Source: Dissulfuribacter thermophilus (GTDB taxonomy: Bacteria > Desulfobacterota > Dissulfuribacteria > Dissulfuribacterales > Dissulfuribacteraceae). Taken from it: a stretch of 64,000 nucleotides of DNA. The stretch lies in contig NZ_MAGO01000006.1 in the NCBI RefSeq assembly GCF_001687335.1, forward strand, positions 124,001-188,000, written 5' to 3'. Shown here piece by piece: positions 1 through 64,000 of the stretch. The notes below the pieces were generated by a model. The model saw only the letters and a program-made list of their open reading frames with translations. It was not told where the DNA came from and did no database searches. The first letter of the stretch is position 1. Each line of letters opens with the position of its first letter. The translations under genes were made by a program, and so were the position numbers.

Positions 1-1
1 T

Positions 2-1420
2 GAAATCCATACCATCGTAGGAGCTGGTGCCACAAGCGGCGGCTCCCTGGATGCATCAAACATACTTAAGCCAGTCTTACAAGAAGGTGAGATTCGATTT
101 ATTGGCTCAACTACTTATGAAGAGTACAGGAATTTCTTTGAAAAAGACCGGGCGCTAACAAGACGTTTTCAAAAGATAGAGATTGGGGAACCAACTGTCG
201 AGGAAACTATTGAGATACTTAAAGGCCTAAAATCCCGTTACGAAGACTACCATGGATGCAAATTTACAGAAGGAGCCTTAAAGGCCGCTGCTAGACTGTC
301 CCAACGCTACATCACTGATAGGTTTCTCCCAGATAAGGCAATAGATGTAATCGATGAGGCAGCAGCAATAGTAAAACTAAAAAAGAGTGGTTCCAAGGCA
401 AAGAGACTTGTCACCCAACGGCACATCGAACAGGTGGTTGCCAAAATCGCAAGGATACCTGCAAGGAGCCTAAGCCGTACAGATCTATCGAGGCTTGAAG
501 ACCTAGAACCACGGCTAAAGACGAGGGTATTCGGACAGGACAGAGGAGTGGAACTACTAGTTAGGGCCATTAAAAGGTCCAAGGCAGGATTAGGGCATCC
601 TGACCATCCCATTGGTTCCTTTTTGTTTATTGGTCCTACAGGGGTTGGAAAGACTGAACTTGCCCGTGAGACTGCACGAATACTTGGAATCAACTTCATT
701 CGTTTTGATATGAGTGAATACATGGAAAAGCATTCTGTATCCAGACTAATCGGAGCACCTCCAGGGTATGTTGGCTTTGAACAGGGGGGACTCCTTACGG
801 AAGCTGTTAGAAAGAGCCCCCACTGTGTTTTGTTACTCGACGAAATTGAAAAGGCACATCCAGATGTCTTCAATGTGCTCCTTCAGGTCATGGACTACGC
901 CACCCTCACTGACAATACAGGGAGGAAGACAGACTTTAGGCACACTATTTTGATCATGACATCAAATGTGGGTGCAAGGGAATTGGAACGCCGAACAATT
1001 GGCTTTTCTCCTGATAACATTAAAGAAAACGTAGAGAAGGCCGACGCTGCCGTCAAGGAATGCTTTAGTCCTGAATTCAGAAACAGACTGGATGCCGTGA
1101 TTCCATTCAATCCTTTAACCCCCAAAATTATGGAATCCATTGTTGACAAATTTATAGAGGAGTTGAACACCCAGCTAAAATCCAAAAAAATTGTGGTCAA
1201 ACTCTCAGCCAAGGCAAGACAGTGGTTTGCCAAACACGGCTATGATGAAAGACGTGGGGCACGTCCTTTATCAAGACTCATACAGGAAAAGATAAAGGAT
1301 CCATTGGCCGATGTGCTTTTGTTTAGAAAAGAAATGAAGAAGGATAAGGCTACCAAGAGGTTCAATGAAATTGTGGTTGATATTGATCCACAAAAGGAAG
1401 TGGTTTTGAAAAGCGAATAA
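2..1420 (+). CDS. clpA: ATP-dependent Clp protease ATP-binding subunit ClpA (5' truncated by window)
   Basis: The reading frame is open from base 2, so the N-terminus lies outside the window. The visible part starts in the first AAA+ domain with the EIHTIVGAGATSGGSLDASN segment and an FEKDRALTRRFQ arginine-finger region. It continues into the second AAA+ domain with Walker A GPTGVGKT (about nt 632-655), Walker B VLLLDEIE (about 829-852) and the APPGYVGFEQGG pore loop. The order and spacing match E. coli ClpA rather than ClpB, because no long middle coiled coil is present between the domains. ClpA unfolds substrates and threads them into ClpP. The usual upstream partner clpS would be outside the window. 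The C-terminus is complete. Confidence 0.95.
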   Translation, partial: EIHTIVGAGATSGGSLDASNILKPVLQEGEIRFIGSTTYEEYRNFFEKDRALTRRFQKIEIGEPTVEETIEILKGLKSRYEDYHGCKFTEGALKAAARLSQRYITDRFLPDKAIDVIDEAAAIVKLKKSGSKAKRLVTQRHIEQVVAKIARIPARSLSRTDLSRLEDLEPRLKTRVFGQDRGVELLVRAIKRSKAGLGHPDHPIGSFLFIGPTGVGKTELARETARILGINFIRFDMSEYMEKHSVSRLIGAPPGYVGFEQGGLLTEAVRKSPHCVLLLDEIEKAHPDVFNVLLQVMDYATLTDNTGRKTDFRHTILIMTSNVGARELERRTIGFSPDNIKENVEKADAAVKECFSPEFRNRLDAVIPFNPLTPKIMESIVDKFIEELNTQLKSKKIVVKLSAKARQWFAKHGYDERRGARPLSRLIQEKIKDPLADVLLFRKEMKKDKATKRFNEIVVDIDPQKEVVLKSE

Positions 1421-1488
1421 TCCCAGATTATACACCTAAAATGGAGCTTTTTAAGCATCTTAGGCAAACTCGCTGCATGATCTGGGAT
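1420..1488. repeat. Short interspersed palindromic repeat, copy 1
   Basis: Imperfect inverted repeat directly after the clpA stop codon. ATCCCAGATTA at 1420-1430 is mirrored by TGATCTGGGAT at 1478-1488. The inner part (ACACCTAAAATG on the left, TTAGGCAAACTCGCTGCA on the right) resembles two other intergenic elements at 4829-5004 and 10911-11031. There is no T-run, so a simple terminator is less likely than a MITE/REP-like repeat, although the RNA hairpin could still end transcription. Confidence 0.55.
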
Positions 1489-1520
1489 GAACTCTTGACC
1501 ATTCAGAAAGGATTTTATTC

Positions 1521-4073
1521 ATGCCCATAATAAAAGAGATTACTATAGAGCCAAACTTGCCTTCAAAACTCCTTCCGCTCTTGGACATAGCATATAATCT
1601 CTGGTGGACTTGGACTCCAGACGCCATCTACCTCTTTGAAGATATGGACAGGGAGTGCTGGGAAAGAGTAAACCACAATCCAGTGGCACTTCTTGGCACA
1701 ATAGAACAGCCAAGACTTGAGGAACTTTCCAGTGACGAAGTCTTTTTGGCCCGGATGGAGGCTGTAAAATCTGAACTCGATAGATACCTCGCCTCCAAGA
1801 CCTGGTACCATAAGGTCAAACAAAATGAGGGACTCATCGCCTACTTTTCTGCAGAGTTCGGGCTGCATGAATCCCTGCCTCTTTATTCAGGTGGCCTCGG
1901 TATACTTGCAGGAGATCACATGAAATCAGCAAGTGATTTGGGTTTGCCATTGGTAGGTGTAGGGCTCCTCTATAAACACGGATATCTCACCCAATACCTA
2001 AACCCAGATGGTTGGCAGCTTGAAAAATATCCTGCAAACGACTTTTATAAAATGCCCCTTAGACCTGTTATGCAGGATGATGGCACACCGCTGTTAGTGG
2101 ACATACCTATAGGGGAAAGGACTGTTTGGGCACGGGTATGGGACCTCACAGTGGGGAGAGTCCACATCTATTTGCTCGATACCGACGTTTCGGAAAATTC
2201 CAGTGATGACCGCCAGATCACCTCATTTCTATATGGAGGTGATCTCGAGACCAGGCTCAAACAAGAGATCGTCTTAGGCATGGGGGGCATAAGAGCCCTA
2301 AACGCCATGGGCAATTGTCCGACAGTGTGCCACATGAATGAAGGACATTCGGCTTTCATGGCAATCGAGAGACTTCTTCAAGTCCGTTTGTCTGAAAATT
2401 TTGATTTTGACCAGGCCCTGGAAGTTGTAAAATCCACGAATATTTTCACAACTCATACTCCTGTTCCTGCTGGAATTGACCGTTTCCCCCCAGATCTCAT
2501 TCAAAGATATTTTAAGGGAATCGTTCAACACCTTGGGATATCAATGGAAAAGTTTCTTGGCCTTGGACGGATTAATCCAAAGGACCATGGTGAACTCTTT
2601 TGTATGGCAGTACTTGCCATAAAGATGGCATCTCAGACAAACGGGGTAAGTAAGTTACATGGAGAGGTCTCGAGGAGAATGTGGAGCGCCATTTGGCCCA
2701 ATATCCCAACCCATGAAGTCCCAATAACCCACATAACAAATGGCATCCACACCCTTGGATGGCTCTCCAGTGAGATGGCCAGACTGTATCAGCGTTACCT
2801 TGGATCCCGATGGATAGATGAGCCCACAAATCACTCTATCTGGAAGCGGGTAGCAGGCATACCGAACTTTGAACTCTGGAGGTCCAAGGAGCGTCTGAGG
2901 GACCGCTTGATATCCTTTGCCAGATACAGACTTAAAAAGCAGTTGGAAGAAAAGGGCGCCCCCAGATACAAACTCAAGGAAGCAGACGAGGTCCTCGATC
3001 CCGAGGCCCTTACCATTGGTTTTGCAAGGCGTTTTGCCACTTACAAGAGGGCTACACTACTATTCAAAGATGTCGAAAGACTAAAAAGAATTCTCACCAA
3101 TGAGGAACGACCTGTCCAGATCATATTTGCTGGAAAGGCCCATCCTAAGGACAAGGATGGAAAAGAGCTCATTCACAAGATCGTTCAGATGGCCAATCTA
3201 CCCGAGTTTAGAAAGCACATAGTCTTTATAGAAAATTACGATATCGAAGTAGCCAGATTTCTGGTCCAGGGGGTTGACGTATGGCTAAACACCCCCAGAA
3301 GGCCCCTCGAGGCCAGTGGAACCAGTGGAATGAAGGTTACGGCCAACGGCGGAATCAATTTGAGTATCTTAGATGGTTGGTGGGTTGAGGCCTATAATGG
3401 TACAAACGGCTGGGCCATTGGGGCCGGTGAAGAATATGATGACCCTGTTTATCAAGATGAAGTAGAAAGTAGGCTCCTATATGAACTCCTTGAAAATACT
3501 GTAGTTCCCCTCTTTTATCAGAGAAACAGTCAGAACGTACCTGATGAATGGGTGGAGATGATGAAAAACTCCATCCAGACCATATGTCCCTTTTTCAATA
3601 CCAACAGGATGGTGGAAGAATATTCCAACCAGTTTTATCTTCCAGGTCTATATCGATGGGAGCTACTCACCAAAGACGGATGGAAGGAGACCAAAGAAAT
3701 ATGCAATTGGAAGCGTAAGATTTATGAGGTTTGGCCCCGTGTAAAGATATTGAAAGTAGAACTTCCAACTGACGACAAACCCAAGGTTGGCGACAGAATT
3801 CCTATAAAGGTGATCGTCGACCTTGCTGGTCTCGGGCCAGATGAAGTAAGGGTCGAGGCCTATATCGGCCGTTTCGACGAATTCGGAAATCTCACCGGCG
3901 GAAGCCCCCTACCCCTCTTGCCCTCAGGCGAACTGGATGGTAGTGCCCATGTCTTTACAGGGAAAATACTGTGTCTTTCAAGTGGGCGTATTGGCTTTAC
4001 CGTTAGGTGCTATCCTTATCGTATTGAACTCGGCCACCAATTTGAACTAGGTCAGCTCACTTGGTGGGAGTGA
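1521..4073 (+). CDS. glgP: Alpha-glucan (glycogen) phosphorylase
   Basis: 850 residues. It catalyses phosphorolysis of alpha-1,4-glucans to glucose-1-phosphate (EC 2.4.1.1 type) in the cytoplasm. It begins with the short N-terminal domain typical of the Thermotoga/cyanobacterial-type phosphorylases (LLDIAYNLWWTWTPDA, DUF3417), followed by the phosphorylase core. The PLP-binding lysine is in the segment ASGTSGMKVTANGG and is residue K605 in this numbering; RRPLEASGTSG just before it is the family signature. The ATG is preceded by GAAAGGA. It is followed by a GC-rich hairpin and converges with adk. The class is confident; the in vivo glucan (glycogen or maltodextrin) is not shown. Confidence 0.93.
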   Translation: MPIIKEITIEPNLPSKLLPLLDIAYNLWWTWTPDAIYLFEDMDRECWERVNHNPVALLGTIEQPRLEELSSDEVFLARMEAVKSELDRYLASKTWYHKVKQNEGLIAYFSAEFGLHESLPLYSGGLGILAGDHMKSASDLGLPLVGVGLLYKHGYLTQYLNPDGWQLEKYPANDFYKMPLRPVMQDDGTPLLVDIPIGERTVWARVWDLTVGRVHIYLLDTDVSENSSDDRQITSFLYGGDLETRLKQEIVLGMGGIRALNAMGNCPTVCHMNEGHSAFMAIERLLQVRLSENFDFDQALEVVKSTNIFTTHTPVPAGIDRFPPDLIQRYFKGIVQHLGISMEKFLGLGRINPKDHGELFCMAVLAIKMASQTNGVSKLHGEVSRRMWSAIWPNIPTHEVPITHITNGIHTLGWLSSEMARLYQRYLGSRWIDEPTNHSIWKRVAGIPNFELWRSKERLRDRLISFARYRLKKQLEEKGAPRYKLKEADEVLDPEALTIGFARRFATYKRATLLFKDVERLKRILTNEERPVQIIFAGKAHPKDKDGKELIHKIVQMANLPEFRKHIVFIENYDIEVARFLVQGVDVWLNTPRRPLEASGTSGMKVTANGGINLSILDGWWVEAYNGTNGWAIGAGEEYDDPVYQDEVESRLLYELLENTVVPLFYQRNSQNVPDEWVEMMKNSIQTICPFFNTNRMVEEYSNQFYLPGLYRWELLTKDGWKETKEICNWKRKIYEVWPRVKILKVELPTDDKPKVGDRIPIKVIVDLAGLGPDEVRVEAYIGRFDEFGNLTGGSPLPLLPSGELDGSAHVFTGKILCLSSGRIGFTVRCYPYRIELGHQFELGQLTWWE

Positions 4074-4098
4074 GAATAAAAAATTTAAATAGGAAGAA

Positions 4099-4133
4099 GG
4101 ACGGGGCATGGCGAAAAGGGAAAAGCCCCGTCC
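4099..4133. terminator. Hairpin between convergent glgP and adk
   Basis: GGACGGGGC at 4099-4107 pairs perfectly with GCCCCGTCC at 4125-4133 around a 17-base purine-rich loop. It lies between two convergent genes and could terminate both directions, but no strong T-run follows on either side. Confidence 0.55.
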
Positions 4134-4145
4134 AATCAAATTGAA

Positions 4146-5004
<859 letters not shown>

Positions 5005-5167
5005 AGCCACTATAGGACAAAACTTGAAAAAAGCAATGATGGGTTTTAATTAGATTAATATGATTATCGAAATACGAAATTCAAAACAATATATTATAAA
5101 TTGATTAATAAATGGTAAATTTATATCGAATCACAATATTCGAATTTCGAATTTTATTTACAGCACT

Positions 5168-5699
5168 ATGAAAGTTTTTGAATATATAAAAAATTATATA
5201 GATATACTCAATAACTTGGTAGGACAGTTAATATCGTGGGGATCTGTGGTGCCTTGTATTACTGGTCACTTTTGATGTTGTGTTGCGTTATTGTTTTAAT
5301 AAGAGTTTCATAGCCACTCAGGAACTGGAATTGACCATCTTTTCAGCTATGTTTTTACTTGGAGCAGGATACACATTGAAAAAAGACTCTCATGTAAGAG
5401 TTGATGTGATATATCACCGAGTTAGAAAACGTAAAAAGGCCTTTATAAATTGTATTGGCACAATTATCTTTTTGATCCCAGGATGTTTTTTAGCCATAAA
5501 AACAGCGATTCCCTTTGTAGAGGCATCCTGGCGCATTGGAGAGGGTTCGCCTGACCCTGGTGGCCTACCAGCCTATTACCTGATTAAGGGCCTAATCCCA
5601 TTGGGTTTTTTTCTTTTGGCACTTCAGGCAATTAGCTTTTTTATTGATAATCTCAGGCTGCTTCTAGGCAAGCAGGCCAGAAAGGATGTGAAACATTGA
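5168..5699 (+). CDS. dctQ: TRAP transporter small permease DctQ, with a +1 frameshift
   Basis: The C-terminal 139 residues (from 5280) are a clear DctQ: VVLRYCFN, ATQELE and four membrane segments. Its first helix starts further upstream. From an ATG at 5168 another frame encodes an amphipathic N-terminus ending ISWGSVV, and the DctQ frame resumes as LVLLVTFDVVLRY. Dropping one C at about 5252 joins the two frames exactly. So the gene is either interrupted by a one-base insertion or the sequence has an indel there. If the frameshift is real, only a shortened protein initiating at GTG 5280, lacking most of helix 1, could be made. The stop overlaps the TTG start of dctM (TTGA), which shows operon coupling. 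Confidence 0.85.
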
Positions 5700-7009
5700 A
5701 CCCCGAAGCCGCTGGTTGGATGTTTTTGGTCCTCACAGTCCTTTTACTCGTAGGATTCCCCGTGGCCTTTACCCTCCTTGGAACGGCCCTCTTTTTCGGG
5801 GTCTATTACATAGGATGGAACTTTTTAAATCTGCTTCCCATTAGAATCTGGGGGATTATGACCAATTTTACCCTCGTTGCCGTTCCTCTATTTATATTTA
5901 TGGGGGTAATGCTTGAACGGTCTGGTATTGCCAAGGACCTCATTGAGTCCATGGGGAGGATCTTTTCACGATTAAGAGGAGGACTTGCGATATCAGTTGT
6001 GGTGGTCGGGGCATTACTCGGAGCCTCTACTGGCATTGTAGGGGCAACAGTTGTCACCATGGGGCTTTTGGCCCTTCCCACAATGCTAGAACATGGTTAC
6101 AAAAACGAGCTATCCACTGGGACCATTGCTGCATCAGGTACCCTTGGGCAGATCATTCCTCCAAGTATTGTACTTGTTCTACTAGGAGATATCATTGGAG
6201 TTTCGGTGGGAGACCTCTTTATGGGAGCACTGATCCCAGGGTTATTGCTGGTGGCCCTCTACTGCCTTTATATCTTTATACGCTCATCAATCTATCCCCA
6301 TGAGGCCCCGCCCATAACTAATAATATAGAAAATGGAGTGGATGATTCCTCTCCCTCAATCTTAAAATCTCTTATTCCACCCTTAATACTCATGATTATG
6401 GTACTTGGTTCTATATTTGCCGGTATAGCATCCCCAACCGAAGCAGCAGGAGTCGGGGCATTTGGTGCTACACTTCTATGCATATTCAAGGGGAGATTCT
6501 CATTAAAGATATTAAAAGAGGTCTCTGAATCGACCTGCCGTTTAACTTCAATGGTGTTTATCATACTCGTAGGAGCTGCTGCTTTTGGTTTAGTCTTTAG
6601 GGGACTTGGAGGTGACTTCTTTATAAGAGACCTCGTTACCCACATTCCATTTGGAAAATGGGGAGTGCTTGCCATTGTAATGGGGATCGTATTCATTGCT
6701 GGATTCTTTCTGGATTTTATCGAGATCACCTTTATTCACATACCAGTACTCGCTCCAATAATGAAAAGCCTTGGTTTTGATCCGGTATGGTTTGCAATAC
6801 TGTTTGCTATCAATCTCCAGACCTCATTTCTCACACCACCATTTGGATTTGCCCTATTTTACTTAAAAGGGGTTGCTCCACCTCAGGTGACAACCCCTCA
6901 AATCTACCGTGGGATAATACCCTTTGTATTTCTACAACTCCTTGCCCTTTTACTCGTTGTCTTGTTTCCAGGCCTTGCTACCTGGTTACCCACTGTTTTA
7001 GGAGACTAG
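5696..7009 (+). CDS. dctM: TRAP transporter large permease DctM
   Basis: 437 residues, about 11-12 predicted membrane segments. This is the Na+-coupled channel subunit that works with DctQ and the periplasmic binding protein DctP. Typical DctM features are GASTGIVGATVVTMGLLALP, SGTLGQIIPPSI and the C-terminal NLQTSFLTPPFGFALFYLKG signature. Starts at TTG 5696 within the dctQ stop, with AAGGA upstream. Its last four bases overlap the 3' end of the convergent dctP gene, which is unusual because dctP is normally in the same operon orientation. Confidence 0.95.
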   Translation: MNPEAAGWMFLVLTVLLLVGFPVAFTLLGTALFFGVYYIGWNFLNLLPIRIWGIMTNFTLVAVPLFIFMGVMLERSGIAKDLIESMGRIFSRLRGGLAISVVVVGALLGASTGIVGATVVTMGLLALPTMLEHGYKNELSTGTIAASGTLGQIIPPSIVLVLLGDIIGVSVGDLFMGALIPGLLLVALYCLYIFIRSSIYPHEAPPITNNIENGVDDSSPSILKSLIPPLILMIMVLGSIFAGIASPTEAAGVGAFGATLLCIFKGRFSLKILKEVSESTCRLTSMVFIILVGAAAFGLVFRGLGGDFFIRDLVTHIPFGKWGVLAIVMGIVFIAGFFLDFIEITFIHIPVLAPIMKSLGFDPVWFAILFAINLQTSFLTPPFGFALFYLKGVAPPQVTTPQIYRGIIPFVFLQLLALLLVVLFPGLATWLPTVLGD

Positions 7010-8085
7010 ATGATATTCGTATAGTATTCTTGCTCTGAAATATTGGCCCATGGTGCCATTAGGGCTTGAAACGCCTTGAAATCTTCATGTACTTTTTTGG
7101 CCATCTTGTCTTTTTGGGCCTCTTGTTCAATGGTCTCTTTGGCAACTTTCCTAAGTTTTTTGAGTACCTGTGGAGGAAAGTGCCTCAAATTCACCTTGTG
7201 ATCATTCATCAATTTCTTGAGAGCCTTTGCATTTTCATACTCGAATTCTGTAAGCATCTGTATATTTAATTCTGCACACGCAACATCAAGGACCTGTTTT
7301 AGATCCTCTGGAAGTGCATCGTGGGCCTTCTTGTTAACAATGAATTCTAAGGCACTGCCTGGTTCATGCCATCCTGGGCCGTAATAATATTTTGCCACCT
7401 TGTGAAAGCCCATCCGTATGTCATGGGCAGGCCCCACCCATTCAGTAGCATCTATTACTCCTCGTTCTAGAGAAGTGTATATCTCACCACCAGGTAAAAG
7501 TACCACTGTAGCCCCTACTTTCTTTATCACTTTTCCTCCGAGGCCTGGGATGCGCATCTTGAGGCCTTTGAAGTCATCGATGGTGTTGATCTCTTTATTG
7601 AACCATCCCCCCATTTGCACCCCGGTATTTCCTGCAGGGCGCGGAACTATATTAAAGTTTGAGTATAGTTCCCTCCAAAGTTTAAGACCATTTCCCTGAT
7701 AGAACCAGGTATTCATGCCCTGTGCATTTAGACCAAACGGAATTGAAGTAAACCATTGAAATGCCGGATTTTTCCCTGCCCAATAGTATGAGGCACTATG
7801 ACCACATTCAACGGTACCTTGGCTAACGGCGTCAAATACACCTAAAGGAGGGACAAGTTCCCCACCTGCATATACCTGTATCATCAGTCTACCACCACTT
7901 AGCTCCCCTACTCTTTTGGCAAGGCGTTCAGCACCGGTCTGAAGTATGGGAAAGTTGGGCGGCCATGAGGTTACCATACGCCACAAGAATCTTTTTTCAG
8001 CACTATAGGCCTTGCGTGAATGAGACAGAGCTGTAGCTCCAAGGGCAGCTGCTCCCACCTTTTTCAAGAAACTGCGTCTTTCCAT
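7006..8085 (-). CDS. TRAP transporter substrate-binding protein DctP, TakP-like, Tat-exported
   Basis: 359 residues. The N-terminus RRSFLKKVGAAALGA is a twin-arginine signal with a likely AYSA cleavage site near residue 30, so the protein is exported folded. The segments RIPGLGGKVIKK, DATEWVGPAHD and YYYGPGWHEPG closely resemble Rhodobacter TakP, which binds Na+ and alpha-keto acids such as pyruvate. A 2-oxoacid substrate is therefore inferred. It converges on dctM with a 4-bp tail overlap. A strong GGAGG precedes the ATG. It has its own promoter region (8086-8455) with a palindrome close to the start codon. Confidence 0.93.
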   Translation of the reverse strand: MERRSFLKKVGAAALGATALSHSRKAYSAEKRFLWRMVTSWPPNFPILQTGAERLAKRVGELSGGRLMIQVYAGGELVPPLGVFDAVSQGTVECGHSASYYWAGKNPAFQWFTSIPFGLNAQGMNTWFYQGNGLKLWRELYSNFNIVPRPAGNTGVQMGGWFNKEINTIDDFKGLKMRIPGLGGKVIKKVGATVVLLPGGEIYTSLERGVIDATEWVGPAHDIRMGFHKVAKYYYGPGWHEPGSALEFIVNKKAHDALPEDLKQVLDVACAELNIQMLTEFEYENAKALKKLMNDHKVNLRHFPPQVLKKLRKVAKETIEQEAQKDKMAKKVHEDFKAFQALMAPWANISEQEYYTNII

Positions 8086-8110
8086 TTTTTCCCTCCTTTT
8101 TATCCTGATC

Positions 8111-8136
8111 CTTGAGCTGGCAAGCTTGCCATCAAG
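8111..8136. promoter_or_regulatory. Palindromic operator candidate upstream of dctP
   Basis: A perfect 14-bp palindrome TGGCAAGCTTGCCA at 8118-8131 is nested inside a wider CTTGA/TCAAG repeat. It starts 26 bp before the dctP start codon, a typical position for a repressor site. The regulator is unknown. Confidence 0.4.
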
Positions 8137-8455
8137 ATTTGAATTTCATAACTCTGCAAGTGGTCGAAGCCAATCAAGCATTTGGATTCAAAAAAATCAA
8201 ATCATTCAAATAGTGACTAAGTGTAAAAATAGGTTACCACCTATTTAATCATGCATCAATAACTGCCAATTTTGTGCTCAAACTGCCAAATAAAACAATA
8301 TGGAATCATCACCTCAAGAGAGCATATCCAAGGATCGAATCAGGTAGACGCAGGAAAGTTTAAGGTGTAACCTTTAAAATAGACACAATTAAGTCAATAT
8401 GTAATAATTGCGGTTTATAGTATAGCTTGGAATTAAGTACTGGGAGGTGCTATAC
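8137..8455. other. Divergent intergenic region between dctP and the SH3 gene
   Basis: No gene seen. It contains a second inverted repeat, AAATAGGT-TACC-ACCTATTT (8227-8246), and two direct copies of AACTGCCAA about 20 bp apart near 8270-8295. Promoters for both flanking genes must lie here, but I cannot place a convincing -35/-10 pair. Confidence 0.4.
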
Positions 8456-9148
8456 GTGGGATTTGTTATGAGAAATTTTAATATGTTTAAGGCTGTATGG
8501 TTAATAGTCACTTGTTGCTTTTTGTTCCCATCAACCTTATTGGCCCTTGAGGGCAAATATTATGTGGTTCCCAAGGCAGAATTACCTATTAGAAGCGGAA
8601 AAGGCACCAATTATAAGATACTAGCCATAGTGAAAGAAGGCACATCAGTTGAAGTCTTACGAGAAGACGGACCTTGGGCCAATGTCAGGCTGGCAGATGG
8701 AAAAGAAGGTTGGATCCTCTCTAGATATTTAAGTTCAGAAGAACCCCCTAGAAAACAAGTTAAAATGTTGAGGGACCAGCTCTCCCTATTGAAGAACGAA
8801 CTATCCTCAACACAAACAAGGCTAGCAAAGTTAAGAGAACAACTCAAGGCCTGTGAAGCAGAAAAAGAAGGCTGTCTGGCCAAACAAAGCGATATAACAA
8901 ATAAATACAACTTATTACTTACAGATTCAAAAAACGTTACGACCCTAAAGGCCAAATATGAAAAGCAGCTTTTAGAAATAGACAGGCTTAAAAATGAATT
9001 GACGATATTAAGGCGCGAAAATTCCCAACTAAAAAATGATCAGAATGTGAAGTGGTTCTTAGCCGGAAGTGGAGTACTCATATTGGGTTGGATTGTAGGT
9101 TATCTTCTGGGAAGACGGAGAAAAAGGAGATTTTCCACCCTATTGTAA
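8456..9148 (+). CDS. SH3-domain membrane protein (YgiM-like, TIGR04211 type)
   Basis: About 230 residues. The layout is an N-terminal signal/hydrophobic segment, a bacterial SH3 domain (about residues 35-90; LPIRSGKGTNYKILAIVKEG, GWILSRYL), a long coiled coil (about 100-200), then a C-terminal transmembrane helix followed by a basic tail RRRKRR. This order is that of the YgiM/TIGR04211 family, thought to sit in the inner membrane facing the periplasm with a possible peptidoglycan-binding role. The start GTG at 8456 is chosen because GGGAGG lies 8 bases upstream; an earlier GTG at 8447 would overlap that site. The function is not established. Confidence 0.85.
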   Translation: MGFVMRNFNMFKAVWLIVTCCFLFPSTLLALEGKYYVVPKAELPIRSGKGTNYKILAIVKEGTSVEVLREDGPWANVRLADGKEGWILSRYLSSEEPPRKQVKMLRDQLSLLKNELSSTQTRLAKLREQLKACEAEKEGCLAKQSDITNKYNLLLTDSKNVTTLKAKYEKQLLEIDRLKNELTILRRENSQLKNDQNVKWFLAGSGVLILGWIVGYLLGRRRKRRFSTLL

Positions 9149-9240
9149 AGGGCATACTGTAGTGCTCTTGCATCTATCCCTCACCTTATGGTATTGGAAT
9201 GAGGTATAAAAAAGCCAATTAGCACAAGGAGCCAGTAGCC

Positions 9241-10905
9241 ATGGGGGGAAGGGAGCCAAGACAAATGGAAGACATCGGTCTAATTCATCCTGAAGGGAGA
9301 TTTCTAGAACCCAAAGGGCCTATCCTTATTGGTCTTCACAGACCAAATTACTTCGTGAAAAATCTTAGGAAAAATTCTCACTATATAAAATTGGGGGTAA
9401 CGCTTGATGGTCAAGATGTCACAAATGAATGCAACTTCCCCAATGATGACGTCAAGGTAGAGTGTGGAGAGCCTGTCTTCGAGATAAAAAATCCGTTTCC
9501 ATTCTATGGGACCACCTATATCCTTAAGTATGCTGCAGATAGGTTTAAAAACGACCCGCTTTCCTTCAGGTTTAAAAGGTCTTTTGATATAACGAACGAC
9601 GAAGATTCTATTTTTGAGGAGATACTTGAAGGCAGGGTACTTGCAGGTGGCAATAAGACAGTAGCTCTTCATCACTTTCCAAGGCATGTTCTTCTTTCCC
9701 TTGCGGTAAATTCTAAGAGTCCAAAGGTGTTACAGGCACTGTCGGAAATCGCCTGTGACCTCGTCCAAGATCATCATGGAAATCCAATTGGCCTCAAGTT
9801 TGTAAAGGGAGATGATGAAAGGCCACACCCATTAATCCACGACAAGGCCCTATTTGAGGCAGTGGCAAACAATCCAAATCTCCCAGATAGTTACAAAAGG
9901 GTAATGGTTTTGAATCCAGGTGTTCAGGGCCAAAATCCAATAGTTGGTGAGTACATAAACGATAAAACCCATGTTTGGGAATATCTTAGGAAAAATAGCT
10001 ACATACCCTGGGGGCACTTTGCCTCAAATATGGCACAAGACGCCATACGCTATAGTGTTAACGACTTGACATTAGAAGATATAAAAGGATTACGTTTTTT
10101 ATATTATCAAAGAATATATTGTCAGCTTGCGACGTCCCTTGGAATTACTATTAGTGAAGAGGGCTTTTCTTCAGACAAAGAACTCGAAGAGTTTCGTATA
10201 ACATTGCTAGGAAACGTAAAAAAAACCATAGATAGTGGCAAAGACATCCCATTTAATGCAAACCTTTGGGGCTGGAATTATGGCTTTGGATATGCATCCA
10301 GCGGCTATAGGCTTCACGCCTCACATCAACAAATTCACAATCAATATGCACTCGTACCCAAAAGATGTGCCAAAGAGGTCTCAGCATATGTGGTAGGAGA
10401 CCTAGTTAGGGATTTTATATGGCGATATGAGGCAAAATTTAAAACTTCCTTTTTTGATGCCTATATAGAGGCAATAAGATCGAATAGTAGAACTGATGGA
10501 AGCGGTGAAGGACCAAAAGAACTCATAATCTTTGAGGATGAAAACGTCATGGCCTTTTGCCCAAAGGCACAGCGTTCTCAGGGTGAAGTTCAGCTTATGG
10601 CCAAAAGACCAGTTGGTAACATCCTTGAAGCTGATAGCTCTATGCGTAACTCCATTGACAAAGGAATCCTCCTTGTCATGAAGGCATTATCACGCCTGGG
10701 CGCTGAGATGATTACTGTTTATGAAGTGTCAAAGAGATACGATGATCTCAATAGTTGTCAGCGTCTCTTTTATTGCTTTTTGCCAAGGCATGAAAATTCA
10801 CCAGGTTCGATGAGTGAAGCCCAGGGAAGATGGATTACAGGGCACTATCCAGAAGACTTTGCATGGGCGCTGAGGAACCATATTGAGAATAGGTTGATCC
10901 AGTAG
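9241..10905 (+). CDS. HIT/GalT-superfamily-like protein, unknown substrate
   Basis: 554 residues, no signal peptide or membrane segment. The only recognisable motif is a histidine cluster H359-A-S-H362-Q-Q-I-H366-NQ, which recalls the HxHxH/HxHxQ triad of HIT and galactose-1-phosphate uridylyltransferase proteins. A second possible half (about 440-540) contains ELIIFEDENVMAFCP and GEVQLMAKRP strands typical of a HIT fold. I infer a nucleotidyl transferase or hydrolase of the GalT-like type, but I do not recognise a characterised family. AAGGAG lies 9 bases before the ATG; an internal ATG at 9265 also has a good site (GGGAG). Confidence 0.75.
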   Translation: MGGREPRQMEDIGLIHPEGRFLEPKGPILIGLHRPNYFVKNLRKNSHYIKLGVTLDGQDVTNECNFPNDDVKVECGEPVFEIKNPFPFYGTTYILKYAADRFKNDPLSFRFKRSFDITNDEDSIFEEILEGRVLAGGNKTVALHHFPRHVLLSLAVNSKSPKVLQALSEIACDLVQDHHGNPIGLKFVKGDDERPHPLIHDKALFEAVANNPNLPDSYKRVMVLNPGVQGQNPIVGEYINDKTHVWEYLRKNSYIPWGHFASNMAQDAIRYSVNDLTLEDIKGLRFLYYQRIYCQLATSLGITISEEGFSSDKELEEFRITLLGNVKKTIDSGKDIPFNANLWGWNYGFGYASSGYRLHASHQQIHNQYALVPKRCAKEVSAYVVGDLVRDFIWRYEAKFKTSFFDAYIEAIRSNSRTDGSGEGPKELIIFEDENVMAFCPKAQRSQGEVQLMAKRPVGNILEADSSMRNSIDKGILLVMKALSRLGAEMITVYEVSKRYDDLNSCQRLFYCFLPRHENSPGSMSEAQGRWITGHYPEDFAWALRNHIENRLIQ

Positions 10906-10910
10906 TTCAT

Positions 10911-11031
10911 CTCAGATTATGCACTTCAAATGCCTGAAAAAATAATTTTCAAAGTTTTCGCAATTTCATCGAATGGGCTTGCGTTGTCGGGCATTTGAAG
11001 TACCAAAAACTGGCGAACTGCATAATCTGAG
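10911..11031. repeat. Short interspersed palindromic repeat, copy 3 (best conserved)
   Basis: The outer arms CTCAGATTATGCA (10911-10923) and TGCATAATCTGAG (11019-11031) are perfect complements. The inner arms ACTTCAAATGCC (10923-10934) and GGCATTTGAAGT (10990-11001) are too. On the right side 17 bases separate inner and outer arms, while on the left they are continuous, so the element is asymmetric. The same left-arm order occurs at 4829-4855. It sits between the convergent 9241 gene and TPR gene. Confidence 0.65.
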
Positions 11032-11039
11032 TCCATGCA

Positions 11040-12662
11040 TTAAAACAACATGAAGTCTTCCTGGCCCTCCTGTGCCTTTTCCATCTTTTCTTTAATGCGT
11101 TTTTTGTCTTTTTTCTGCTTAAATAGACGCAGGCTCTTTTCATACTGGTACCAGGCCTCGTCATAATCGCCATTTTTATAGTAGGCATCGCCCAGATGCT
11201 CATTAATAATAGGATCATCTGGTACCCGGCTTACGGCCTTCTTTAGTACCTCGATTGCCTGGCCAATTCTACCTTTTTTATAATAAACCCATCCGAGACT
11301 ATCCAAGATGTAGCCATCGTCCGGTCTCTTTTTTAAGGCCTTTTTTATGAGGTCCTCGGCCTCACCAAGCTTAATACCCATTTCAGCATAGGTATAACCT
11401 ATAAAATTCAAAGCAGATGGATTCTCAGGATCAGTCTCTAGGATCTTCTTTGCGGTCTCTATGGCCTGGTCTCGTCTACCTATTTCATCTAATAAAAGGG
11501 CCATCTCTAAAAGCACCTCATTAATCTGAGACCTGTGGGCAATGTTTTTATTCGATTCGACTTCCTCTAAAACATGGAGCGCACCTTTGTAATCACCCTC
11601 TTCTTTTAGAATTTTTGCTATCCTAATCCTCGCAAGGATATAAATAGGCTCTTCTTCTCTTATCTTTTCATACGAATGCTTAGCCTTATCCTTCTGCCCC
11701 AATCCTTCCAGGGCTAAACCTCTATAAAAATGGAGTTGAGGGCTGTCTGGAAACAGTATTTGGAGCCTGTCTAAGACTTCAAGGGCCTTTTGATACTGTC
11801 CAAGATCGAGATAATATCCTATTGTCCGAAATCCGACTCGAGGGTCACTAGAATCTTGATTATAGAATTCGTCTATTTCTTTTAAGGCCTTTTCGTTTCT
11901 GCCAGCATCTATCAAAAATCTTATATAATCATCCCGTGCCTTGAGGTCTTGTGGGCGTCTATGTAAATAGGTATCAAATGCGCCTATGGCATCTTCCACA
12001 TCCCCTCTTTTCTTATAAATTAATGCCAAACCATAATATGCATCGACCATGTTGGGATTCAATTGGACTGCCTTTTTAAAATGCCTTTCCGCATCCACTA
12101 ATTTATTTGAATCAAAATATAGTCTTCCGAGATAGTAATGAATCATAAAGGAATTTTGGGTTTCCTCTTTAAGGGAACGCTCCAGTACATCTATTGCCTT
12201 GTCATATTGCTTTATTTCCATATAGATATTCCCCAGGAAAAACAGGGCCTGTGTGTTTCCTGGGGCTTTATCAAGGGCCTTTTCAAGGACTTCTATGGCA
12301 TCTTTGATGCGATTGGAGTGGACATAGATCCTAGCCAGTAAGATCATGGTGTCAACATCGTTTGGAGACTGTTTAAGCACAGCCTCTGCCCAATACCTTG
12401 CCTCATTGAAGTTTTTTTTATGTATTGCTATTTCAGCTAATTCTTTGAGTATGTTGACTTCATTAGGATCCTTTTTGAGGGCGGTCTTAAAGGACCGCTC
12501 AGCCTCATCAAATTTCCCGTTGGCCTTTTCTATAAGGCCCTTCATAAAATAGGCATAAGACGCGGAATGATCTAAATCAGAGTTTGCAAGGGCTTTGGGC
12601 GGATACAAAAAAAAGACAGAAAAAATATATATAAAAAACAACTTAAATAAAAGTTTTCTCAT
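11040..12662 (-). CDS. Exported TPR-repeat protein
   Basis: 540 residues: a signal peptide (MRKLLFKLFFIYIFSVFF..., cleavage near ALA) followed by about 13-14 tetratricopeptide repeats, e.g. AYFMKGLIEKANGKFDEAE and GWVYYKKGRIGQAIEVL. It is predicted to be periplasmic or lipid-anchored and to serve as a protein-interaction scaffold. The start ATG overlaps the rpoH stop (ATGA), so it is translationally coupled to the heat-shock sigma factor gene. No catalytic domain seen. Confidence 0.88.
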   Translation of the reverse strand: MRKLLFKLFFIYIFSVFFLYPPKALANSDLDHSASYAYFMKGLIEKANGKFDEAERSFKTALKKDPNEVNILKELAEIAIHKKNFNEARYWAEAVLKQSPNDVDTMILLARIYVHSNRIKDAIEVLEKALDKAPGNTQALFFLGNIYMEIKQYDKAIDVLERSLKEETQNSFMIHYYLGRLYFDSNKLVDAERHFKKAVQLNPNMVDAYYGLALIYKKRGDVEDAIGAFDTYLHRRPQDLKARDDYIRFLIDAGRNEKALKEIDEFYNQDSSDPRVGFRTIGYYLDLGQYQKALEVLDRLQILFPDSPQLHFYRGLALEGLGQKDKAKHSYEKIREEEPIYILARIRIAKILKEEGDYKGALHVLEEVESNKNIAHRSQINEVLLEMALLLDEIGRRDQAIETAKKILETDPENPSALNFIGYTYAEMGIKLGEAEDLIKKALKKRPDDGYILDSLGWVYYKKGRIGQAIEVLKKAVSRVPDDPIINEHLGDAYYKNGDYDEAWYQYEKSLRLFKQKKDKKRIKEKMEKAQEGQEDFMLF

Positions 12663-13624
12663 TCTTGTTCAAAAACCTCTGTATAATTTTCTATATCAGG
12701 GATACGCTTTTTTAAGAACTTCTTTAACTTCTGTTTAATCCTCGATTCAATCTGCCTTATTCTTTCCCTTGAAACCCCAAATTCTTCGCCAATTTCTTGC
12801 AGGGTCTTGGGTTCATCAGTCAACATCCTCTGATCGAATATGACACGCTCCTTGTCATTCAGGGTCTCTCTAAAGGCCATCATGTGCTCAGCAAGTTGCT
12901 CCTGGATCTCTTCACGTGCAATCTCAGTTTCGAGTGATGGACCAGAGGTCTTAAGAAAATCTATGTGCTTTTCATCAGCATCTTCCTTGATAGGAGAATC
13001 AAGGCTAACCTCCCAAGACCCCATGCGCTGTTCCATATCGATTACATCTTGCTCAGAGACATTTAGTCTCTGAGATATAAGTTTAGGGACTGGGTCAAAG
13101 CCAAGGGCAAAAAGACGCTCTTTCTCTTTGTTCAGATTGTAAAAGAGCTTTCTTTGAGCTTGAGTAGTCCCAATCTTTACCAGCCTCCAATTGTCCATAA
13201 TAAACTTTAAGATATAGGCCTTTATCCAAAACGAGGCATAATAAGAAAATTTGACCCCTTTATAGGGATTAAATTTCTTCACTGCCTGCATGAGGCCGAT
13301 ATTCCCTTCTTGAATGAGATCCAAAAAGTTCTGCATCCAAAATTTTTGGAAATCAAGGGCTATCTTTACAACAAGCCTCAGGTTTGCCGTAACAATTTTC
13401 GAGGCAATGGCCGGATCCTTTGTTTCATAGTATTCCTTTGTAAGCCTCTCTTCTTCCTCCTTGCTCAAAAGGGGATATCTATTGATCTCTGCCAGATATT
13501 GAGAAAGGGGATCCTGTGCCTTTGCCGGAAGTTGTGTAACATCACTGGCATTTTGTTCAGCAGGCAGGTTTAGGACAACATCCTGTTTTTTTTCAAGGGT
13601 ATCAACTTTTCTCTTTTTGCCCAT
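12659..13624 (-). CDS. rpoH: RNA polymerase sigma factor RpoH-like (sigma-32)
   Basis: 321 residues. Region 2 shows ANLRLVVKIA, DLIQEGNIGLMQAVKKFNP and the -10 recognition segment FSYYASFWIKAYILKFI. The heat-shock-specific RpoH box is present as QRKLFYNLNK. Region 4 ends in the helix-turn-helix TLQEIGEEFGVSRERIRQIE. The RpoH box separates it from RpoD/RpoS. The N-terminal extension of about 40 residues is longer than in E. coli. Operon order is DJ-1 gene, rpoH, TPR gene; DJ-1 ends 7 bases upstream. Confidence 0.92.
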   Translation of the reverse strand: MGKKRKVDTLEKKQDVVLNLPAEQNASDVTQLPAKAQDPLSQYLAEINRYPLLSKEEEERLTKEYYETKDPAIASKIVTANLRLVVKIALDFQKFWMQNFLDLIQEGNIGLMQAVKKFNPYKGVKFSYYASFWIKAYILKFIMDNWRLVKIGTTQAQRKLFYNLNKEKERLFALGFDPVPKLISQRLNVSEQDVIDMEQRMGSWEVSLDSPIKEDADEKHIDFLKTSGPSLETEIAREEIQEQLAEHMMAFRETLNDKERVIFDQRMLTDEPKTLQEIGEEFGVSRERIRQIESRIKQKLKKFLKKRIPDIENYTEVFEQE

Positions 13625-13631
13625 TTTACCC

Positions 13632-14180
13632 CTACACCAAAAGTCCCTTCTTTAATTCTTCGACCTTTTGGGGACCAACAAGGTCTTCAACGAGTTTTAA
13701 AGCAAAATCCATGGCAGTCCCTGGTCCTTGACTCGTTATTACTAGGCCGTCCACCACTACTCTATCATCTGAGATATTCGCCTTCTTTATGGCATCTCTC
13801 GTTATAGGATGGCATGTAATGGTCTTTCCTGTTACTAAATTGTGTCGCTCAAGCACTGTTGGAGCTGCACAAATTGCTCCAACTTTTTTACCCATCTCCA
13901 ATTGCCTTGTAAGTAAGGCAACAACTCTGTCGTCCTTTGCTAGATTTTCAGTTCCGTCAATCCCACCTGGGAGGACTATCAGATCGTATGCCTGATCTAG
14001 GGCTTCATCTATGTACACGTCAGGAATAATCTTTACATCCCTTGCTGACGGTATTGGCCCCTTCTCCAATCCCACTATATCACATTCTATGCCTGCTCGT
14101 CTAAAGATATCTACTACGGTTACGGCCTCAAGTTCTTCATAACCCGGAGCAAGTAATACAGCTACCCTCTTACTTGTCAT
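13632..14180 (-). CDS. DJ-1/YajL-family protein
   Basis: 182 residues of the DJ-1/PfpI superfamily. The nucleophilic elbow is GAICAAPTVL with the conserved cysteine. The acidic residue that activates it is in the GYEELEAVTVVD segment near residue 17. The family includes chaperones and enzymes acting on glyoxal-damaged proteins and nucleotides. Being first in an operon with rpoH fits a stress role. The exact activity (deglycase, glyoxalase or chaperone) cannot be told from sequence. Confidence 0.9.
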   Translation of the reverse strand: MTSKRVAVLLAPGYEELEAVTVVDIFRRAGIECDIVGLEKGPIPSARDVKIIPDVYIDEALDQAYDLIVLPGGIDGTENLAKDDRVVALLTRQLEMGKKVGAICAAPTVLERHNLVTGKTITCHPITRDAIKKANISDDRVVVDGLVITSQGPGTAMDFALKLVEDLVGPQKVEELKKGLLV

Positions 14181-14300
14181 TGCAAAATGCCCTCCATTGT
14201 CCTATTATTATTTTTTACCAATCACTGAAATTACAGAGTAAGTGCAAGTACTTCATCCCTTTTACCTTGCATTTTCCATATGAAAATTGGGTTTTAGTTT

Positions 14301-15713
14301 ATGACAAATAGTAAAGAACATACTTACAACTTAGATGAAGAAAAGACGTCACGCAACCCCATAAGGCCTCTTGTGGTCTTAGTGGGAAGGCCGAATGTTG
14401 GAAAAAGCACACTTTTTAATAGGCTCACCCGATCTAGGGATGCATTGGTAGACCCAACTCCAGGCCTTACAAGGGACGTACGAATTAAAAACGCTGTTGT
14501 CAACGGCCATCAGATCTTGATTGCAGATACTGGTGGAATCGAAGAACAAGATTTGGAAGAAGGCCTTTCAGGGCTGGTGAGTAAGGCAAGCCTCAAGGCA
14601 GCTAAGTCTGCGGATTTGATCATCATCCTCTTTGACATACGTCAGGGGCTTACTGCTCAGGATATAGAGATAGTAGAAACCATAAGACCCCTTGGAAAAC
14701 CTTTGATGTTCGTAGCCAATAAGGCAGACACGTCTAAGGACAAAGCCCTTATTGGCGAGCTCTATGAGATAGGGGCAGAAGAAATCATACCTATCTCTGC
14801 CGAACATGGAAGAGGAATCGATGAGTTAGAAGATAAAATCATCAACAGTTTGAAGACTGCTCCGTGCCTATCTAGCTCCGATTCCGAAATCCTCGTACAA
14901 CCTGAACCAGAAGACATCATAAGAGTCGCCATTGTTGGAAGACCTAACGTTGGAAAATCCTCGCTCTTCAATGCATTGACCGGTGAAGAAAGGGTCGTTG
15001 TCTCTGATGTACCAGGCACCACCAGAGACGTGGTTGACACCATAATTGAACGGCCTGGGAAATTACCCATTCTACTTGCAGACACAGCAGGGATCAGGCG
15101 AAAAAGCAAGACAAAACAGAGGATAGAAAAATTTAGCGTTTTAAAGGCGCTTGAGGCCATAAAAAGGAGCCACATATGCATCGTGGTCATGGATGCATCT
15201 CTTGGCGTCACTGATCAAGACAAAAAACTCATTGGATATACAGAAGAATTTTCAAAGGCATGCATCACCTTGTACAATAAATGGGACCTTGTGACGACTC
15301 CGGATATGGTTCGTTTAAGGACAGATGAGCTGAAGCTTTCAAAACGCTTTATCCCCTATTCACCACATATAAACTGTTCTGCAAAGACTGGGAGAAAGAT
15401 CAAATCTATTTGGCCCCTAATCGACAGGGTATATGAAGATTATTCAAAAAAGATATCTACAGGCAGATTAAATAGGGCACTTCAAGAGGCGCTGAACAGG
15501 CGGACTCCCCCTATTTCTAAGGGCCATCAGATAAAGATGTACTATACAACTCAGACTGGGACCTGTCCGCCGACATTCCTCATATTTGCCAATTATCCGG
15601 ATAAGATCCCGAACCAGTATAAACGCTTTTTAATTAACCACTTTAGAAATGTACTCGAAATGCCAAATACCCCTATTAAGCTCATATTCAGAGAAAGGGA
15701 TAGGAGAAAGTGA
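14301..15713 (+). CDS. der: Ribosome biogenesis GTPase Der (EngA)
   Basis: 470 residues with two tandem GTPase domains and a C-terminal KH-like domain, as in Der. G1 motifs GRPNVGKSTLFN (first domain) and GRPNVGKSSLFN (second); G3 motifs DTGG and DTAG; G4 motifs NKAD and NKWD. It is required for 50S subunit maturation. The start has an N-terminal extension of about 20 residues before the first G domain. The stop overlaps the GTG of the next gene. Confidence 0.96.
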   Translation: MTNSKEHTYNLDEEKTSRNPIRPLVVLVGRPNVGKSTLFNRLTRSRDALVDPTPGLTRDVRIKNAVVNGHQILIADTGGIEEQDLEEGLSGLVSKASLKAAKSADLIIILFDIRQGLTAQDIEIVETIRPLGKPLMFVANKADTSKDKALIGELYEIGAEEIIPISAEHGRGIDELEDKIINSLKTAPCLSSSDSEILVQPEPEDIIRVAIVGRPNVGKSSLFNALTGEERVVVSDVPGTTRDVVDTIIERPGKLPILLADTAGIRRKSKTKQRIEKFSVLKALEAIKRSHICIVVMDASLGVTDQDKKLIGYTEEFSKACITLYNKWDLVTTPDMVRLRTDELKLSKRFIPYSPHINCSAKTGRKIKSIWPLIDRVYEDYSKKISTGRLNRALQEALNRRTPPISKGHQIKMYYTTQTGTCPPTFLIFANYPDKIPNQYKRFLINHFRNVLEMPNTPIKLIFRERDRRK

Positions 15714-16201
15714 TCCCAAATACCATAGTGGTCAATGGAAGGATAATAGGCATTATTGGACTTGAGGCGGCTTTTTCCAATCTCTTGGCCCAAAAAGATA
15801 CCCTATCCCCAAAAGAGGCTGCCCAAAAGCTGTTTGATGAGATTAAGGTTAAAAACTACATCGCAGCCGACCTAAAACAGGAATATTTAAAGGGCTTGGA
15901 AGTGGCGTGGAGAAAATTTCATGGCCTTGAAATAGAGGATGATGATAAAACGGTCCTTGACATAAAAATCCTAGGTCCTGGATGCCTTAGCTGCAATCGC
16001 CTTGAAGAAATGGTTACCAATGTTTTGGAAGAGATCCGCATTGCAGCTGATATCAGTCACATAAAGGAACATGATGAGATATGGCGCTATGGAGTTATTA
16101 ATACTCCAGCCCTAGTTATTAATGGAAAAGTCGTTTGTTCTGGCCGTCTTCCCACTGCAGCACAGATAAAAAACTGGTTAAACGAGGCAATTAATAGTTA
16201 G
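15710..16201 (+). CDS. Thioredoxin-like redox-active disulfide protein with extra N-terminal domain
   Basis: 163 residues. The C-terminal half (from about residue 84) is a thioredoxin_3/TIGR00412-type domain with the redox pair in GPGCLSCNRLE and the cis-proline loop VINTPALVINGKVV. The N-terminal 80 residues form a mostly helical domain (NGRIIGIIGLEAAFSNLL) that I do not recognise. Small proteins of this type reduce disulfides in the cytoplasm of anaerobes. The GTG start is inside the der stop codon (GTGA), indicating co-expression. Confidence 0.82.
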   Translation: MIPNTIVVNGRIIGIIGLEAAFSNLLAQKDTLSPKEAAQKLFDEIKVKNYIAADLKQEYLKGLEVAWRKFHGLEIEDDDKTVLDIKILGPGCLSCNRLEEMVTNVLEEIRIAADISHIKEHDEIWRYGVINTPALVINGKVVCSGRLPTAAQIKNWLNEAINS

Positions 16202-16255
16202 GTGCTTGACATAGACGTTTCTGCAAAGTAAATAAAGGCCATCACTGAAATGAAT

Positions 16256-16333
16256 GGTGGGAGTAGCTCAACTGGTTAGAGCGTCGGGTTGTGGCCCCGG
16301 AGGCTGTGGGTTCAAGTCCCATCTCTCACCCCA
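16256..16333 (+). tRNA. tRNA-His (GTG)
   Basis: Cloverleaf with acceptor GTGGGAG/CTCTCAC, the extra G-1 (16256) opposite C73 that is diagnostic for tRNA-His, anticodon GTG in the loop TTGTGGC, TTCAAGT T-loop, and an encoded CCA (16331-16333). Confidence 0.97.
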
Positions 16334-16343
16334 GAAAATTCAA

Positions 16344-16375
16344 GGGGTTACGGCAAAATACCGTAACCCCTTTTA
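16344..16375 (+). terminator. Intrinsic terminator after tRNA-His
   Basis: GGGGTTACGG / CCGTAACCCC perfect 10-bp stem, 7-base loop, then TTTT. It is the same design, with the same CAGAAAATTCA lead-in, as the terminator after tRNA-Arg at 47058. Confidence 0.88.
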
Positions 16376-16415
16376 AGTTTGTCCTGTTTTTTGATTTCAA
16401 TAGTGGAGTGTTTTC

Positions 16416-17399
16416 GTGAAAAGACAGCTAAGTCCATTTCTGGCGCACTTTTCAGGTGCTCTCAATCTTGACTTCATCTATGAAATCGAATCGCTGGAAC
16501 TACTAAAGAATTCTTTGAAAAAAGACATTTTGCCTGGAAGTGAATATATTCTAACCCAGGACGAAAGTGATCTAGTCATCAATTCATTAGAGCCACAAAG
16601 GGATCTAAGGTACAGGGGAGGAGGCGGTTCTTCTGCCAACACCTGCGTAATACTTTCATCCCTCGGGATAAGATCTAGCTTCATAGGTGCCTGCGGAGTG
16701 GATGAAGCCGGGGATATTGTGCTCTCTTCCATGGAGGGGGTAGATCTTTCGACAGTAAAACGTCTTGGAAATACCGCCATATGTATCATACTGGTACCCC
16801 AAAAAGAGCGGGATCGTACTATATTGGTATGCCCTGGCACAGATCATTTTCCTACTCCAGAACAAAAAGAAATTCGCTTCTTACACTTGAGCTCATTGCC
16901 CACTCAAAGGGGCTTGGAATTTCACAAGGCATTGGTAAGTTCTCTACACAAAGATGCGGTTTTGAGCCTAGATCCCGGAGAGATATATTCAGCCATGGGA
17001 ATCGATGCCATCTCGCCCATATTACGCAGGACTGATCTACTGTTCATTACTGAAAGTGAACTTGGTATGCTAATTGGAGAAAATGATCCCCAAAAATTGT
17101 TGTCATATCTTAGAAGCGTAGATGACACATTTGGGCCTTTTCATCCATCAGTAATCGTCAAAAGAGGCCCTAAGGGTGCTGTGTGTTATACTAAAACAGC
17201 AGTATATGAGGCAGAGGCCAAAAAGGTAGAAGCCATAGTGGACAACACAGGTGCAGGAGATGCCTTTAATGCCGGTTTTCTATATTCCTGGTTGAACCAT
17301 AAGGCCCCATTTGAATGTTTGTTTTTTGCCAATAATGTGGCAGCCCTATCCCTTAGTGACTGGGGAAGGAACTGGATAAGGAGATTAAAACATGTATAG
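16416..17399 (+). CDS. PfkB-family carbohydrate/nucleoside kinase
   Basis: 327 residues, ribokinase fold. Substrate-side GGGGSSANTCVILSSLG near residue 67 and the C-terminal signature DNTGAGDAFNAGFL with the catalytic aspartate. The class (ribokinase, adenosine kinase, fructokinase or other) is not decided by these motifs. Start GTG 16416 has GGAG 8 bases upstream. The 3' end overlaps the next gene by 8 bases, so kinase and formyltransferase-like protein are co-translated; a shared pathway is inferred but unknown. Confidence 0.88.
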   Translation: MKRQLSPFLAHFSGALNLDFIYEIESLELLKNSLKKDILPGSEYILTQDESDLVINSLEPQRDLRYRGGGGSSANTCVILSSLGIRSSFIGACGVDEAGDIVLSSMEGVDLSTVKRLGNTAICIILVPQKERDRTILVCPGTDHFPTPEQKEIRFLHLSSLPTQRGLEFHKALVSSLHKDAVLSLDPGEIYSAMGIDAISPILRRTDLLFITESELGMLIGENDPQKLLSYLRSVDDTFGPFHPSVIVKRGPKGAVCYTKTAVYEAEAKKVEAIVDNTGAGDAFNAGFLYSWLNHKAPFECLFFANNVAALSLSDWGRNWIRRLKHV

Positions 17400-18177
17400 A
17401 TTTGGCTGGTGGACCACTGGAAGAGATGAGGCCGCAGTAGAACTTTTGAAGACTGTCTTAGATGCAATCAATCAAGATGTAATAAAAGGCGAAATTTCCT
17501 ATGTATTTATCTCCAGAGAAAAGGGTGAATCGCGCTATAGCGATGAAATTATAGAAATTTCCCAGGCAAAAGCTATCCCATGTGTAAGTTTTTCCGCTAA
17601 AAAATTTAAACCTGAACTTCGAAAGACGAATCGAGAACTCTGGCGAGATGAATACCACGACCAAGTGCTTCAACTCGTCACCCCCTATGAGGCAGACCTC
17701 ATAGTGCTTGCAGGATACATGTGGGTGGTGAGCGCCTCTGCATGTGAAAGGCTAAAACTCATCAATCTCCATCCAGCACTACCAGGTGGCCCTGAAGGCA
17801 CCTGGCAAGAGGTTATATGGAAATTAATCAAGGAAGACCATGATAAAACAGGGGCCATGATGCACCTCGTAACTCCGGAATTAGATAAGGGTCCCCCAGT
17901 TACCTACTTTTCATTTCCAATAAAGGGCCATGAATGGGATGATCTCTGGCAAGATTTTGCTGAAAGGCTAAAAAAGGCCGGTTCTTTTGAAAACCTAGTC
18001 AATACTATTGGAGAGCAACTCCCTCTCTTTAAAAAGATCAGGGAAGAGGGGGTTAAAAGAGAACTCCCATTGATTGTCAACACAATGAGGGCGTTTTCCC
18101 TTGGCGAGATATCACTTAGTGATCTAAAAGAGCCTCGAGAAATAATATGTGACGACATTTCTAATAATGCACAATAA
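17392..18177 (+). CDS. Formyltransferase-domain protein (PurN-like)
   Basis: 261 residues. The core INLHPALPGGPEGTWQ corresponds to the formyl-transferase catalytic loop (N..H in the PurN/Fmt family). It is followed by TGAMMHLVTPELDKGP, equivalent to the PurN segment around the catalytic aspartate. The N-terminal start MYRFGWWTTGRDEAA is unusual for PurN, which normally has an N-terminal GSGSN nucleotide-loop motif. It may use 10-formyl-THF or may be a diverged relative. The overlap with the PfkB gene suggests a common role. Substrate unknown. Confidence 0.8.
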   Translation: MYRFGWWTTGRDEAAVELLKTVLDAINQDVIKGEISYVFISREKGESRYSDEIIEISQAKAIPCVSFSAKKFKPELRKTNRELWRDEYHDQVLQLVTPYEADLIVLAGYMWVVSASACERLKLINLHPALPGGPEGTWQEVIWKLIKEDHDKTGAMMHLVTPELDKGPPVTYFSFPIKGHEWDDLWQDFAERLKKAGSFENLVNTIGEQLPLFKKIREEGVKRELPLIVNTMRAFSLGEISLSDLKEPREIICDDISNNAQ

Positions 18178-18244
18178 TTTAATGATATGTCGTCTCAATC
18201 TTTAATTTTTGGTAATATGTTGTCTGCTTTTTATATCCTCATGC

Positions 18245-18302
18245 AGTCCTATAGCCTCGTTTCCAACAGGCATACAGGAGTTTAGGGAAAACGGGGCCTT
18301 AT
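18245..18302. terminator. Hairpin between convergent formyltransferase-like gene and ispF
   Basis: TAGCCTCGTTTCC (about 18251-18263) is complementary to the GGAAAACGGGGCC stretch (about 18287-18299) with small mismatches. It lies between convergent genes and is probably a bidirectional terminator. The rest of the 18178-18316 gap shows nothing else. Confidence 0.4.
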
Positions 18303-18316
18303 AAAGGCAGATAGGC

Positions 18317-18805
18317 TCAGTTGGAAAAAATTAACGCAACTGCCTTAGCGGCAATCCCCTCCCCTTTTCCTTCAAATCCGAGCCCCTCAGTAGTGGTTGC
18401 CTTTATATTCACGGCCCCAATGTCGACACCAAGGACCGAGGAGATGTTCTTTTTCATTGCGTCAATGTAAGGGGCAAGACGAGGGCTTTGTGCTATTATG
18501 GTAGAATCAATATTTGCTATATCCCATCCCTCATCATGTAGTAATTTGACTACCTTCTCAAGGAGTATGAGGCTAGAAATACCCTTGTATGCTGGATCAG
18601 TGTCTGGAAAATGTCTTCCGATGTCTCCAAGCCCTGCTGCACCCAAAAGGGCATCGCAGATTGCATGTAACAGGCAATCTGCATCTGAGTGACCTAAGAG
18701 ACCAAATTCATAAGGTATCTTAACTCCACCTACAACAAGATCCCTGTCCCTAGAAAATCTATGAACATCATATCCTAACCCCACACGAAACTGTACTTTT
18801 TTCAC
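18317..18805 (-). CDS. ispF: 2-C-methyl-D-erythritol 2,4-cyclodiphosphate synthase
   Basis: 162 residues. Metal-binding motif GLGYDVHRF near the N-terminus, [21 protein letters not shown], and the C-terminal [21 protein letters not shown]. Fifth step of the MEP isoprenoid pathway (EC 4.6.1.12). The GTG start overlaps the ispD stop (GTGA). Last gene of the glcD-ispD-ispF operon. Confidence 0.96.
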
Positions 18806-19473
18806 AATACTACCTCCAATATTTTGAGGTCCTCCGGCCTGGTTATCTTCAGATTGTTAATTCCACCTTCCACAACACCTACTGGGATCCCAATGCGTTC
18901 AAGAATACTAGATTCATCTGTTGCATTTAAAAAGTTTTCATCCTCTGAAAAAGCCCTCAATAGATCGGCAACCCTTGCCACCTGTGGGGTCTGGGCCAGA
19001 TATACATCGGATCTAGGGATGGTCTTTATAACCAGCCCCTCTTTATCCACGATCTTAATGGTGTCGACGGCCTTCATAGCCACTATGCTAGCCCCCACCT
19101 CTCTTGAAAGTAAGATGGCCTCTTCTATCTGATGGGGATAAATACCAGGGCGAGCCGCATCATGGACTGCAACCCATTTAACATCAGACCGGACTGCCTT
19201 TAAACCATTTAAAACCGATCCAGCCCTCGAAGCACCTCCAACAACTATTTTATAATCGATATTTCTACAAAATTCCTTGGCAATACCCTCGACGGTCTTC
19301 TGCCACCCGTCCGGGACTACAATCACTAGCTCTTCACAGTAGGCAACCTGCTGAAATGCCTCGATGCTCCAGGCTATTACGGGTTTTCCCCTTAAATAGA
19401 GAAACTGTTTTGGGCGTTCTGCACCAAACCTTTTTCCAATACCACCTGCGGCAATCAGTCCAGAAACTTTCAT
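18802..19473 (-). CDS. ispD: 2-C-methyl-D-erythritol 4-phosphate cytidylyltransferase
   Basis: 223 residues. CTP-binding loop [27 protein letters not shown] in the middle, and [11 protein letters not shown] near the C-terminus. Third step of the MEP pathway (EC 2.7.7.60). ATG overlaps the stop of the FAD-linked oxidase gene upstream (ATGA) and its own stop overlaps ispF. ispD next to ispF is a common arrangement. Confidence 0.96.
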
Positions 19474-20849
19474 GTTAAAAACACCTTCCCTGGATTTAAG
19501 ACTCCTTTAGGATCAAAGAGATCTTTTACGCTTTTCACTGAGTTATATGTGGCTGAGTCAAGTTCCCAAGTCAAGTATTTTGCCTTAGTAAGTCCAACTC
19601 CATGTTCTCCTGAAATTCTACCAGAAAGATTCAAAGTCTCTCTGAATATGGCGTCAATTGCCGCATCTGCTTCTTTTTGTTGTTTTTCAAGATCACAGAG
19701 TACGTTGACATGGAGATTACCGTCCCCTGCATGCCCAAAACATACTATCTTTACCCTATAGTCTCTCTCTATTTTTTTTAGGCGCTTCAGGATCTCAGGG
19801 ATTTTTCCCCTTGGAACCACAATATCTTCGCTAATCTTGTCTGGATAGCCAAGGCCCCTGACTCTTTGGCTTAGAGTCCTTCTAAGCTCCCAGAGCCTCT
19901 CTTCCTCTCCGGGCTCTGCTACTTTAACGTATATTGCTCCACAGGCATTTGAGGCCTCTTCCATTCGCCTGAGCTCAGAGTCCACAAACTCTCTCTCACC
20001 ATCAGATTCAAGCAAGAGCATGGAGCCGATATCTTCTGAAACGTCAGTGTCTCCTCGTGGAAAGACTAGGCGGGATGCGGTCTCATCCATAAACTCAGCT
20101 GTGCGGGGGACTATGCCAGCGGAAAAGATCTCAAGTATTGCGTGGGCTGCATCTTCTGCACTTTTGAAAAAGGCAACCATGACCCCTGAGGTCCGAGGTT
20201 TGGGCACAAGCTTTACTGTTATCTCTGTAAATAGGCTGAGCGTTCCCTCTGATCCAACCATCAAATCCTTCAAGGAGTATCCACTTGCACTCTTAACCGT
20301 ACGTCCACCAAGGCTCAGTACGTCCCCCTTGGCAGTCACAACTTCCATTCCCAACACATAATCACGGGTGACTCCGTATTTTACAGCCCTTGCTCCCCCT
20401 GCACAGGTTGCCACATTACCACCTATTGTACAAAATGAGAGGCTTGCCGGGTCTGGTGGATAAAATAGTCCCTTTTTCTCCACCTCTTTTTGGAATAATC
20501 CTGTAATAACACCAGGTTCCACTCTGGCAACAAGGTCTTCCCTGGAAATCTCTAAAATTCTATTCATTTTTTCGAATGATACGACTATCCCCGGTGGGAT
20601 TGGCACACAGCCACCTGTCCTTCCAGAACCACCTCCCCTTGGGAAAACCCTTATGCCCTCATTATTGCATATGCTGAGAACGTCGGCCACTTGTTCCGTG
20701 TTTTTGGGGAAACAGACCCCTATAGAGATCCCTGTAAGGTGACTTGCATCAAAGGAATATACAGCGCACGTTGCCGGATCAGTTGAAAAGTTCCCTTTCC
20801 CAAGGATGTGATAGAACTTCTTTTTTAAAGATGTCTTAAGCTTAACCAT
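19470..20849 (-). CDS. FAD-linked oxidase, GlcD / D-lactate dehydrogenase type
   Basis: 459 residues. FAD_binding_4 domain with PRGGGSGRTGGCVP and DPASLSFCTIGGNVATCAGG, the GSEGTLSLFTEITVKL segment, and the C-terminal GHAGDGNLHVN and GRISGEHGVG motifs. It oxidises a 2-hydroxy acid such as glycolate or D-lactate. A GlcE/GlcF partner is not adjacent, so this is probably a single-subunit or separately partnered enzyme. Coupled to ispD by an ATGA overlap. Confidence 0.92.
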   Translation of the reverse strand: MVKLKTSLKKKFYHILGKGNFSTDPATCAVYSFDASHLTGISIGVCFPKNTEQVADVLSICNNEGIRVFPRGGGSGRTGGCVPIPPGIVVSFEKMNRILEISREDLVARVEPGVITGLFQKEVEKKGLFYPPDPASLSFCTIGGNVATCAGGARAVKYGVTRDYVLGMEVVTAKGDVLSLGGRTVKSASGYSLKDLMVGSEGTLSLFTEITVKLVPKPRTSGVMVAFFKSAEDAAHAILEIFSAGIVPRTAEFMDETASRLVFPRGDTDVSEDIGSMLLLESDGEREFVDSELRRMEEASNACGAIYVKVAEPGEEERLWELRRTLSQRVRGLGYPDKISEDIVVPRGKIPEILKRLKKIERDYRVKIVCFGHAGDGNLHVNVLCDLEKQQKEADAAIDAIFRETLNLSGRISGEHGVGLTKAKYLTWELDSATYNSVKSVKDLFDPKGVLNPGKVFLT

Positions 20850-20861
20850 TCAAAGTTCATA

Positions 20862-21015
20862 GGATATTTGAAAGCACTCAATAGTATATTTGTAAGCACT
20901 CACATGGCGTCCCATATACTTTATAGTTTTTTACGGTAAGACGTCCAGGGAGAGCATATTACACCAATAACCTAATAGCATATGGGCCACTGTGCGAGCG
21001 CTTACAAATAAGAGC
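20862..21015. repeat. Complex palindromic element between dnaA and glcD-like gene
   Basis: The arm at 20887-20917 (TATTTGTAAGCACTCACATG...) is repeated in inverted form at 20980-21010 (...GAGCGCTTACAAATA), with a few mismatches over 31 bases. The left arm is preceded, 22 bp away, by a direct copy (TATTTGAAAGCACTCA, from 20865). No gene lies in 20850-21047. It could be a mobile repeat or an operator region for glcD-ispDF. Confidence 0.5.
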
Positions 21016-21047
21016 GTTGAATCAATATCCCAATTAGGAGCTTAGGC

Positions 21048-22388
21048 CTATTTGCGCCAACGCTCTTTTTCAAGTTGTTCTTTAAGAAATTCCACCTGGT
21101 GTTTGATTTTCGAATTCATCTTGAGCCCTTTTTCTATTTTTTTGACTGCATGCACAACAGTTGCGTGATCCCTTTTAAATTCCTTTCCAATTACGTTAAG
21201 GGTCTCATCAGTATAGGTCCTTGCAAGGTACATTGCAATTTGACGCGGAACAGTAACGCTCTTTTTCCTGGATGAGGACCTCAGTTCCTCAACAGAGACG
21301 TTGAAGTGACGAACCACCAAGCTAATAATCTTTTTTAGATTTAAGGGCTCAAGGTCTCCCATCATCTCTTGAAGTACTTCTTGGGCTAGGTTGAGATCCA
21401 TGGGGCGTTTTTGGATTGATGACTTGGTGATGAGACCGACCACAGCGCCCTCAATACGCCTTATGTCACCCCTTAGGTAATGGGCCATGTATTCCACTAC
21501 GCCTCTATCCAAAGAGACTCCGTGACGTCTGGCCTTTCTCTCTATGATCTTCACACGAGTTTCATAGTCAGGTGGATTGATGGAAGTAATTATTCCAAGA
21601 TCGAGGCGACTCCTAAGTTGTGAATCCAACTTCGGAATCTCTCTAGGTAGCCTTGAACTGGTAAAGACGACCAGTTTTCCAGAATCAAGTAGGTAATCCA
21701 GGGTATTTGCGAGCTCTGCCTGGGTCCTTTTCCTTCCTGAAAATGAATGGACTTCCTCTAGGAGGAGGACATCCACTTTTCTCCTATAACGCTCCTTCAA
21801 ATCCTCTAAATTGCCATCCTTTAAGGCACGCACTACCTGGTGAGTAAAATCATTGGCATTTATATAACAAAGCCTCTTTTGAGGGGCGCGCTTATAAACA
21901 TATTGTCCAACAGCCTGAGCAAGGTGGCTCTTTCCAAGCCCTGAATCTGCCTGGAGAAATACTACCTCTCCAGTCCTCTTTGAACCACCATATGCAACAT
22001 TTTTACATACTTCATAGGCGTACTGATTTGATTCGCCAACCACAAATTCTTCAAAGGTGAACCATTGACAAAATCTTGGTTGGGGAAGCTCCGTAGGAGA
22101 AAAGGTTGGAAGATGAAGCTGTCTTTTTTTTGCATCTTTAACACGCTCAACAGGTATTAGTTTTATGGAGCAGTCTCCCAGTTCCTTTCTGATTTCGTCC
22201 TGTATCAAGGGCAGATAATGTTCTCTAATCCACGAAGCACTGAACTGATTTGGACACTTCAGATATAGAGTATTGTCCTCAAAGGAATCAAAAGTCAGTG
22301 GCTGTATCCAGATCCTATAACTACCCTCACTAATCTTCTGAGACAGCTTTTCCTTAAGGACAATCCAAGCCTCTTCTGCACGATTCAT
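21048..22388 (-). CDS. dnaA: Chromosomal replication initiator DnaA
   Basis: 446 residues. Domain I (about 1-80, RIWIQPLTFDSFEDNTLYL), a short linker, AAA+ domain III with Walker A DSGLGKSH (K153), and domain IV with RQIAMYLARTYT and the DNA-binding signature DHATVVHAVKKIE. Odd point: the Walker B segment reads VDVLLLEEVHSF, with two glutamates (E211-E212) where DnaA normally has two aspartates. The ATG is 11 bases from GGGGAGG. dnaN is not a neighbour. Upstream is a 716-bp AT-rich gap that may be the origin. Confidence 0.94.
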   Translation of the reverse strand: MNRAEEAWIVLKEKLSQKISEGSYRIWIQPLTFDSFEDNTLYLKCPNQFSASWIREHYLPLIQDEIRKELGDCSIKLIPVERVKDAKKRQLHLPTFSPTELPQPRFCQWFTFEEFVVGESNQYAYEVCKNVAYGGSKRTGEVVFLQADSGLGKSHLAQAVGQYVYKRAPQKRLCYINANDFTHQVVRALKDGNLEDLKERYRRKVDVLLLEEVHSFSGRKRTQAELANTLDYLLDSGKLVVFTSSRLPREIPKLDSQLRSRLDLGIITSINPPDYETRVKIIERKARRHGVSLDRGVVEYMAHYLRGDIRRIEGAVVGLITKSSIQKRPMDLNLAQEVLQEMMGDLEPLNLKKIISLVVRHFNVSVEELRSSSRKKSVTVPRQIAMYLARTYTDETLNVIGKEFKRDHATVVHAVKKIEKGLKMNSKIKHQVEFLKEQLEKERWRK

Positions 22389-23104
22389 AATGTCAATTGC
22401 CTCCCCTAGATAATGGAATTTAAATTTTTTTGCTTAAACAGAAAAAAATTTCAGCCAATAATGAGGACTGCTTGTAACAACGGGTGTGTTTATATCTCAT
22501 GAGCAAAAAGACTGTCAAACCGGATTAGAGCAAAATACCAAGATCTCCATTCTGAGTTATCAACAACCCCCTAACCTTCTAATCTATAGATAGTTTTTGC
22601 ATCCAATTTATCTAACATACTATTTTCACTAGCCTTTACTTTATTGATAAAAAAGAACGATATATCAAACTTTTAAATAAAATTTGTAAAGTTTTCAACA
22701 AAGCCCGTATCGCCTCAAACTCTACAATCCTCTTTATTTTAAATAGGACCAATTATTTTATAAAACGATATAAGAAATAGAAAAAAACAATAAATTTTTT
22801 TGAAAAAATAGTATCTCTACCACATCCTGAGGGCCAGCTCAGGATGTGGTTCTTACTTCATTTTCTCCGCGTTTTTTTATCAAATTGAATTTTTTTAAAG
22901 GAGAGAGATCAAGTATAAAGCTTTCTAAACTATTTTACTCATAAGGAAGTCAACAGTTTATCAGCTAATGCCTCTACCTATTCTACAAGGTGAAAAGTGC
23001 ACTTCTATATAGTTAACGTTTGCGGTATAGGGGCCAGGTAAGGGCCGCAGACATCAACAAAAAACTAACATATATCTAAGATGGGAAAATCCGTTAGGAT
23101 AAAA
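22389..23104. other. AT-rich gap upstream of dnaA, oriC candidate
   Basis: 716 bp without a gene. One near-consensus DnaA box TTATCAACA (22557-22565), weaker sites TATTGATAA (22642-22650) and TTTTCAACA (near 22692), and a very AT-rich tract 22730-22812 that could be an unwinding element. A perfect 13-bp hairpin ACCACATCCTGAG/CTCAGGATGTGGT follows at about 22819-22850. The few consensus boxes leave the origin call uncertain; the region also has to hold the dnaA promoter and end the greA operon's far side. Confidence 0.4.
22819..22850. terminator. Perfect 13-bp hairpin in the dnaA-greA gap
   Basis: ACCACATCCTGAG and CTCAGGATGTGGT pair perfectly around GGCCAG. It lies between greA and dnaA, both on the minus strand. 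On the minus strand it is followed within a few bases by the A/T-rich tract, so it may be the terminator of the dusB-dnaJ-greA operon; a structural role at the origin is the alternative. Confidence 0.5.
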
Positions 23105-23581
23105 TTAAACAAATATTTCCACCACCTCGTAATATCTTAGACCGGCAGGTGTCTTTACCTCAACTTCATCTCCTTCCTCTTTTCCGATTAAGGCCCTTCC
23201 AAGAGGAGAAGTCACGGATATTTTACCCTCATTGATATCAGATTCATCAGGCCCGACAATCTGATAAACTACTTCTTCTCCAGTATCTAAATTCTCCAAC
23301 CTAACCTTTACTCCAAAAACCACGCGTTCACAGCTCTGTCCTGAACAGTCTATGACTTCTGCCTTGCTCAATTGAGAGTGCAGATACTGAATTCTTGCTT
23401 CAAGCTGTCCCTGGCGTTCTTTAGCTGCGTGGTATTCCGCATTTTCAGAAAGATCACCATGAGCCCTTGCCTCTTCAATGGCCTTAACCACCTTTGGCCT
23501 TTCTACTCTTTCGAGAGTCTCTAGTTCCTTTTTTAATTTTTCATATCCTTCTTTTGTAAAAGGAATGCGCTCAAGTGCCAT
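23105..23581 (-). CDS. greA: Transcription elongation factor GreA
   Basis: 158 residues. N-terminal coiled coil with the acidic tip region (ARAHGDLSENAEYHAAKERQG) that enters the RNA polymerase channel and stimulates RNA cleavage, then the C-terminal FKBP-like domain (SPLGRALIGKEEGDEVEV). Last gene of the dusB-dnaJ-greA operon, 2 bases after the J-protein gene. Confidence 0.96.
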   Translation of the reverse strand: MALERIPFTKEGYEKLKKELETLERVERPKVVKAIEEARAHGDLSENAEYHAAKERQGQLEARIQYLHSQLSKAEVIDCSGQSCERVVFGVKVRLENLDTGEEVVYQIVGPDESDINEGKISVTSPLGRALIGKEEGDEVEVKTPAGLRYYEVVEIFV

Positions 23582-23583
23582 AA

Positions 23584-24480
23584 CTACTCTCCTCTAATAT
23601 TTTCTGGAATTAATCGCTCTAATTCTTCTAATTTATTTAGTGCTTCAGGGTTCAAGTGCTTTGGAACGATAACCTTGAGTTCGACATACTGATCACCTGG
23701 CCCCTTTCCCTTCATCCCAGGAAGCCCTTTTCCCTTGAGCCTGAGTTTCTGACCACACTGAGAACCTGGTGGTATCTTTACCATTACATCTCCATAGAGC
23801 GTTGGGACCTTTATCTTAGCCCCTTTAATTGCTTCAAATATAGATATTGGCAATGTATAATAAAGGTCTCTCCCTTCTTTTTTAAATATTGGGTCTGGTT
23901 TTATCTCAAGCTCTATATAGAGATCTCCTGGGGGTCCGCCATTGTAACCAGGCCCTCCTTTTCCTGCAAGACGGATTACAGTGCCGTCGTCAGCCCCTTT
24001 TGGGATAGTCACTCTGAGTCTTTCAGTAGTATTTGCCCTTGGTACTTGAATCTCCAATGATCTGCCAAAACAGGCATCTCTTAGGTCAATCTGAAGTCTA
24101 TAAAACAAATCTTCTCCCCTTATGGGAGCCCTTCCTCTAGAATCCTTCTCAAAACCAAAGAGATCCTCAAAAATCGATCCTAAATCAGGACCAAATCGCA
24201 CCTCAAAATCAGAAAAATCATAGGCGCTTTTGCCATCGGCAGTAGTAAAACGCACACCTTCAGCAGCCTTTCTCAGTTCATCATATTCTTTTCTCTTTTG
24301 AGGATCACTTAAGATATCATAGGCTTCGCTAATCTCTTTAAATTTTTCTTCGGCCTTCTTGTCTCCTGGATTGACATCTGGATGATACTTTCTTGCAAGC
24401 TTGCGATATGCCTTTTTTATTTCCTCCTGAGAGGCATCACTTTTTACGCCAAGTATTTCATATAGGTCCTTTTTTATCAT
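23584..24480 (-). CDS. DnaJ-class co-chaperone without zinc finger (CbpA type)
   Basis: 298 residues. J domain at 1-70 with the HPD motif ([10 protein letters not shown]), a linker with phenylalanine-rich [20 protein letters not shown], then the two beta-barrel substrate-binding domains ([39 protein letters not shown]). The four CxxCxGxG zinc repeats of DnaJ are absent, so this is CbpA/DjlA-like type II. Co-chaperone for DnaK. Confidence 0.93.
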
Positions 24481-24491
24481 TTAATGCTCCC

Positions 24492-25457
24492 TTAAAGTTT
24501 GCTATAGATAGGCCTCTTAACCAAACGCAGACCTTTCTTATCAATCTCTTCTCTTATAAAAGTTAGGATCTTAAACGGATCATGCCAACCTTTTACCTTT
24601 GAAAAAAGATAAAGATGGTGTTCCCAATTTCTCAAAAACCATGAAAGAAATAAAAGGAGTTGGCGTCTGTGGACCTCTTTTGGTGAATAATGGAGTATAT
24701 AGTGCACGACTTTTTCGAGTACTTCTAATGGAGACCCAGGCCACGGCCTTTTGTGTACAATTTCCCAAAACAACCAAGGTCTAACAATTGCTCCCCTTCC
24801 TATGAGGATACCGTTCACCCCAGTCTTCCTGAAAATCTCTTCTGCATCCTCAACAGAAAATATATCTCCGTTTCCAAAAATAGGAATATTTATTTCCTTT
24901 TTTATCCATTTCAGTTCTTCCCATTTTGCCTTTCTCTTGAATCCATCCTCAACTGCCCGTGGATGGATTGTTATAAGATCCACTCCTCTGGCCTCGAGCC
25001 CCTTAGAAAACTCTATAAGGGGCTCTATCCTGTGACCTGGAAAAGAACGTAGTTTTACAAAAATTGGCCTCTTTGTGACTTTTTTTGCCTTTTCTACAAT
25101 GAGAAAAGCCCTTTTTTTATCATTTAATAGAGCAGCTCCCCAACCATGCCTCATGATTGCTCGCTGTGGACACCCCATATTTATGTCAAAGGCATCAAAC
25201 CCCAAGGGTTCAAGCCTTTTTATAGCCGCGGCTATAACCTCTGGGTCTCCTCCCACAATCTGGGCCACAAGTGGACGATCAATCCTGGCATCTTTGCAAT
25301 AATGATCCTTTTCAGGATTTTGGGTGGAGACTATTCTCGAATTCAACATCTCTGTGAAGAAAAGTTGGGCACCGCCTATCTCAGAGACGACCCTTCTAAA
25401 TGCCCTATGGGTAAACCCTGCCATTGGGGCTAAACCTGCAACAATTACCATTTTCAT
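24492..25457 (-). CDS. dusB: tRNA-dihydrouridine synthase (Dus family)
   Basis: 321 residues, FMN-binding TIM barrel. LAPMAGFTHRAFRR at the N-terminus, catalytic cysteine in DINMGCPQR, phosphate-binding IFGNGDIFSVEDA and GILIGRGAIVRPWLFWEI. Reduces uridine in tRNA D-loops. DusB is the likeliest subgroup in this lineage, but the subgroup is inferred. First gene of the operon with dnaJ and greA; a small hairpin CATCCTTTGAAGGATG (about 25504-25519) lies between it and divergent rpoD. Confidence 0.9.
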   Translation of the reverse strand: MKMVIVAGLAPMAGFTHRAFRRVVSEIGGAQLFFTEMLNSRIVSTQNPEKDHYCKDARIDRPLVAQIVGGDPEVIAAAIKRLEPLGFDAFDINMGCPQRAIMRHGWGAALLNDKKRAFLIVEKAKKVTKRPIFVKLRSFPGHRIEPLIEFSKGLEARGVDLITIHPRAVEDGFKRKAKWEELKWIKKEINIPIFGNGDIFSVEDAEEIFRKTGVNGILIGRGAIVRPWLFWEIVHKRPWPGSPLEVLEKVVHYILHYSPKEVHRRQLLLFLSWFLRNWEHHLYLFSKVKGWHDPFKILTFIREEIDKKGLRLVKRPIYSKL

Positions 25458-25591
25458 GGTTTACAATATATAATGGATGTCTAAAATAAGAAATAGGTCT
25501 TGCATCCTTTGAAGGATGTTTATATTATTTCTGCCTTGCCTTTTGAGTTTATTAAAATTCAACAAAAAACCTTTTAACGGACGAAGGCGCT

Positions 25592-26992
25592 ATGAACACA
25601 AAGGAACAAAACAAAGTTGATTCCGCAGGTACGCCTGATTATCTCCAGGACATTTTAGAAGCTGGGAAGGACGGAGAACTAACCTATTCCCTGTTAAACG
25701 AGATCCTTCCTGAAGAGGTAAAGGACCCAGAAAAGATCGAAGAGGTCTTCGATTACCTTTGTACCCATGAAATTGAGATCATGGAGGAACCCGAAGGCCC
25801 AGAACATCCCTTAAAGAGTATTATCGGTAAACCAAAGGCTCCAAAGATGGCAGAAGAGGGCGAAGCCCCTGAGGAAAAGCCAGCTATAGAGCCCAAAGGA
25901 GATGAAAAGCCGCAAGTATTCGTGGATACCGGCGGTTACACCGATTCTGAAGAGATCACAACTACTTATTTAAGGGAAATGGGCCGTTTTGAACTTCTTA
26001 CCCCTGAAAGGGAAGAAGAACTCAGTAAAATAATTAGAGATGGGTTTAATGGAATAATTGATGCAATATTTGCTCACCCCTCCAAATCCCTGGAAATGGA
26101 GGACCTTAGAGAACAAATCAGGCTTTGGAGAAAGCGTGACCCATCTCTTAAACCAAAAAAACAACAGCTCAATTATCTCGTAGAGGCAGTAACCACCATC
26201 CATGAACTCTATCCTGACGACGAGAGCATTACAGAGCTATATAACTTTGTGAAAAAGAAGGAATCGGAAATAGAGATCGCCAAAGACGAGATGATAAATG
26301 CAAATCTGCGCCTGGTGGTGAGCATTGCAAAAAGGTATATGCACCAGGGGCTTTCTTTAGCTGACCTCATCCAAGAAGGAAATCTTGGACTCATGAGGGC
26401 AGTGTTCAGGTTTGATTATAAGAAAGGGAATAAATTCTCCACTTATGCAAGTTGGTGGATTCGACAGGCCATCACTAGGGCCATACTGGATAAAACCAGG
26501 ACTATCAGGCTCCCTGTACATTTCTTGGAGCTAAGGAGCCAGTTCTTTAAGGCTTTCTATAGCCTATTGAAAGAACTTGGACGAGAGCCGACCCCTGCAG
26601 AAATTTCTCAACACACTGGACTTCCCATGGAAAAGATCCTCTCTATACTCGAGGCATCTAGGGAACCAGTGTCCCTTGAAACACCAGTAGGAGATGAAGA
26701 CAGCACACTGGGCGACTTCATTGAGAATCAAGACGCGCTATCTCCCTACGAAACTGTTAAAGACAGAGAACTTACAGAGAGAATAAAGAGTATTCTCGCG
26801 ACCTTAAGCCCAAGAGAGGAAAAGATCATTCGCCTTAGATTCGGAATCGGTGAAGATGGCGAATATACCCTAGAAGAGATTGGAAAGAGGTTTAACGTCT
26901 CAAGAGAGAGAATCAGGCAGATTGAGAAGAAGGCACTAAATAGACTTCGCCATTCCAGCAGGAGAGACAGGCTCAAATACTTCCTCGATTAA
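25592..26992 (+). CDS. rpoD: Primary sigma factor RpoD (sigma-70)
   Basis: 466 residues. Region 1.1-like N-terminus (about 15-70), acidic linker, region 1.2 (TTYLREMGRFELLTPERE), region 2 with NLRLVVSIAKRYMHQGLSLADL and the TYASWWIRQAITRAI -10-recognition helix, region 3, and region 4.2 TLEEIGKRFNVSRERIRQIE ending RLKYFLD. All primary-sigma hallmarks are present. It is shorter than E. coli RpoD because most of the non-conserved insert is missing. dnaG is not adjacent. Confidence 0.95.
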   Translation: MNTKEQNKVDSAGTPDYLQDILEAGKDGELTYSLLNEILPEEVKDPEKIEEVFDYLCTHEIEIMEEPEGPEHPLKSIIGKPKAPKMAEEGEAPEEKPAIEPKGDEKPQVFVDTGGYTDSEEITTTYLREMGRFELLTPEREEELSKIIRDGFNGIIDAIFAHPSKSLEMEDLREQIRLWRKRDPSLKPKKQQLNYLVEAVTTIHELYPDDESITELYNFVKKKESEIEIAKDEMINANLRLVVSIAKRYMHQGLSLADLIQEGNLGLMRAVFRFDYKKGNKFSTYASWWIRQAITRAILDKTRTIRLPVHFLELRSQFFKAFYSLLKELGREPTPAEISQHTGLPMEKILSILEASREPVSLETPVGDEDSTLGDFIENQDALSPYETVKDRELTERIKSILATLSPREEKIIRLRFGIGEDGEYTLEEIGKRFNVSRERIRQIEKKALNRLRHSSRRDRLKYFLD

Positions 26993-27040
26993 AGACGCAG
27001 GCTCTGAGAAAGCCAAGCCTGTGTTTCCTCAATCCAAGCG

Positions 27041-27101
27041 CTCGCATGGCATATTCTACGAGGGTGAGAATAAAAAACATACCCTCGTGAGTGCCATGCG
27101 G
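27041..27101. terminator. Two-step hairpin after rpoD
   Basis: CGCATGGCA (27043-27051) pairs with TGCCATGCG (27092-27100), and inside it ACGAGGGT (27058-27065) pairs with ACCCTCGT (27081-27088). It lies between convergent rpoD and the DUF1015 gene. No immediate T-run, but TATTTTTTATA follows about 15 bases later. Confidence 0.55.
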
Positions 27102-27161
27102 GCTCTTAAGTCTCTATTTTTTATAAAAGCCGCTTTACTTCTCTACAGGGTTTCAGGCAAT

Positions 27162-28448
27162 TTAGAGGAGACGTATAACTGTCCCAGTAAGGATCTTGGG
27201 GTAAAAATAGGTTGCCTTGTGGGGCATGGTGAGCCCTGCCTCTGCCACCTTCATCATGGCATCAATGGGCGTTGGCCTGAGATAAAAGAGAACTTCATCT
27301 TTGGCAAGCGAATCTAGCCTATTAAAAAAGGCCTCATATCTAAGCCTTCCTTCTTCCTTTAGTTCGCTTGCTCCCTTATTAAAGAGCCTACGAATTGCCA
27401 GTTCATCCACTGGAATCACGTCTAGATCTAAAAGACCTTCTGAAATACCTTGGTTCAACAAGGTCTCTTTGCCCATTTCAGTTAGGCTAAAGACAACACA
27501 TCGGTTGTCAGATCCTGTACACAGAGCAAATCCTGTAGTCTGCCCCAACTTTTCCAATGCCTCTTCCACTTTTTTGATTTCGGTTCCAGCATCAAACTCA
27601 ACAACCTTTTGGAGATAAGGTGAGAGTGCTTCCACAATTCGACTGGCCTCATCACCACCTGACTTCACTATCCTGTGAGTAGGGAGGCTAAGAAGCCCTG
27701 GGTCAGTAGAATCCACTAGGTATGCCATAACATAATGGTGTGGAGGGGGATTTACACCTTTAAATACCCCTTCCCTATCACACATTTCCTTAAAGGCCAG
27801 GGCAGTGGTGTACCTATGGTGACCATCTGCAATGTAGAGGCTTTTAGAGGAAAGAGCCTTTTTTAATTCTTCGATGGCGTCTTCATTAGACAATCGAAAG
27901 AGGCGATGAGTATTGCCATCCTTATCTTTTGCTTCATAGATAAAATCTCTTTTTTCATCTTTAGAGATCTGAGTCAGGGTCTTTTCTCCCTTTGACAACA
28001 AAAATATCTGACTAAACTGGGCCCGTGCTGTCTTAAGGAGCCTCAATCGTTCATCAGTAACCTTTTTAAAGGTCTTCTCATGGGGGAGTATTACCCCGGT
28101 TTCCCATGGTTCTATGCCCACTAAACACACAAGGCCTGTCCTAGTAAATTGCCTTCCATTGACCTCATACACGGTTTCGTAGGGATAAACGCATGGGCTA
28201 GGGTCTCTTGATACAATCCCTTCTCGAATCCAGCTCTCTAGGATTGAAGTCACGCTATTGTGGCCCCCATTTCCTTCACCTTCTCTTAGGTCGGGCATTT
28301 CAAGGGAAAGGATATTATATGGATGTTTTTCTATATAGGCCCTCTTCTCAGCTTCTGTAACTACATCATATGGAGGTGCCAGGACAGAGTCCGGGGACAC
28401 CTTAGACAAATTGTATGTGTATCCACAAAATGGTAAAACTTTTGCCAA
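27162..28448 (-). CDS. DUF1015 family protein
   Basis: About 428 residues. The family start VLPFCGYTYN and LAPPYDVVTEAEK, the central ADGHHRYTTALAFKEM and the DVIPVDELAIRRLF segment match DUF1015 proteins found next to serine/central metabolism genes in many anaerobes. Biochemical function is not established. The start is set at TTG 28448 because GAAAGG lies 9 bases upstream and the conserved family N-terminus begins there. An earlier in-frame TTG at 28511 would add 21 poorly conserved residues. Confidence 0.85.
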   Translation of the reverse strand: MAKVLPFCGYTYNLSKVSPDSVLAPPYDVVTEAEKRAYIEKHPYNILSLEMPDLREGEGNGGHNSVTSILESWIREGIVSRDPSPCVYPYETVYEVNGRQFTRTGLVCLVGIEPWETGVILPHEKTFKKVTDERLRLLKTARAQFSQIFLLSKGEKTLTQISKDEKRDFIYEAKDKDGNTHRLFRLSNEDAIEELKKALSSKSLYIADGHHRYTTALAFKEMCDREGVFKGVNPPPHHYVMAYLVDSTDPGLLSLPTHRIVKSGGDEASRIVEALSPYLQKVVEFDAGTEIKKVEEALEKLGQTTGFALCTGSDNRCVVFSLTEMGKETLLNQGISEGLLDLDVIPVDELAIRRLFNKGASELKEEGRLRYEAFFNRLDSLAKDEVLFYLRPTPIDAMMKVAEAGLTMPHKATYFYPKILTGTVIRLL

Positions 28449-28651
28449 TTGTGTCAGCCTTTCAGTCTTTTTATTTTTTTGGGGCAGATAGATATTTCCT
28501 AAATTCAGCAATTGTAAAGTTTTTCAAAATAATAGCCCCTAGTAACCTATAACCCCGCCAAATTGGCAATCCAGCTAGGTACTACAATTTCCCTGTCACG
28601 TCAAGATTGACCAAGGCAGTAATGATAGCTCTTGTTTTCTAAATTCGCTCC

Positions 28652-29629
28652 CTACACGCAATATTTTGTGGTCTGATCTTTACCAGATATCTTGGACGAA
28701 TATAAGGCCTCGTCAGCGCGTTTTATCAAGGTCTCAACATCTTCATTATCATCGACTTGAGTCACTCCAATAGAGACAGATACTGAAATTGTCTTTGATG
28801 TATCCTCTGGCACAAATCTATATCGCCTAATCTTTCGTCTGAGCCTCTCTGCAAGGTTTATAGCTGAATCACAATCTGTATGGGGACAAACAATGACAAA
28901 CTCCTCTCCGCCATATCTATAAACCAGGTCTGTCTCTCGTACTGATGACTCAAATATCTCAGCTAGCTTTTGCAGGACCTTGTCACCGGTGATATGTCCA
29001 TAGCTGTCATTTATATCTTTAAAGTCGTCTACGTCTATCATCATCAATGAAAGCGGGTAATTATAGCGCCTAGCCCTCGATATTTCTCTAGCAAGATCAG
29101 TTATTAAGGCATGTCTATTGAGAAGGCCTGTAAGAGGATCAAGTCTTAGACGCTCTTTGAGTTTTTCTATGGTCCTTGACTGTTCCAACAACTTCTTTTC
29201 TGTTGACTCTGCCTTCTTCCTTATGGTCTCGTTATACTGGGCAAGCCTGTTTAAATCCTCAAGGACCTCTGACCTGTCTTGGACCTTTTGAGTTAGACAA
29301 CTTATTGTCTCATGCATGTCGTCAAAATGTGATTTTGTATCCCCGACAAATTCGTCTACTGTATCGTGAACTCCACCTAGTATTTCCTCTGTATCTTTTA
29401 AGAATCTCTCAGTGATAAGCCTTGGGGCCTCTTTAGGTTTAACTTTTTTTCTAAGTATATCCTCTGCCTTGTCCCTATAACAAACTGCCCAAAACTCCTT
29501 TTCATATACCTCAGGCCAGGGAAGCAGCCTTTTAGAGACAATTTGTTTTAAGGCCTCTTTTGCAATGAGTATTACCTTAGCAGCATATTCCTTGTCTTCG
29601 TTAGTAGTGTTTTTCTTTACCATAGTCAT
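28652..29629 (-). CDS. Diguanylate cyclase (GGDEF)
   Basis: 325 residues from ATG 29629. Helical N-terminal region with a coiled coil (about 90-165), then a GGDEF domain with RLDPLTGLLNRHAL, DVDDFKDINDSYGH and an intact active site YGGEEFVIV. It should make c-di-GMP from two GTP. The start is chosen because it gives a TGATG junction with the upstream regulator gene. A longer frame to 29716 would overlap that gene by 88 bases. No inhibitory RxxD is evident just before GGEEF. Confidence 0.9.
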   Translation of the reverse strand: MTMVKKNTTNEDKEYAAKVILIAKEALKQIVSKRLLPWPEVYEKEFWAVCYRDKAEDILRKKVKPKEAPRLITERFLKDTEEILGGVHDTVDEFVGDTKSHFDDMHETISCLTQKVQDRSEVLEDLNRLAQYNETIRKKAESTEKKLLEQSRTIEKLKERLRLDPLTGLLNRHALITDLAREISRARRYNYPLSLMMIDVDDFKDINDSYGHITGDKVLQKLAEIFESSVRETDLVYRYGGEEFVIVCPHTDCDSAINLAERLRRKIRRYRFVPEDTSKTISVSVSIGVTQVDDNEDVETLIKRADEALYSSKISGKDQTTKYCV

Positions 29630-31113
29630 CAAATGCCAACCATTATATCTAGGGCCTTGGAAAAACTCTGTGAGCCAGTAAACTCTTTTGACTTCATATT
29701 TGCCTTGAGTCCCCAATCCCGTTCTGCTACTTTTAGAACATCAAAAATCTGTTGTTCAATCTTTTCATTTACCTCTTTTGGATAACTTGTAAACACCAAA
29801 AAATCCGGACCTTTTCTAAAAAGCAATGCATTCTTTTCTGATGGTCTGTTCCATTCATGAAGGGTATTCAATATCTCTTGGAGTTTCTCGCCGATTTCGT
29901 CTAGGATCTCGTCAGTCTTGAGATATCCAATTCTCCTATTAAATTCTCCAATGTTTTCAAAGTCAATGAGTATTAGTTTATATTTATCTGTTGCATCTAA
30001 AAGTTGTTCCTTTTCGAGAGAAAGGATGTATCTGTAATTGTAAAAACTACACAGTGGTTCTCTAAAATAGGTCTTTTTTCTGAAGGACTCAATAAGATCC
30101 AATTCTTTTGAATTGTTCTTTTTAATAGCCAGGGGATCCCATTCTTTAAGGACTTCCTTCAAATTTGCAACTACGTCTTTGCTGAATCTCCCTTTTCTGA
30201 CTTCTTCATCTATGATATCCAGGGCGCTTTCCTTGTCCATTGGTCTCTTATAAGGCCTTTGGGCCACCAATGCCTCATAAACATCACAGGGACTGACTAT
30301 CAAAACAAGCGGATTTATTTCCTTTCCCATTAAACCATGGGGATATCCGCTTCCATCAAGCCTCTCATGGTGTTGCAAAGCAATCTCAGAGACCCTGAGA
30401 TCTGGATAGCGCTTTTCCAGAAAACTTGCTCCAATATTGGGGTGAAGATTCATTATCTTTCTATCTAGGGTATCAAAAGGCCCTGGTTTGAGGAGTATGT
30501 CATCGGGTATAGCAATCTTTCCGACGTCATGTACAAGGCATCCCAATTCAAGGGCCTCAAGCTCTTCATCGGCGATCCCCATCCTCATCCCAACTCGTTT
30601 GGAGAGGGCAGCCACCCTGAGACTATGCTCAAGGGTATAGGAATCTCTACTACCCAACATCTCAGTCATTACATCAAAAAGGCCTTTAACAAGGGCATAA
30701 TAGTCCTCTTCGAGGGCAACTATCCTGTCTAGCACTGCAAGGCGCGCAAAGAGTTGTTCTGGCAAGAAAGGTTTTTTCAGAAAATCCGATGCCCCTGCCT
30801 TTAAGGCCTTTTGTATTGATTCCCTATCACCTAAACCGCTTATCGCTATGGAATAAAATCTGTAGGGACGCTCTCGCCTGATCTTTTTTAACAGGGCGAG
30901 CCCGTCCATCCTTGGCATTTGAAGGTCTGTAATAAGCAATCTAACCTTCTCTTTAGTATTCTGTAAAAATTCAAAGGCGCTCTCTCCTGAATCGGCCTCG
31001 AAGACGTGTAGCCCCCAAGACCTCAGAAGATTAGACAGTAATTCTCTTTGGAGGGGATCATCTTCGACTACGAGTACAGAAAATCTACTTAGGCTTGGTA
31101 AAACTGCATTCAT
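29629..31113 (-). CDS. Response regulator with HD-GYP domain and degenerate GGDEF-like tail
   Basis: About 494 residues from ATG 31113. Receiver domain with VVEDD, phospho-aspartate in ITDLQMPRMDG and the conserved lysine in LKKPF. HD-GYP phosphodiesterase domain with LVHDVGKIAIPD and HHERLDGSGYPHGL, so it can be expected to degrade c-di-GMP. The C-terminal 160 residues contain LILIDFENIGEFNRRIGY, like a GGDEF fold without the GGEEF loop. ATG 31113 overlaps the cytochrome stop as ATGA, and its stop overlaps the diguanylate cyclase start. Confidence 0.9.
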   Translation of the reverse strand: MNAVLPSLSRFSVLVVEDDPLQRELLSNLLRSWGLHVFEADSGESAFEFLQNTKEKVRLLITDLQMPRMDGLALLKKIRRERPYRFYSIAISGLGDRESIQKALKAGASDFLKKPFLPEQLFARLAVLDRIVALEEDYYALVKGLFDVMTEMLGSRDSYTLEHSLRVAALSKRVGMRMGIADEELEALELGCLVHDVGKIAIPDDILLKPGPFDTLDRKIMNLHPNIGASFLEKRYPDLRVSEIALQHHERLDGSGYPHGLMGKEINPLVLIVSPCDVYEALVAQRPYKRPMDKESALDIIDEEVRKGRFSKDVVANLKEVLKEWDPLAIKKNNSKELDLIESFRKKTYFREPLCSFYNYRYILSLEKEQLLDATDKYKLILIDFENIGEFNRRIGYLKTDEILDEIGEKLQEILNTLHEWNRPSEKNALLFRKGPDFLVFTSYPKEVNEKIEQQIFDVLKVAERDWGLKANMKSKEFTGSQSFSKALDIMVGI

Positions 31114-32829
31114 TTTCTTATCTGTTTGAGTCCCGAGCATTTTAATGCCTCTAGAGACGTTGATTTTATCGGCCTGATATTGGTAAAACTCAAATCAGAA
31201 TGACACTCAAGACAGATGCCTACTGTTAGGATCCTGTCTATCTCATCACCATTAAAGGTCCTTAATCTCCCAGCTCTGGAAAAAATTCACCAATGGATCC
31301 CCATCTATTGTCACAAATTGATCCAGGGGATGTTGGATGCCAAGGGTCTTGGGAGAGCTTGACATAGACGGTTCAAATTTCCATTTGCCGTTTATAAAAA
31401 CTAGATTGCCTCTTCCAAGGCCAATTGCACGAGGATCCTTGTGGCAATCTTTGCAAGTCCTTGGCCTTTTTTGAGTTGTATGGGGATCCATCCAAGAGAC
31501 TGTTAACCGCTTAAAGGTCCTTTCGGGTCTATCACCTTCTCCCAGGAAGGTCACAAAATCCTGTCAGCCCGGGACTATTATTACAATCTCTTCTTCCCCA
31601 TGAGGGGGCTTGTAAACCCCCAAGGATGGGGCCTCATAGCGCATTATTGACCTATATTCCTGCCAACGTCCAGGAGTAGGACTTCCAACCAACCAGTCAG
31701 TCTGTTCTTCCTTTTTCCTTTGCGTTACATGGCACCCAAAGCACTGTGGCACCCATGTACTATGACACGCCTGGCACGAGAGCCTCTTGTGATCCCTATC
31801 CCTACATTTATTTGGGTTTAACTGAGATAGTTTGATCTTTTTTTTGTCTTTTTTTCTCGTAAACCAAAAATTGTTACCATCTTTTTCTATTTTTAGCCCC
31901 TTTTTCACTGCGCTAGGGTGTAACTTTGGATCATGGCAGTCCACACACCTGACTTCAAGTTGTTCTTCCATATGGGCCCTCTTTATTCCGTCCCCCATAG
32001 TCTCTTTTTGGGTATGGCAGTCAACGCAAATGAGCCCCTTTTCATAATGGACATCTTCTTTGAGAATGCGGAAATAACGACCGTCTTCCAACTCATTATC
32101 AGTAAAATCGCCCTGTTCAAATGGTGTCCCATAGCCCTCTGTTTCATATTTGCCCTGATAACTAAGCCCTATTCTTCCGCTCCTATTGTGACACCTTACG
32201 CAATTGTCCATAGGCGGCTGGCGAACCAGCCGTGGATGCCACTTTTTGGATCCATCAGGCCTTTCCTCACTTAGGAGATGACACGCAGAACAGCCACCGC
32301 CCTTTTCCTTTAAAAAGTCTGGATATTTTCCCTTTTCGAGCCATAAATGACAGGTACCACAGAGCTTTGAAAAATAATCCAAAGCAGGGGTCCTTTTGGG
32401 ATTTTCCATGAGATCTTTTACAGTGAGATCTTCGTACTGATCCTTGGCCTCTCCCCAGTAATACCTGAGTGTACTTATAATGCCTCTATTTGTTGCCATA
32501 AGGGTATTTTTCACCCATTTCACCTGGTTCTCATGACAACCTGGCCTACCGCATGTGATAGAGGCAAACTTGAGCTCCCCAGGATTTTTTACCATTCCCC
32601 TATGGGCGATTTCTTTTCTGGAGGAGAGACTGTCTCCAAGATGGCAATCAGAACATCTCACAACGTGCCTTTGATGCACTTCCTCAGGCTCTTCCTCGTG
32701 GCACCTCAGGCACATATCCACCCTGGAATCCATGGTAAGCGGCACCGAGCCTTCCTCACACTGGACGCTCCTGGGTAGAATACTTATAAAAAAGGCCATG
32801 AGGAAAATTATGACTTTGAATACTCCCAT
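31110..32829 (-). CDS. Periplasmic multihaem cytochrome c (12 haem sites) with in-frame UGA and a T6 frameshift
   Basis: The first open stretch (32829-31567) codes for 421 residues: a signal peptide (IIFLMAFFISILP, cleavage near QCEE), nine CXXCH motifs and one CX4CH (CGRPGCH). It stops at an in-frame TGA (31566-31564) after EEIVIIVPG. The same frame continues with QDFVTFLGEGDRPE and an eleventh site CKDCH. At a run of six T (31285-31280) the reading must shift by one base: with five Ts it reads VNFSRAGRLRTFNGDEIDRI and then a twelfth site CLECH, ending at TGA 31112-31110 in a 4-bp overlap with the response regulator. So the gene as a whole runs through a recoded or mutated UGA and one indel. 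Periplasmic electron transfer is inferred; the redox partner is unknown. Confidence 0.82.
31510..31566 (-). promoter_or_regulatory. Candidate bacterial SECIS hairpin after in-frame UGA
   Basis: In the mRNA the UGA is followed 12 bases later by ACCUUC-CUGGGA-GAAGGU, a perfect 6-bp stem with a six-base loop. It can be extended below a G/G mismatch by about five weaker pairs (UUUGU with AUAGA). The loop starts 18 bases after UGA, within the usual bacterial SECIS range. Against it: the loop lacks a G in its first two positions, although it contains UGGG. Confidence 0.4.
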
Positions 32830-32879
32830 AGGAAATACATAATATCGCGGAGGGAAAACGTAAAGTATTAAAAAAATAC

Positions 32880-32906
32880 AAAAAAAGCAGCCCTAAGGCT
32901 GCTTTT
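32880..32906 (-). terminator. Intrinsic terminator after tRNA-Gly
   Basis: On the minus strand GCAGCC-TTAG-GGCTGC is followed by TTTTTTT. It directly follows the tRNA-Gly 3' end. Confidence 0.85.
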
Positions 32907-32916
32907 CTTTCGTCTT

Positions 32917-32991
32917 TGGAGCGGGAAACGGGATTCGAACCCGCGACTTCGACCTTGGCAAGGTCGCACTCTACCACTGAGTTATTCCCGC
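32917..32991 (-). tRNA. tRNA-Gly (GCC)
   Basis: Minus strand cloverleaf: acceptor GCGGGAA/TTCCCGC, D-arm CTCAGTGGTAGAG, anticodon loop CTTGCCAAG (GCC), T-arm GCGGGTTCGAATCCCGT, encoded CCA (32919-32917). Confidence 0.97.
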
Positions 32992-33191
32992 TTTGGCGAT
33001 GCCTATAATAAGGCCTATCACATTTTATGTCAATACCCGAAATAAAATTCAGTGCATACAGTTCTATATCTGTCAATTAAATCGTACTAAATTCTATAAA
33101 TGACAAAATTCACACTACGGCCAAGTCCCAGTCAGAGATTTGATATAAGGGGTTTGAACATAGAAAATTTATTTGATATTGTCTATTTTCT

Positions 33192-36092
33192 ATGGCCATG
33201 ACCCCAATAGAAGACCTAATTTATTCCATTGGAGAGCTCGAGGAGCTCATTGGAACCGTATGTTTCAAAAAGCTCATACCAGCTTCTCCACCAGATCTAA
33301 GGGATTTTAACCAGAGCCTTTTGCCTGAAATCAAGTTTATTCTTGAACAAAATGGCATTTATTCTCTTTATAGCCACCAGCTTGAGGCCATAAACGAAAT
33401 CATCAATGGAAAAAACGTTATAATTTCAACACCCACTGCCAGTGGTAAAAGCCTCATATACAATATACCAGTGATACAAAGCTTTCTTGAAAACAAAGGC
33501 ACAAAGGCCCTGTATCTCTTTCCCCTAAAGGCCCTCCAACAAGACCAGTTAAAACACCTCACGATTCTGACCTCTGCACTTGATGACGAAGACAGACCAA
33601 AAGTAGCGCTTCTAGACGGCGATACCCCACAATACAGGCGAAGAAGACTTCGTGAGCAGCCACCTAACATACTAATTACCAATCCAGATATGCTTCACTT
33701 GTCCATTCTTCCATACCACAACAGCTGGTCAAATTTTTTAAAGGATCTTGAATTTGTCGTCATAGACGAAGTCCACACATATAGAGGGGTCATGGGGTCC
33801 AACATGGCCTGGGTCTTCAGAAGGCTAGAGCGCATCGCAAATTATTATGGGAAAACCCCCATTTATATAATGAGCTCTGCCACAGTAGGCAATCCAAGCT
33901 CCCTTTCAAAGGCCCTTATTGGAAAAGATGTCGTTTGTATTTCAAAACAGAGCTCTCCTACCGGAAGACGCCACATAGTTTTTATAAATCCTATTCAAAG
34001 CCCTTCTCTGTCTTGCTTGAAACTCCTTGAGATGGCCATTAAGAGGCGACTAAGGACAATCGTATACACTCAATCCAGAAAACTCACTGAACTTTTAGGT
34101 CTTTGGATCAACCAAAAAGGCAGCCACTTTAAAAGGCTAGTAAAGGTCTATAGGGCAGGGCTCCTCCCTGAAGAAAGGCGGGATATCGAGGCAAAGCTTG
34201 CAAGCGGTGAACTCCTTGGTGTGGTGTCAACCAGCGCCCTTGAGCTGGGGATAGATATTGGTAGTTTGGACTGCTCCATTCTCCTCGGTTATCCAGGAAG
34301 CATTATGGCAACATGGCAAAGATGGGGAAGAGCAGGCAGAAAGCGCCAAGATTCCCTTGTTGCTCTTATTGCCCACGAAGATGCCCTGGATCAGTATATC
34401 ATGCGTCATCCAGAAACAGTGATTAGTGGGGCCCCTGAACCGGCTATCTTAAACCCTGAAAACCCAAGGATTATGGAAAAACACATTGAATGTGCTGCCT
34501 GCGAATTATCTATTTCTACTAGCGAACCATTTTATAGCGAGAATAAAACGATTCAGCAAACCATCGAAGCTCTCACCAGACGCGGAAAGCTCTTCTTTTC
34601 CGAAGATGCCAGGACAATCTTTGCAGGAGGCAAATACCCTCACAGATTCGTGGATTTAAGGGGCACTGGCTCTAAGTTCAGAATAGTCCATGAAAAAGAC
34701 GGCAACACCATCGGAGACATAGACGGCATAAGGGCCTTGAAAGAGACTCATCCAGGGGCAATTTACCTCCATGGGGGCAGGACCTTTAGGGTAACTGACC
34801 TTGATTTCGACCTAAAATGCATCAAGGTTGAGGACTTCAAAGGTGACTATTTTACAAGGCCTCTTTCCCAAAAGGAGACTTCCATTATAGAGGAATATGA
34901 ATCCAAGGTGGTCTTTGGCACATTGATCCACTTTGGAAAGATCAGGGTAAGGGAAGAGGTGGTGGGATATGAGATGAGGAGCGTAAGAGGCCAGAGATTC
35001 CTTGGTAAAAAAGAACTAGAGCTCCCCCCACAGGTCTTTGAGACAGAAGGGCTATGGCTAGAAATTCCTGATTTCATCAGGGAAAATACTGAAAAGGCCT
35101 TCATGCACTTTATGGGAGGTATACATGCCATAGAACATGCAATGATCGGAGTCATGCCCCTTCTGGTCCTTACTGATCGCTCAGACATTGGAGGGATTTC
35201 ACAAACAATTCACCCCCAGGTTGGAAAAAGTACCATCTTCGTATATGACGGCATACCTGGTGGCATCGGCCTTACAAAAGAGGCCTTTAAAAAGGCATCG
35301 GACCTCATTAGAAAATCCCTTGGAGTAATAGAATCTTGTTCCTGTGAACTTGGATGCCCTGGCTGCGTACACTCACCTAAGTGCGGATCAGGCAATAGGC
35401 CCATAGATAAGGCTGCAGCGATATCAATACTTCGCCAAATAATAAAGGGCAAAAAAAAGAGGGAAGAAGATGCTCCAAGGCTGATCAATCAGGCTGTGAA
35501 GATCCCCAAACAGAGGGTCAGTCGAGAATGCGACAAACCCAAGCTGGATATTTCCAGCATTAGATTTGGCGTGTTCGACCTTGAAACACAGTATTCTGCA
35601 CAGGAGGTAGGAGGTTGGCACCTTGCCCACAAGATGAAGGTAAGTTGCGCGGTTCTCTACGACTCTAAGGAAGACAGATTTTTGGAATACATGGAAGAAA
35701 ATGTTCAAGATCTCATAGCAAGGCTAAAGTCTTTGGATCTCGTCATTGGATTTAATATAAAGAGATTCGACTATAGGGTACTTTCTGGCTATGAGGATGG
35801 CAGCGTATTTTCAACCTTACCAACCCTTGATTTACTCGAAGAGGTAAAAAAACGTCTAGGATACAGACTTAGCCTGGATCATCTGGCAGCATCCACTCTA
35901 GGTTCCAAAAAGGCTGGCAATGGGCTCCTGGCACTCAGGTGGTGGAAGCAGGGAGAACTTGAAAAGCTAATAAGGTACTGCAAAGAAGACGTTAGACTTA
36001 CAAGAGACCTGTTTCTTCACGGACATGAAAAAGGATATCTATTATTCAAAAACAAGGCGGGTAGACTAGTAAGACTTCCGGTGTCATGGTAA
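33192..36092 (+). CDS. MrfA-type DEAD/DEAH repair helicase fused to MrfB-type exonuclease
   Basis: 966 residues. Residues about 60-430 are a superfamily 2 helicase with Walker A TPTASGKS (K86), DEVH box (D192-H195), SSATVGNP motif III and WQRWGRAGR motif VI. Residues about 640-740 are the DUF1998/MrfA C-terminal domain with cysteines C716, C718, C722, C725 and C731. From about residue 790 a DEDDy exonuclease follows: FDLET (D796, E798), FDYR (D860), and Y929xxxD933. In Bacillus subtilis the helicase (YprA/MrfA) and exonuclease (YprB/MrfB) are separate neighbouring genes that repair mitomycin-type lesions; here they are one chain. The start could also be the ATG two codons later. No operon partner. 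Confidence 0.9.
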   Translation: MAMTPIEDLIYSIGELEELIGTVCFKKLIPASPPDLRDFNQSLLPEIKFILEQNGIYSLYSHQLEAINEIINGKNVIISTPTASGKSLIYNIPVIQSFLENKGTKALYLFPLKALQQDQLKHLTILTSALDDEDRPKVALLDGDTPQYRRRRLREQPPNILITNPDMLHLSILPYHNSWSNFLKDLEFVVIDEVHTYRGVMGSNMAWVFRRLERIANYYGKTPIYIMSSATVGNPSSLSKALIGKDVVCISKQSSPTGRRHIVFINPIQSPSLSCLKLLEMAIKRRLRTIVYTQSRKLTELLGLWINQKGSHFKRLVKVYRAGLLPEERRDIEAKLASGELLGVVSTSALELGIDIGSLDCSILLGYPGSIMATWQRWGRAGRKRQDSLVALIAHEDALDQYIMRHPETVISGAPEPAILNPENPRIMEKHIECAACELSISTSEPFYSENKTIQQTIEALTRRGKLFFSEDARTIFAGGKYPHRFVDLRGTGSKFRIVHEKDGNTIGDIDGIRALKETHPGAIYLHGGRTFRVTDLDFDLKCIKVEDFKGDYFTRPLSQKETSIIEEYESKVVFGTLIHFGKIRVREEVVGYEMRSVRGQRFLGKKELELPPQVFETEGLWLEIPDFIRENTEKAFMHFMGGIHAIEHAMIGVMPLLVLTDRSDIGGISQTIHPQVGKSTIFVYDGIPGGIGLTKEAFKKASDLIRKSLGVIESCSCELGCPGCVHSPKCGSGNRPIDKAAAISILRQIIKGKKKREEDAPRLINQAVKIPKQRVSRECDKPKLDISSIRFGVFDLETQYSAQEVGGWHLAHKMKVSCAVLYDSKEDRFLEYMEENVQDLIARLKSLDLVIGFNIKRFDYRVLSGYEDGSVFSTLPTLDLLEEVKKRLGYRLSLDHLAASTLGSKKAGNGLLALRWWKQGELEKLIRYCKEDVRLTRDLFLHGHEKGYLLFKNKAGRLVRLPVSW

Positions 36093-36101
36093 TCCCCATT
36101 C

Positions 36102-36136
36102 AGAAGTTTTGAGTTTTGAGTGTTGAGTTTTGAGTA
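36102..36136. repeat. TTTTGAG-type micro-repeat
   Basis: Three to four near-copies of GTTTTGAGT/GTGTTGAGT in 35 bp between the mrfAB gene and the convergent xer gene. It is a simple-sequence tract with no hairpin. Confidence 0.6.
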
Positions 36137-36146
36137 AAGGTCAGGT

Positions 36147-37061
36147 CTAACCACGGGGATGATACCTTCTATGGGTATCTCTCAAGTGTTCTACATCGAT
36201 GTGGGTATAGATCTGCGTTGTCACGATATTTTGGTGCCCTAGGAGGATCTGAACCGTTCTCAGATCTGCTCCTCCTTTTAAGAGGTGGGTGGCAAATGAA
36301 TGACGCAGTGTATGGGGGCTAACTTTTCTCTTAATCCCAGCCCTTTCTGCGTACATCCGCAGGATCTGCCAAAACCGCTGACGTGTGATTGCCCCACCTT
36401 TCTTGGAAAGGAATACTATTGGGCTCTGTTTACCTTTTAAAAATACTGGACGAGCCTTAACAAGATATTCTTCGAGGGCATCCATTGCCACCTTTCCAAT
36501 GGGAACGATACGTTCTCTCCCTCCCTTTCCCTTCACCCTCACAAATCCCATTGAAAAATCGATTTGACCTGTCTGAAGTCCGCAAAGTTCCGTTGCCCTA
36601 AGCCCAGTGGCGTAGGCCAACTCAAGTATGGCCTTATCCCTTATTCCCATTGGAGTTTTGGTATCAGGGGCACTAAGGAGATTGGTGACCTCTTCAACAG
36701 TTAGGGCATATGGCAATGTAAGTCCAAGCCTGGGGCCCTTTATGAGAGAACATGGGGATGCCTTTATTTTCCCTTCCCTTACCAGGAAATCAAAAAACCC
36801 CCTTATGGAAGAAAGCCTCCTTGCATTGGTCCTGGGACTCGTTCCCGAAAGCCTTGAGACGTGAAGCCATTCTGAAATCTGAGCAGATTTTACTTGTGAA
36901 AGGTCAGTAAGCCCCTTTTTTTCCAAAAATTTCAGAAAATTTTGGATATCCCCTGAATAAGATGACAGAGTATTTTTCGAAAGCCCCCTTTCTAAGGAAA
37001 GATGGGCCAAATAATCATCAAGATAGATGTAAAAACCCTCAGAATCAGCTAATGGCTTCAA
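36147..37061 (-). CDS. Tyrosine recombinase XerC/XerD type
   Basis: 304 residues, the usual Xer length. N-terminal SAM-like DNA-binding domain (YLAHLSLERGLSKNTLSSYS), catalytic residues in YATGLRATELCGL (R), HTLRHSFATHLL (H, R) and LLGHQNIVTTQIYTH (H, nucleophile Y). Xer enzymes resolve chromosome dimers at dif. XerC versus XerD cannot be decided here. The start overlaps the upstream 160-residue gene by 17 bases. Confidence 0.92.
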   Translation of the reverse strand: MKPLADSEGFYIYLDDYLAHLSLERGLSKNTLSSYSGDIQNFLKFLEKKGLTDLSQVKSAQISEWLHVSRLSGTSPRTNARRLSSIRGFFDFLVREGKIKASPCSLIKGPRLGLTLPYALTVEEVTNLLSAPDTKTPMGIRDKAILELAYATGLRATELCGLQTGQIDFSMGFVRVKGKGGRERIVPIGKVAMDALEEYLVKARPVFLKGKQSPIVFLSKKGGAITRQRFWQILRMYAERAGIKRKVSPHTLRHSFATHLLKGGADLRTVQILLGHQNIVTTQIYTHIDVEHLRDTHRRYHPRG

Positions 37062-37527
37062 GAATCTCTTCCGCCACTTCGCTAATATCCGGATCCGGTG
37101 AGGTCATGCTTAGGACTTTAAGCTTGCTTATAAAGCCAGTCTTTTCCAGAGGACCTTTGGTATCCAGCATATCCTTTGCCCTTTCCATGGCATCGCAAAC
37201 TATTTGCGGAGACTCTTTGAGGTCCAGAAGCAGGATCAATACGCCCCACTCGTCTGGTAGTCCGAACTTGCTTACATAATCCCTTGCGGCTTGTTCAAAG
37301 GATTTCTTTCCATACGAGTCCTTGAGCCTCTTTAGGGCCTCATCATGTTCAGGGGTGCCCTTTGGGCCCAAGAACAACTTTTCAGCCTCTTTGAGATACA
37401 GTTTTTTTAGTCTTGGATCATCCAAGGCCCGTTCAAGCATACTCTTTGGCTCTGATGAACTTCTCGTATGTCTGGATCTGTCCCTTAATTTATCTATTTC
37501 ACGCCAACTCTTCTTTCTCTCACCCAT
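37045..37527 (-). CDS. Uncharacterised 160-residue protein
   Basis: Charged, mostly helical protein without signal peptide, membrane segment or known motif. Contains LGPKGTPEHDEALKRLKDSYG and DEWGVLILLLDLKE. It lies between the phosphatase gene (24 bases upstream) and xer (17-base overlap), so it is expressed with them. I do not recognise the family. Confidence 0.8.
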   Translation of the reverse strand: MGERKKSWREIDKLRDRSRHTRSSSEPKSMLERALDDPRLKKLYLKEAEKLFLGPKGTPEHDEALKRLKDSYGKKSFEQAARDYVSKFGLPDEWGVLILLLDLKESPQIVCDAMERAKDMLDTKGPLEKTGFISKLKVLSMTSPDPDISEVAEEILEAIS

Positions 37528-37550
37528 GGGTCTCTCCTTGAGAATGGATT

Positions 37551-38228
37551 CTACACCTGAATGAACTCAATGTCTGGGAGGATTAAGGCGGTGAGGAGGC
37601 CGCCATAGACTGCACCTGTATCTATACCAATTTTTGTCTTTTTCACAAGGGGGGTATCCAGGGGAGTATGGCCAAAGATTACTCGTTTGCCCCAATCATA
37701 ATCTGAATCAATGAATTCAAAGCGTATCCAAAGAAGATCGTCGATTTTTTGATCCCTAATCTCTCTATATGGCTTTAACCCTGCGTGAACGAAGATATAT
37801 TCTTCTGTTTCAACGTATAGCTCAAGACTGGAAAAGAAATCAATATGTTCCTGGGGGACATCTAGGCCGTCATCAAGAGAGTAATAAGAGTCGAGTGTCT
37901 TCAATCCCCCTGTAGCAATAAAGGTGCTAAGTATCGAATTATCTCCAACATAGGGAAAGTCTTCAAGAATTCCTCTATCATGGAGATAATTCATAAACAT
38001 ATATTCATGATTTCCCATTAAGAATCGCGTGGTGTCTGGAAAGCTTTTTTTGAGTTCAATGAGGTCTGAAACCGTATCCTTTGCCTCTGGGCCCCTGTCC
38101 ACATAATCCCCCAAAAAAATCAAGACATCCCTACCCCACTCTATGGGAAGCTTATTGAGGAGAAGGGCCAACTTCGAACGCATACCATGAATGTCTCCAA
38201 TTGCAATTATCTTCCTATCTCCTTCCAT
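37551..38228 (-). CDS. Calcineurin-like serine/threonine (PPP-type) phosphatase
   Basis: 225 residues. All metal-binding motifs of PPP/PrpA-type phosphatases: GDIHGM (1), GDYVDRGPEA (2), GNHEYMF (3), and C-terminal FGHTPL with GIDTGAVYGG. Similar to bacterial PrpA/ApaH-like enzymes; the natural substrate (phosphoprotein or diadenosine polyphosphate) is not decided. It starts 3 bases after the radical SAM gene. Confidence 0.92.
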   Translation of the reverse strand: MEGDRKIIAIGDIHGMRSKLALLLNKLPIEWGRDVLIFLGDYVDRGPEAKDTVSDLIELKKSFPDTTRFLMGNHEYMFMNYLHDRGILEDFPYVGDNSILSTFIATGGLKTLDSYYSLDDGLDVPQEHIDFFSSLELYVETEEYIFVHAGLKPYREIRDQKIDDLLWIRFEFIDSDYDWGKRVIFGHTPLDTPLVKKTKIGIDTGAVYGGLLTALILPDIEFIQV

Positions 38229-38231
38229 TTT

Positions 38232-39128
38232 TTAAAACATACCATCTATACGCCAGAGCCCCGCCCTTTTCGCAGCAGTTATGGCCTGATTGTATTCGTT
38301 TGGAGTAATTCGTCTGTTCAGTGGGGATGGAAGCAAATTTGGGCCACATGGCCTGTATTGGTCCATGATATTTATGTAGGTATCTTTCGAGATCTCTTTT
38401 GAGATAAAATCGAAGATGAACTCACTTCCTGCTAGTCCCCCAGGTAGGACTAGATGACGTACAAGGAGCCCCCTTTGTGCCAGGCCATTTTCATCTATTA
38501 CAAGGTCCCCTACCTGCCTATGCATCTCTTTTAGAGCCGATTGAGCAACCTCTGAATAGTTGTTGCAACCGCTCAACTTTCTTCCCACCTCATCATCCCA
38601 ATATTTAAAATCTGGCATGTATATGTCCACAATTCCCTCCAACAGTTCAAGGACTTCGACACTCTCGTAGCCGCCAGTGTTGTACACAATTGGGATTCCA
38701 AGAGTTGTCTCTTCCTCTATGAGCTCCAAGGCCTTTACCCAAAATGGTATGACATGGGTGGGAGTCACGAGATTAATGTTATGGCATCCAGACTCCTTGA
38801 GTGAGAGAAAGATGAAAGCCAATACCTCAGGGGATACGGGATTACCGTCTCCAAGTTGACTGATCTCATAATTTTGACAATAGATACACCTAAGATTACA
38901 CCAGCTAAAGAAGACAGTACCAGATCCCCCTCTCCCCACTAGCGGCCTTTCCTCACCAAAGTGAGGACCATAGGTCGCAACCAGTGCCTGATTTCCATTT
39001 TGGCAAAATCCTATTTCACCTTTGAGGCGATTGACTCTACATTTTCGTGGACAGAGGGTGCAGGATTCAAGCATTGAATATAGGAGGTCAGCCCTATGGG
39101 ACAGTTCCTTACTGTTCAGCGTATTCAT
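38232..39128 (-). CDS. Radical SAM protein, PflX-like
   Basis: 298 residues. Radical SAM cluster motif CNLRCIYC (about residue 75), preceded by an N-terminal cysteine group CTLCPRKCRVNRL...GFC that is typical of the PflX / pyruvate-formate-lyase-activase-related family. SAM-binding NTGGYES and MPDFKYWDDE follow. It is probably a glycyl-radical-activating or related enzyme, but no target gene is in the window. ATG overlaps the upstream PerM-type gene stop (ATGA). Confidence 0.9.
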   Translation of the reverse strand: MNTLNSKELSHRADLLYSMLESCTLCPRKCRVNRLKGEIGFCQNGNQALVATYGPHFGEERPLVGRGGSGTVFFSWCNLRCIYCQNYEISQLGDGNPVSPEVLAFIFLSLKESGCHNINLVTPTHVIPFWVKALELIEEETTLGIPIVYNTGGYESVEVLELLEGIVDIYMPDFKYWDDEVGRKLSGCNNYSEVAQSALKEMHRQVGDLVIDENGLAQRGLLVRHLVLPGGLAGSEFIFDFISKEISKDTYINIMDQYRPCGPNLLPSPLNRRITPNEYNQAITAAKRAGLWRIDGMF

Positions 39129-40228
39129 GGCATGTAAAGGGTCTTTTCGTACTTTCCAAGCAGTTCTTGCCTATAGAATTCCATCACCGACATACATAGT
39201 GCAATTATTATCGGTCCAAGTATCAACCCCAGGAATCCAAAGAGATTTAGCCCTCCAAGGATACTAAAAAACAAAAAGAGGCTGTGGAGCTCAGTCTTAC
39301 CACTGATGAAATATGGTCTTAAAAAATAGTCTATCTGACTAATTACGAGGATACTGAAAGACAATAGTATAGCACCTTTTAAATATGCCCCAGTTAAAAA
39401 GAGATAAAGGGTTGCAGGTAACCACACAAGGGCTGTCCCTATCATTGGGATAAAAGTGGCCACTCCCATTACTATTCCCCAGAGTATTGGTGCAGAAAAA
39501 CCCAATACCCACAGAATGAACACTCCGAGCCCCCCCTGAATTGCGGAAGTCAAGAGGTTGCCATAGAGCGTTGCATAGAGAACATCTGCAGTAACAGAGG
39601 TGAGATGATCTACATTCTGCGGTTTGAGGGGGAGCAACGACTTAAAGACCTTCAGGAATTCCTCTCCGTCACGAAAGAGATAATAGAGGGTAACGAGCAT
39701 CAAGGCCGCCTTAAATATGATGTTGGCCACATTTTTTGCAACCGCCGTCCCCTGCCTTATGAAGTATTCACCAGTTCTTTTGCTCAGTTCCACAATGGTT
39801 TGATGGAGGCTTTCCTCATGGGTCTCCAAGGCCTTCAATGCCTTAGAAACATAGTTATTTAGCCTGGGATAGTGCTCCTTATCTGGAATGATGGTAAAAT
39901 GCCCACTCTGTATCGAGTGTTGAATTCCGGTATAGACCCTCAACACCTCTGACGTAAGGCTACCAAGGAGTATGAAAACAGGAATTATGATAAATGCCGT
40001 GTTCAACACACACATCACGAGGGCAGAAAGCGCTCTCGACCCCCTAAAGAACCTAACTAGCCTTTTGTGTATTGGATAAAAAAAGAGCGCAAGTATTATG
40101 GCCCAACAAATAGGTTCAAAAAAGGGCAAAAAGAGAAGGGCCCCACAGAAAAAGATCAAAAAACCAAGACCAACTGCCAGAAACTGTATTATCTTGCCAG
40201 AAGCTATGTAGTGGATATCATTATCCAT
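39125..40228 (-). CDS. AI-2E (PerM) family membrane protein
   Basis: 367 residues with seven to eight membrane segments. GGLGVFILWVLGFSAPILWGIVMGVATFIPMIG region and FFSILGGLNLFGFLGLILGP are diagnostic of the family. Members include Na+/H+ antiporters and the proposed AI-2 exporter TqsA; substrate unknown. First gene of the cluster running to xer. Confidence 0.9.
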   Translation of the reverse strand: MDNDIHYIASGKIIQFLAVGLGFLIFFCGALLFLPFFEPICWAIILALFFYPIHKRLVRFFRGSRALSALVMCVLNTAFIIIPVFILLGSLTSEVLRVYTGIQHSIQSGHFTIIPDKEHYPRLNNYVSKALKALETHEESLHQTIVELSKRTGEYFIRQGTAVAKNVANIIFKAALMLVTLYYLFRDGEEFLKVFKSLLPLKPQNVDHLTSVTADVLYATLYGNLLTSAIQGGLGVFILWVLGFSAPILWGIVMGVATFIPMIGTALVWLPATLYLFLTGAYLKGAILLSFSILVISQIDYFLRPYFISGKTELHSLFLFFSILGGLNLFGFLGLILGPIIIALCMSVMEFYRQELLGKYEKTLYMP

Positions 40229-40249
40229 AGCGACATTCTATCTTGTCGG

Positions 40250-40801
40250 TCATGTCTTTGGGCAAATGGCCTCGATACCTGAGGGAAGCTCATCTTTACT
40301 AAGACCTAACTCTTTTGAAAATTCAAGAAGTTCGTCATAACTACAGTTAATAGATGTTTTCGATGGATCTTCAAGACAATCCTCAAGTTCTCTTTTAAGA
40401 AATGCCAAAAACGCGTCCTTAATCTCCTCAGTAAGAGATGTGATGTCAAAACCTTCCCTTTGGGCAAAGTTTTTGAGTCTGGTGTAGTTTATGTGACTCC
40501 TCTTTATGCCCCTATATATACGTTTTTGTCTATTTTCAGGTGTAAGATCTCTCAAAATTATCTTCTTATACCGCTCAATGACTGCCACCTTTAGGACCAT
40601 TAGGTCCTTTTCGGTTAAACTAAGTTTAGGCCCTTCTGGATCCTCCTGGAGATAATATAGCGAGTTATAAAAGGCGACTTCCGGTATCTCACCAGAGTGT
40701 TGAATCAAAAATTCCTCTTCCTCTATCAATGATTGGGTATCGTTATTTTGTTTTGAGTCGTTCGAGCTCTTGGATCGAGTCTGAATATTTTTTCGTGTCA
40801 T
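40250..40801 (-). CDS. Uncharacterised 183-residue protein
   Basis: Polar protein with a low-complexity N-terminus (SKSSNDSKQNND) followed by predicted helices. It has the SLTEKDLMVLKVAVIERYKKIILRDLTPENRQ segment and no signal or catalytic motif. It starts 110 bases downstream of purL on the same strand and ends 21 bases before the PerM-type gene. I do not recognise a family. Confidence 0.75.
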   Translation of the reverse strand: MTRKNIQTRSKSSNDSKQNNDTQSLIEEEEFLIQHSGEIPEVAFYNSLYYLQEDPEGPKLSLTEKDLMVLKVAVIERYKKIILRDLTPENRQKRIYRGIKRSHINYTRLKNFAQREGFDITSLTEEIKDAFLAFLKRELEDCLEDPSKTSINCSYDELLEFSKELGLSKDELPSGIEAICPKT

Positions 40802-40911
40802 CTCAATATCCTTTCCAAATGGTATTTTTGACCTTTTCCAATTAAAAGATCGATCTCAGCCAATTTCCAATAGGAAATCAGCAATATAGTTTTCCTGGTC
40901 TATCATCCTAT

Positions 40912-43900
40912 TTAATAATCAAGTGGGCTTTTCCAAGCCTGCTTTAAATCTATTATGTTCTCTTTCATCACTGTTTTTTCATTGAATTTCATTTCAAGTA
41001 CCTTTTCTTCGGTTATCTCGCCTACACAGGCAATTGGACCAGAGTTTTCCATGATCCTTTCAAAGGCCTCTTTGTGCTCAGGCCTTATGGTTACTACAAA
41101 ACGGCTCTGAGACTCACTGAACAATAGGGTGTCCAGACGAGACACATCTGACTTTGGGACCTCATCGAGGTTTATTTTCATTCCAAGATCCCCACTAAAG
41201 GCAGTCTCTGCCAGGCATACCCCTAGGCCACCATCTGAACAGTCATGGCAAGAGGCCACAAGGCCCTGTTTGATGGCAGTGGTTAGCGCCATATAGCGCC
41301 TCTTTGCCTCATCGAATCGCACCTTTGGAATGGTATTTCCTATTATCCCTTTGGTGGCATAGTATTCAGAGGCACCGAGCTCTGGATATGTGGCCCCAAG
41401 GACGTAAACCAGGTCCCCAGGCCTTTTCGCATCAAGGGTAACAGCTAAACGCACATCCCCTATCCTGCTTATAACAGAGAAAAGCAGAGTGGGAGGTATG
41501 GAAATCTTCACACCTCCAATAATGGCGTCGTTCTTCATACTGTCTTTTCCGGATATGCATGGAACTCCATAGATGGTGGTGATGTCATATAGGCCCTGAT
41601 TGGCCCTAACGAGTTGGGCAAGCTTATAGTGTCCGTCTGGAGTCTTTTCAGATTGGACCGGGTCACACCAGCAAAAGTTATCGAGGCCTGCCATGAGATC
41701 CAGTTCAGCACCGACACTCACTGCATTTCTCACAGCCTCATCCACGGCGCAACATGCCATGTGATAGGTATCTATGTCGCTGTATCGTGGGCAGATTCCA
41801 TGGGACACCACCAGGCCTTCAAAAGAGTCGAGATCCGGCCGTAGCACTGCGGCATCGCTTGGACCATCGTCCATGGCACCAGTTAGGGGCTTTACCACGC
41901 TCCCTCCCTGGACTTCATGGTCATATTGGCGCACCACATACTCTTTACTGCATATATTGTAGCTGGAAAGGAGATTTTTTAATTCTTTGCCAAGGTCTTG
42001 TGGCTCTTCAAAATCCGGTTCATCATGATTTGGCTGATTCCATTTGGCCACAAGCTCTAATTGAGGCACACCATTGTGGACAAAATCCAGGTCAAGGTAG
42101 GCAATAGTCTTTCCATTGTAAAGACAGTGGAACTTTCCAGTATCTGTAAATCTACCCAGGACAGTAGACTCCACCCCCATCTTTTCAGACAGCGCCAAGA
42201 ATTCGTCTAGCTTTTCCTGTGGCACTGCAACAGTCATCCTCTCCTGGGCCTCTGAAAGGAGTATTTCCCAGGGTTGGAGCCCTGCATACTTGAGAGGCGC
42301 CTTGTCAAGATGTAGCTCAAATCCACCGGCCTCCTGGGCCATCTCTCCAACTGAAGAGGAAAGTCCCCCTGCCCCGTTGTCTGTAATGGAATTATAGAGA
42401 CAGAGGTCTCTCGCTCTCAACAAGAAGTCTGTCATTTTCTTTTGGGTAATTGGGTCCCCTATTTGCACGGCAGTTGCAGGAGAACCTTCATGGAGTTCTT
42501 CTGAGGAAAATGTGGCCCCGTGGATGCCGTCTTTTCCAATCCTTCCACCGCACATTACAATGGCATCTCCTGGACGAGCCTTTTTTTCGTATCCTTTTCT
42601 ATTACATATCTCCTTTGGAATGATTCCTCCTGTACCACAGAATACCAGGGGCTTACCCACATATCTTTCATCGAACACTATCGAGCCGTTTACTGTTGGA
42701 ATTCCCGACTGATTGCCACCATGCTCAACACCTTCTCTTACTCCTTCAAAGATCCTCTTGGGGTGTAATAGACCTTTGGGAAGCGGCTTATCGTAATCAG
42801 GGGGACCAAAACAGAAGATATCCGTGTTGAACACGAGTTGGGCACCTAGCCCGGTTCCAAAGGGGTCACGGTTAACTCCTACAATGCCGGTTAGCGCTCC
42901 GCCATATGGATCCAGAGCAGATGGACTGTTGTGGGTCTCTACCTTGAAGGCGACTCCATAGGAATCATTCAAGGATATGACCCCGGCATTGTCTTTGAAA
43001 ACAGACAGACAAAAATCTTTTTCGCCTTTTTCGTCTCTTATCTTCTGTGTCGCCCCTCTTATGTAGGTATCGAAAAGACTATCTATTACTTTTTCTTTGC
43101 CAGAGCCATCGTCATAATGGATCTTTGCATTGAAGATCTTGTGCTTACAGTGCTCAGACCAGGTCTGTGCAAGAGCCTCTAGCTCGACGTCAGTGATCTT
43201 TTCCGAAAGTCCTACTTTTTTCCTCTCTTCAATGACGTCCTTGCGTAGGAAATAGTCCCTGATGGTGTGCATTTCTTTTAGATTCAGTGCAAGTACCCTG
43301 GACGAAGAAAGAGACAATAGCGCTTCGTCGCTCATGGAAGACAAATCAAATTCCTCTACAATGACCTTTGAATCTCCAGTTACCTTTGGGATAAAGTAGA
43401 ATGGGTTCTGAGAAGAGTTAAAAAGTGTCAGGTACTCATCTTTTGATACCACTATTGATCTTTCTATCAGCTCATTGGCCAAAAGGTCTCTGGAGATTTT
43501 CTCTGCATCTTCCTTGGAAATATCCCCATCAAACAAATATGCCTTTGCAGTATAGACTGCCTCGTCTTTTCCCAGAGGACGATTCAAAAAGTTCTCAATT
43601 GCCTCTTTTGCTACCCTACCCTCGTTGTCAGTAACACCTGGCCTAAATCCTACTTCAATCAGCCAGTTCCAAGAAAATTTGAGTCCCTGTGCCAAGGGGC
43701 TATCTATTGCGTATCTGGTAGTCACAGGGTCAGAAAAGGCACTTTCTACAAGTGCTGGCAGATCTTCCTTTGGAATGTCAATATCTATTAGATACACCTT
43801 TATAGTCCTACAGCCCCTGATTGAGCTGAATCCAAGGTCGTTCCTGCATCCTTTTAGGACCTTTTCGCCAAGTGCATCCCTTAAATCTTCACGCAATGCA

Positions 43901-43920
43901 ACTTCTAATCTTATTGCCAT
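40912..43920 (-). CDS. purL: Phosphoribosylformylglycinamidine synthase, PurL with N-terminal PurS-like region
   Basis: 1002 residues. The N-terminal 160 residues contain two PurS-like half repeats (FRPGVTDNEGRVAKEAIENFL is the PurS signature). Then come the linker and two AIRS-type synthetase halves: LAQTWSEHCKHK, FKVETHNSPSALDPYGGA and ITDNGAGGLSSSVGEMA. No glutaminase (PurQ) domain follows, so a separate PurQ is required. Fourth step of purine synthesis (EC 6.3.5.3). The total length is between the small (about 750) and large (about 1300) PurL types. Confidence 0.95.
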   Translation of the reverse strand: MAIRLEVALREDLRDALGEKVLKGCRNDLGFSSIRGCRTIKVYLIDIDIPKEDLPALVESAFSDPVTTRYAIDSPLAQGLKFSWNWLIEVGFRPGVTDNEGRVAKEAIENFLNRPLGKDEAVYTAKAYLFDGDISKEDAEKISRDLLANELIERSIVVSKDEYLTLFNSSQNPFYFIPKVTGDSKVIVEEFDLSSMSDEALLSLSSSRVLALNLKEMHTIRDYFLRKDVIEERKKVGLSEKITDVELEALAQTWSEHCKHKIFNAKIHYDDGSGKEKVIDSLFDTYIRGATQKIRDEKGEKDFCLSVFKDNAGVISLNDSYGVAFKVETHNSPSALDPYGGALTGIVGVNRDPFGTGLGAQLVFNTDIFCFGPPDYDKPLPKGLLHPKRIFEGVREGVEHGGNQSGIPTVNGSIVFDERYVGKPLVFCGTGGIIPKEICNRKGYEKKARPGDAIVMCGGRIGKDGIHGATFSSEELHEGSPATAVQIGDPITQKKMTDFLLRARDLCLYNSITDNGAGGLSSSVGEMAQEAGGFELHLDKAPLKYAGLQPWEILLSEAQERMTVAVPQEKLDEFLALSEKMGVESTVLGRFTDTGKFHCLYNGKTIAYLDLDFVHNGVPQLELVAKWNQPNHDEPDFEEPQDLGKELKNLLSSYNICSKEYVVRQYDHEVQGGSVVKPLTGAMDDGPSDAAVLRPDLDSFEGLVVSHGICPRYSDIDTYHMACCAVDEAVRNAVSVGAELDLMAGLDNFCWCDPVQSEKTPDGHYKLAQLVRANQGLYDITTIYGVPCISGKDSMKNDAIIGGVKISIPPTLLFSVISRIGDVRLAVTLDAKRPGDLVYVLGATYPELGASEYYATKGIIGNTIPKVRFDEAKRRYMALTTAIKQGLVASCHDCSDGGLGVCLAETAFSGDLGMKINLDEVPKSDVSRLDTLLFSESQSRFVVTIRPEHKEAFERIMENSGPIACVGEITEEKVLEMKFNEKTVMKENIIDLKQAWKSPLDY

Positions 43921-44011
43921 ATCGCTTATACCTACCTTGTAAAAAAATTTAGGTCATTGATTTAATAAGGGCATTTTAGTATCGTTTTCCCTGTTGTAAA
44001 GGAGAAGGCAT

Positions 44012-45112
44012 GTGCTGGTTTACAAACTCATATTAAAAGGATTCATATTCCCATTTGGGATCGCACTTTTTTCGGTGCTATCCATCCTGTTGCTAGGAAG
44101 GATTGTACCACTGATGGATTATTTTGTCAGGGCTGGTGCATCCTTTGGAGAGCTCTTGAGCACCTCCCTTTTGTTTCTTCCCGTCTTTTTACAATTCGCC
44201 CTTCCCATGGCAGGGCTTTTCGGGCTCTTGGCATGTTTTATTAAATTGACGCAACTATCGGAAATAATGGGCATATTTGCCGTTGGTGTAAGCCCTTCAA
44301 GGATCTTGTATCCATCTTTTTTGATCTCGCTTGTACTATTTTTAACCTCGCTCCTAATATCGTGTATCCTTATTCCAAATGCCAAAATGAATGCAAAATT
44401 ATTTATAAAGGAAATCGGCCAAAAACGACTTATCAGAGGCATCCCTGAAGGACGTTTCTTTGAACTGTCAAAGGGACTGGTGCTTTTTACTAACAAGAAT
44501 AAAAATCAGGGCAAAAAATTAAAAGGAGTATTTATCTGGGATAATAGAGAGCAAAAAACACCATTGATGATATATGCGAAAAGAGGAACAATTACTGAAG
44601 CCGATGATACCCACTCTATTATTCTGAGCCTAAAGGATGGAATACTCAATACCGCAACCAAGGGGCTTTATAATGCAGATATACTCTCGTTTGACGAATA
44701 CTCAATCAAGATTGGATTTGAGGGTTCGAGCTATCGAAAAAACAGAGGGGAAATGGGCATCCATGAATTAATGGATAACATCAAATCAAGAGACACAACT
44801 TCTCAAAAGAGACGCAAATATGTCTCAGAACTCATTAGGCGCTTTACTTTGCCTTTTGGAACGTTATTTCTGTGCTTACTTGCCCCTCCATTGGGAATAT
44901 TCTTTGGCCGCTCAGGGCTTTCTACTGGAGTCGCTTTGGGTATCACCGCCTTTCTCGGATATTATCTCTTGACCACACTTTGCACAAACATGTTTGAAAC
45001 AGCGGCTATTAATAACGCTACAATACTCCTCTTACCCAATTTGATTACAGCGATACTCTCATTTATGGCATGGAGGACCTTATTTAAAAGGGGACCGATA
45101 TCTTTAATATGA
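44012..45112 (+). CDS. lptF: LPS export permease LptF
   Basis: 366 residues, YjgP/YjgQ family: three N-terminal helices, a periplasmic beta-jellyroll (about 130-270) and three C-terminal helices (LPFGTLFLCLLAPPLGIFFGR). Together with LptG and LptB it extracts LPS for transport to the outer membrane. The assignment to LptF rather than LptG rests on gene order; the two are homologous. Its stop overlaps the lptG start (ATGA). Confidence 0.9.
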   Translation: MLVYKLILKGFIFPFGIALFSVLSILLLGRIVPLMDYFVRAGASFGELLSTSLLFLPVFLQFALPMAGLFGLLACFIKLTQLSEIMGIFAVGVSPSRILYPSFLISLVLFLTSLLISCILIPNAKMNAKLFIKEIGQKRLIRGIPEGRFFELSKGLVLFTNKNKNQGKKLKGVFIWDNREQKTPLMIYAKRGTITEADDTHSIILSLKDGILNTATKGLYNADILSFDEYSIKIGFEGSSYRKNRGEMGIHELMDNIKSRDTTSQKRRKYVSELIRRFTLPFGTLFLCLLAPPLGIFFGRSGLSTGVALGITAFLGYYLLTTLCTNMFETAAINNATILLLPNLITAILSFMAWRTLFKRGPISLI

Positions 45113-46218
45113 AGCTATTAAAAAAGTACATTTTAAAGGCTTATTTCCAGTTCTTTGGTTTGGTCTTGCTCTCCCTTTCAGGAGTGTACATTATCGTAGA
45201 AGTTTTTGAAAAAATGGACGAATTCATAGAGCAAGACGTATCAATCTTCAATACAACCGCATATTTTATCATGCGGATTCCACAGATACTCTTTGACCTC
45301 TTTCCAATGTCAATCCTATTAGCTGGAGTCTTATACCTGTCTCTGCTCATTCGTAACAAAGAATATGTTGCCATGAGAGCAGTTGGTATATCGCCCGGTA
45401 AAATAATTGGCGTACCCGTAGTAGCGAGTTTGGCATTGTGTGTCGTGGTGGTTTTGTTTCAAGGTTTCATCGTTGGCAGCGCAAATCACAAGGCAATGGC
45501 AATTTGGAATCAGGAAGTGGAAAAGATCCCTTCTTTTGGCTCTAGTACTGGTACGTATTTTTTCAGGGGAAAGGGAAGCATTTGGGCCTTTGAAAAAATG
45601 ATAGGAGAAAAGGGATTTAATACTGTAAATGTTATCTTATTCGAGGACGATTATTCATGCAAAAGGGTTATCAGGGCACAAACTGCCCGTTTTGCAGGAA
45701 AACACTGGGAATTCTTTAACGGAATAGCTGAAGACTGTAGTAACAAACAGCTCATAGATGCCCAGCCCTTCAAGCAGATGAAATTATTCTTAGAAGATAA
45801 GCCTGGAGACTTTTCAAGGATGTCTCTAAAACCAAAGGCAATGGGCATATTTGAACTTGCTTCCACCATAATCGCATTAAGAGAGATTGGGATTCGAGAT
45901 AAGGAGATGGAGGCAGTATTTTGGAACAGGCTGTTTTATCCCTTTTTTGGTGTGACTTTACTCTTACTTGGACTTAGGACCATGGTCCTGACCGAAGGAG
46001 GTGGCATTGGTCTGGGCATAGTCATAGGGCTAACTCTCTCGTTTTCGGGCTGGGCCCTCTGGAATCTATTTTGTAGTTGGGGAGAAACAGGGAGAATAAG
46101 CCCAGTGCTTCCGCCTATTATTCTGATAGTCGGCTTTTTCATGCTGAGTTACTCTATTGAACAGATTTATGAGCGTATGAGCCGTAGTCGCGGATTGCCC
46201 GGCACTCTAAAGGGATAG
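45109..46218 (+). CDS. lptG: LPS export permease LptG
   Basis: 369 residues, the same six-helix plus jellyroll layout as LptF. N-terminus LKKYILKAYFQFFGLVLLSL and the PQILFDLFPMSILLAGVLYLS coupling-helix region are typical of LptG. Forms the Lpt ABC transporter core with LptF. Coupled to lptF by a 4-bp overlap; nth follows 46 bases later. Confidence 0.92.
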   Translation: MKLLKKYILKAYFQFFGLVLLSLSGVYIIVEVFEKMDEFIEQDVSIFNTTAYFIMRIPQILFDLFPMSILLAGVLYLSLLIRNKEYVAMRAVGISPGKIIGVPVVASLALCVVVVLFQGFIVGSANHKAMAIWNQEVEKIPSFGSSTGTYFFRGKGSIWAFEKMIGEKGFNTVNVILFEDDYSCKRVIRAQTARFAGKHWEFFNGIAEDCSNKQLIDAQPFKQMKLFLEDKPGDFSRMSLKPKAMGIFELASTIIALREIGIRDKEMEAVFWNRLFYPFFGVTLLLLGLRTMVLTEGGGIGLGIVIGLTLSFSGWALWNLFCSWGETGRISPVLPPIILIVGFFMLSYSIEQIYERMSRSRGLPGTLKG

Positions 46219-46264
46219 GACACTATGGAAGCACAGTAAAGCGGTAGGATTGGAGGAATTTTCC

Positions 46265-46912
46265 ATGAGAGGCGATGCTCCAAAAGCTTCATACGTTAAC
46301 GAAATTTTATCACGGCTTGAAAAGGCCTACCCCAATGCCAAGATTGCCTTGAATTTTTCATCACCTTATGAGCTCCTTGTGGCAGTGGTACTGAGTGCAC
46401 AGTGTACAGATAAAAGGGTCAATGAGGTTACTCCACAGGTCTTTAAAAAACTCCCGACCCCGGAAGCCATGGCTAATGCCCCAATCGAGGAAATTGAGGA
46501 ACTCATTAGACCAACTGGATTTTTTAGAAATAAGGCCAAAAATCTAAAGAGGGCATGCCAGATGATCATTGAAAAATTCGATGGAAAGGTCCCAAAGACC
46601 ATGGAGGAAATACTCACTCTGCCCGGTGTTGCTCGAAAGACGGCAAACTGCGTTCTATATAACGCCTATGGAGAAGTGACTGGCATCCCTGTGGATACCC
46701 ACGTTAAAAGGCTTTCCAAACGCCTTGGCCTTACTAAAAATGACAATCCAGACAAAATAGAAAGGGATCTTATGGCCATTATACCAAAGGAAAAATGGGG
46801 CCCATTTTCCTATGAATTGATCGAACACGGAAGGGCGATTTGCAAGGCAAGAAAGCCCAGGTGCGAAAAATGCGTATTAAATGATATATGCCCCAGTGCT
46901 TTTAATTTTTAA
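46265..46912 (+). CDS. nth: Endonuclease III
   Basis: 215 residues. Helix-hairpin-helix [13 protein letters not shown] with the catalytic lysine, catalytic aspartate in [14 protein letters not shown], and C-terminal 4Fe-4S ligands C-x6-C-x2-C-x5-C ([17 protein letters not shown]). DNA glycosylase/AP lyase for oxidised pyrimidines. ATG 46265 is chosen because GGAGG lies 8 bases upstream; the in-frame TTG at 46250 overlaps that site. Confidence 0.95.
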
Positions 46913-46970
46913 ATAGACATGTTGCATCTTGCATTTGAGCCAACACGTGGTATATAGAGGCAAAACTTAA

Positions 46971-47047
46971 GCGCCCGTAGCTCAGCTGGATAGAGCGCCG
47001 GACTACGAATCCGTAGGTCGGGAGTTCGAATCTCTCCGGGCGCGCCA
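46971..47047 (+). tRNA. tRNA-Arg (ACG), integration site of the mobile element
   Basis: 77 bases: acceptor GCGCCCG/CGGGCGC, D-arm GCTCAGCTGGATAGAGC, anticodon loop CTACGAA (ACG), T-arm GGGAGTTCGAATCTCTC, encoded CCA. The integrase gene starts 182 bases downstream in the same direction, the classic layout for integration into the tRNA 3' end. The second att copy is not in this window. Confidence 0.97.
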
Positions 47048-47054
47048 GAAAATT

Positions 47055-47089
47055 CAGGGATTACAGCAAGTTAGCTGTAATCCCTTTTT
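47055..47089 (+). terminator. Intrinsic terminator after tRNA-Arg
   Basis: GGGATTACAG / CTGTAATCCC perfect 10-bp stem with an 8-base loop, then TTTTTT. Confidence 0.9.
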
Positions 47090-47121
47090 TATTCCCTATT
47101 CTTTCCTTATAACTCCCCTAA

Positions 47122-47200
47122 AATTTTAGTGTTTATTTTTTTCTTAAATTAAATCAATAGCTTAGTAGCGTTTGTTATCAAATTTAGTGCTTATTTTTGA
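47122..47200. promoter_or_regulatory. Direct repeats, possible integrase arm-type sites
   Basis: TTTTAGTGTTTATTTTT (47124-47140) and ATTTAGTGCTTATTTTT (47182-47198) are near-identical direct repeats 58 bp apart, between the tRNA and the integrase start. Phage-type integrases bind such arm sites beside att. The strong AT bias makes chance similarity possible. Confidence 0.35.
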
Positions 47201-47229
47201 CTTTTTGTGATTTTTTTGTATTAAATTAA

Positions 47230-48309
47230 ATGGAACAAAAATGGAACAAGGCACCCATGGCCCGCATCCGTGTTTATAAAGGAAAATTTCGTACTACTTA
47301 CACGGCAACCGTCAGGATAAAAGGATACGACTCGGTCTCTGCAACATTTGACACAAAAACTGAGGCCAAAAACTGGGCCGCCCAGGTAGAGGCCCAGATG
47401 AGAAGTGGCCGATATATAGATCAGAAAACCGCTAAGAAAATCTCTTTTGCAGAGGCCCTTGATAGATATTTCGAGACTATTTCCTCAATGAAATCTCCCA
47501 ACAGTATGCGTAGAGATAGAGACTCAATAAAAGCAATCAAAGCCAATTTCAATACTTCCTTGACTCTAGCAGACATTACCCCTGAAAAAATTGCAAATTA
47601 CAGAAACAAACGACTGGAACAAGTTGCTCCATCAACTGTATTGAAGGAATTGGTCCTCATTTCTCACCTGTTTAATATTGCAGCTACCGAATGGGGTATC
47701 CCGATAAAAAATCCAGTCAAAAAGGTAAAAAAGCCCAAAGTCGATAATGCAAGGATTGTGTTCCTTTCCGAGTCCGAAATTCAGTGTCTTCTGGAAGCGA
47801 CACGTAAAAGTTCCAATAAAAAACTGTATCCTTATGTTTTACTTTTACTCCATACTGCGATGCGACCTGGAGAAGCCGCTGGTCTCAAGTGGGATCAGGT
47901 AAATTTCGAAGAGAAAGGTATTTTACTAAACAAAACTAAGAACAAGGAACCACGCTGGATACCATTGACCGATTCAGCACAGAAGGTTTTACAGGATTTG
48001 TACGATAAAAGAAATCCAGATTGTAATTGGGTGTTTTTACCCCCCAACCCCCATAAGAGACTGCTACTTATTCCTAGTCAATATTTCAAGAAATCCTGGA
48101 CAACAGCAAAAAAAAGAGCAGGACTAGACCATATTCATATCCACGATCTTAGGCACACGGCAGCATCACATTTATTGAAAGCAGGAGTGGACCTCCGTAT
48201 AGTCCAAGAAATCCTCGGACATAAAACCCTCCAGATGGTGATCCGTTACACTCACATCCTGGATAGCCAGAAACGGGAAGCCATCGAAAAGCTTGATTCT
48301 CTCTTATAA
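47230..48309 (+). CDS. int: Phage/ICE-type tyrosine integrase
   Basis: 359 residues. N-terminal arm-binding domain (YKGKFRTTYTATVRIKGYDS), SAM-like core-binding domain (about 70-160) and catalytic domain with R212 (AMRPGEAAGLKW), H305xxR308 (HDLRHTAASH), H in ILGHKTLQM and nucleophile Y340 (RYTHI). Probably drives site-specific recombination at the adjacent tRNA-Arg. Alternative start: ATG 47257 (MARIRVYKG), which lines up better with short relatives; neither has a good Shine-Dalgarno sequence. Confidence 0.93.
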   Translation: MEQKWNKAPMARIRVYKGKFRTTYTATVRIKGYDSVSATFDTKTEAKNWAAQVEAQMRSGRYIDQKTAKKISFAEALDRYFETISSMKSPNSMRRDRDSIKAIKANFNTSLTLADITPEKIANYRNKRLEQVAPSTVLKELVLISHLFNIAATEWGIPIKNPVKKVKKPKVDNARIVFLSESEIQCLLEATRKSSNKKLYPYVLLLLHTAMRPGEAAGLKWDQVNFEEKGILLNKTKNKEPRWIPLTDSAQKVLQDLYDKRNPDCNWVFLPPNPHKRLLLIPSQYFKKSWTTAKKRAGLDHIHIHDLRHTAASHLLKAGVDLRIVQEILGHKTLQMVIRYTHILDSQKREAIEKLDSLL

Positions 48310-48362
48310 ATATATATATATATCTTAAAAAAAGAGAGAGGGCAGTTTTTTTGAGGCCCCGC

Positions 48363-49066
48363 CACTACACTTCTCTTTACCTTTTGCAAAACACCGTATC
48401 TTTCCAGCCACTTACGAGTTCCTGAACCCGTATTTTTACCGCTACACATCTCTTTACCTTTTATGGGGCAGGACAAGAAAAATTGGAGTCATTTAAGTGT
48501 GTTGGGACCTGCTACACACCTCTTTACCTTTTGCTACGGTTCTCTTTACCTTTTGCGCTACCTGGCTCTTTACCTTTTGGGAAAATATCGTCAAAACAGG
48601 CCGTTAGGCAGGGAAGGTCTGCTACGATCCACTTTACCTTTTCCCAACACTTTATTTTGACAGCAAAAAAATATCCGTTCGGCGAGGTCCTCGAGGATCC
48701 TGCTACATACCTCTTTACCTTTTGCTACACCTTGCTTTACCTTTGCTAACTTGCCGTTTTTAATACAGAAAAATCGCCAACCATGTTATAGCTATTAGAT
48801 TTTTTTAAATCAAAACAAGTAGTTAGTGCTAGCTACCTTTTTCTTTACGTTTCTGGTTACACATCTCTTTAGTTTTTATGATGGCTACATATATCTTTAG
48901 TTTTCTCAACAGATTGTTTTTACAAGGAAAATGTTTATGGGATAAGGTCTGCTCTTTGAAATAATCTATAATTACAGCTAGTTATCCTTGATACATTATT
49001 CTTTACCTTTTTGCTATCCAATTCTTTGATTTTCATTTCCCTGGCTACAGTTCTGTTTACTTTCGT
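48363..49066. repeat. Iteron-like array of about 14 degenerate 22-23 bp repeats
   Basis: Consensus GCTACA-N4-CTCTTTACCTTTTG. The best copies start at 48441, 48511, 48533, 48557, 48621, 48702 and 48724; further or weaker copies are at 48363, 48832, 48856, 48884, 48990, 49013 and 49044. Where copies abut, the period is 22-24 bp, two helical turns. All are in the same orientation. No coding sequence lies in 48310-49104. The pattern is that of replication iterons or of an operator/centromere array, not CRISPR: spacing is irregular and units are degenerate. Confidence 0.7.
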
Positions 49067-49104
49067 CTTCAGTTTTTACCCCAAAAAAGACAGAGGAGAC
49101 CTTT

Positions 49105-51621
49105 ATGTTCGATTTCACGTGGGAATTAGCGGAAAAATTTGGTCTGAGCGAACGGTTTGGAAAAAAACTGGATCATGATAGGCTAGCAGATTTCCTGCCT
49201 TATAGGGCCTGGGACCCGGAAAATTACATTTTTCTCCTAGATCACGGGAAAGAAAACAGGATCGGGTGGTTCTTTGTCTCTGAAGTAACAGTTCCGCCCA
49301 AAGAATCATTCCTCCAGGAATTTGAATCTCTCTTGTCGGTTATGCCGCCCAAAAGTACCGTACAGATACTGATGGCCCAAATGCCCTTTATCGGGGAAAC
49401 GATTTCTGACTTCTTGAAACTCAGGAATAGAACAAAATTAAAAATTTCTGAGGAGAAGCAGAAAGTTTTAACCCACATGATGGCCGAAAAGGCTAAATTA
49501 TACAGAAAACTTACGGAAGGATTACAGGATTCCTCTTACCCACTCCTTTTGAAAAAACCTTACATTTTCTTCAGTTTCACCGTATCTCCTTCTGAACTAA
49601 CTGTAGACAATGTGATAAGTACGATCCAAAAGACTAAAAGCGTACTTCAGACAGCTGGATTCGATACGAAAAAGGGGGTTCCCGCCGACCTTTATAATTT
49701 TATTTACTTTCTATTTAGTGATCCTGAAGGCATCCTCCCCCCCTCCTACACCACTCCATTTAAGGCCTGTCTTACTAATAAAAAATATAAAGCCGATTCT
49801 CTTCTGGAAAATTTATTTATACCTCTCTCAGAATTGATTTCGCCCCCATCCATAGGCATTAAAATAACTTCGGATACCCTTCTAACAAACGCAAACAGAT
49901 TCATTGCCACAGTTTCTTATCGCCAATATCCAGATGCGGTTGAACCTGGTATGGTGGACCGCCTGGTAGGTGATAATAGAAAAACCGAAATCCAGCTGCC
50001 ATATACGGTAATTCACGTCCTAAACATTTATGTTCCGGACCAGATCTCTATAAAATCCAATATCGCTAATAGACATGCAGTAGCAGCGTGGCAAACTTTT
50101 GGTCCTCTCGCCAAATTCAATCCTAAAGTAGGAAAAGTAAAAGATGATTTGGCCGAACTGATGAACAGAGCTGAAAAGGAACTTATCCTTAAGGCTTACC
50201 TGCACACTATTGTACTTGCTAATTCTGAAAAACAGCTCGAAGAGGCCACATATTCATATATCACCCATGCAAAAAGACATGGATTCCTTCCTGTGAGAGA
50301 CAAATTTGTTATGGCCCCTCTACTCCTGAATTCCCTCCCAATGGGTCTATATCCTGATGAGGCACCAAAACTTTTCAGAACAAGAACATTATCATCCTCT
50401 ATGATCGGATGCCTTGCGCCGGTACATGCTGAAGGAGGCAGTTTCGGTAAACCTTATCTTCTTTTCTCCACAAGAAGAGGATATCTGATTACAGGTGATA
50501 TTTTCGCCTCACCTCAGGGATATAACGGCCTTATTTTTGGAGGAACTGGCGGTGGAAAATCCTTTTTTCTCAATGAACTTACGGCCTCATATTTTTCAGC
50601 AGGTGCTAAAATTATTATTCTGGATGTAGGTAAGAGTTTTAAAAAGTTATGTGAAATGCTGGATGGCGAATATATAAACTTTGAAGACACGTCCAATGTA
50701 AATATCAATCCGTTTGCACATCTCTCTGATGATCCTGAACTCCTTGTAGATGACATGGAAATGCTGAAAAATTTTGTGGAATCAATGGCAGCTCCCAAAA
50801 AAGGATTAACTGATTTTCAGATGGGCGCATTGACAGAAATTATCGCTGATGTGGCAGAAAAATACAAACAGGAGACTACCTTTGACCTTATAGCGGAAAA
50901 ACTGGCACAACATTCGGATCACAGAATAAAAGATATTGCCACTATGCTTAAACCTTGGTGTAAAGGTGGAGAAAACTACAGATGGGTGGCTGGAGGCAAA
51001 TCCATAAATTTTGAATCTGACCTCATTGTGATCGAAATGGAAGCATTGATGCAACGCACCCATCTGCAAAAAGTATCGCTATATTATTTAATGTACCGCA
51101 TTTCTCAGGATTTCCTGCTAAAAACCATGAAAGATCCCTCTTTCAGAAAAAAACCAAAATTTTTGTTTATAGATGAAGCATGGGAAGCTTTAAAGACAGG
51201 AACTGCTGATTTTATTGAAAGGGCCTATAGAAGATTTCGCAAAACAGGTTCAGGATGCTGGATTATTACCCAAGGCCCAAGCGATCTAGATGGAAGTGCT
51301 GTCGCTGATGCACTTTGGAATAACTCACACTTCGTAGTCTCCCTAAGAGTGGAAAATTTCAATAAGGAAAAAGCAAAAAAATATCTGTCTGACTATGCTC
51401 TCTCAGTAATTCCTACACTGAAAACTGTTAAGGGCCAGTTCTCCGAAATATACATGAAAACCCCATTCGGTGAAGACATATTAAGATTTTATGCTCCAAG
51501 ATATACCCAACTTGTCTATACAACAGATGCAACTGAATCAGCTATTATTGAAAAACTTCTTGATGAAGGTTTGAGTTATGATCGAGCTCTTCGGAAGATT
51601 ATTGCAATGGAAAAACGATAA
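49105..51621 (+). CDS. VirB4/TraC-family conjugation ATPase
   Basis: 838 residues. The N-terminal half (about 1-440) resembles the TraC/VirB4 N-domain. The ATPase half has Walker A GGTGGGKSF (K485) and Walker B FLFIDEAWEAL (D690, E691), followed by WIITQGPSDL. This is the energy-providing ATPase of F-type type IV secretion. RBS AGAGGAG precedes the ATG. No other pilus or channel gene is visible in the window. It overlaps the next gene by 44 bases. Confidence 0.88.
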   Translation: MFDFTWELAEKFGLSERFGKKLDHDRLADFLPYRAWDPENYIFLLDHGKENRIGWFFVSEVTVPPKESFLQEFESLLSVMPPKSTVQILMAQMPFIGETISDFLKLRNRTKLKISEEKQKVLTHMMAEKAKLYRKLTEGLQDSSYPLLLKKPYIFFSFTVSPSELTVDNVISTIQKTKSVLQTAGFDTKKGVPADLYNFIYFLFSDPEGILPPSYTTPFKACLTNKKYKADSLLENLFIPLSELISPPSIGIKITSDTLLTNANRFIATVSYRQYPDAVEPGMVDRLVGDNRKTEIQLPYTVIHVLNIYVPDQISIKSNIANRHAVAAWQTFGPLAKFNPKVGKVKDDLAELMNRAEKELILKAYLHTIVLANSEKQLEEATYSYITHAKRHGFLPVRDKFVMAPLLLNSLPMGLYPDEAPKLFRTRTLSSSMIGCLAPVHAEGGSFGKPYLLFSTRRGYLITGDIFASPQGYNGLIFGGTGGGKSFFLNELTASYFSAGAKIIILDVGKSFKKLCEMLDGEYINFEDTSNVNINPFAHLSDDPELLVDDMEMLKNFVESMAAPKKGLTDFQMGALTEIIADVAEKYKQETTFDLIAEKLAQHSDHRIKDIATMLKPWCKGGENYRWVAGGKSINFESDLIVIEMEALMQRTHLQKVSLYYLMYRISQDFLLKTMKDPSFRKKPKFLFIDEAWEALKTGTADFIERAYRRFRKTGSGCWIITQGPSDLDGSAVADALWNNSHFVVSLRVENFNKEKAKKYLSDYALSVIPTLKTVKGQFSEIYMKTPFGEDILRFYAPRYTQLVYTTDATESAIIEKLLDEGLSYDRALRKIIAMEKR

Positions 51622-53083
51622 AAAATTCCGTATTGGAACAGGCATTTATCTCAAAGACCTTCCATATCCAGAAGCTACAAAACTCAATATCGACCTTCCA
51701 GAGAAATTTAGAAACGGCCATGTAGGAATATTCGGTACAACAAGGTCTGGGAAAACAAGACTCGCTGAAAATCTGATTGAATGGGACATTAGACAGGGTA
51801 AATCCGTATGGATAATTGATCCAAAAGGAGATATTGAACTCCTTTCAAAGATAATTCAAACCTGTATCCTTACAAACAGACTCGACCACTTCTATTTCTT
51901 CTCACCTTTTCACCTAGATATCTCGGTGAAAATAAATCCTCTGGCGTACTGGGTGATTCCAGAAGAAATAGTGCACCATGTGGCGAGTAGTATTGCTTCC
52001 GGAAAAGGAGATGATGCGGACTTCTTCTACAAGGTGTCGAAAGAGGTCCTCCTTGTTGTGGTACGTTCTCTCCAGGTCCTGGATGTGATTGCCGGAAGAA
52101 CCCCTGAATTCAACCTGGTTCGCCTCAATCATTTCATTTCATACACAGACCTGAAAAAATTATATACTCAGTTAAAACAACTAACCAGTTCCGTGGGAAC
52201 AGTCCATCTCGAAGGACAACCTGTAAAGCAGATAATTGAAAATGAACTTTTACCAAAACTCGCACAAATGCTGGCCCAGAAAGAGGATCACTTTTCAAAG
52301 GTATCTGGTTCTCTTAGAACAGAACTCTCTCAACTCACACTCGGTACCATTAACAGGTTGTTCTCAGATGTAAAAGAAAACCCCATTTTTGAAAGACTTA
52401 TCAATAACCAACCTACCGTATTTTACTGTTCAACAGCCAGCCTTATAACCAGGGATACGGCAAATATCGTTGGGAAAATCATCCTCTCCGGCCTTCAAAG
52501 CATCTCAGGCCATTTCAATGCTGAGGGTAAAAAATTCAATCCCCCTCTTGCAGTACACGTAGATGAAGCCAGCAATGTACTCTATCCAGGAATGGATGAT
52601 TTGTTCAATAAGGCCGGTGGAACAAACGTACATCTAACTCTCCTTACCCAGTCTCTTGCTGATTTTGAAACCGCAATTGGTAAGGCATACTGCCAGAAAA
52701 TACTGGATAACCTGAATACTCAAATCTGGCTCAGAACGGGAAGTAAAGAAACCGCACTATATGTGGCCGATAAGGCCGGTAAGATCAAAACTTACTCCCC
52801 AACTCTATCAATTGGTGGGTTCTCCACGGCAAGAGAAATGGAGAAAAAAGTACTTTCGGATACCGCGCTGACTGAATTTAAACCCAGGGAATTCGTAGCG
52901 TTTATATACGAACAATCATACATGGGCTACACATCCACGGTATCCCCGCTGCATCTAAATCTCATCATGCCCACGCTGAAATGGAAAAAACCCAGTAAGA
53001 ACGATTCGCCAGCAGAAAACGTGCAGGAAGTTCTAAGCGAACCCGATATAAAGAGATTTAGAAGAAGATATTGGGCACACTAA
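51578..53083 (+). CDS. TraD/VirD4-HerA-like coupling ATPase
   Basis: 501 residues. Walker A GTTRSGKTRL (K59), WIIDPKGDIELL strand, Walker B AVHVDEASNVL (D329, E330), LTQSLADFETAIG sensor. This is the layout of type IV coupling proteins (TraD/TraG) and HerA helicases that move DNA. It lacks the N-terminal membrane helices of full-length VirD4, so it would be soluble. It starts inside the end of the TraC-like gene. Whether it serves conjugation or intracellular DNA translocation is open. Confidence 0.85.
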   Translation: MIELFGRLLQWKNDKKFRIGTGIYLKDLPYPEATKLNIDLPEKFRNGHVGIFGTTRSGKTRLAENLIEWDIRQGKSVWIIDPKGDIELLSKIIQTCILTNRLDHFYFFSPFHLDISVKINPLAYWVIPEEIVHHVASSIASGKGDDADFFYKVSKEVLLVVVRSLQVLDVIAGRTPEFNLVRLNHFISYTDLKKLYTQLKQLTSSVGTVHLEGQPVKQIIENELLPKLAQMLAQKEDHFSKVSGSLRTELSQLTLGTINRLFSDVKENPIFERLINNQPTVFYCSTASLITRDTANIVGKIILSGLQSISGHFNAEGKKFNPPLAVHVDEASNVLYPGMDDLFNKAGGTNVHLTLLTQSLADFETAIGKAYCQKILDNLNTQIWLRTGSKETALYVADKAGKIKTYSPTLSIGGFSTAREMEKKVLSDTALTEFKPREFVAFIYEQSYMGYTSTVSPLHLNLIMPTLKWKKPSKNDSPAENVQEVLSEPDIKRFRRRYWAH

Positions 53084-53223
53084 CAAAAATGATTCAAAAA
53101 TATACTCTTAGCTCCCAATTTGAACAAATTTTGTAACATACTGGACTTACAAAAAGACCCGGTATACAAAATTACAAATACTAGAAAGATATTTAATGCT
53201 TTTATGTCAAAAAAGACTGCTCT

Positions 53224-53252
53224 TTGACAATTGGCTATTCTTTATCTTTTAT
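53224..53252 (+). promoter_or_regulatory. Candidate sigma-70 promoter of the ssb module
   Basis: TTGACA (53224-53229), a 17-base spacer, then TTTTAT (53247-53252). The rest of the 53084-53345 gap is AT-rich with repeated CTTTTATC stretches and no gene. Confidence 0.45.
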
Positions 53253-53344
53253 CTTTTATATTCAAACTATTTTCTTTATCTTTCACTTTTATCTAACGAA
53301 CTTTTATCTTTTAACTTTAGGAAAAAGTTAAAAGACTACATCGC

Positions 53345-53435
53345 AACCCCACCAGGGGGACGTCATATTACCCCTTGGCGGGGAGCATACGTCCTCCTGG
53401 TGAAAAATAAAAAAATAAAAAGAAAGGAGGACGTT
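53345..53435 (+). promoter_or_regulatory. A-B-C-D switch leader 1 (ssb)
   Basis: A: CACCAGGGGGACGT (53350-53363). B: CCCCTTGGCGGGG (53371-53383). C: ACGTCCTCCTGGTG (53389-53402). D (ribosome site): AGGAGGACGT (53425-53434). C pairs with D over 10 bases without mismatch, or with A over 14 bases with a single G-U pair. A also pairs with B (CCCC.CCAGGGG). Confidence 0.7.
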
Positions 53436-53834
53436 ATGGTAAAATCGGTAAACAAGGTTATCTTAATCGGAAGACTTGGGGCAGACCCAGAAATTCGCTA
53501 CACACAGGCTGGAACGCCTGTAGCAAGCTTTAGAATAGCAACCAACAACCGGATAAAGAGAGGAGAAGAATGGGTAGAGGAACCCGAATGGCATCGCATA
53601 GTTGCTTGGAACAAGCTTGCAGAAATCTGTGAGCAGTATCTCAAAAAAGGAATGCTTGTCTATATTGAGGGTCAGCTTCGTACAAGGGCCTGGGAAGATC
53701 AGGATGGTAATAGGCGTTGGACAACTGAGGTACACGCAAGAGAAATGCAGATGCTTGAATCCAAGGGCTCAGGATCAATGGAAGAAAGCGAGCTTGAGCC
53801 CCCTCCAATTGATGAAGATGATGTGCCGTTTTAA
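53436..53834 (+). CDS. ssb: Single-stranded DNA-binding protein
   Basis: 132 residues, one OB fold (NKVILIGRLGADPEIRYTQ, ASFRIATNN, EWHRIVAWNKLAE, YIEGQLRTRAWED) and the acidic C-terminal tip DEDDVPF that recruits partner proteins. Start ATG 53436 follows AAAGGAGG. A longer frame upstream to 53196 runs through the leader and is not coding. It is shorter than chromosomal SSB of most bacteria, with a very short linker. First gene of the leader-controlled module. Confidence 0.95.
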   Translation: MVKSVNKVILIGRLGADPEIRYTQAGTPVASFRIATNNRIKRGEEWVEEPEWHRIVAWNKLAEICEQYLKKGMLVYIEGQLRTRAWEDQDGNRRWTTEVHAREMQMLESKGSGSMEESELEPPPIDEDDVPF

Positions 53835-53859
53835 CAAGATTAACTGAATTTGAACTCAT

Positions 53860-53943
53860 TACCCCGCCGGGGGAGACTTTGCTTCCCCCGGTTGGGGAAC
53901 TGCATGGTCTCCTCCGGCATAACCAAAAAAAGGAGGAGAAACC
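53860..53943 (+). promoter_or_regulatory. A-B-C-D switch leader 2
   Basis: A: GCCGGGGGAGAC (53866-53877). B: TCCCCCGGTTGGGG (53884-53897). C: GTCTCCTCCGGC (53907-53918). D: AGGAGGAGA (53931-53939). A:C is 12 bp with one G-U pair, C:D is 8 bp, A:B includes CCGGGGGA with TCCCCCGG. Confidence 0.7.
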
Positions 53944-54726
53944 ATGCAAAATACAAATGAAATCCCCACCCTTGCTCTTAATGTAGAAGAAGTCGAAACT
54001 TTACATTCTGTACCCCAAAATCCACTGGACGAGGCTTTGCCTCTGGAACAGGTCAAGGCCCAAGTCCAGCTTATACAGCGGGTTATGCAGGGGGTAATGA
54101 AAAAGGACGAACACTATGGTGTCATTCCAGGCTCCAGCAAACCCGTCCTTTACAAGGCGGGGGCAGAAAAACTAGCGATGACCTTTCGCCTTGCTCCCAA
54201 ATACGAAATAACTCGCTACGACCTGCCCAACGGGCATAGAGAATACGAGGTAATTTGTCATATATATTCTATCATTTCCGGCAAATTCCTTGGAAGCGGT
54301 ACCGGTAATTGCTCTACACTTGAGAGCAAATATCGTTACCGTAGCGGTCCCATTGAACCTACTGGCAGGCAAGTGCCAAGGAAATACTGGGATCTGCGTA
54401 AAACAAACCCGGAAGCAGCCCAAAAGGTCATCGGCGGTCTTGGATATGCGGTCAAAAAAATCAATGGCCGCTGGGAAATCGTTCGGAAGGGCGAACGTAT
54501 CGAAAATCCGGACCCTGCTGATTGCTGGAATACGGTAAAAAAAATGGCGAAAAAACGTGCGTTCGTTGACGCCATACTAACCGTAACGGCTGCTTCGGAT
54601 ATTTTTACTCAGGACATTGAAGATGAATCCTCTCCACCGGAGGCTGATCCGCCTCAACCGCAACCACAAACGGAAGCCCCTAAGGAATCCGTTTCGGAAC
54701 GGGGAGAGGATGATATACCCTTTTAA
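53944..54726 (+). CDS. Mobile-element protein with SSB-like acidic tip, function unknown
   Basis: 260 residues. The conserved-looking core is DEHYGVIPGSSKPVLYKAG, then AEKLAMTFRLAPKYEI and TGNCSTLESKYRYR. A low-complexity proline/glutamine linker leads to the C-terminus GEDDIPF, almost the same as the DEDDVPF tip of the SSB encoded just upstream. Similar uncharacterised proteins occur in phages and plasmids beside recombination genes. A single-strand annealing or ssDNA-associated role is an inference from position and tip only. Confidence 0.82.
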   Translation: MQNTNEIPTLALNVEEVETLHSVPQNPLDEALPLEQVKAQVQLIQRVMQGVMKKDEHYGVIPGSSKPVLYKAGAEKLAMTFRLAPKYEITRYDLPNGHREYEVICHIYSIISGKFLGSGTGNCSTLESKYRYRSGPIEPTGRQVPRKYWDLRKTNPEAAQKVIGGLGYAVKKINGRWEIVRKGERIENPDPADCWNTVKKMAKKRAFVDAILTVTAASDIFTQDIEDESSPPEADPPQPQPQTEAPKESVSERGEDDIPF

Positions 54727-54733
54727 TTAAACC

Positions 54734-54795
54734 AAAAGCCGTAAGCACAGCCGTATCCACGGCAATTCCAACACCTGCTTACGGCTTTTGTTTTA
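54734..54795 (+). terminator. Intrinsic terminator between leader-controlled genes
   Basis: AAAAGCCGTAAGCA (from 54734) pairs with TGCTTACGGCTTTT ending near 54789, then GTTTT. The loop contains a second hairpin GCCGTATCCACGGC. If active, transcription of the downstream genes needs read-through or a new promoter close to leader 3. Confidence 0.65.
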
Positions 54796-54800
54796 TGAAT

Positions 54801-54883
54801 ACCCCGCCGGGGGAGACTGAGGTTTCCCCTGGCCGGGGATTCCCGTCTGTCTCCTCCGGCATAATCATGAAAGGAGGAGACAA
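54801..54883 (+). promoter_or_regulatory. A-B-C-D switch leader 3
   Basis: A: GCCGGGGGAGAC (54806-54817). B: TCCCCTGGCCGGGG (54825-54838). C: GTCTCCTCCGGC (54849-54860). D: GGAGGAGAC (54873-54881). C:D is a perfect 9-bp stem covering the ribosome site; A:C is 12 bp with one G-U. Confidence 0.75.
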
Positions 54884-55819
54884 ATGGTAGCATTTGAATC
54901 TTTCATACTTACCAGGCTTCAAGAACTCTCAGCACTTCATACAAAACAATATCTTGGCGACAGAAGCCAATACATCGGGGCTTCAGATATAGGCCACTGT
55001 CCACGCAAGGTTGTACTCTCAAAATTGAATGGAGAGGAAATAGACCTTGCCACTCATATCAAATTCATGAGAGGACACCTAGCTGAAGACCTGGTTGCCG
55101 GGATATATGAGAAATACAACCCCCAACGCCAGGTTGAACTAGAACTCGACGATCCCGTGCCCATCAAGATTCACCTTGATTTACTATTTCAACCCACAAC
55201 CAAACAGGAAGTCGGAGTGATGGAAGTAAAAGCTTCTTCCATTCCTGAGACACCATACGAGTTGTGGGAGATGCAATTACACTTTCAGATGGGCGTGATG
55301 GCAAGGCATACACAAAAGGCCATCAAGGGGGCCATCATAGTAGTGGATCTCAACGACGGTGACATCCGCCGGTTCAACGGCTATACCCCGAATGAGACCA
55401 TCTTCAATGGTCTCCTTAAAAGAGCAAAACATATCTGGGACTGCATTACAGAAGGGACAGAGCCGGAAACGGAAGTCACTCCGCTTTGCGGTTACTGCGC
55501 CTTTATAAAGGATTGTCCAAGATTCCAGGCGGATGAAATACCTGAACTTGCCGGGGATGTGTTGAAGGTCCTGGAGGCCAAAGACAGGAAGAAGGCCTCT
55601 GAAGCGGAATACAAAAGGCTTGCCAGCAGACTTCTTGATATCGTCAAGAAAAAAGGTGCTTTTAAGGCGGGAGGACACAGGATTGACAAGATCGACCGTC
55701 ATTCCACCCGCACGGATTGGAAAAAGCTGGCTGATGATCTGGGGACTATCAACAAGTCCCTAGACGACTATCAGACCAAAAATCCTTATTCGGTCCTTGA
55801 TATCAAGACCTTGCAATAA
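54884..55819 (+). CDS. Cas4/RecB-like PD-(D/E)XK nuclease with Fe-S cluster
   Basis: 311 residues. Nuclease motifs: E68 in GHLAEDLV, D99 in KIHLDLLF, E114-x-K116 in GVMEVKAS, and Q131 in EMQLHFQ. Cysteines C39, C202, C205 and C211 (one N-terminal, three C-terminal) are placed as in Cas4 and AddB, which bind a 4Fe-4S cluster. No cas1 or cas2 is nearby, so a recombination exonuclease acting with SSB is more likely than CRISPR adaptation. The C-terminal 90 residues form a helical extension. Confidence 0.87.
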   Translation: MVAFESFILTRLQELSALHTKQYLGDRSQYIGASDIGHCPRKVVLSKLNGEEIDLATHIKFMRGHLAEDLVAGIYEKYNPQRQVELELDDPVPIKIHLDLLFQPTTKQEVGVMEVKASSIPETPYELWEMQLHFQMGVMARHTQKAIKGAIIVVDLNDGDIRRFNGYTPNETIFNGLLKRAKHIWDCITEGTEPETEVTPLCGYCAFIKDCPRFQADEIPELAGDVLKVLEAKDRKKASEAEYKRLASRLLDIVKKKGAFKAGGHRIDKIDRHSTRTDWKKLADDLGTINKSLDDYQTKNPYSVLDIKTLQ

Positions 55820-55831
55820 TGAAGAAAAAAC

Positions 55832-55906
55832 GCCATCCCGCTGGGGGAGCGCAGACACTCCCCTGGCGGGGGTCTGCCTCCTCCACGGGATGTGAAAGGA
55901 GGCAGA
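55832..55906 (+). promoter_or_regulatory. A-B-C-D switch leader 4
   Basis: A: CATCCCGCTGGGGGAGCGCAG plus AC (55834-55856). B: TCCCCTGGCGGG (55859-55870). C: GTCTGCCTCCTCCACGGGATG region (55872-55892). D: GGAGGCAG (55898-55905). C:D is perfect over CTGCCTCC/GGAGGCAG. A:C pairs over CATCCCG, GGGGGAG and GCAGAC with two bulged C. Confidence 0.7.
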
Positions 55907-57457
55907 ATGAAAATATACACAGACGCCAAGGAACTCTCCAAAATTTTAAAATCTCTGGACTGGAAGATGCCTAGATACTCTCAGGCAATTTTAGATTACG
56001 CCCTAATCAGTTGCGACGATCAGGGCATTCATATTATGAGGAAAGACCTTAATATTTTTCTATCTCACAAGATTTCAGGAGAGATCGAGAAGCAGGGCGA
56101 GGTCCTGGTTCCGGTGAAAAAGGTCCTCACGGTTTTAGGGACCTGCAAAGAGCAAATCCCCCTGGAATACGACGGGGATTACCTGAGAATGGGGAATTAT
56201 GTGCTAGACACCGTTCCAGCACATACAGAAGATTATCCCAAAATCCCCGAAGAAAAATTCAGGGAGATAGGAGTAATTAAAGGCCATGCACTGGCCTACG
56301 CCATTGAGAAATGTAACCCTTTTTTGGGGGATCCAGATAAATATACTCTGCACCACTTCTCATTCGGCCATTACGGCCACATGGCCTCAAGCGATAGTCA
56401 TAGAATATGCCAGGTTCCATTAGAAATTGATTGCCAACTGGTAGTACATAACACCCTGGCATATCTCAAAAAAATAAACCTGGAAGGCGACCTCAAAATT
56501 GCCCATTCGGACAAACACATTCGAATAAAGGGCAACAATTTTGTCGCCTACATCTCCCTAATAGACGGGCAATACCCCCCATATAAGGAGGTAATCCCGT
56601 CAAAAGGGGTTCCTCTAAGAGTAAACGCCGATGACCTTATAGCAACCTTGAAAGAGGCAGTCGCATACTGCAAGGCTGCTACCAAGGAAAAGGATTTCGT
56701 TCCGGTAATCATTCACTGGCTGCAGGATGGCATTAAAGTTGTCGGTAATTTCTCATCCGAACATCGTTTTGAGAAAATGCTGTCAACAGCATTTTCGCAA
56801 ATCCCCGTTTCTGTACCTTTAAATGTCCCGTATTTGCTTCAGGCACTTAAAGGATTAACGGGGGAAATAATTATCTGGTATGCCGGAGATGATAAGCCTT
56901 TTATCATTACAGATGGAGTTACCTATCGGTATATCCAAATGCCCGTTAATATCGAACGTGAAGAAAAAAATGAATATTATGAACTCCCCAAAGACACTCC
57001 TTTGCAGGAGATTCCCTACTCTCCTGATCCTAGTGCAATTCCTGAACCAACCAGAAAAAAAGCCGGTTCAAGGAAGCGCACTGTTAAGAAGGCCGCCAAG
57101 CCTTCTAATAAGAAGGCGTCTTCGGAGCAAGAGGCACAGGGAAAGGCCCTTGCCGAACTCAAAAAACGTCTCGACTTTTGGGAGGCGGAGGCTCTCAAAA
57201 AAGAGGAGCATATCCGCAACCTGGAGGCTGAACTGGCAAAATTGCAGGAGTCCTACAGGGCACTTTTGCAATTCCAGGCCCTGAGGCCAAACGGCAAGGG
57301 TAGATATGCGGTGATAGATGGCCACCAATACCTGTTCTCTCAGGGCAAAATCCTTGATAAGGATGGGAACGAGGTAGGCCACTACAACCGCAAAGGCGGT
57401 GAAATCAACGGCCAGCCATTCAAACTCCAGCAGGAGTGGGTGGTGGCCATGAATTAA
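55907..57457 (+). CDS. DNA polymerase III beta-clamp (DnaN) homologue with coiled-coil tail
   Basis: 516 residues. The first 360 have the three-domain sliding-clamp layout: DYALISCDDQGIHIM, EVLVPVKKVLTVLG, MASSDSHRICQVPL (DnaN ATDGHRL equivalent), and QYPPYKEVIPSK. The C-terminal 150 residues are additional: a basic KKAGSRKRTVKKAAK linker, a coiled coil (about 415-460) and a small beta domain. Start ATG 55907; the in-frame GTG 55892 lies in leader segment C/D. Element-encoded clamps may recruit host polymerase; the tail may tether another factor. Confidence 0.85.
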   Translation: MKIYTDAKELSKILKSLDWKMPRYSQAILDYALISCDDQGIHIMRKDLNIFLSHKISGEIEKQGEVLVPVKKVLTVLGTCKEQIPLEYDGDYLRMGNYVLDTVPAHTEDYPKIPEEKFREIGVIKGHALAYAIEKCNPFLGDPDKYTLHHFSFGHYGHMASSDSHRICQVPLEIDCQLVVHNTLAYLKKINLEGDLKIAHSDKHIRIKGNNFVAYISLIDGQYPPYKEVIPSKGVPLRVNADDLIATLKEAVAYCKAATKEKDFVPVIIHWLQDGIKVVGNFSSEHRFEKMLSTAFSQIPVSVPLNVPYLLQALKGLTGEIIIWYAGDDKPFIITDGVTYRYIQMPVNIEREEKNEYYELPKDTPLQEIPYSPDPSAIPEPTRKKAGSRKRTVKKAAKPSNKKASSEQEAQGKALAELKKRLDFWEAEALKKEEHIRNLEAELAKLQESYRALLQFQALRPNGKGRYAVIDGHQYLFSQGKILDKDGNEVGHYNRKGGEINGQPFKLQQEWVVAMN

Positions 57458-57469
57458 ATCTAATTTCAA

Positions 57470-57550
57470 TCCCATGATCCCATGCGGGAGAAGACGTGTT
57501 TTTCTCCCGCATGGGAGGAGTCATGTCTTCTCCCGCTGAAAGGAGGAGGC
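57470..57550 (+). promoter_or_regulatory. A-B-C-D switch leader 5
   Basis: A: CCCATGCGGGAGAAGAC (57479-57495). B: TCTCCCGCATGGG (57503-57515). C: GTCTTCTCCCGC (57525-57536). D: GGAGGAGGCAT (57542-57552), which reaches into the start codon. A:B is a perfect 13-bp stem, A:C a perfect 12-bp stem, C:D 11 bp with two G-U pairs. Confidence 0.75.
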
Positions 57551-57715
57551 ATGACGGTCAAACTGCAAAACAAAACTCAGATTTATCTGAACGGTACCTA
57601 CAAATCAGTTATGAAGCAAGCCAGAAGGTTCATTGCAAAAGGATTCAGGTGCGTGGGCTTTATTGGCTTGCGGCGTAACGGAAAATCTACCGCCCTGGTC
57701 ATGCTGGAAAAATGA
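57551..57715 (+). CDS. 54-residue P-loop mini-protein, probably a truncated ATPase
   Basis: Short frame with its own switch leader. The C-terminal half reads GFIGLRRNGKSTALVMLEK, in which GLRRNGKST fits Walker A (GxxxxGKST), then stops. No Walker B follows in any frame before leader 6. It may be the stump of a larger ATPase or a genuine small protein. The leader and position support translation. Confidence 0.6.
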   Translation: MTVKLQNKTQIYLNGTYKSVMKQARRFIAKGFRCVGFIGLRRNGKSTALVMLEK

Positions 57716-57779
57716 CCGGAGGTGGGGAGATGATATAGTGGAGACTGAAGAGATAAGTCTGAATAAAATAAGATAGCAA

Positions 57780-57872
57780 TCCCCAAAGCCGGGGGCAGAA
57801 CTCTTTGCCCCCGGCGGGGTGTCACGTTCTGCCTCCGGCATTTCTTCCGTTTAAAGGAAAGGAGGTAGAACG
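57780..57872 (+). promoter_or_regulatory. A-B-C-D switch leader 6
   Basis: A: GCCGGGGGCAGAAC (57788-57801). B: GCCCCCGGC (57807-57815). C: CGTTCTGCCTCCGGC (57825-57839). D: GGAGGTAGAACG (57861-57872), ending at the start codon. A:B is 9 bp perfect; A:C is 14 bp with one G-U; C:D is 12 bp with one G-U. Confidence 0.75.
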
Positions 57873-58649
57873 ATGTATTATTTAACAAATGAAGAAATTA
57901 TATCTTTGGCCCCGGCAGCAGGAGCACAAGCTCCTATAAGAGGTGTATCAGAACGATATTCTTTCATTCCTACAATAGAAGCCGTTGATCTGTTACGGGA
58001 TGTCGGCTGGTTCCCTGTGGGTGTTCATCAGAGTCAAGTAAGAAAAGAAGAAAGGGATGGTTACCAGAAGCACATGATTCGTTTTGTGAAAGATGGGCTT
58101 TCGTTTGGTGGAGAACGCATTGATCTTGTTCTGTATAATTCTCACGATAGAGGTTGTTCTTTTCAGTTGATTGCATCAGTATGGCGAAAAATATGCGGAA
58201 ATGGCTTAATGGTGGCCTCTGACTTTGCAAATTTTACCCATAAACACATTGGATTCAATCCAGATGAATTTGTCAATTCGGCGAATAAGATTGTAGCAGT
58301 AGCTGATAATATTGCAGAATCCGTTGAAATGATGAAAACTATTGAGCTTACGCGAGATGAACGTAGTATATATGCTCAGGCGGCACATAGTCTTGTTTAT
58401 GAAGTCCCTGAGCAAGCGCCAATTCGACCAGAACAATTACTGCAAGAACGCCGCTATGACGACAATGGGAAAGATCTTTGGACCACATTTAATGTGGTCC
58501 AGGAAAACCTTATGAAAGGCGGTCTTACATATACTACAAAAAGTGGACGCAAAAGGCGTTCACGGCCTGTAAAATCGCTTGATCGTAATCTAAGACTAAA
58601 TAAGGCCCTATGGTTGCTCACAGAAAAGATGGCGGAGCTTAAAAGTTAA
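57873..58649 (+). CDS. DUF932 phage/plasmid-like protein
   Basis: 258 residues. YSFIPTIEAVDLLRDVGWFPV near the N-terminus, MIRFVKDGLSFGGERIDLVLYNSHDRGCSFQL and GNGLMVASDFANFTHKHIG match the DUF932 family common on plasmids, ICEs and phages. Biochemical role unknown. Last gene with a full switch leader. Confidence 0.85.
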   Translation: MYYLTNEEIISLAPAAGAQAPIRGVSERYSFIPTIEAVDLLRDVGWFPVGVHQSQVRKEERDGYQKHMIRFVKDGLSFGGERIDLVLYNSHDRGCSFQLIASVWRKICGNGLMVASDFANFTHKHIGFNPDEFVNSANKIVAVADNIAESVEMMKTIELTRDERSIYAQAAHSLVYEVPEQAPIRPEQLLQERRYDDNGKDLWTTFNVVQENLMKGGLTYTTKSGRKRRSRPVKSLDRNLRLNKALWLLTEKMAELKS

Positions 58650-58933
58650 TCAATACCCCCCGGCGGGTAGAACCGTAACACTGCCAGCCAGGGCAGTGGC
58701 ATAGTGATCGCTGCCATGACGCTGTTTAACCCGCAGTTTGTCCAATTGGTCAAGCTGCTTTTCAGGTAGTTCCCCTCCTGTCCGTCCGCCTTTCGGCGGC
58801 GGACCTCTGTCCTGAACTTCCTACTACATATTGTGCTTCCGGAGGCCTTCTTAAGCTGGATCATGCCCTACATCTTGTGGTAAGGCCAGAGGCCCGCCGC
58901 CGGGAGGCAAAACTATGCGGGACAGGAGGAAGC
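58650..58933. other. Structured non-coding stretch with a decayed or variant leader
   Basis: No credible gene. It starts with ACCCCCCGGCGGGTAGAACC, like segment A of leader 6, but has no matching B or C. CACTGCC/GGCAGTG hairpin at about 58679-58699 and CCGCC-TTTC-GGCGG at 58787-58800. CCTCCTGTCC (58774-58783) is a perfect complement of GGACAGGAGG (58920-58929), the ribosome site of the next gene, so a long-range C:D-type pairing is possible. Confidence 0.4.
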
Positions 58934-59071
58934 ATGTGTGCATGGTGCGGAAAAATACTGGAACACCTCTATTCGAGGGATTCTCACGGCATTTGCCCGG
59001 TCTGCGCCAAAGTAGGGCAGGCCAGGGCGGAGACTTTTTTAAAAGAGCAAAAACAGGAGCAACAAAAATGA
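58934..59071 (+). CDS. Small zinc-ribbon protein
   Basis: 45 residues: CAWCGK then HGICPVCAKVG, two CxxC pairs that could hold one zinc, followed by a charged helix (ETFLKEQKQEQQK). AGGAGGA lies just before the ATG. Size and composition resemble small DNA- or protein-binding zinc ribbons on mobile elements. A longer frame from 58877 lacks a ribosome site. Confidence 0.65.
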   Translation: MCAWCGKILEHLYSRDSHGICPVCAKVGQARAETFLKEQKQEQQK

Positions 59072-59495
59072 CCAGAAAGGGGGCATTAGGCCTCCTTTCT
59101 TTTTGGGCTAAGCTGTCTGATTTGCATAGAAAGAGCCTGTACTGCCGTCCCAAAGTGGAAAAAGGTTAACAGACATAATTCTTTAATAAAATATTATCTT
59201 TTATTTTATTCAGATACATAAATAATAGTGCTACAATATTATTATAATGACAATTTGATTTTGTTATCAAAATAACAACTGATTAAATCAAGCATTAATC
59301 CTTCTGCTAGAAAAAATCAAAATTTTCTCCAATTAACGCCAAATATTTTGATCTCTGATTTTTTATGGGTGTTTTCTAATACTTGCTTTTTCTGAAGAAT
59401 GGGCTATTAGAAAAAATATTCCTCGTTTCTACAAGAGGTGGGTTCCTCTTATAAATATAATGTTAGCCCATATAAAAACAATGAGATGACAAAAA
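59072..59495 (+). promoter_or_regulatory. AT-rich 5' region of the nuclease-STAND gene
   Basis: No gene seen. ATGGGCTA (59399-59406) and TAGCCCAT (59464-59471) are inverted and enclose a second hairpin AAGAGG (59433-59438)/CCTCTT (59445-59450), so the mRNA leader is folded. TATAAT (near 59243) with nearby AT tracts may be a promoter. GTTATCAAAATAAC (59262-59275) is a possible operator. Confidence 0.4.
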
Positions 59496-62285
59496 ATGAG
59501 AAGACTGAAAATCGTAGCTTCTGGAAAAAGTAGACAAGAAGAGGCTCAAAAAAGAGGAAAATTATTTGAAGAGTTAATGGCAAAGGTGCTGCGACATTAT
59601 GGCTATAACATAAATAAACATAAAACAAATGTAAATTATGCTGGCATGGAAATTGATATAGAAGGAGAGGCGCGTATCGCTGGAATACCCCTTTTCGCAG
59701 AATGTAAGTGCTATGGTTCTGACATTACTGCGGAAAAATTGCAAACATTTTTTGGAAAATATATGAGCTTTTGGTTAAAAGATAATAAGAGTGAAGGGCT
59801 CTTTATTGCAATACCAGGAGTCAATAGTCACGCAAGAGGATTTTATAACGAAAATTGCAAATCAAATAGTCAAATTTCAATAAAAATCATCGAAGAACCC
59901 GATATTATAGATATTATAATAGATAGTGGATTAATTATTAATGAAGCAGAAATTGATAAATTGATTAAAGATGATCTAGTCCCGGGTGATAGAATTTTAA
60001 TATATAGTGACAAAGGACTATTCTGGCTTCAATATTTAATTTCTAAAGGTTCCACTCTCCCAACAAAAGTTCAAATATTTGATTCTAAAGGAAATACAAT
60101 AACTGATAATGATTCTCGTGAATACTTTATAAAATTACTTCCTGAAATTAAAGATTTTGAGTTTACAAAAGAAGATGGAAATATTTTATCTACTGAAGAA
60201 AAAGAGCTTATAGTTGAATTAAGAGGAAGTTCTGCCTATTTTGAATACCAATTTCCAGCGAATCCTCAGTTCTTTATTGGCAGGCAACAACTTGTTTCAG
60301 ATATAGATAATTTTTTTAATGACGTTATTAATCACAATGCTTCATTAAGAAGCATTTTATTTGAAGCTAATTCTGGATGGGGGAAGAGTTCTCTTGTTTT
60401 AAAAATTGTTTCCCGTCTTAAAGAACTTGGACATTATGCTATAGCAATTGATTCTAGATCAGCTTCAAGTGCTCAATTTATTTTACATGCTATAGAGCAT
60501 ATAATTAAGAAATTTGGCAATTTCAATAACCTGATTGAGGAAGAACCTGTAATTACTGGATTTGAGGGAGTAATTAACGCATTAATTAAAATAGGAAATG
60601 CACTAAAAAGTCAGAAAAAACTATTGTTAGTGTTTTTTGATCAATTTGAAAATATTTTCTATCTAGAAGAAGTATTAGTTAAAATTGTACAACTTATTTT
60701 AAAAATCACAGATATTCAAACTAATATTATACTTGGCTTTTCTTGGAAAACAGATCTAGTGGGATTAACATCCGAATTCCCATATAAATGGAGAGATAAA
60801 ATTGTTGAGTCTAGTCAAGTATTTCATTTAAAACAATTTTCAGAAGTAGAAACCAATATTCTTTTGGACAAATTATCTGATGAGCTTCATGCTAAATTGA
60901 GGAAAGACCTGCGTTTTTTAATATCGGAGTTTTCTCAAGGATATCCTTGGCTACTTAAAAAGTTATGTGCTCATGTAAAAAAACAGAGAGAAAATGGTGT
61001 CCCACAGGCAGATATGGTAAGGGGGCTTCTAAATGTAGAACAACTTTTCTTAGATGACTTAGAAGGATTGACACCAGAACAAGAAGAAGCATTAAGACAA
61101 ATTTCTAAACAAGCTCCCATTAATATTTCTGAAATAGGAGAAGAACTTTCACCGACCGTTATACAGACTCTAGTTGACCGAAGATTGATAGTCAGAGTTG
61201 GAACTAAATATGATATTTATTGGGATATTTTTAGAGATTATCTTAATACAGGTAAGCTACCAATTGAAGAGGTTTATCTTCTAAGATCCTCTGTTGGGAG
61301 TGTTTTTAAAGCAATTACAATATTGCAAAACAATAATGGTAAATTACTAATACATTCTTTCAAAGAACAAGCAAATCTTTCTGATGGAGCTTTTTTAAAT
61401 ATCGCTCGCGATCTTCGTTTACTTAAAATTGTAAAAATAGAAAATAATAATATTGTTCTCATGTTACCAATAGGAACAGATGAATCAGAACTATTACAGA
61501 ACTTTCGTAATTACTTAAATGATCATTTATTGAGAAATCGATATATCTTTAATGTTGTACAACTTATCAAGGATAAAGGAGAAATAAGTATTTATGATTT
61601 AGCACATATACTTCAAAGTGAATTCCCTTATATCTCTGCTTCTGAGAAAACATGGATAACATATGCAAAAATATTAGCCGGTTGGCTCGACATAGCTGAT
61701 TTAGCAATATGGGATAAATCAAATGAAAAGTTGATAAAATTTAAGGCTGGTACTCAGGTTAGAGATCATTCATTAGTATTTGCAAAAAAAAGAACTAGAT
61801 TATCAGTTCCTTCTATACAATTTGCACCAATTTGTGAAGTAGCAAAACGCCTTGTAACAGCAGCAAAAAATAATGAGCCGGTGAATTGGTCAGGTTTGTC
61901 AAAGAGTACGATTTACAAGTCGCTTGCTATGCTTGAAGAAATGAATTTAATTAGGAGAGAAGCAAAAACACTTACAATTTTACCTGATTGTTATGACTTT
62001 ATAGATAGAAGAAACACTTTGAAAATTGTTAAAGATATAGTTACTAAATGGAAAATTTTTAAATCATTTATTGAAATTCTTAATGAGAATCATAATAATC
62101 GATTAACTCATGTCCAACTAGGTAAATTGTTAATTAAAAAATATTCTCTTGAATGGAAGCTTTCAACTGCAGAGACAAATGTGAAAATAATGCTAGACTG
62201 GGCAAGACATCTTAATCTTGCTCCTGGAGTTTTTTCTCATACATATAGAGGGAAATTTAAAGCTAAGGATAACAAAGTGAACTAA
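59496..62285 (+). CDS. PD-(D/E)XK nuclease-STAND ATPase, probable anti-phage defence protein
   Basis: 929 residues. The N-terminal nuclease (about 18-130) has GKLFEELMAKVLRHYGY, D54 (MEIDIEG) and E69-C-K71 (FAECKCYG), as in Mrr/Cap4-type restriction nucleases. The NTPase (about 265-500) begins with FIGRQQLVSDI and has Walker A NSGWGKSS (K297) and Walker B VFFDQFENI (D382, E385), typical of STAND/NACHT switches. The C-terminal 400 residues contain several winged-helix segments instead of the long repeat sensor of Avs proteins. Much richer in A/T than its neighbours. It may degrade DNA after sensing a phage product; this is inference. Confidence 0.8.
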   Translation: MRRLKIVASGKSRQEEAQKRGKLFEELMAKVLRHYGYNINKHKTNVNYAGMEIDIEGEARIAGIPLFAECKCYGSDITAEKLQTFFGKYMSFWLKDNKSEGLFIAIPGVNSHARGFYNENCKSNSQISIKIIEEPDIIDIIIDSGLIINEAEIDKLIKDDLVPGDRILIYSDKGLFWLQYLISKGSTLPTKVQIFDSKGNTITDNDSREYFIKLLPEIKDFEFTKEDGNILSTEEKELIVELRGSSAYFEYQFPANPQFFIGRQQLVSDIDNFFNDVINHNASLRSILFEANSGWGKSSLVLKIVSRLKELGHYAIAIDSRSASSAQFILHAIEHIIKKFGNFNNLIEEEPVITGFEGVINALIKIGNALKSQKKLLLVFFDQFENIFYLEEVLVKIVQLILKITDIQTNIILGFSWKTDLVGLTSEFPYKWRDKIVESSQVFHLKQFSEVETNILLDKLSDELHAKLRKDLRFLISEFSQGYPWLLKKLCAHVKKQRENGVPQADMVRGLLNVEQLFLDDLEGLTPEQEEALRQISKQAPINISEIGEELSPTVIQTLVDRRLIVRVGTKYDIYWDIFRDYLNTGKLPIEEVYLLRSSVGSVFKAITILQNNNGKLLIHSFKEQANLSDGAFLNIARDLRLLKIVKIENNNIVLMLPIGTDESELLQNFRNYLNDHLLRNRYIFNVVQLIKDKGEISIYDLAHILQSEFPYISASEKTWITYAKILAGWLDIADLAIWDKSNEKLIKFKAGTQVRDHSLVFAKKRTRLSVPSIQFAPICEVAKRLVTAAKNNEPVNWSGLSKSTIYKSLAMLEEMNLIRREAKTLTILPDCYDFIDRRNTLKIVKDIVTKWKIFKSFIEILNENHNNRLTHVQLGKLLIKKYSLEWKLSTAETNVKIMLDWARHLNLAPGVFSHTYRGKFKAKDNKVN

Positions 62286-62332
62286 GAAATGTGTAACATC
62301 TTATTGATTGGTTGATTGGGCTAACTCGAGTA

Positions 62333-62357
62333 AAGGCGGGGATTTCCCCCGCCTTCC
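62333..62357 (+). terminator. Hairpin after the nuclease-STAND gene
   Basis: AAGGCGGGG-ATTTCC-CCCGCCTT strong stem about 50 bases after the stop codon, without a T-run. The rest of 62286-62505 shows no gene. Confidence 0.5.
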
Positions 62358-62505
62358 CCACACCACCTAGCTACAAGCCCGCAAAAGACACGATTTTCTT
62401 TAACCAAGCAGTAAACAGGCGGTAAGAGGACGAGACTCCTGAATTAAGAAAAACTTAAGCCTTGGCTAATTTTCTTCTTCTATAACTCTATATAGAATCT
62501 TTAGT

Positions 62506-63974
62506 GTAGTTGTTCCTGAAAAAGGTTTAACTACTGAAAATAGTTAGACTTTCTTCTAAAAATCTGTTAAATTCTTTGCAAGAAAATAGACCGAATGGAG
62601 CCATTTTCTTGCAAATTTTGCCATGAAACCCAAAGCATCACCTATAAAAGACAGACAGAGACAATTGTTTTCTATTGAATTATCTAAACTCGTCAATCCC
62701 AGCCATCCAATGGTTAAGCTGGCCAAGGCCATAGACTGGGATCGGTTAGATGAAGTATTTGGGAAGACTTATTGTCCCAATAAGGGCCGTCCTGGGATTA
62801 GTACCAGGTTGATGGTAGCTCTTCATTATTTGAAATACACTTATAATTTGAGTGATGAGGCTGTTGTAGAGGGTTGGATAGAGAATCCATACTGGCAATA
62901 TTTTAGCGGTATGAAGTATTTTGAACATGAGTTTCCAATAGATCCATCCAGTATGACTAGATGGAGAAAGAGGATCAAGGAGTCAGGGGCAGAGGAACTG
63001 TTGAAGGAGACGATTTCTGCGGGTTTGCGACTTAAGGCCATAAATGCAAGCTATCTCAAGAGAGTTAATGTTGATACCACAGTGCAGGAAAAGTCCATAA
63101 GGTATCCCACCTATGCCAGACTTTATGACAGGGCCAGGGCAAGATTAGTAAAATTGGCTAAGGCAAGGGGAATCAACTTAAGGCAGAATTACAATCGTCT
63201 TTCCAGGAAGATGCTTATTCAACAGAGTCGATATGCCCGAGCCCGACAGATGAAGCGAGCGTTCAAGTGTACCCAAAAGCTTAGGGTCTGGCTTGGTAGA
63301 GTGATCCGGGATATTGAACGTAAGTGTCCAAAACCAGATGAAGAATTGAGTTCATTATTAAAGATATCCAAGAGAATCTATTTTCAGAAGAAGCAAGATA
63401 AAGATAAGATTTACAGTGTTCATGAATCCCATGTAGAGTGCATTAGTAAGGGCAAGTCCCACAAACGATATGAGTTTGGTTGCAAGGTATCTGTAGCAGC
63501 CACGAGCCGAGGAGGTTGGTTTGTAGGAGCTAAGGCATTTCATGGCAATCCCTATGACGGTCACACCTTAGCCGAAGCCTTAAAACAAATAGAACGCTTA
63601 TCTCAGAGGCCAGACCATGTATTTGTTGACCAGGGATATCGTGGTCACAATTACAAATCAGGAGAGATTGAAGTTCACGTTTACCGGTCACATCGAGGCA
63701 GAATAGCCAAGAGTCTATGGAAATGGATGAAGCGAAGAGCGGCTATAGAGCCATAAGCCATCTGAAACATTGCCACAGGATGGACCGCAATCGTCTCAAG
63801 GGGATTCTTGGAGATTGCCTAAATGTAATCCTATCAGCAGCGGGTATGAATTTCCACAAGTTGCTGCGCTGGGCAGCAGTCTTTTGGCGCTCAATTTATC
63901 ATGAATTGCTTTTGGCCTTCAGATTTACTCATTCCTATGGATAAAATTAAAAAAGATTTTTGCAGTATCAACTA
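62506..63974 (+). mobile_element. IS5-family-like insertion sequence
   Basis: About 1.47 kb. The left end TAGTTGTTCCTGAAAAA (from 62507) is matched inverted at the right end (TTTTTGCAGTATCAACTA, to 63974) with a few mismatches. TTTAGT flanks it on both sides (62500-62505 and 63975-63980), a likely 6-bp target duplication with one ambiguous base at the left end. It carries one transposase gene, now frameshifted. Confidence 0.7.
62623..63944 (+). pseudogene. IS5-family-like DDE transposase, frameshifted near its C-terminus
   Basis: The first frame gives 377 residues with an N-terminal DUF772-like region (GRPGISTRLMVALHYLKYTYNLSDE), first D in RVNVDTTVQEK, second D in VFVDQGYRGH and the glutamate in RRAAIEP. 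It stops at TAA 63754-63756. The adjacent frame continues ISHLKHCHRMDRNRLKG and LSAAGMNFHKLLRW, the normal C-terminus of this family, to TAA 63942-63944. One base has been lost at about 63753, or a -1 shift at CCATAA is used. The catalytic triad is kept upstream of the break. Confidence 0.78.
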
Positions 63975-64000
63975 TTTAGTTTATTTTGGTAGAAATTATT

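Follow-up and report, generated by a model that had tools for sequence, protein, structure and literature searches.

Gene content of the element

The window, a 64,000-nucleotide stretch of Dissulfuribacter thermophilus DNA, contains a tRNA-Arg(ACG) gene with an encoded CCA (46971-47047), which is the presumed attachment site of an integrated element and the sole match in an Rfam scan. It is followed by a gene for a 359-aa tyrosine integrase (47230-48309), a gap occupied by a repeat array, and genes for an F-type TraC/VirB4 ATPase of 838 aa (49105-51621) and a TraD-like ATPase of 501 aa (51578-53083). Further downstream lie genes for a single-strand binding protein (ssb; 53436-53834, its start re-assigned from a long open reading frame), a phrog_10048 protein (53944-54726), a Cas4/RecE-like nuclease (54884-55819), a DNA polymerase sliding-clamp-like protein (55892-57457) and a DUF932 protein (57873-58649), and all of these features are on the + strand. 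The integrase gene adjoins tRNA-Arg, the tRNA-gene setting of a self-transmissible F-type integrative conjugative element (ICE).

Several of the products have features of their own. The TraD-like ATPase covers only positions 164-584 of SXT_TraD, the N-terminal part being absent, and has no strongly hydrophobic segment; it is possibly not a membrane coupling protein. The clamp-like protein is extended at its C terminus by a coil and domain (about 160 aa), and beyond its gene a palindromic sequence, GGGAGAAGACATGTCTTCTCCCGCAT, is repeated at 57486-57536, ahead of a 53-aa open reading frame. Downstream of the DUF932 gene, a small zinc-ribbon open reading frame (CAWC...CPVC; 58935-59071) may encode an element protein that binds DNA. 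At 59496-62285 lies a gene for a 929-aa protein with Mrr-type nuclease and STAND-type NTPase domains, which looks like an anti-phage defence gene and has no PADLOC match. We found no relatives of TraC or of the clamp-like protein in viral contigs, and none in a search for relatives of the TraD-like protein. At the four DUF932 loci examined, both the other element genes and a tandem array were absent.

The right arm of the element is lost at the end of contig C6, which stops 2.1 kb past the window; a caspase-like peptidase gene (L010:2-2059) reaches to about 30 bp from this end. The 18-bp 3' segment of the tRNA gene occurs once in the genome, and the contig pieces examined for attR (contig ends and small contigs among the stretches read) contained no match of at least 15 bp, so the element is at most putatively mobile. 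The mating-pair apparatus is incomplete, with TraC present and TraU not found in the host assembly. Given that TraU, TrfA, Rep_3 and a second tRNA 3' end were not found, the element is incomplete as assembled here, through either decay or a break in the assembly, and its right end may be unassembled.

Layout of the repeat array

A bipartite scan identified 14 non-overlapping copies of the 22-bp unit GCTAC-N5-TCTTTACCTTTT at 48364-49065, within the gap between int (ending at 48309) and traC (starting at 49105), with all 14 on the + strand and none on the - strand. A 15th, weaker match overlaps site 14 and was left out of the count. The first eight sites are near perfect. Site 1 (48364-48385) reads ACTAC-ACTTC-TCTTTACCTTTT; sites 2 (48441-48462), 3 (48511-48532), 4 (48533-48554), 5 (48557-48578) and 7 (48702-48723) are perfect; site 6 (48621-48642) has one mismatch and site 8 (48724-48745) two. 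Site 4 abuts site 3 at 22-bp spacing, and site 8 likewise abuts site 7. The last six sites are more degenerate, with two mismatches in site 9 (48832-48853), three each in sites 10 (48856-48877) and 11 (48884-48905), one in site 12 (48990-49011), five in site 13 (49013-49034), the weakest, and four in site 14 (49044-49065), from which the traC start codon is 39 bp on.

Start-to-start spacing is 22-31 bp within groups of sites and 64-108 bp between groups, so that the copies are scattered rather than in tight tandem. The GCTAC block, ten bases upstream of the CTTTACCTTTT core, is almost equally conserved. A 46-bp block at sites 3-4 is repeated at sites 7-8 with 87% identity, which indicates that the array probably grew in part through local duplication. 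The proximal cores show no clear 10.5-bp period that would indicate helical phasing. The A+T content is about 0.7 at 48751-49000, a stretch without assigned strand, compared to 0.52-0.60 in the proximal array, and this A+T-richer stretch is a possible unwinding region.

To assess significance, we compared the array region with 500 dinucleotide-preserving shuffles of itself: 13 sites have four or fewer mismatches, whereas the shuffles average 0.11 such sites and contain at most 2. (An early count of 10-mers on Markov resamples controlled poorly for the T-richness of the region.) We also built a scoring matrix from the eight proximal copies, holding out the distal ones. Four held-out distal copies score 10.2-17.0, while the best score elsewhere in the window, on both strands, is 8.4; the distal copy at 48884 scores only 7.0. 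On the basis of the shuffle counts and the held-out scores, we rejected chance or low complexity as the origin of the array.

These results bear out much of a preliminary description of this DNA, which had proposed about 14 same-orientation repeats between an integrase gene and a TraC-like gene, degenerating towards 49066. Its repeat length of 22-24 bp holds for the unit and for the closest spacing but not as a tidy tandem, and the core that it named is conserved but forms only part of a longer conserved site that includes the GCTAC block.

The distal array also contains a boxA-like antitermination sequence, TGCTCTTTGAAA (48950-48961, + strand), in the leader of traC, and a boxA antitermination sequence, TGCTCTTTGACA, precedes ssb in the sense orientation (53218-53229). 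Both are exact, and no other match to YGCTCTTTRAMA exists in the window, whichever strand is read; Nus-type antitermination may be used for the long operons of the element. Directly after the ssb boxA, at 53240-53318, lies a pyrimidine-rich TCTTTATCTTTT tract that is similar to the latter half of the array site (15.3 bits) but has no GCTAC block. Stable RNA structure in the array leader was considered and rejected, as the leader folds worse than its shuffles.

The array is confined to one locus

With at most one mismatch allowed, the bipartite site has eight matches in the 2.52-Mb host assembly, and all eight are in the array. An exact 14-mer has a single match outside the array in the host assembly, on contig C4, in an apparently coding stretch on the reverse strand that is topA-like by eye. 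We therefore rejected a genome-wide interspersed repeat, the copies being confined to one locus of the host genome; scattering through the host genome is what the preliminary description had set against its own proposal, and every match to the full pattern lies in the array.

None of 394 other genomes from the phylum contains the array; each has 0-2 isolated site matches. A two-core pattern searched in genomes and viral contigs matched at least 182 loci; none of those examined had a related array, and the richest loci among the matches listed are low-complexity or unrelated tandem repeats. The bipartite pattern has six single matches in viral contigs, and blastn of the array against plasmids gave no match.

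Related elements carry TrfA and 22-bp iterons

TraC and the phrog_10048 protein, used as queries, led us to two related ICEs, one on G202:C29 and one on G362:C1. Both have traC in common with the element, as well as its ssb/phrog_10048/Cas4-like gene order; the ICE of G362 carries TraB (TrbI), TraK, TraN, TraU and TraG. In both, a TrfA gene is directly followed by about six tandem 22-bp iterons and then by a DnaA-box-like sequence with one mismatch, and neither has an array ahead of traC. The two are thus like the element studied here in being F-type-T4SS integrative elements with the same ssb, phrog_10048 and Cas4-like genes, and in having 22-bp sites at a closest spacing of 22-24 bp in one orientation. 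They differ in that their iterons are about six tight tandem copies accompanied by trfA and a DnaA-box-like sequence, whereas the 14 sites here are scattered, differ in sequence and have neither. A short TraD-like homologue also lies near ssb in the G202 ICE.

A phylum-wide search found TrfA in ten genomes. At the TrfA loci that we read, an array of period 22/23 lies directly downstream, except at one full-length copy (L328) and one partial fragment (L327). With a period-22 array at nearly all TrfA loci inspected, iterons of such length and spacing are the rule for TrfA replicons in the phylum, and because relatives of the element pair such iterons with TrfA, the site length and closest spacing of our array match those of a replication-initiator array. 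When the array motif was compared with the iterons of the relatives, the best p value, about 0.01 (G202), came from one of seven comparisons and is not significant after correction; we describe a weak resemblance in sequence and do not claim homology. Two further loci (L307:1510-2580 and L315:18097-19061) are F-type ICEs with TrfA, 22-bp iterons and an actin-like gene nearby, and these are plasmid-type replicons inside integrated elements of the phylum.

The host assembly itself gave no match to TrfA or to Rep_3, in agreement with the preliminary description, which had recognized no Rep protein; in a search for RepA_C, the controls gave no signal. No credible DnaA box was found at the array within one mismatch. 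A likeness to the iterons of Acinetobacter Rep_3 replicons (TTTACCTT) was considered at first and dropped because no Rep_3 gene was found here. The array also follows int and is not beside a rep gene, whereas TrfA-type arrays sit directly downstream of trfA. Three usual companions of a vegetative origin (oriV) are thus missing at the array, namely a rep gene in cis, a DnaA box and a tight tandem arrangement. The several direct repeats of about 17-24 bp that mark an oriV are present as 14 sites of 22 bp.

Integrative elements with an iteron-containing oriV or with TrfA are established in SGI1 (PMC7433901) and in the yicC-specific islands (PMC8409611). SGI1 is integrative, encodes part of a T4SS and depends on a helper for its replication; its oriV is located in the intergenic region between xis and rep, and the island has four 17-bp iterons and a DnaA box as well as a rep gene of its own (PMC7433901). 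By analogy, we regard SGI1 as the closest published parallel: both elements are integrative, carry some of the T4SS genes and have an iteron-type array close to their integrase end, but SGI1 has fewer and shorter iterons together with the DnaA box and the rep gene, and no rep was found in the element here. The oriV of IncA/IncC plasmids has a comparable number of repeats (11-14 iterons, each of 19 bp) but differs in sequence, in having one DnaA box and in belonging to a plasmid with a rep gene (PMC7433901). The yicC-specific SGI1-like islands, which are integrative and helper dependent, carry a gene for a plasmid initiator, TrfA (PMC8409611), whereas in our element no initiator was found.

Discussion

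The length and bipartite form of the sites, their 22-bp packing, single orientation and number, their restriction to the element, and the arrays of its relatives together favor an initiator-binding array over any other single explanation. We propose, with a probability of roughly 45%, that the array consists of initiator-binding sites (of oriV or incompatibility type) in an element that is partial or has decayed and whose initiator has been lost, is unassembled or is supplied in trans. The presence of an SSB and a clamp-like protein encoded by the element itself also counts in favor of this reading. The ligand would be a protein of replication-initiator type, the past or present purpose of the array would be replication or copy control, and the initiator would have been lost or would come from outside the element.

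As we envisage it, the array would belong to an ICE inserted at tRNA-Arg. The GCTAC and TCTTTACCTTTT blocks, which are about one helical turn apart, could be contacted on one face of the DNA by a two-domain winged-helix initiator, and sites packed at 22 bp would place bound initiator molecules side by side. In an excised circle, binding would open the adjoining A+T-rich stretch, limit copy number, or both. Most likely the initiator has been lost and the array is decaying along with the element; otherwise, the initiator may be encoded on the unassembled right arm or provided in trans by a helper element. An initiator or regulator array on an integrated element, as the preliminary description had suggested, is thus in keeping with the anatomy of the locus, the integrase at tRNA-Arg and the related ICEs with TrfA and 22-bp iterons, but its initiator was not found. 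The further suggestion of plasmid-like replication after excision is unsupported, as we found no attR in the stretches searched and no DnaA box, TrfA, Rep_3 or TraU.

Because the array fills the whole leader of traC and has a boxA-like sequence inside it, the main rival explanation is an operator array, through which an activator or repressor encoded by the element or a helper would control a traC-traD-ssb unit from a promoter in or before the gap. The array fills the only gap ahead of traC, ending 39 bp before the start codon, and the boxA-like sequence at 48950 and the one before ssb suggest a transcribed, regulated leader; in SGI1-type elements, moreover, tra, rep and xis genes are under the control of an AcaCD-type activator (PMC8409611). 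However, 14 sites across 700 bp is a large number for an operator. A search of the gap revealed no sigma-70-like promoter, the array has no regulator gene next to it and the sites are not repeated ahead of other element genes, and we consider this explanation unlikely, if still worth weighing.

A smaller chance falls to an array that is kept without a recognizable initiator gene, and that replicates or blocks a competitor only with the initiator of another element, or else is served by an initiator of an undescribed family among the element's own genes (for example, the DUF932, phrog_10048 or zinc-ribbon protein). A centromere, at which a partition adaptor would segregate the excised circle from parS/parC-like sites, seems to us just as improbable. 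Plasmid centromeres typically consist of directly repeated unidirectional sites, as the array does, and one related ICE has an actin-like gene a few genes past its iterons. However, no partition gene was recognized in the available part of the element, and the recognized array of the related ICEs follows trfA and not a partition gene.

The single orientation of the sites, directly ahead of two conjugation ATPase genes, would also suit a transfer origin or translocase-loading region, read by a relaxosome protein or by the TraC/TraD-like ATPases to orient DNA export. With no relaxase recognized in the part of the element within the window, no TraU in the assembly and no array ahead of traC in the related ICEs, this is very unlikely. 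Less probable still is a function at the RNA level, with the repeats acting as pyrimidine-rich boxA-like sites in the nascent traC leader (CTCTTTACC, compared to boxA GCTCTTTAAC). The sense-only orientation of the repeats, the two exact boxA matches in element leaders, a leader RNA that folds less well than shuffles (z = +1.9) and the TCTTTATCTTTT tract after the boxA ahead of ssb are consistent with such a function, but boxA features neither GCTAC nor the TTTACCTTTT half, the bipartite site is absent from the ssb leader, where the best full score is -0.8, and the fixed N5 gap and 22-bp closest spacing are better suited to DNA recognition. Arm-type sites of the integrase or an excisionase, suggested by the adjoining integrase gene, have next to no likelihood, as over 1.3 kb separates the array from tRNA-Arg, where attachment is presumed to occur, whereas known arm sites are few and no more than a few hundred bp away from the att core.

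It is under active investigation whether integrative elements replicate in the way that plasmids do. The array described here is clear, unusually large and lineage specific, and it is carried by an ICE-like element whose relatives have TrfA and iterons. With it, there is a concrete DNA probe to search for the missing initiator or to demonstrate that such an array can outlive its initiator.

Follow-up and report, generated by a model that had tools for sequence, protein, structure and literature searches.

A mobile nuclease–STAND protein with a C-terminal winged-helix array from Dissulfuribacter thermophilus: very probably an uncatalogued single-gene defence weapon

In a window of 64,000 nucleotides of the Dissulfuribacter thermophilus genome (contig NZ_MAGO01000006.1, positions 124,001 to 188,000 of the forward strand), one gene was found to encode a protein in which an N-terminal Mrr-type PD-(D/E)XK nuclease is followed by a complete STAND switch and by three to four C-terminal winged helices, with no repeats (Table 1). 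Considering its effector, its switch, its patchy occurrence as mobile cargo and its residence in hotspots, the role of this protein would in all likelihood be defence. Very probably, this one gene forms a weapon against phages or plasmids that has not been catalogued, since its relatives occupy known defence slots of phages and satellites, and are found in bacteria and archaea. A nuclease–STAND defence reading had already been proposed in the initial annotation, and it was strengthened here by catalytic, Walker, GxP-like and MHD-like motifs that are all intact, by a patchy cross-phylum spread and by residence in P4 and P2 hotspots. The family is missed by current defence annotation because it has no PADLOC or NCBIfam entry, though about 1% of complete E. 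coli genomes carry it in a hotspot already published; such a natural E. coli copy makes the family directly testable in K-12.

Table 1. Coordinates of the gene, its encoded domains and the carrier element in the window
Feature	Position	Strand	Basis
tRNA-Arg(acg), probable integration site of carrier element	46971..47047	+	ARAGORN; integrase follows at 47230
Tyrosine integrase of carrier element	47230..48309	+	Phage_integrase 1.3e-39
Conjugation genes: TraC/VirB4-like ATPase, VirD4/TraD-like coupling protein	49105..53083	+	Pfam
Plasmid-type accessory genes: SSB, small protein (53944), Cas4-like nuclease, beta-clamp-like protein, DUF932	53196..58649	+	Pfam
AT-rich 5' leader with nested hairpin, judged ordinary	59399..59471	+	MFE -18.5, z -2.3
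Mrr nuclease–STAND NTPase–winged-helix array protein, 929 aa	59496..62285	+	ORF call, Pfam and model
Mrr-type PD-(D/E)XK nuclease, aa 1-150	59496..59945	+	Pfam Mrr_cat; AF1548 fold
Small beta-rich acidic linker module, aa 151-242	59946..60221	+	Model secondary structure; median pI 4.6
STAND nucleotide-binding domain, aa 243-449	60222..60842	+	nSTAND1; invariant motifs; NLR-type fold
Helical domain and STAND winged helix, aa 450-589	60843..61262	+	Conservation; motifs
First winged helix of candidate sensor, aa 590-660	61263..61475	+	Model pLDDT ~95; MarR-like wH, Z ~9
Second winged helix of candidate sensor, aa 661-770	61476..61805	+	FokI/Nt.BspD6I likeness together with first; basic
Further winged helix and helix bundle, aa 771-916	61806..62243	+	Pfam AAA_assoc_C aa 814-908, 9.9e-7

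Both termini of the ORF were backed by full-length homologues, and the length of family members ranges from 812 to 1036 aa. Three Pfam matches exceeded the curated cut-offs, namely Mrr_cat (aa 21-139), nSTAND1 (aa 255-424) and AAA_assoc_C, and an AlphaFold2 model of the whole protein, built on 53 family sequences, reached a pLDDT of 88.5. In the nuclease, which scored 26.3 bits against a Mrr_cat cut-off of 21, the E...ExD...ExK active site of Mrr-type PD-(D/E)XK enzymes was recognised within a REase fold as E25, E52-x-D54 and E69-C-K71 (codon starts 59568, 59649, 59655, 59700 and 59706), and AF1548 (1y88) superposed on the modelled domain with Z 15.1 and an rmsd of 2.0 over 117 aa. Loss of nuclease residues in homologues, which had been named as an observation that would speak against defence, was looked for and was absent, given that E25, E52, D54, E69 and K71 were kept in 97–100% of 93 homologues. 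Mrr_cat was detected by Pfam in 48 of the 53 family members, and another effector on the same switch was dismissed as a candidate, the long and divergent members tested still having Mrr_cat. Regarding the description of the nuclease as “Mrr/Cap4-like”, the Mrr part was retained, while the Cap4 part proved unneeded: the CBASS effector Cap4 has a C-terminal SAVED domain and a CD-NTase partner, whereas Pfam scans of the window protein and the 53 members returned no SAVED domain and the family has no conserved neighbour gene.

The nuclease and its acidic linker are followed by a STAND NTPase of the nSTAND1 branch, a domain that Pfam recognised in 52 of the 53 members. Its NBD-HD-WHD core carries Walker A (SGWGKSS, aa 293-299), Walker B (DQFE, aa 382-385) and a WKTD motif (aa 417-420), with G294, G296, K297, S298, S299, D382, Q383, F384 and E385 invariant in the 93 homologues. 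A GxP-like SQGYPW (aa 480-485) and an MHD-like YWD (aa 575-577) were near-invariant in the same set, P484, W485, Y575 and D577 being kept without exception, and both motifs would act as contacts of a receptor switch. Mean pairwise identity was 41% in the HD-WHD part, the most conserved of the protein, and 34% in the NBD. The whole core (aa 243-589) matched the structures of NOD2, NLRC4, Apaf-1 and MalT with Z values of 15–18. The protein shares with these NLR-type STAND proteins, and with bacterial nSTAND1 proteins, the same core and the same Walker, GxP-like and MHD-like motifs, whereas its effector is a nuclease and its candidate sensor is a winged-helix array rather than LRR, WD40 or TPR repeats.

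As anticipated by the initial annotation, the C-terminus of this rather short protein consists of a series of winged helices and not of an Avs-type repeat sensor. The array extends in the model to about aa 916 and was predicted with confidence even alone (pLDDT 91, pTM 0.80), and the 25 Pfam families met most often in the 53 members include no repeat family. It is also basic, with a median pI of 9.5. The pI of the array lies above 8.5 in 91% of members, whereas that of the nuclease does so in 8% and that of the helical/WHD part in 4%; the second winged helix (aa 661-770) exceeds this value in 89% of members, and aa 771-929 bear a charge of +12 in the window protein. Additionally, no other folded part diverges as much, the mean pairwise identity being 18–23% in the array versus 34–41% in the STAND core, the lowest value (18%) belonging to the basic aa 771-916 segment. 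Such divergence is as expected for a putative sensor engaged in an arms race.

Structural comparison of the array by VIA-align ranked Nt.BspD6I first (Z 9.6, rmsd 3.4 over 150 aa), and FokI reached Z 8.5 over 155 aa. These values are modest, since single MarR-like wH domains reach Z 9.2 over only 60–75 aa. No Foldseek match to the array with E < 0.001 was obtained, and a search of PDB with its sequence matched only single wH regulators. A multi-wHTH module common to FokI, DndG, SspB and BrxA is reported to bind DNA in systems of restriction and defence (PMC10853773, PMC12839542). Tandem winged helices serve DNA recognition in the recognition domains of FokI and Nt.BspD6I and in DndG, SspB and BrxA; the likeness of the array to them is structural and modest, and those modules appear without STAND fusion in the available portions of PMC10853773 and PMC12839542.

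The gene is rare around its host and widespread far from it. It occurs once in the genome of the window, which was also the sole match among 60 host relatives, and two other genomes matched among 297 of the phylum. A scan restricted to one genome per species recovered at least 136 relatives, of which 80, most of them full length, were kept, from many bacterial phyla and from Lokiarchaeota, Methanosarcinales and Thermoplasmata. Further relatives were found in viral contigs (18) and in records of a plasmid collection (15, some of them chromosome-sized), and none was detected by tblastn in the GenBank phage collection. In a tree of 73 proteins, the window protein grouped with proteins from Cloacimonadota and Aminicenantes bins, next to Bacteroidales, archaeal and desulfobacterial proteins. 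Single placements in this tree are soft, because bins may hold foreign contigs, but the cross-phylum breadth is not.

Across 92 loci around the homologues there was no conserved neighbour gene, the recurrent ones being integrase-like families and satellite genes that are nearly identical, and an operon partner was therefore discarded. PglZ, DRT4/6, Druantia-type genes, type II RM genes and AbiD were present among the neighbours; random regions of the host phylum also matched many PADLOC models (a Cas I-B locus and UvrD-type helicases, for example) in a comparison that counts models and not genes, so that no conclusion on a defence enrichment of the neighbourhood is drawn. On a Fuscovulum plasmid (locus L139, 10528-13566), a gene for a SIR2-family protein lies downstream of the homologue; recombinases separate the two and also lie next to them, and the locus is possibly a defence island. 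Three homologues were broken: one frameshifted in A. baumannii VB1190 (L011, 7956-10651), one interrupted by an ISKra4-type transposase gene in Allocoleopsis (L140, 1743-5920) and one split in E. coli VE-V10-F (L147, 15929-18561), which may be a sign that the gene is costly to carry.

In five P4-satellite-type viral contigs (L098, L101, L103, L104 and L107), a psu-like gene is followed by the homologue and then by an integrase-like gene; for L101, psu was confirmed by PHROGs and the gene after the homologue is a phage integrase by Pfam. The proteins of L098 and L104 share only 25% identity, and hence no fewer than two lineages filled this P4 psu-int slot. Of 5,426 complete E. coli genomes, 53 matched 80% or more of the L101 stretch from psu through the gene to int, and in E. 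coli MCJCHV-1 the order at ssrA is psu, a 70-codon ORF, WP_000113630.1 and int. In three further loci (L092, L094 and L109), the homologue lies beside the portal and terminase genes of P2-like prophages, with one intervening ORF on that side in L109; in L094, the opposite flank of the homologue has a phage primase/toprim gene. A further lineage was located in genomic islands of 35 E. coli genomes, one of these islands being at tRNA-Phe.

Rousset et al. showed the P4 psu-int and P2 portal-side loci to be anti-phage hotspots, from which many systems were tested, sister elements holding unrelated defence systems at these sites (PMC9122126). The P4 cargo described there includes STAND proteins with a Mrr_cat effector (Table S1B), which share hotspot, effector and switch with the present family; they are described with C-terminal repeats, whereas the E. 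coli lineage reported here has winged helices. The WP_000113630.1 lineage may be an entry of that Table S1B, and the tables of PMC9122126 or those of DefensePredictor (PMC13092281) may include family members without characterisation.

Taken together, we consider it reasonably probable that the protein is a single-gene immune effector of mobile elements, whose array would sense nucleic acid or nucleoprotein of an invader, whose STAND domain would oligomerise and whose nuclease would cut DNA. At rest, the STAND domain would hold ADP in a closed monomer, through the GxP-like and MHD-like contacts. The trigger would be an invading nucleic-acid feature or nucleoprotein complex recognised by the array, most likely the DNA of a competing phage or plasmid, and recognition would lead to ADP/ATP exchange and STAND-mediated oligomerisation. 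The N-terminal Mrr-type domains would thus be brought together and cut either the DNA of the invader or DNA indiscriminately, with death of the infected cell. Neither a partner methylase nor a self/non-self mark was seen, which was counted against this explanation.

As for what is sensed, DNA would be distinctly favoured over protein, since the basic tandem winged-helix array resembles DNA-recognition domains. A more specific proposal, namely a STAND protein of the NLR type switched on by DNA via a multi-winged-helix sensor like those of FokI and DndG, in bacteria as well as in archaea, is put forward tentatively; if true, restriction-type DNA recognition would be joined to the all-or-none activation of NLR-type proteins in one gene. 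To our knowledge, the known nuclease–STAND defence proteins sense phage proteins by large repeat domains. With its compact basic array placed on a nuclease and a switch, this widespread family suggests that direct reading of DNA is also within the reach of bacterial NLR-type receptors.

The strongest competitor, although unlikely, is an Avs-like mechanism, in which the target of the array would be a conserved phage protein and infection would be aborted when the STAND-nuclease cuts DNA. Avs1-4 bind terminase or portal, and winged helices bind proteins as well as DNA. Moreover, the best solved-structure match of the whole model in Foldseek was Avs4 (AVAST type 4, PDB 8dgf; E 2e-8), which likewise joins a Mrr-type nuclease at the N-terminus to a STAND NTPase, and other STAND proteins of the P4 hotspot are thought to sense infection via C-terminal repeats (PMC9122126). 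However, the Avs4 chain exceeds 1,500 residues and ends in a repeat sensor that binds the phage portal, whereas the candidate sensor here spans only about 340 residues, contains no TPR or other repeat family among those commonest Pfam families, is basic and is similar to DNA-recognition modules. No Avs model was named among the PADLOC and NCBIfam matches, in a search that held no Avs positive control. Since the large C-terminal repeat sensor is lacking, the family was not filed as Avs; up to the sensor, it probably works like one.

PADLOC 2.0.0 and NCBIfam 20.0 contained no model of the family, and their partial matches were limited to the Mrr domain and the P-loop, to ATPase models of the Orc/Cdc6 type and to isolated HTH stretches; the PADLOC candidates PDC-S02/PDC-S20, which matched only the Mrr domain or the P-loop, were set aside. 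It is improbable that the protein is a stand-alone type II or type IV restriction enzyme, in which the array would read a DNA sequence or base modification, STAND would serve as a regulated motor or clamp and the nuclease would cut that same DNA molecule, without cell death. The FokI-like recognition fold, the annotation of WP_000113630.1 as “restriction endonuclease” in E. coli and the fact that Mrr is a type IV nuclease family agree with it, but the MHD-like and GxP-like motifs point to a receptor switch more than to a motor, and the neighbourhood shows no conserved methylase, although none is required by a modification-dependent enzyme.

Less probable still is a role outside defence, as a regulator or replication/maintenance factor of the mobile element with DNA-binding winged helices, MalT-like or Orc1/Cdc6-like, for although MalT was among the top STAND matches and 21 of the 53 members weakly matched the Orc1/Cdc6 profile, the nuclease residues are kept, no neighbour is conserved and the gene is an optional passenger of hotspots where sister elements have unrelated defence systems (PMC9122126). 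The likeness to Orc1/Cdc6 and archaeal ATPase_2 proteins is that of an AAA-type core with a C-terminal winged helix, to which the present family adds an N-terminal nuclease, several extra winged helices and a patchy life as mobile cargo. Membership of a housekeeping family, the other observation named beforehand as adverse to defence, was not the case.

Two features of base sequence had also been remarked upon. The gene is indeed AT-rich, with a GC content of 30.6% compared with 42.4% in the whole window and 47.0% in the 5 kb upstream, and recent acquisition had been suggested from this. However, 62 of 66 homologues are also GC-poorer than their own flanks (median -8 points), and therefore low GC is a family trait and, by itself, a weak sign of recent acquisition. 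Regarding the leader, whose nested hairpins had been called unlike the A-B-C-D leaders, the nested hairpin can form (MFE in kcal/mol in Table 1), but a z-score of -2.3 or lower was reached by 27 of 187 equal-length windows across the surrounding 7 kb, no equivalent structure was found upstream of 11 close homologues and Rfam returned no match. Thus, the hairpin is no more than the sequence gives anyway, and a special leader RNA was dropped. Beyond the gene, an intergenic stretch (62322-62383, 50–62 bases) holds a terminator-like GC-rich inverted repeat; the stretch has matches of 84–88% in three other places of the genome. It is followed by an IS5-family transposase region (62623-63960) whose ORF stops at 63756, corresponding to model positions 1-378 of 419; the copy looks broken, as its C-terminal coding appears to go on in another frame, and no second full copy was found in the genome.

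On the other side, the gene content indicates that the window gene is cargo of an ICE-like region at tRNA-Arg (46971-58649). The conjugation genes of this region were recognised by TraG P-loop (6.5e-35), TraC_F_IV (2.1e-34) and TraG-D_C (1.3e-13) matches. No second copy of the 24-base 3' end of the tRNA, allowing up to 3 mismatches, was found that could mark a right attachment site. Among the accessory proteins, the one encoded at 55892-57457 combines a weak likeness to the DNA polymerase III beta clamp with a long coiled-coil-like C-terminal extension.
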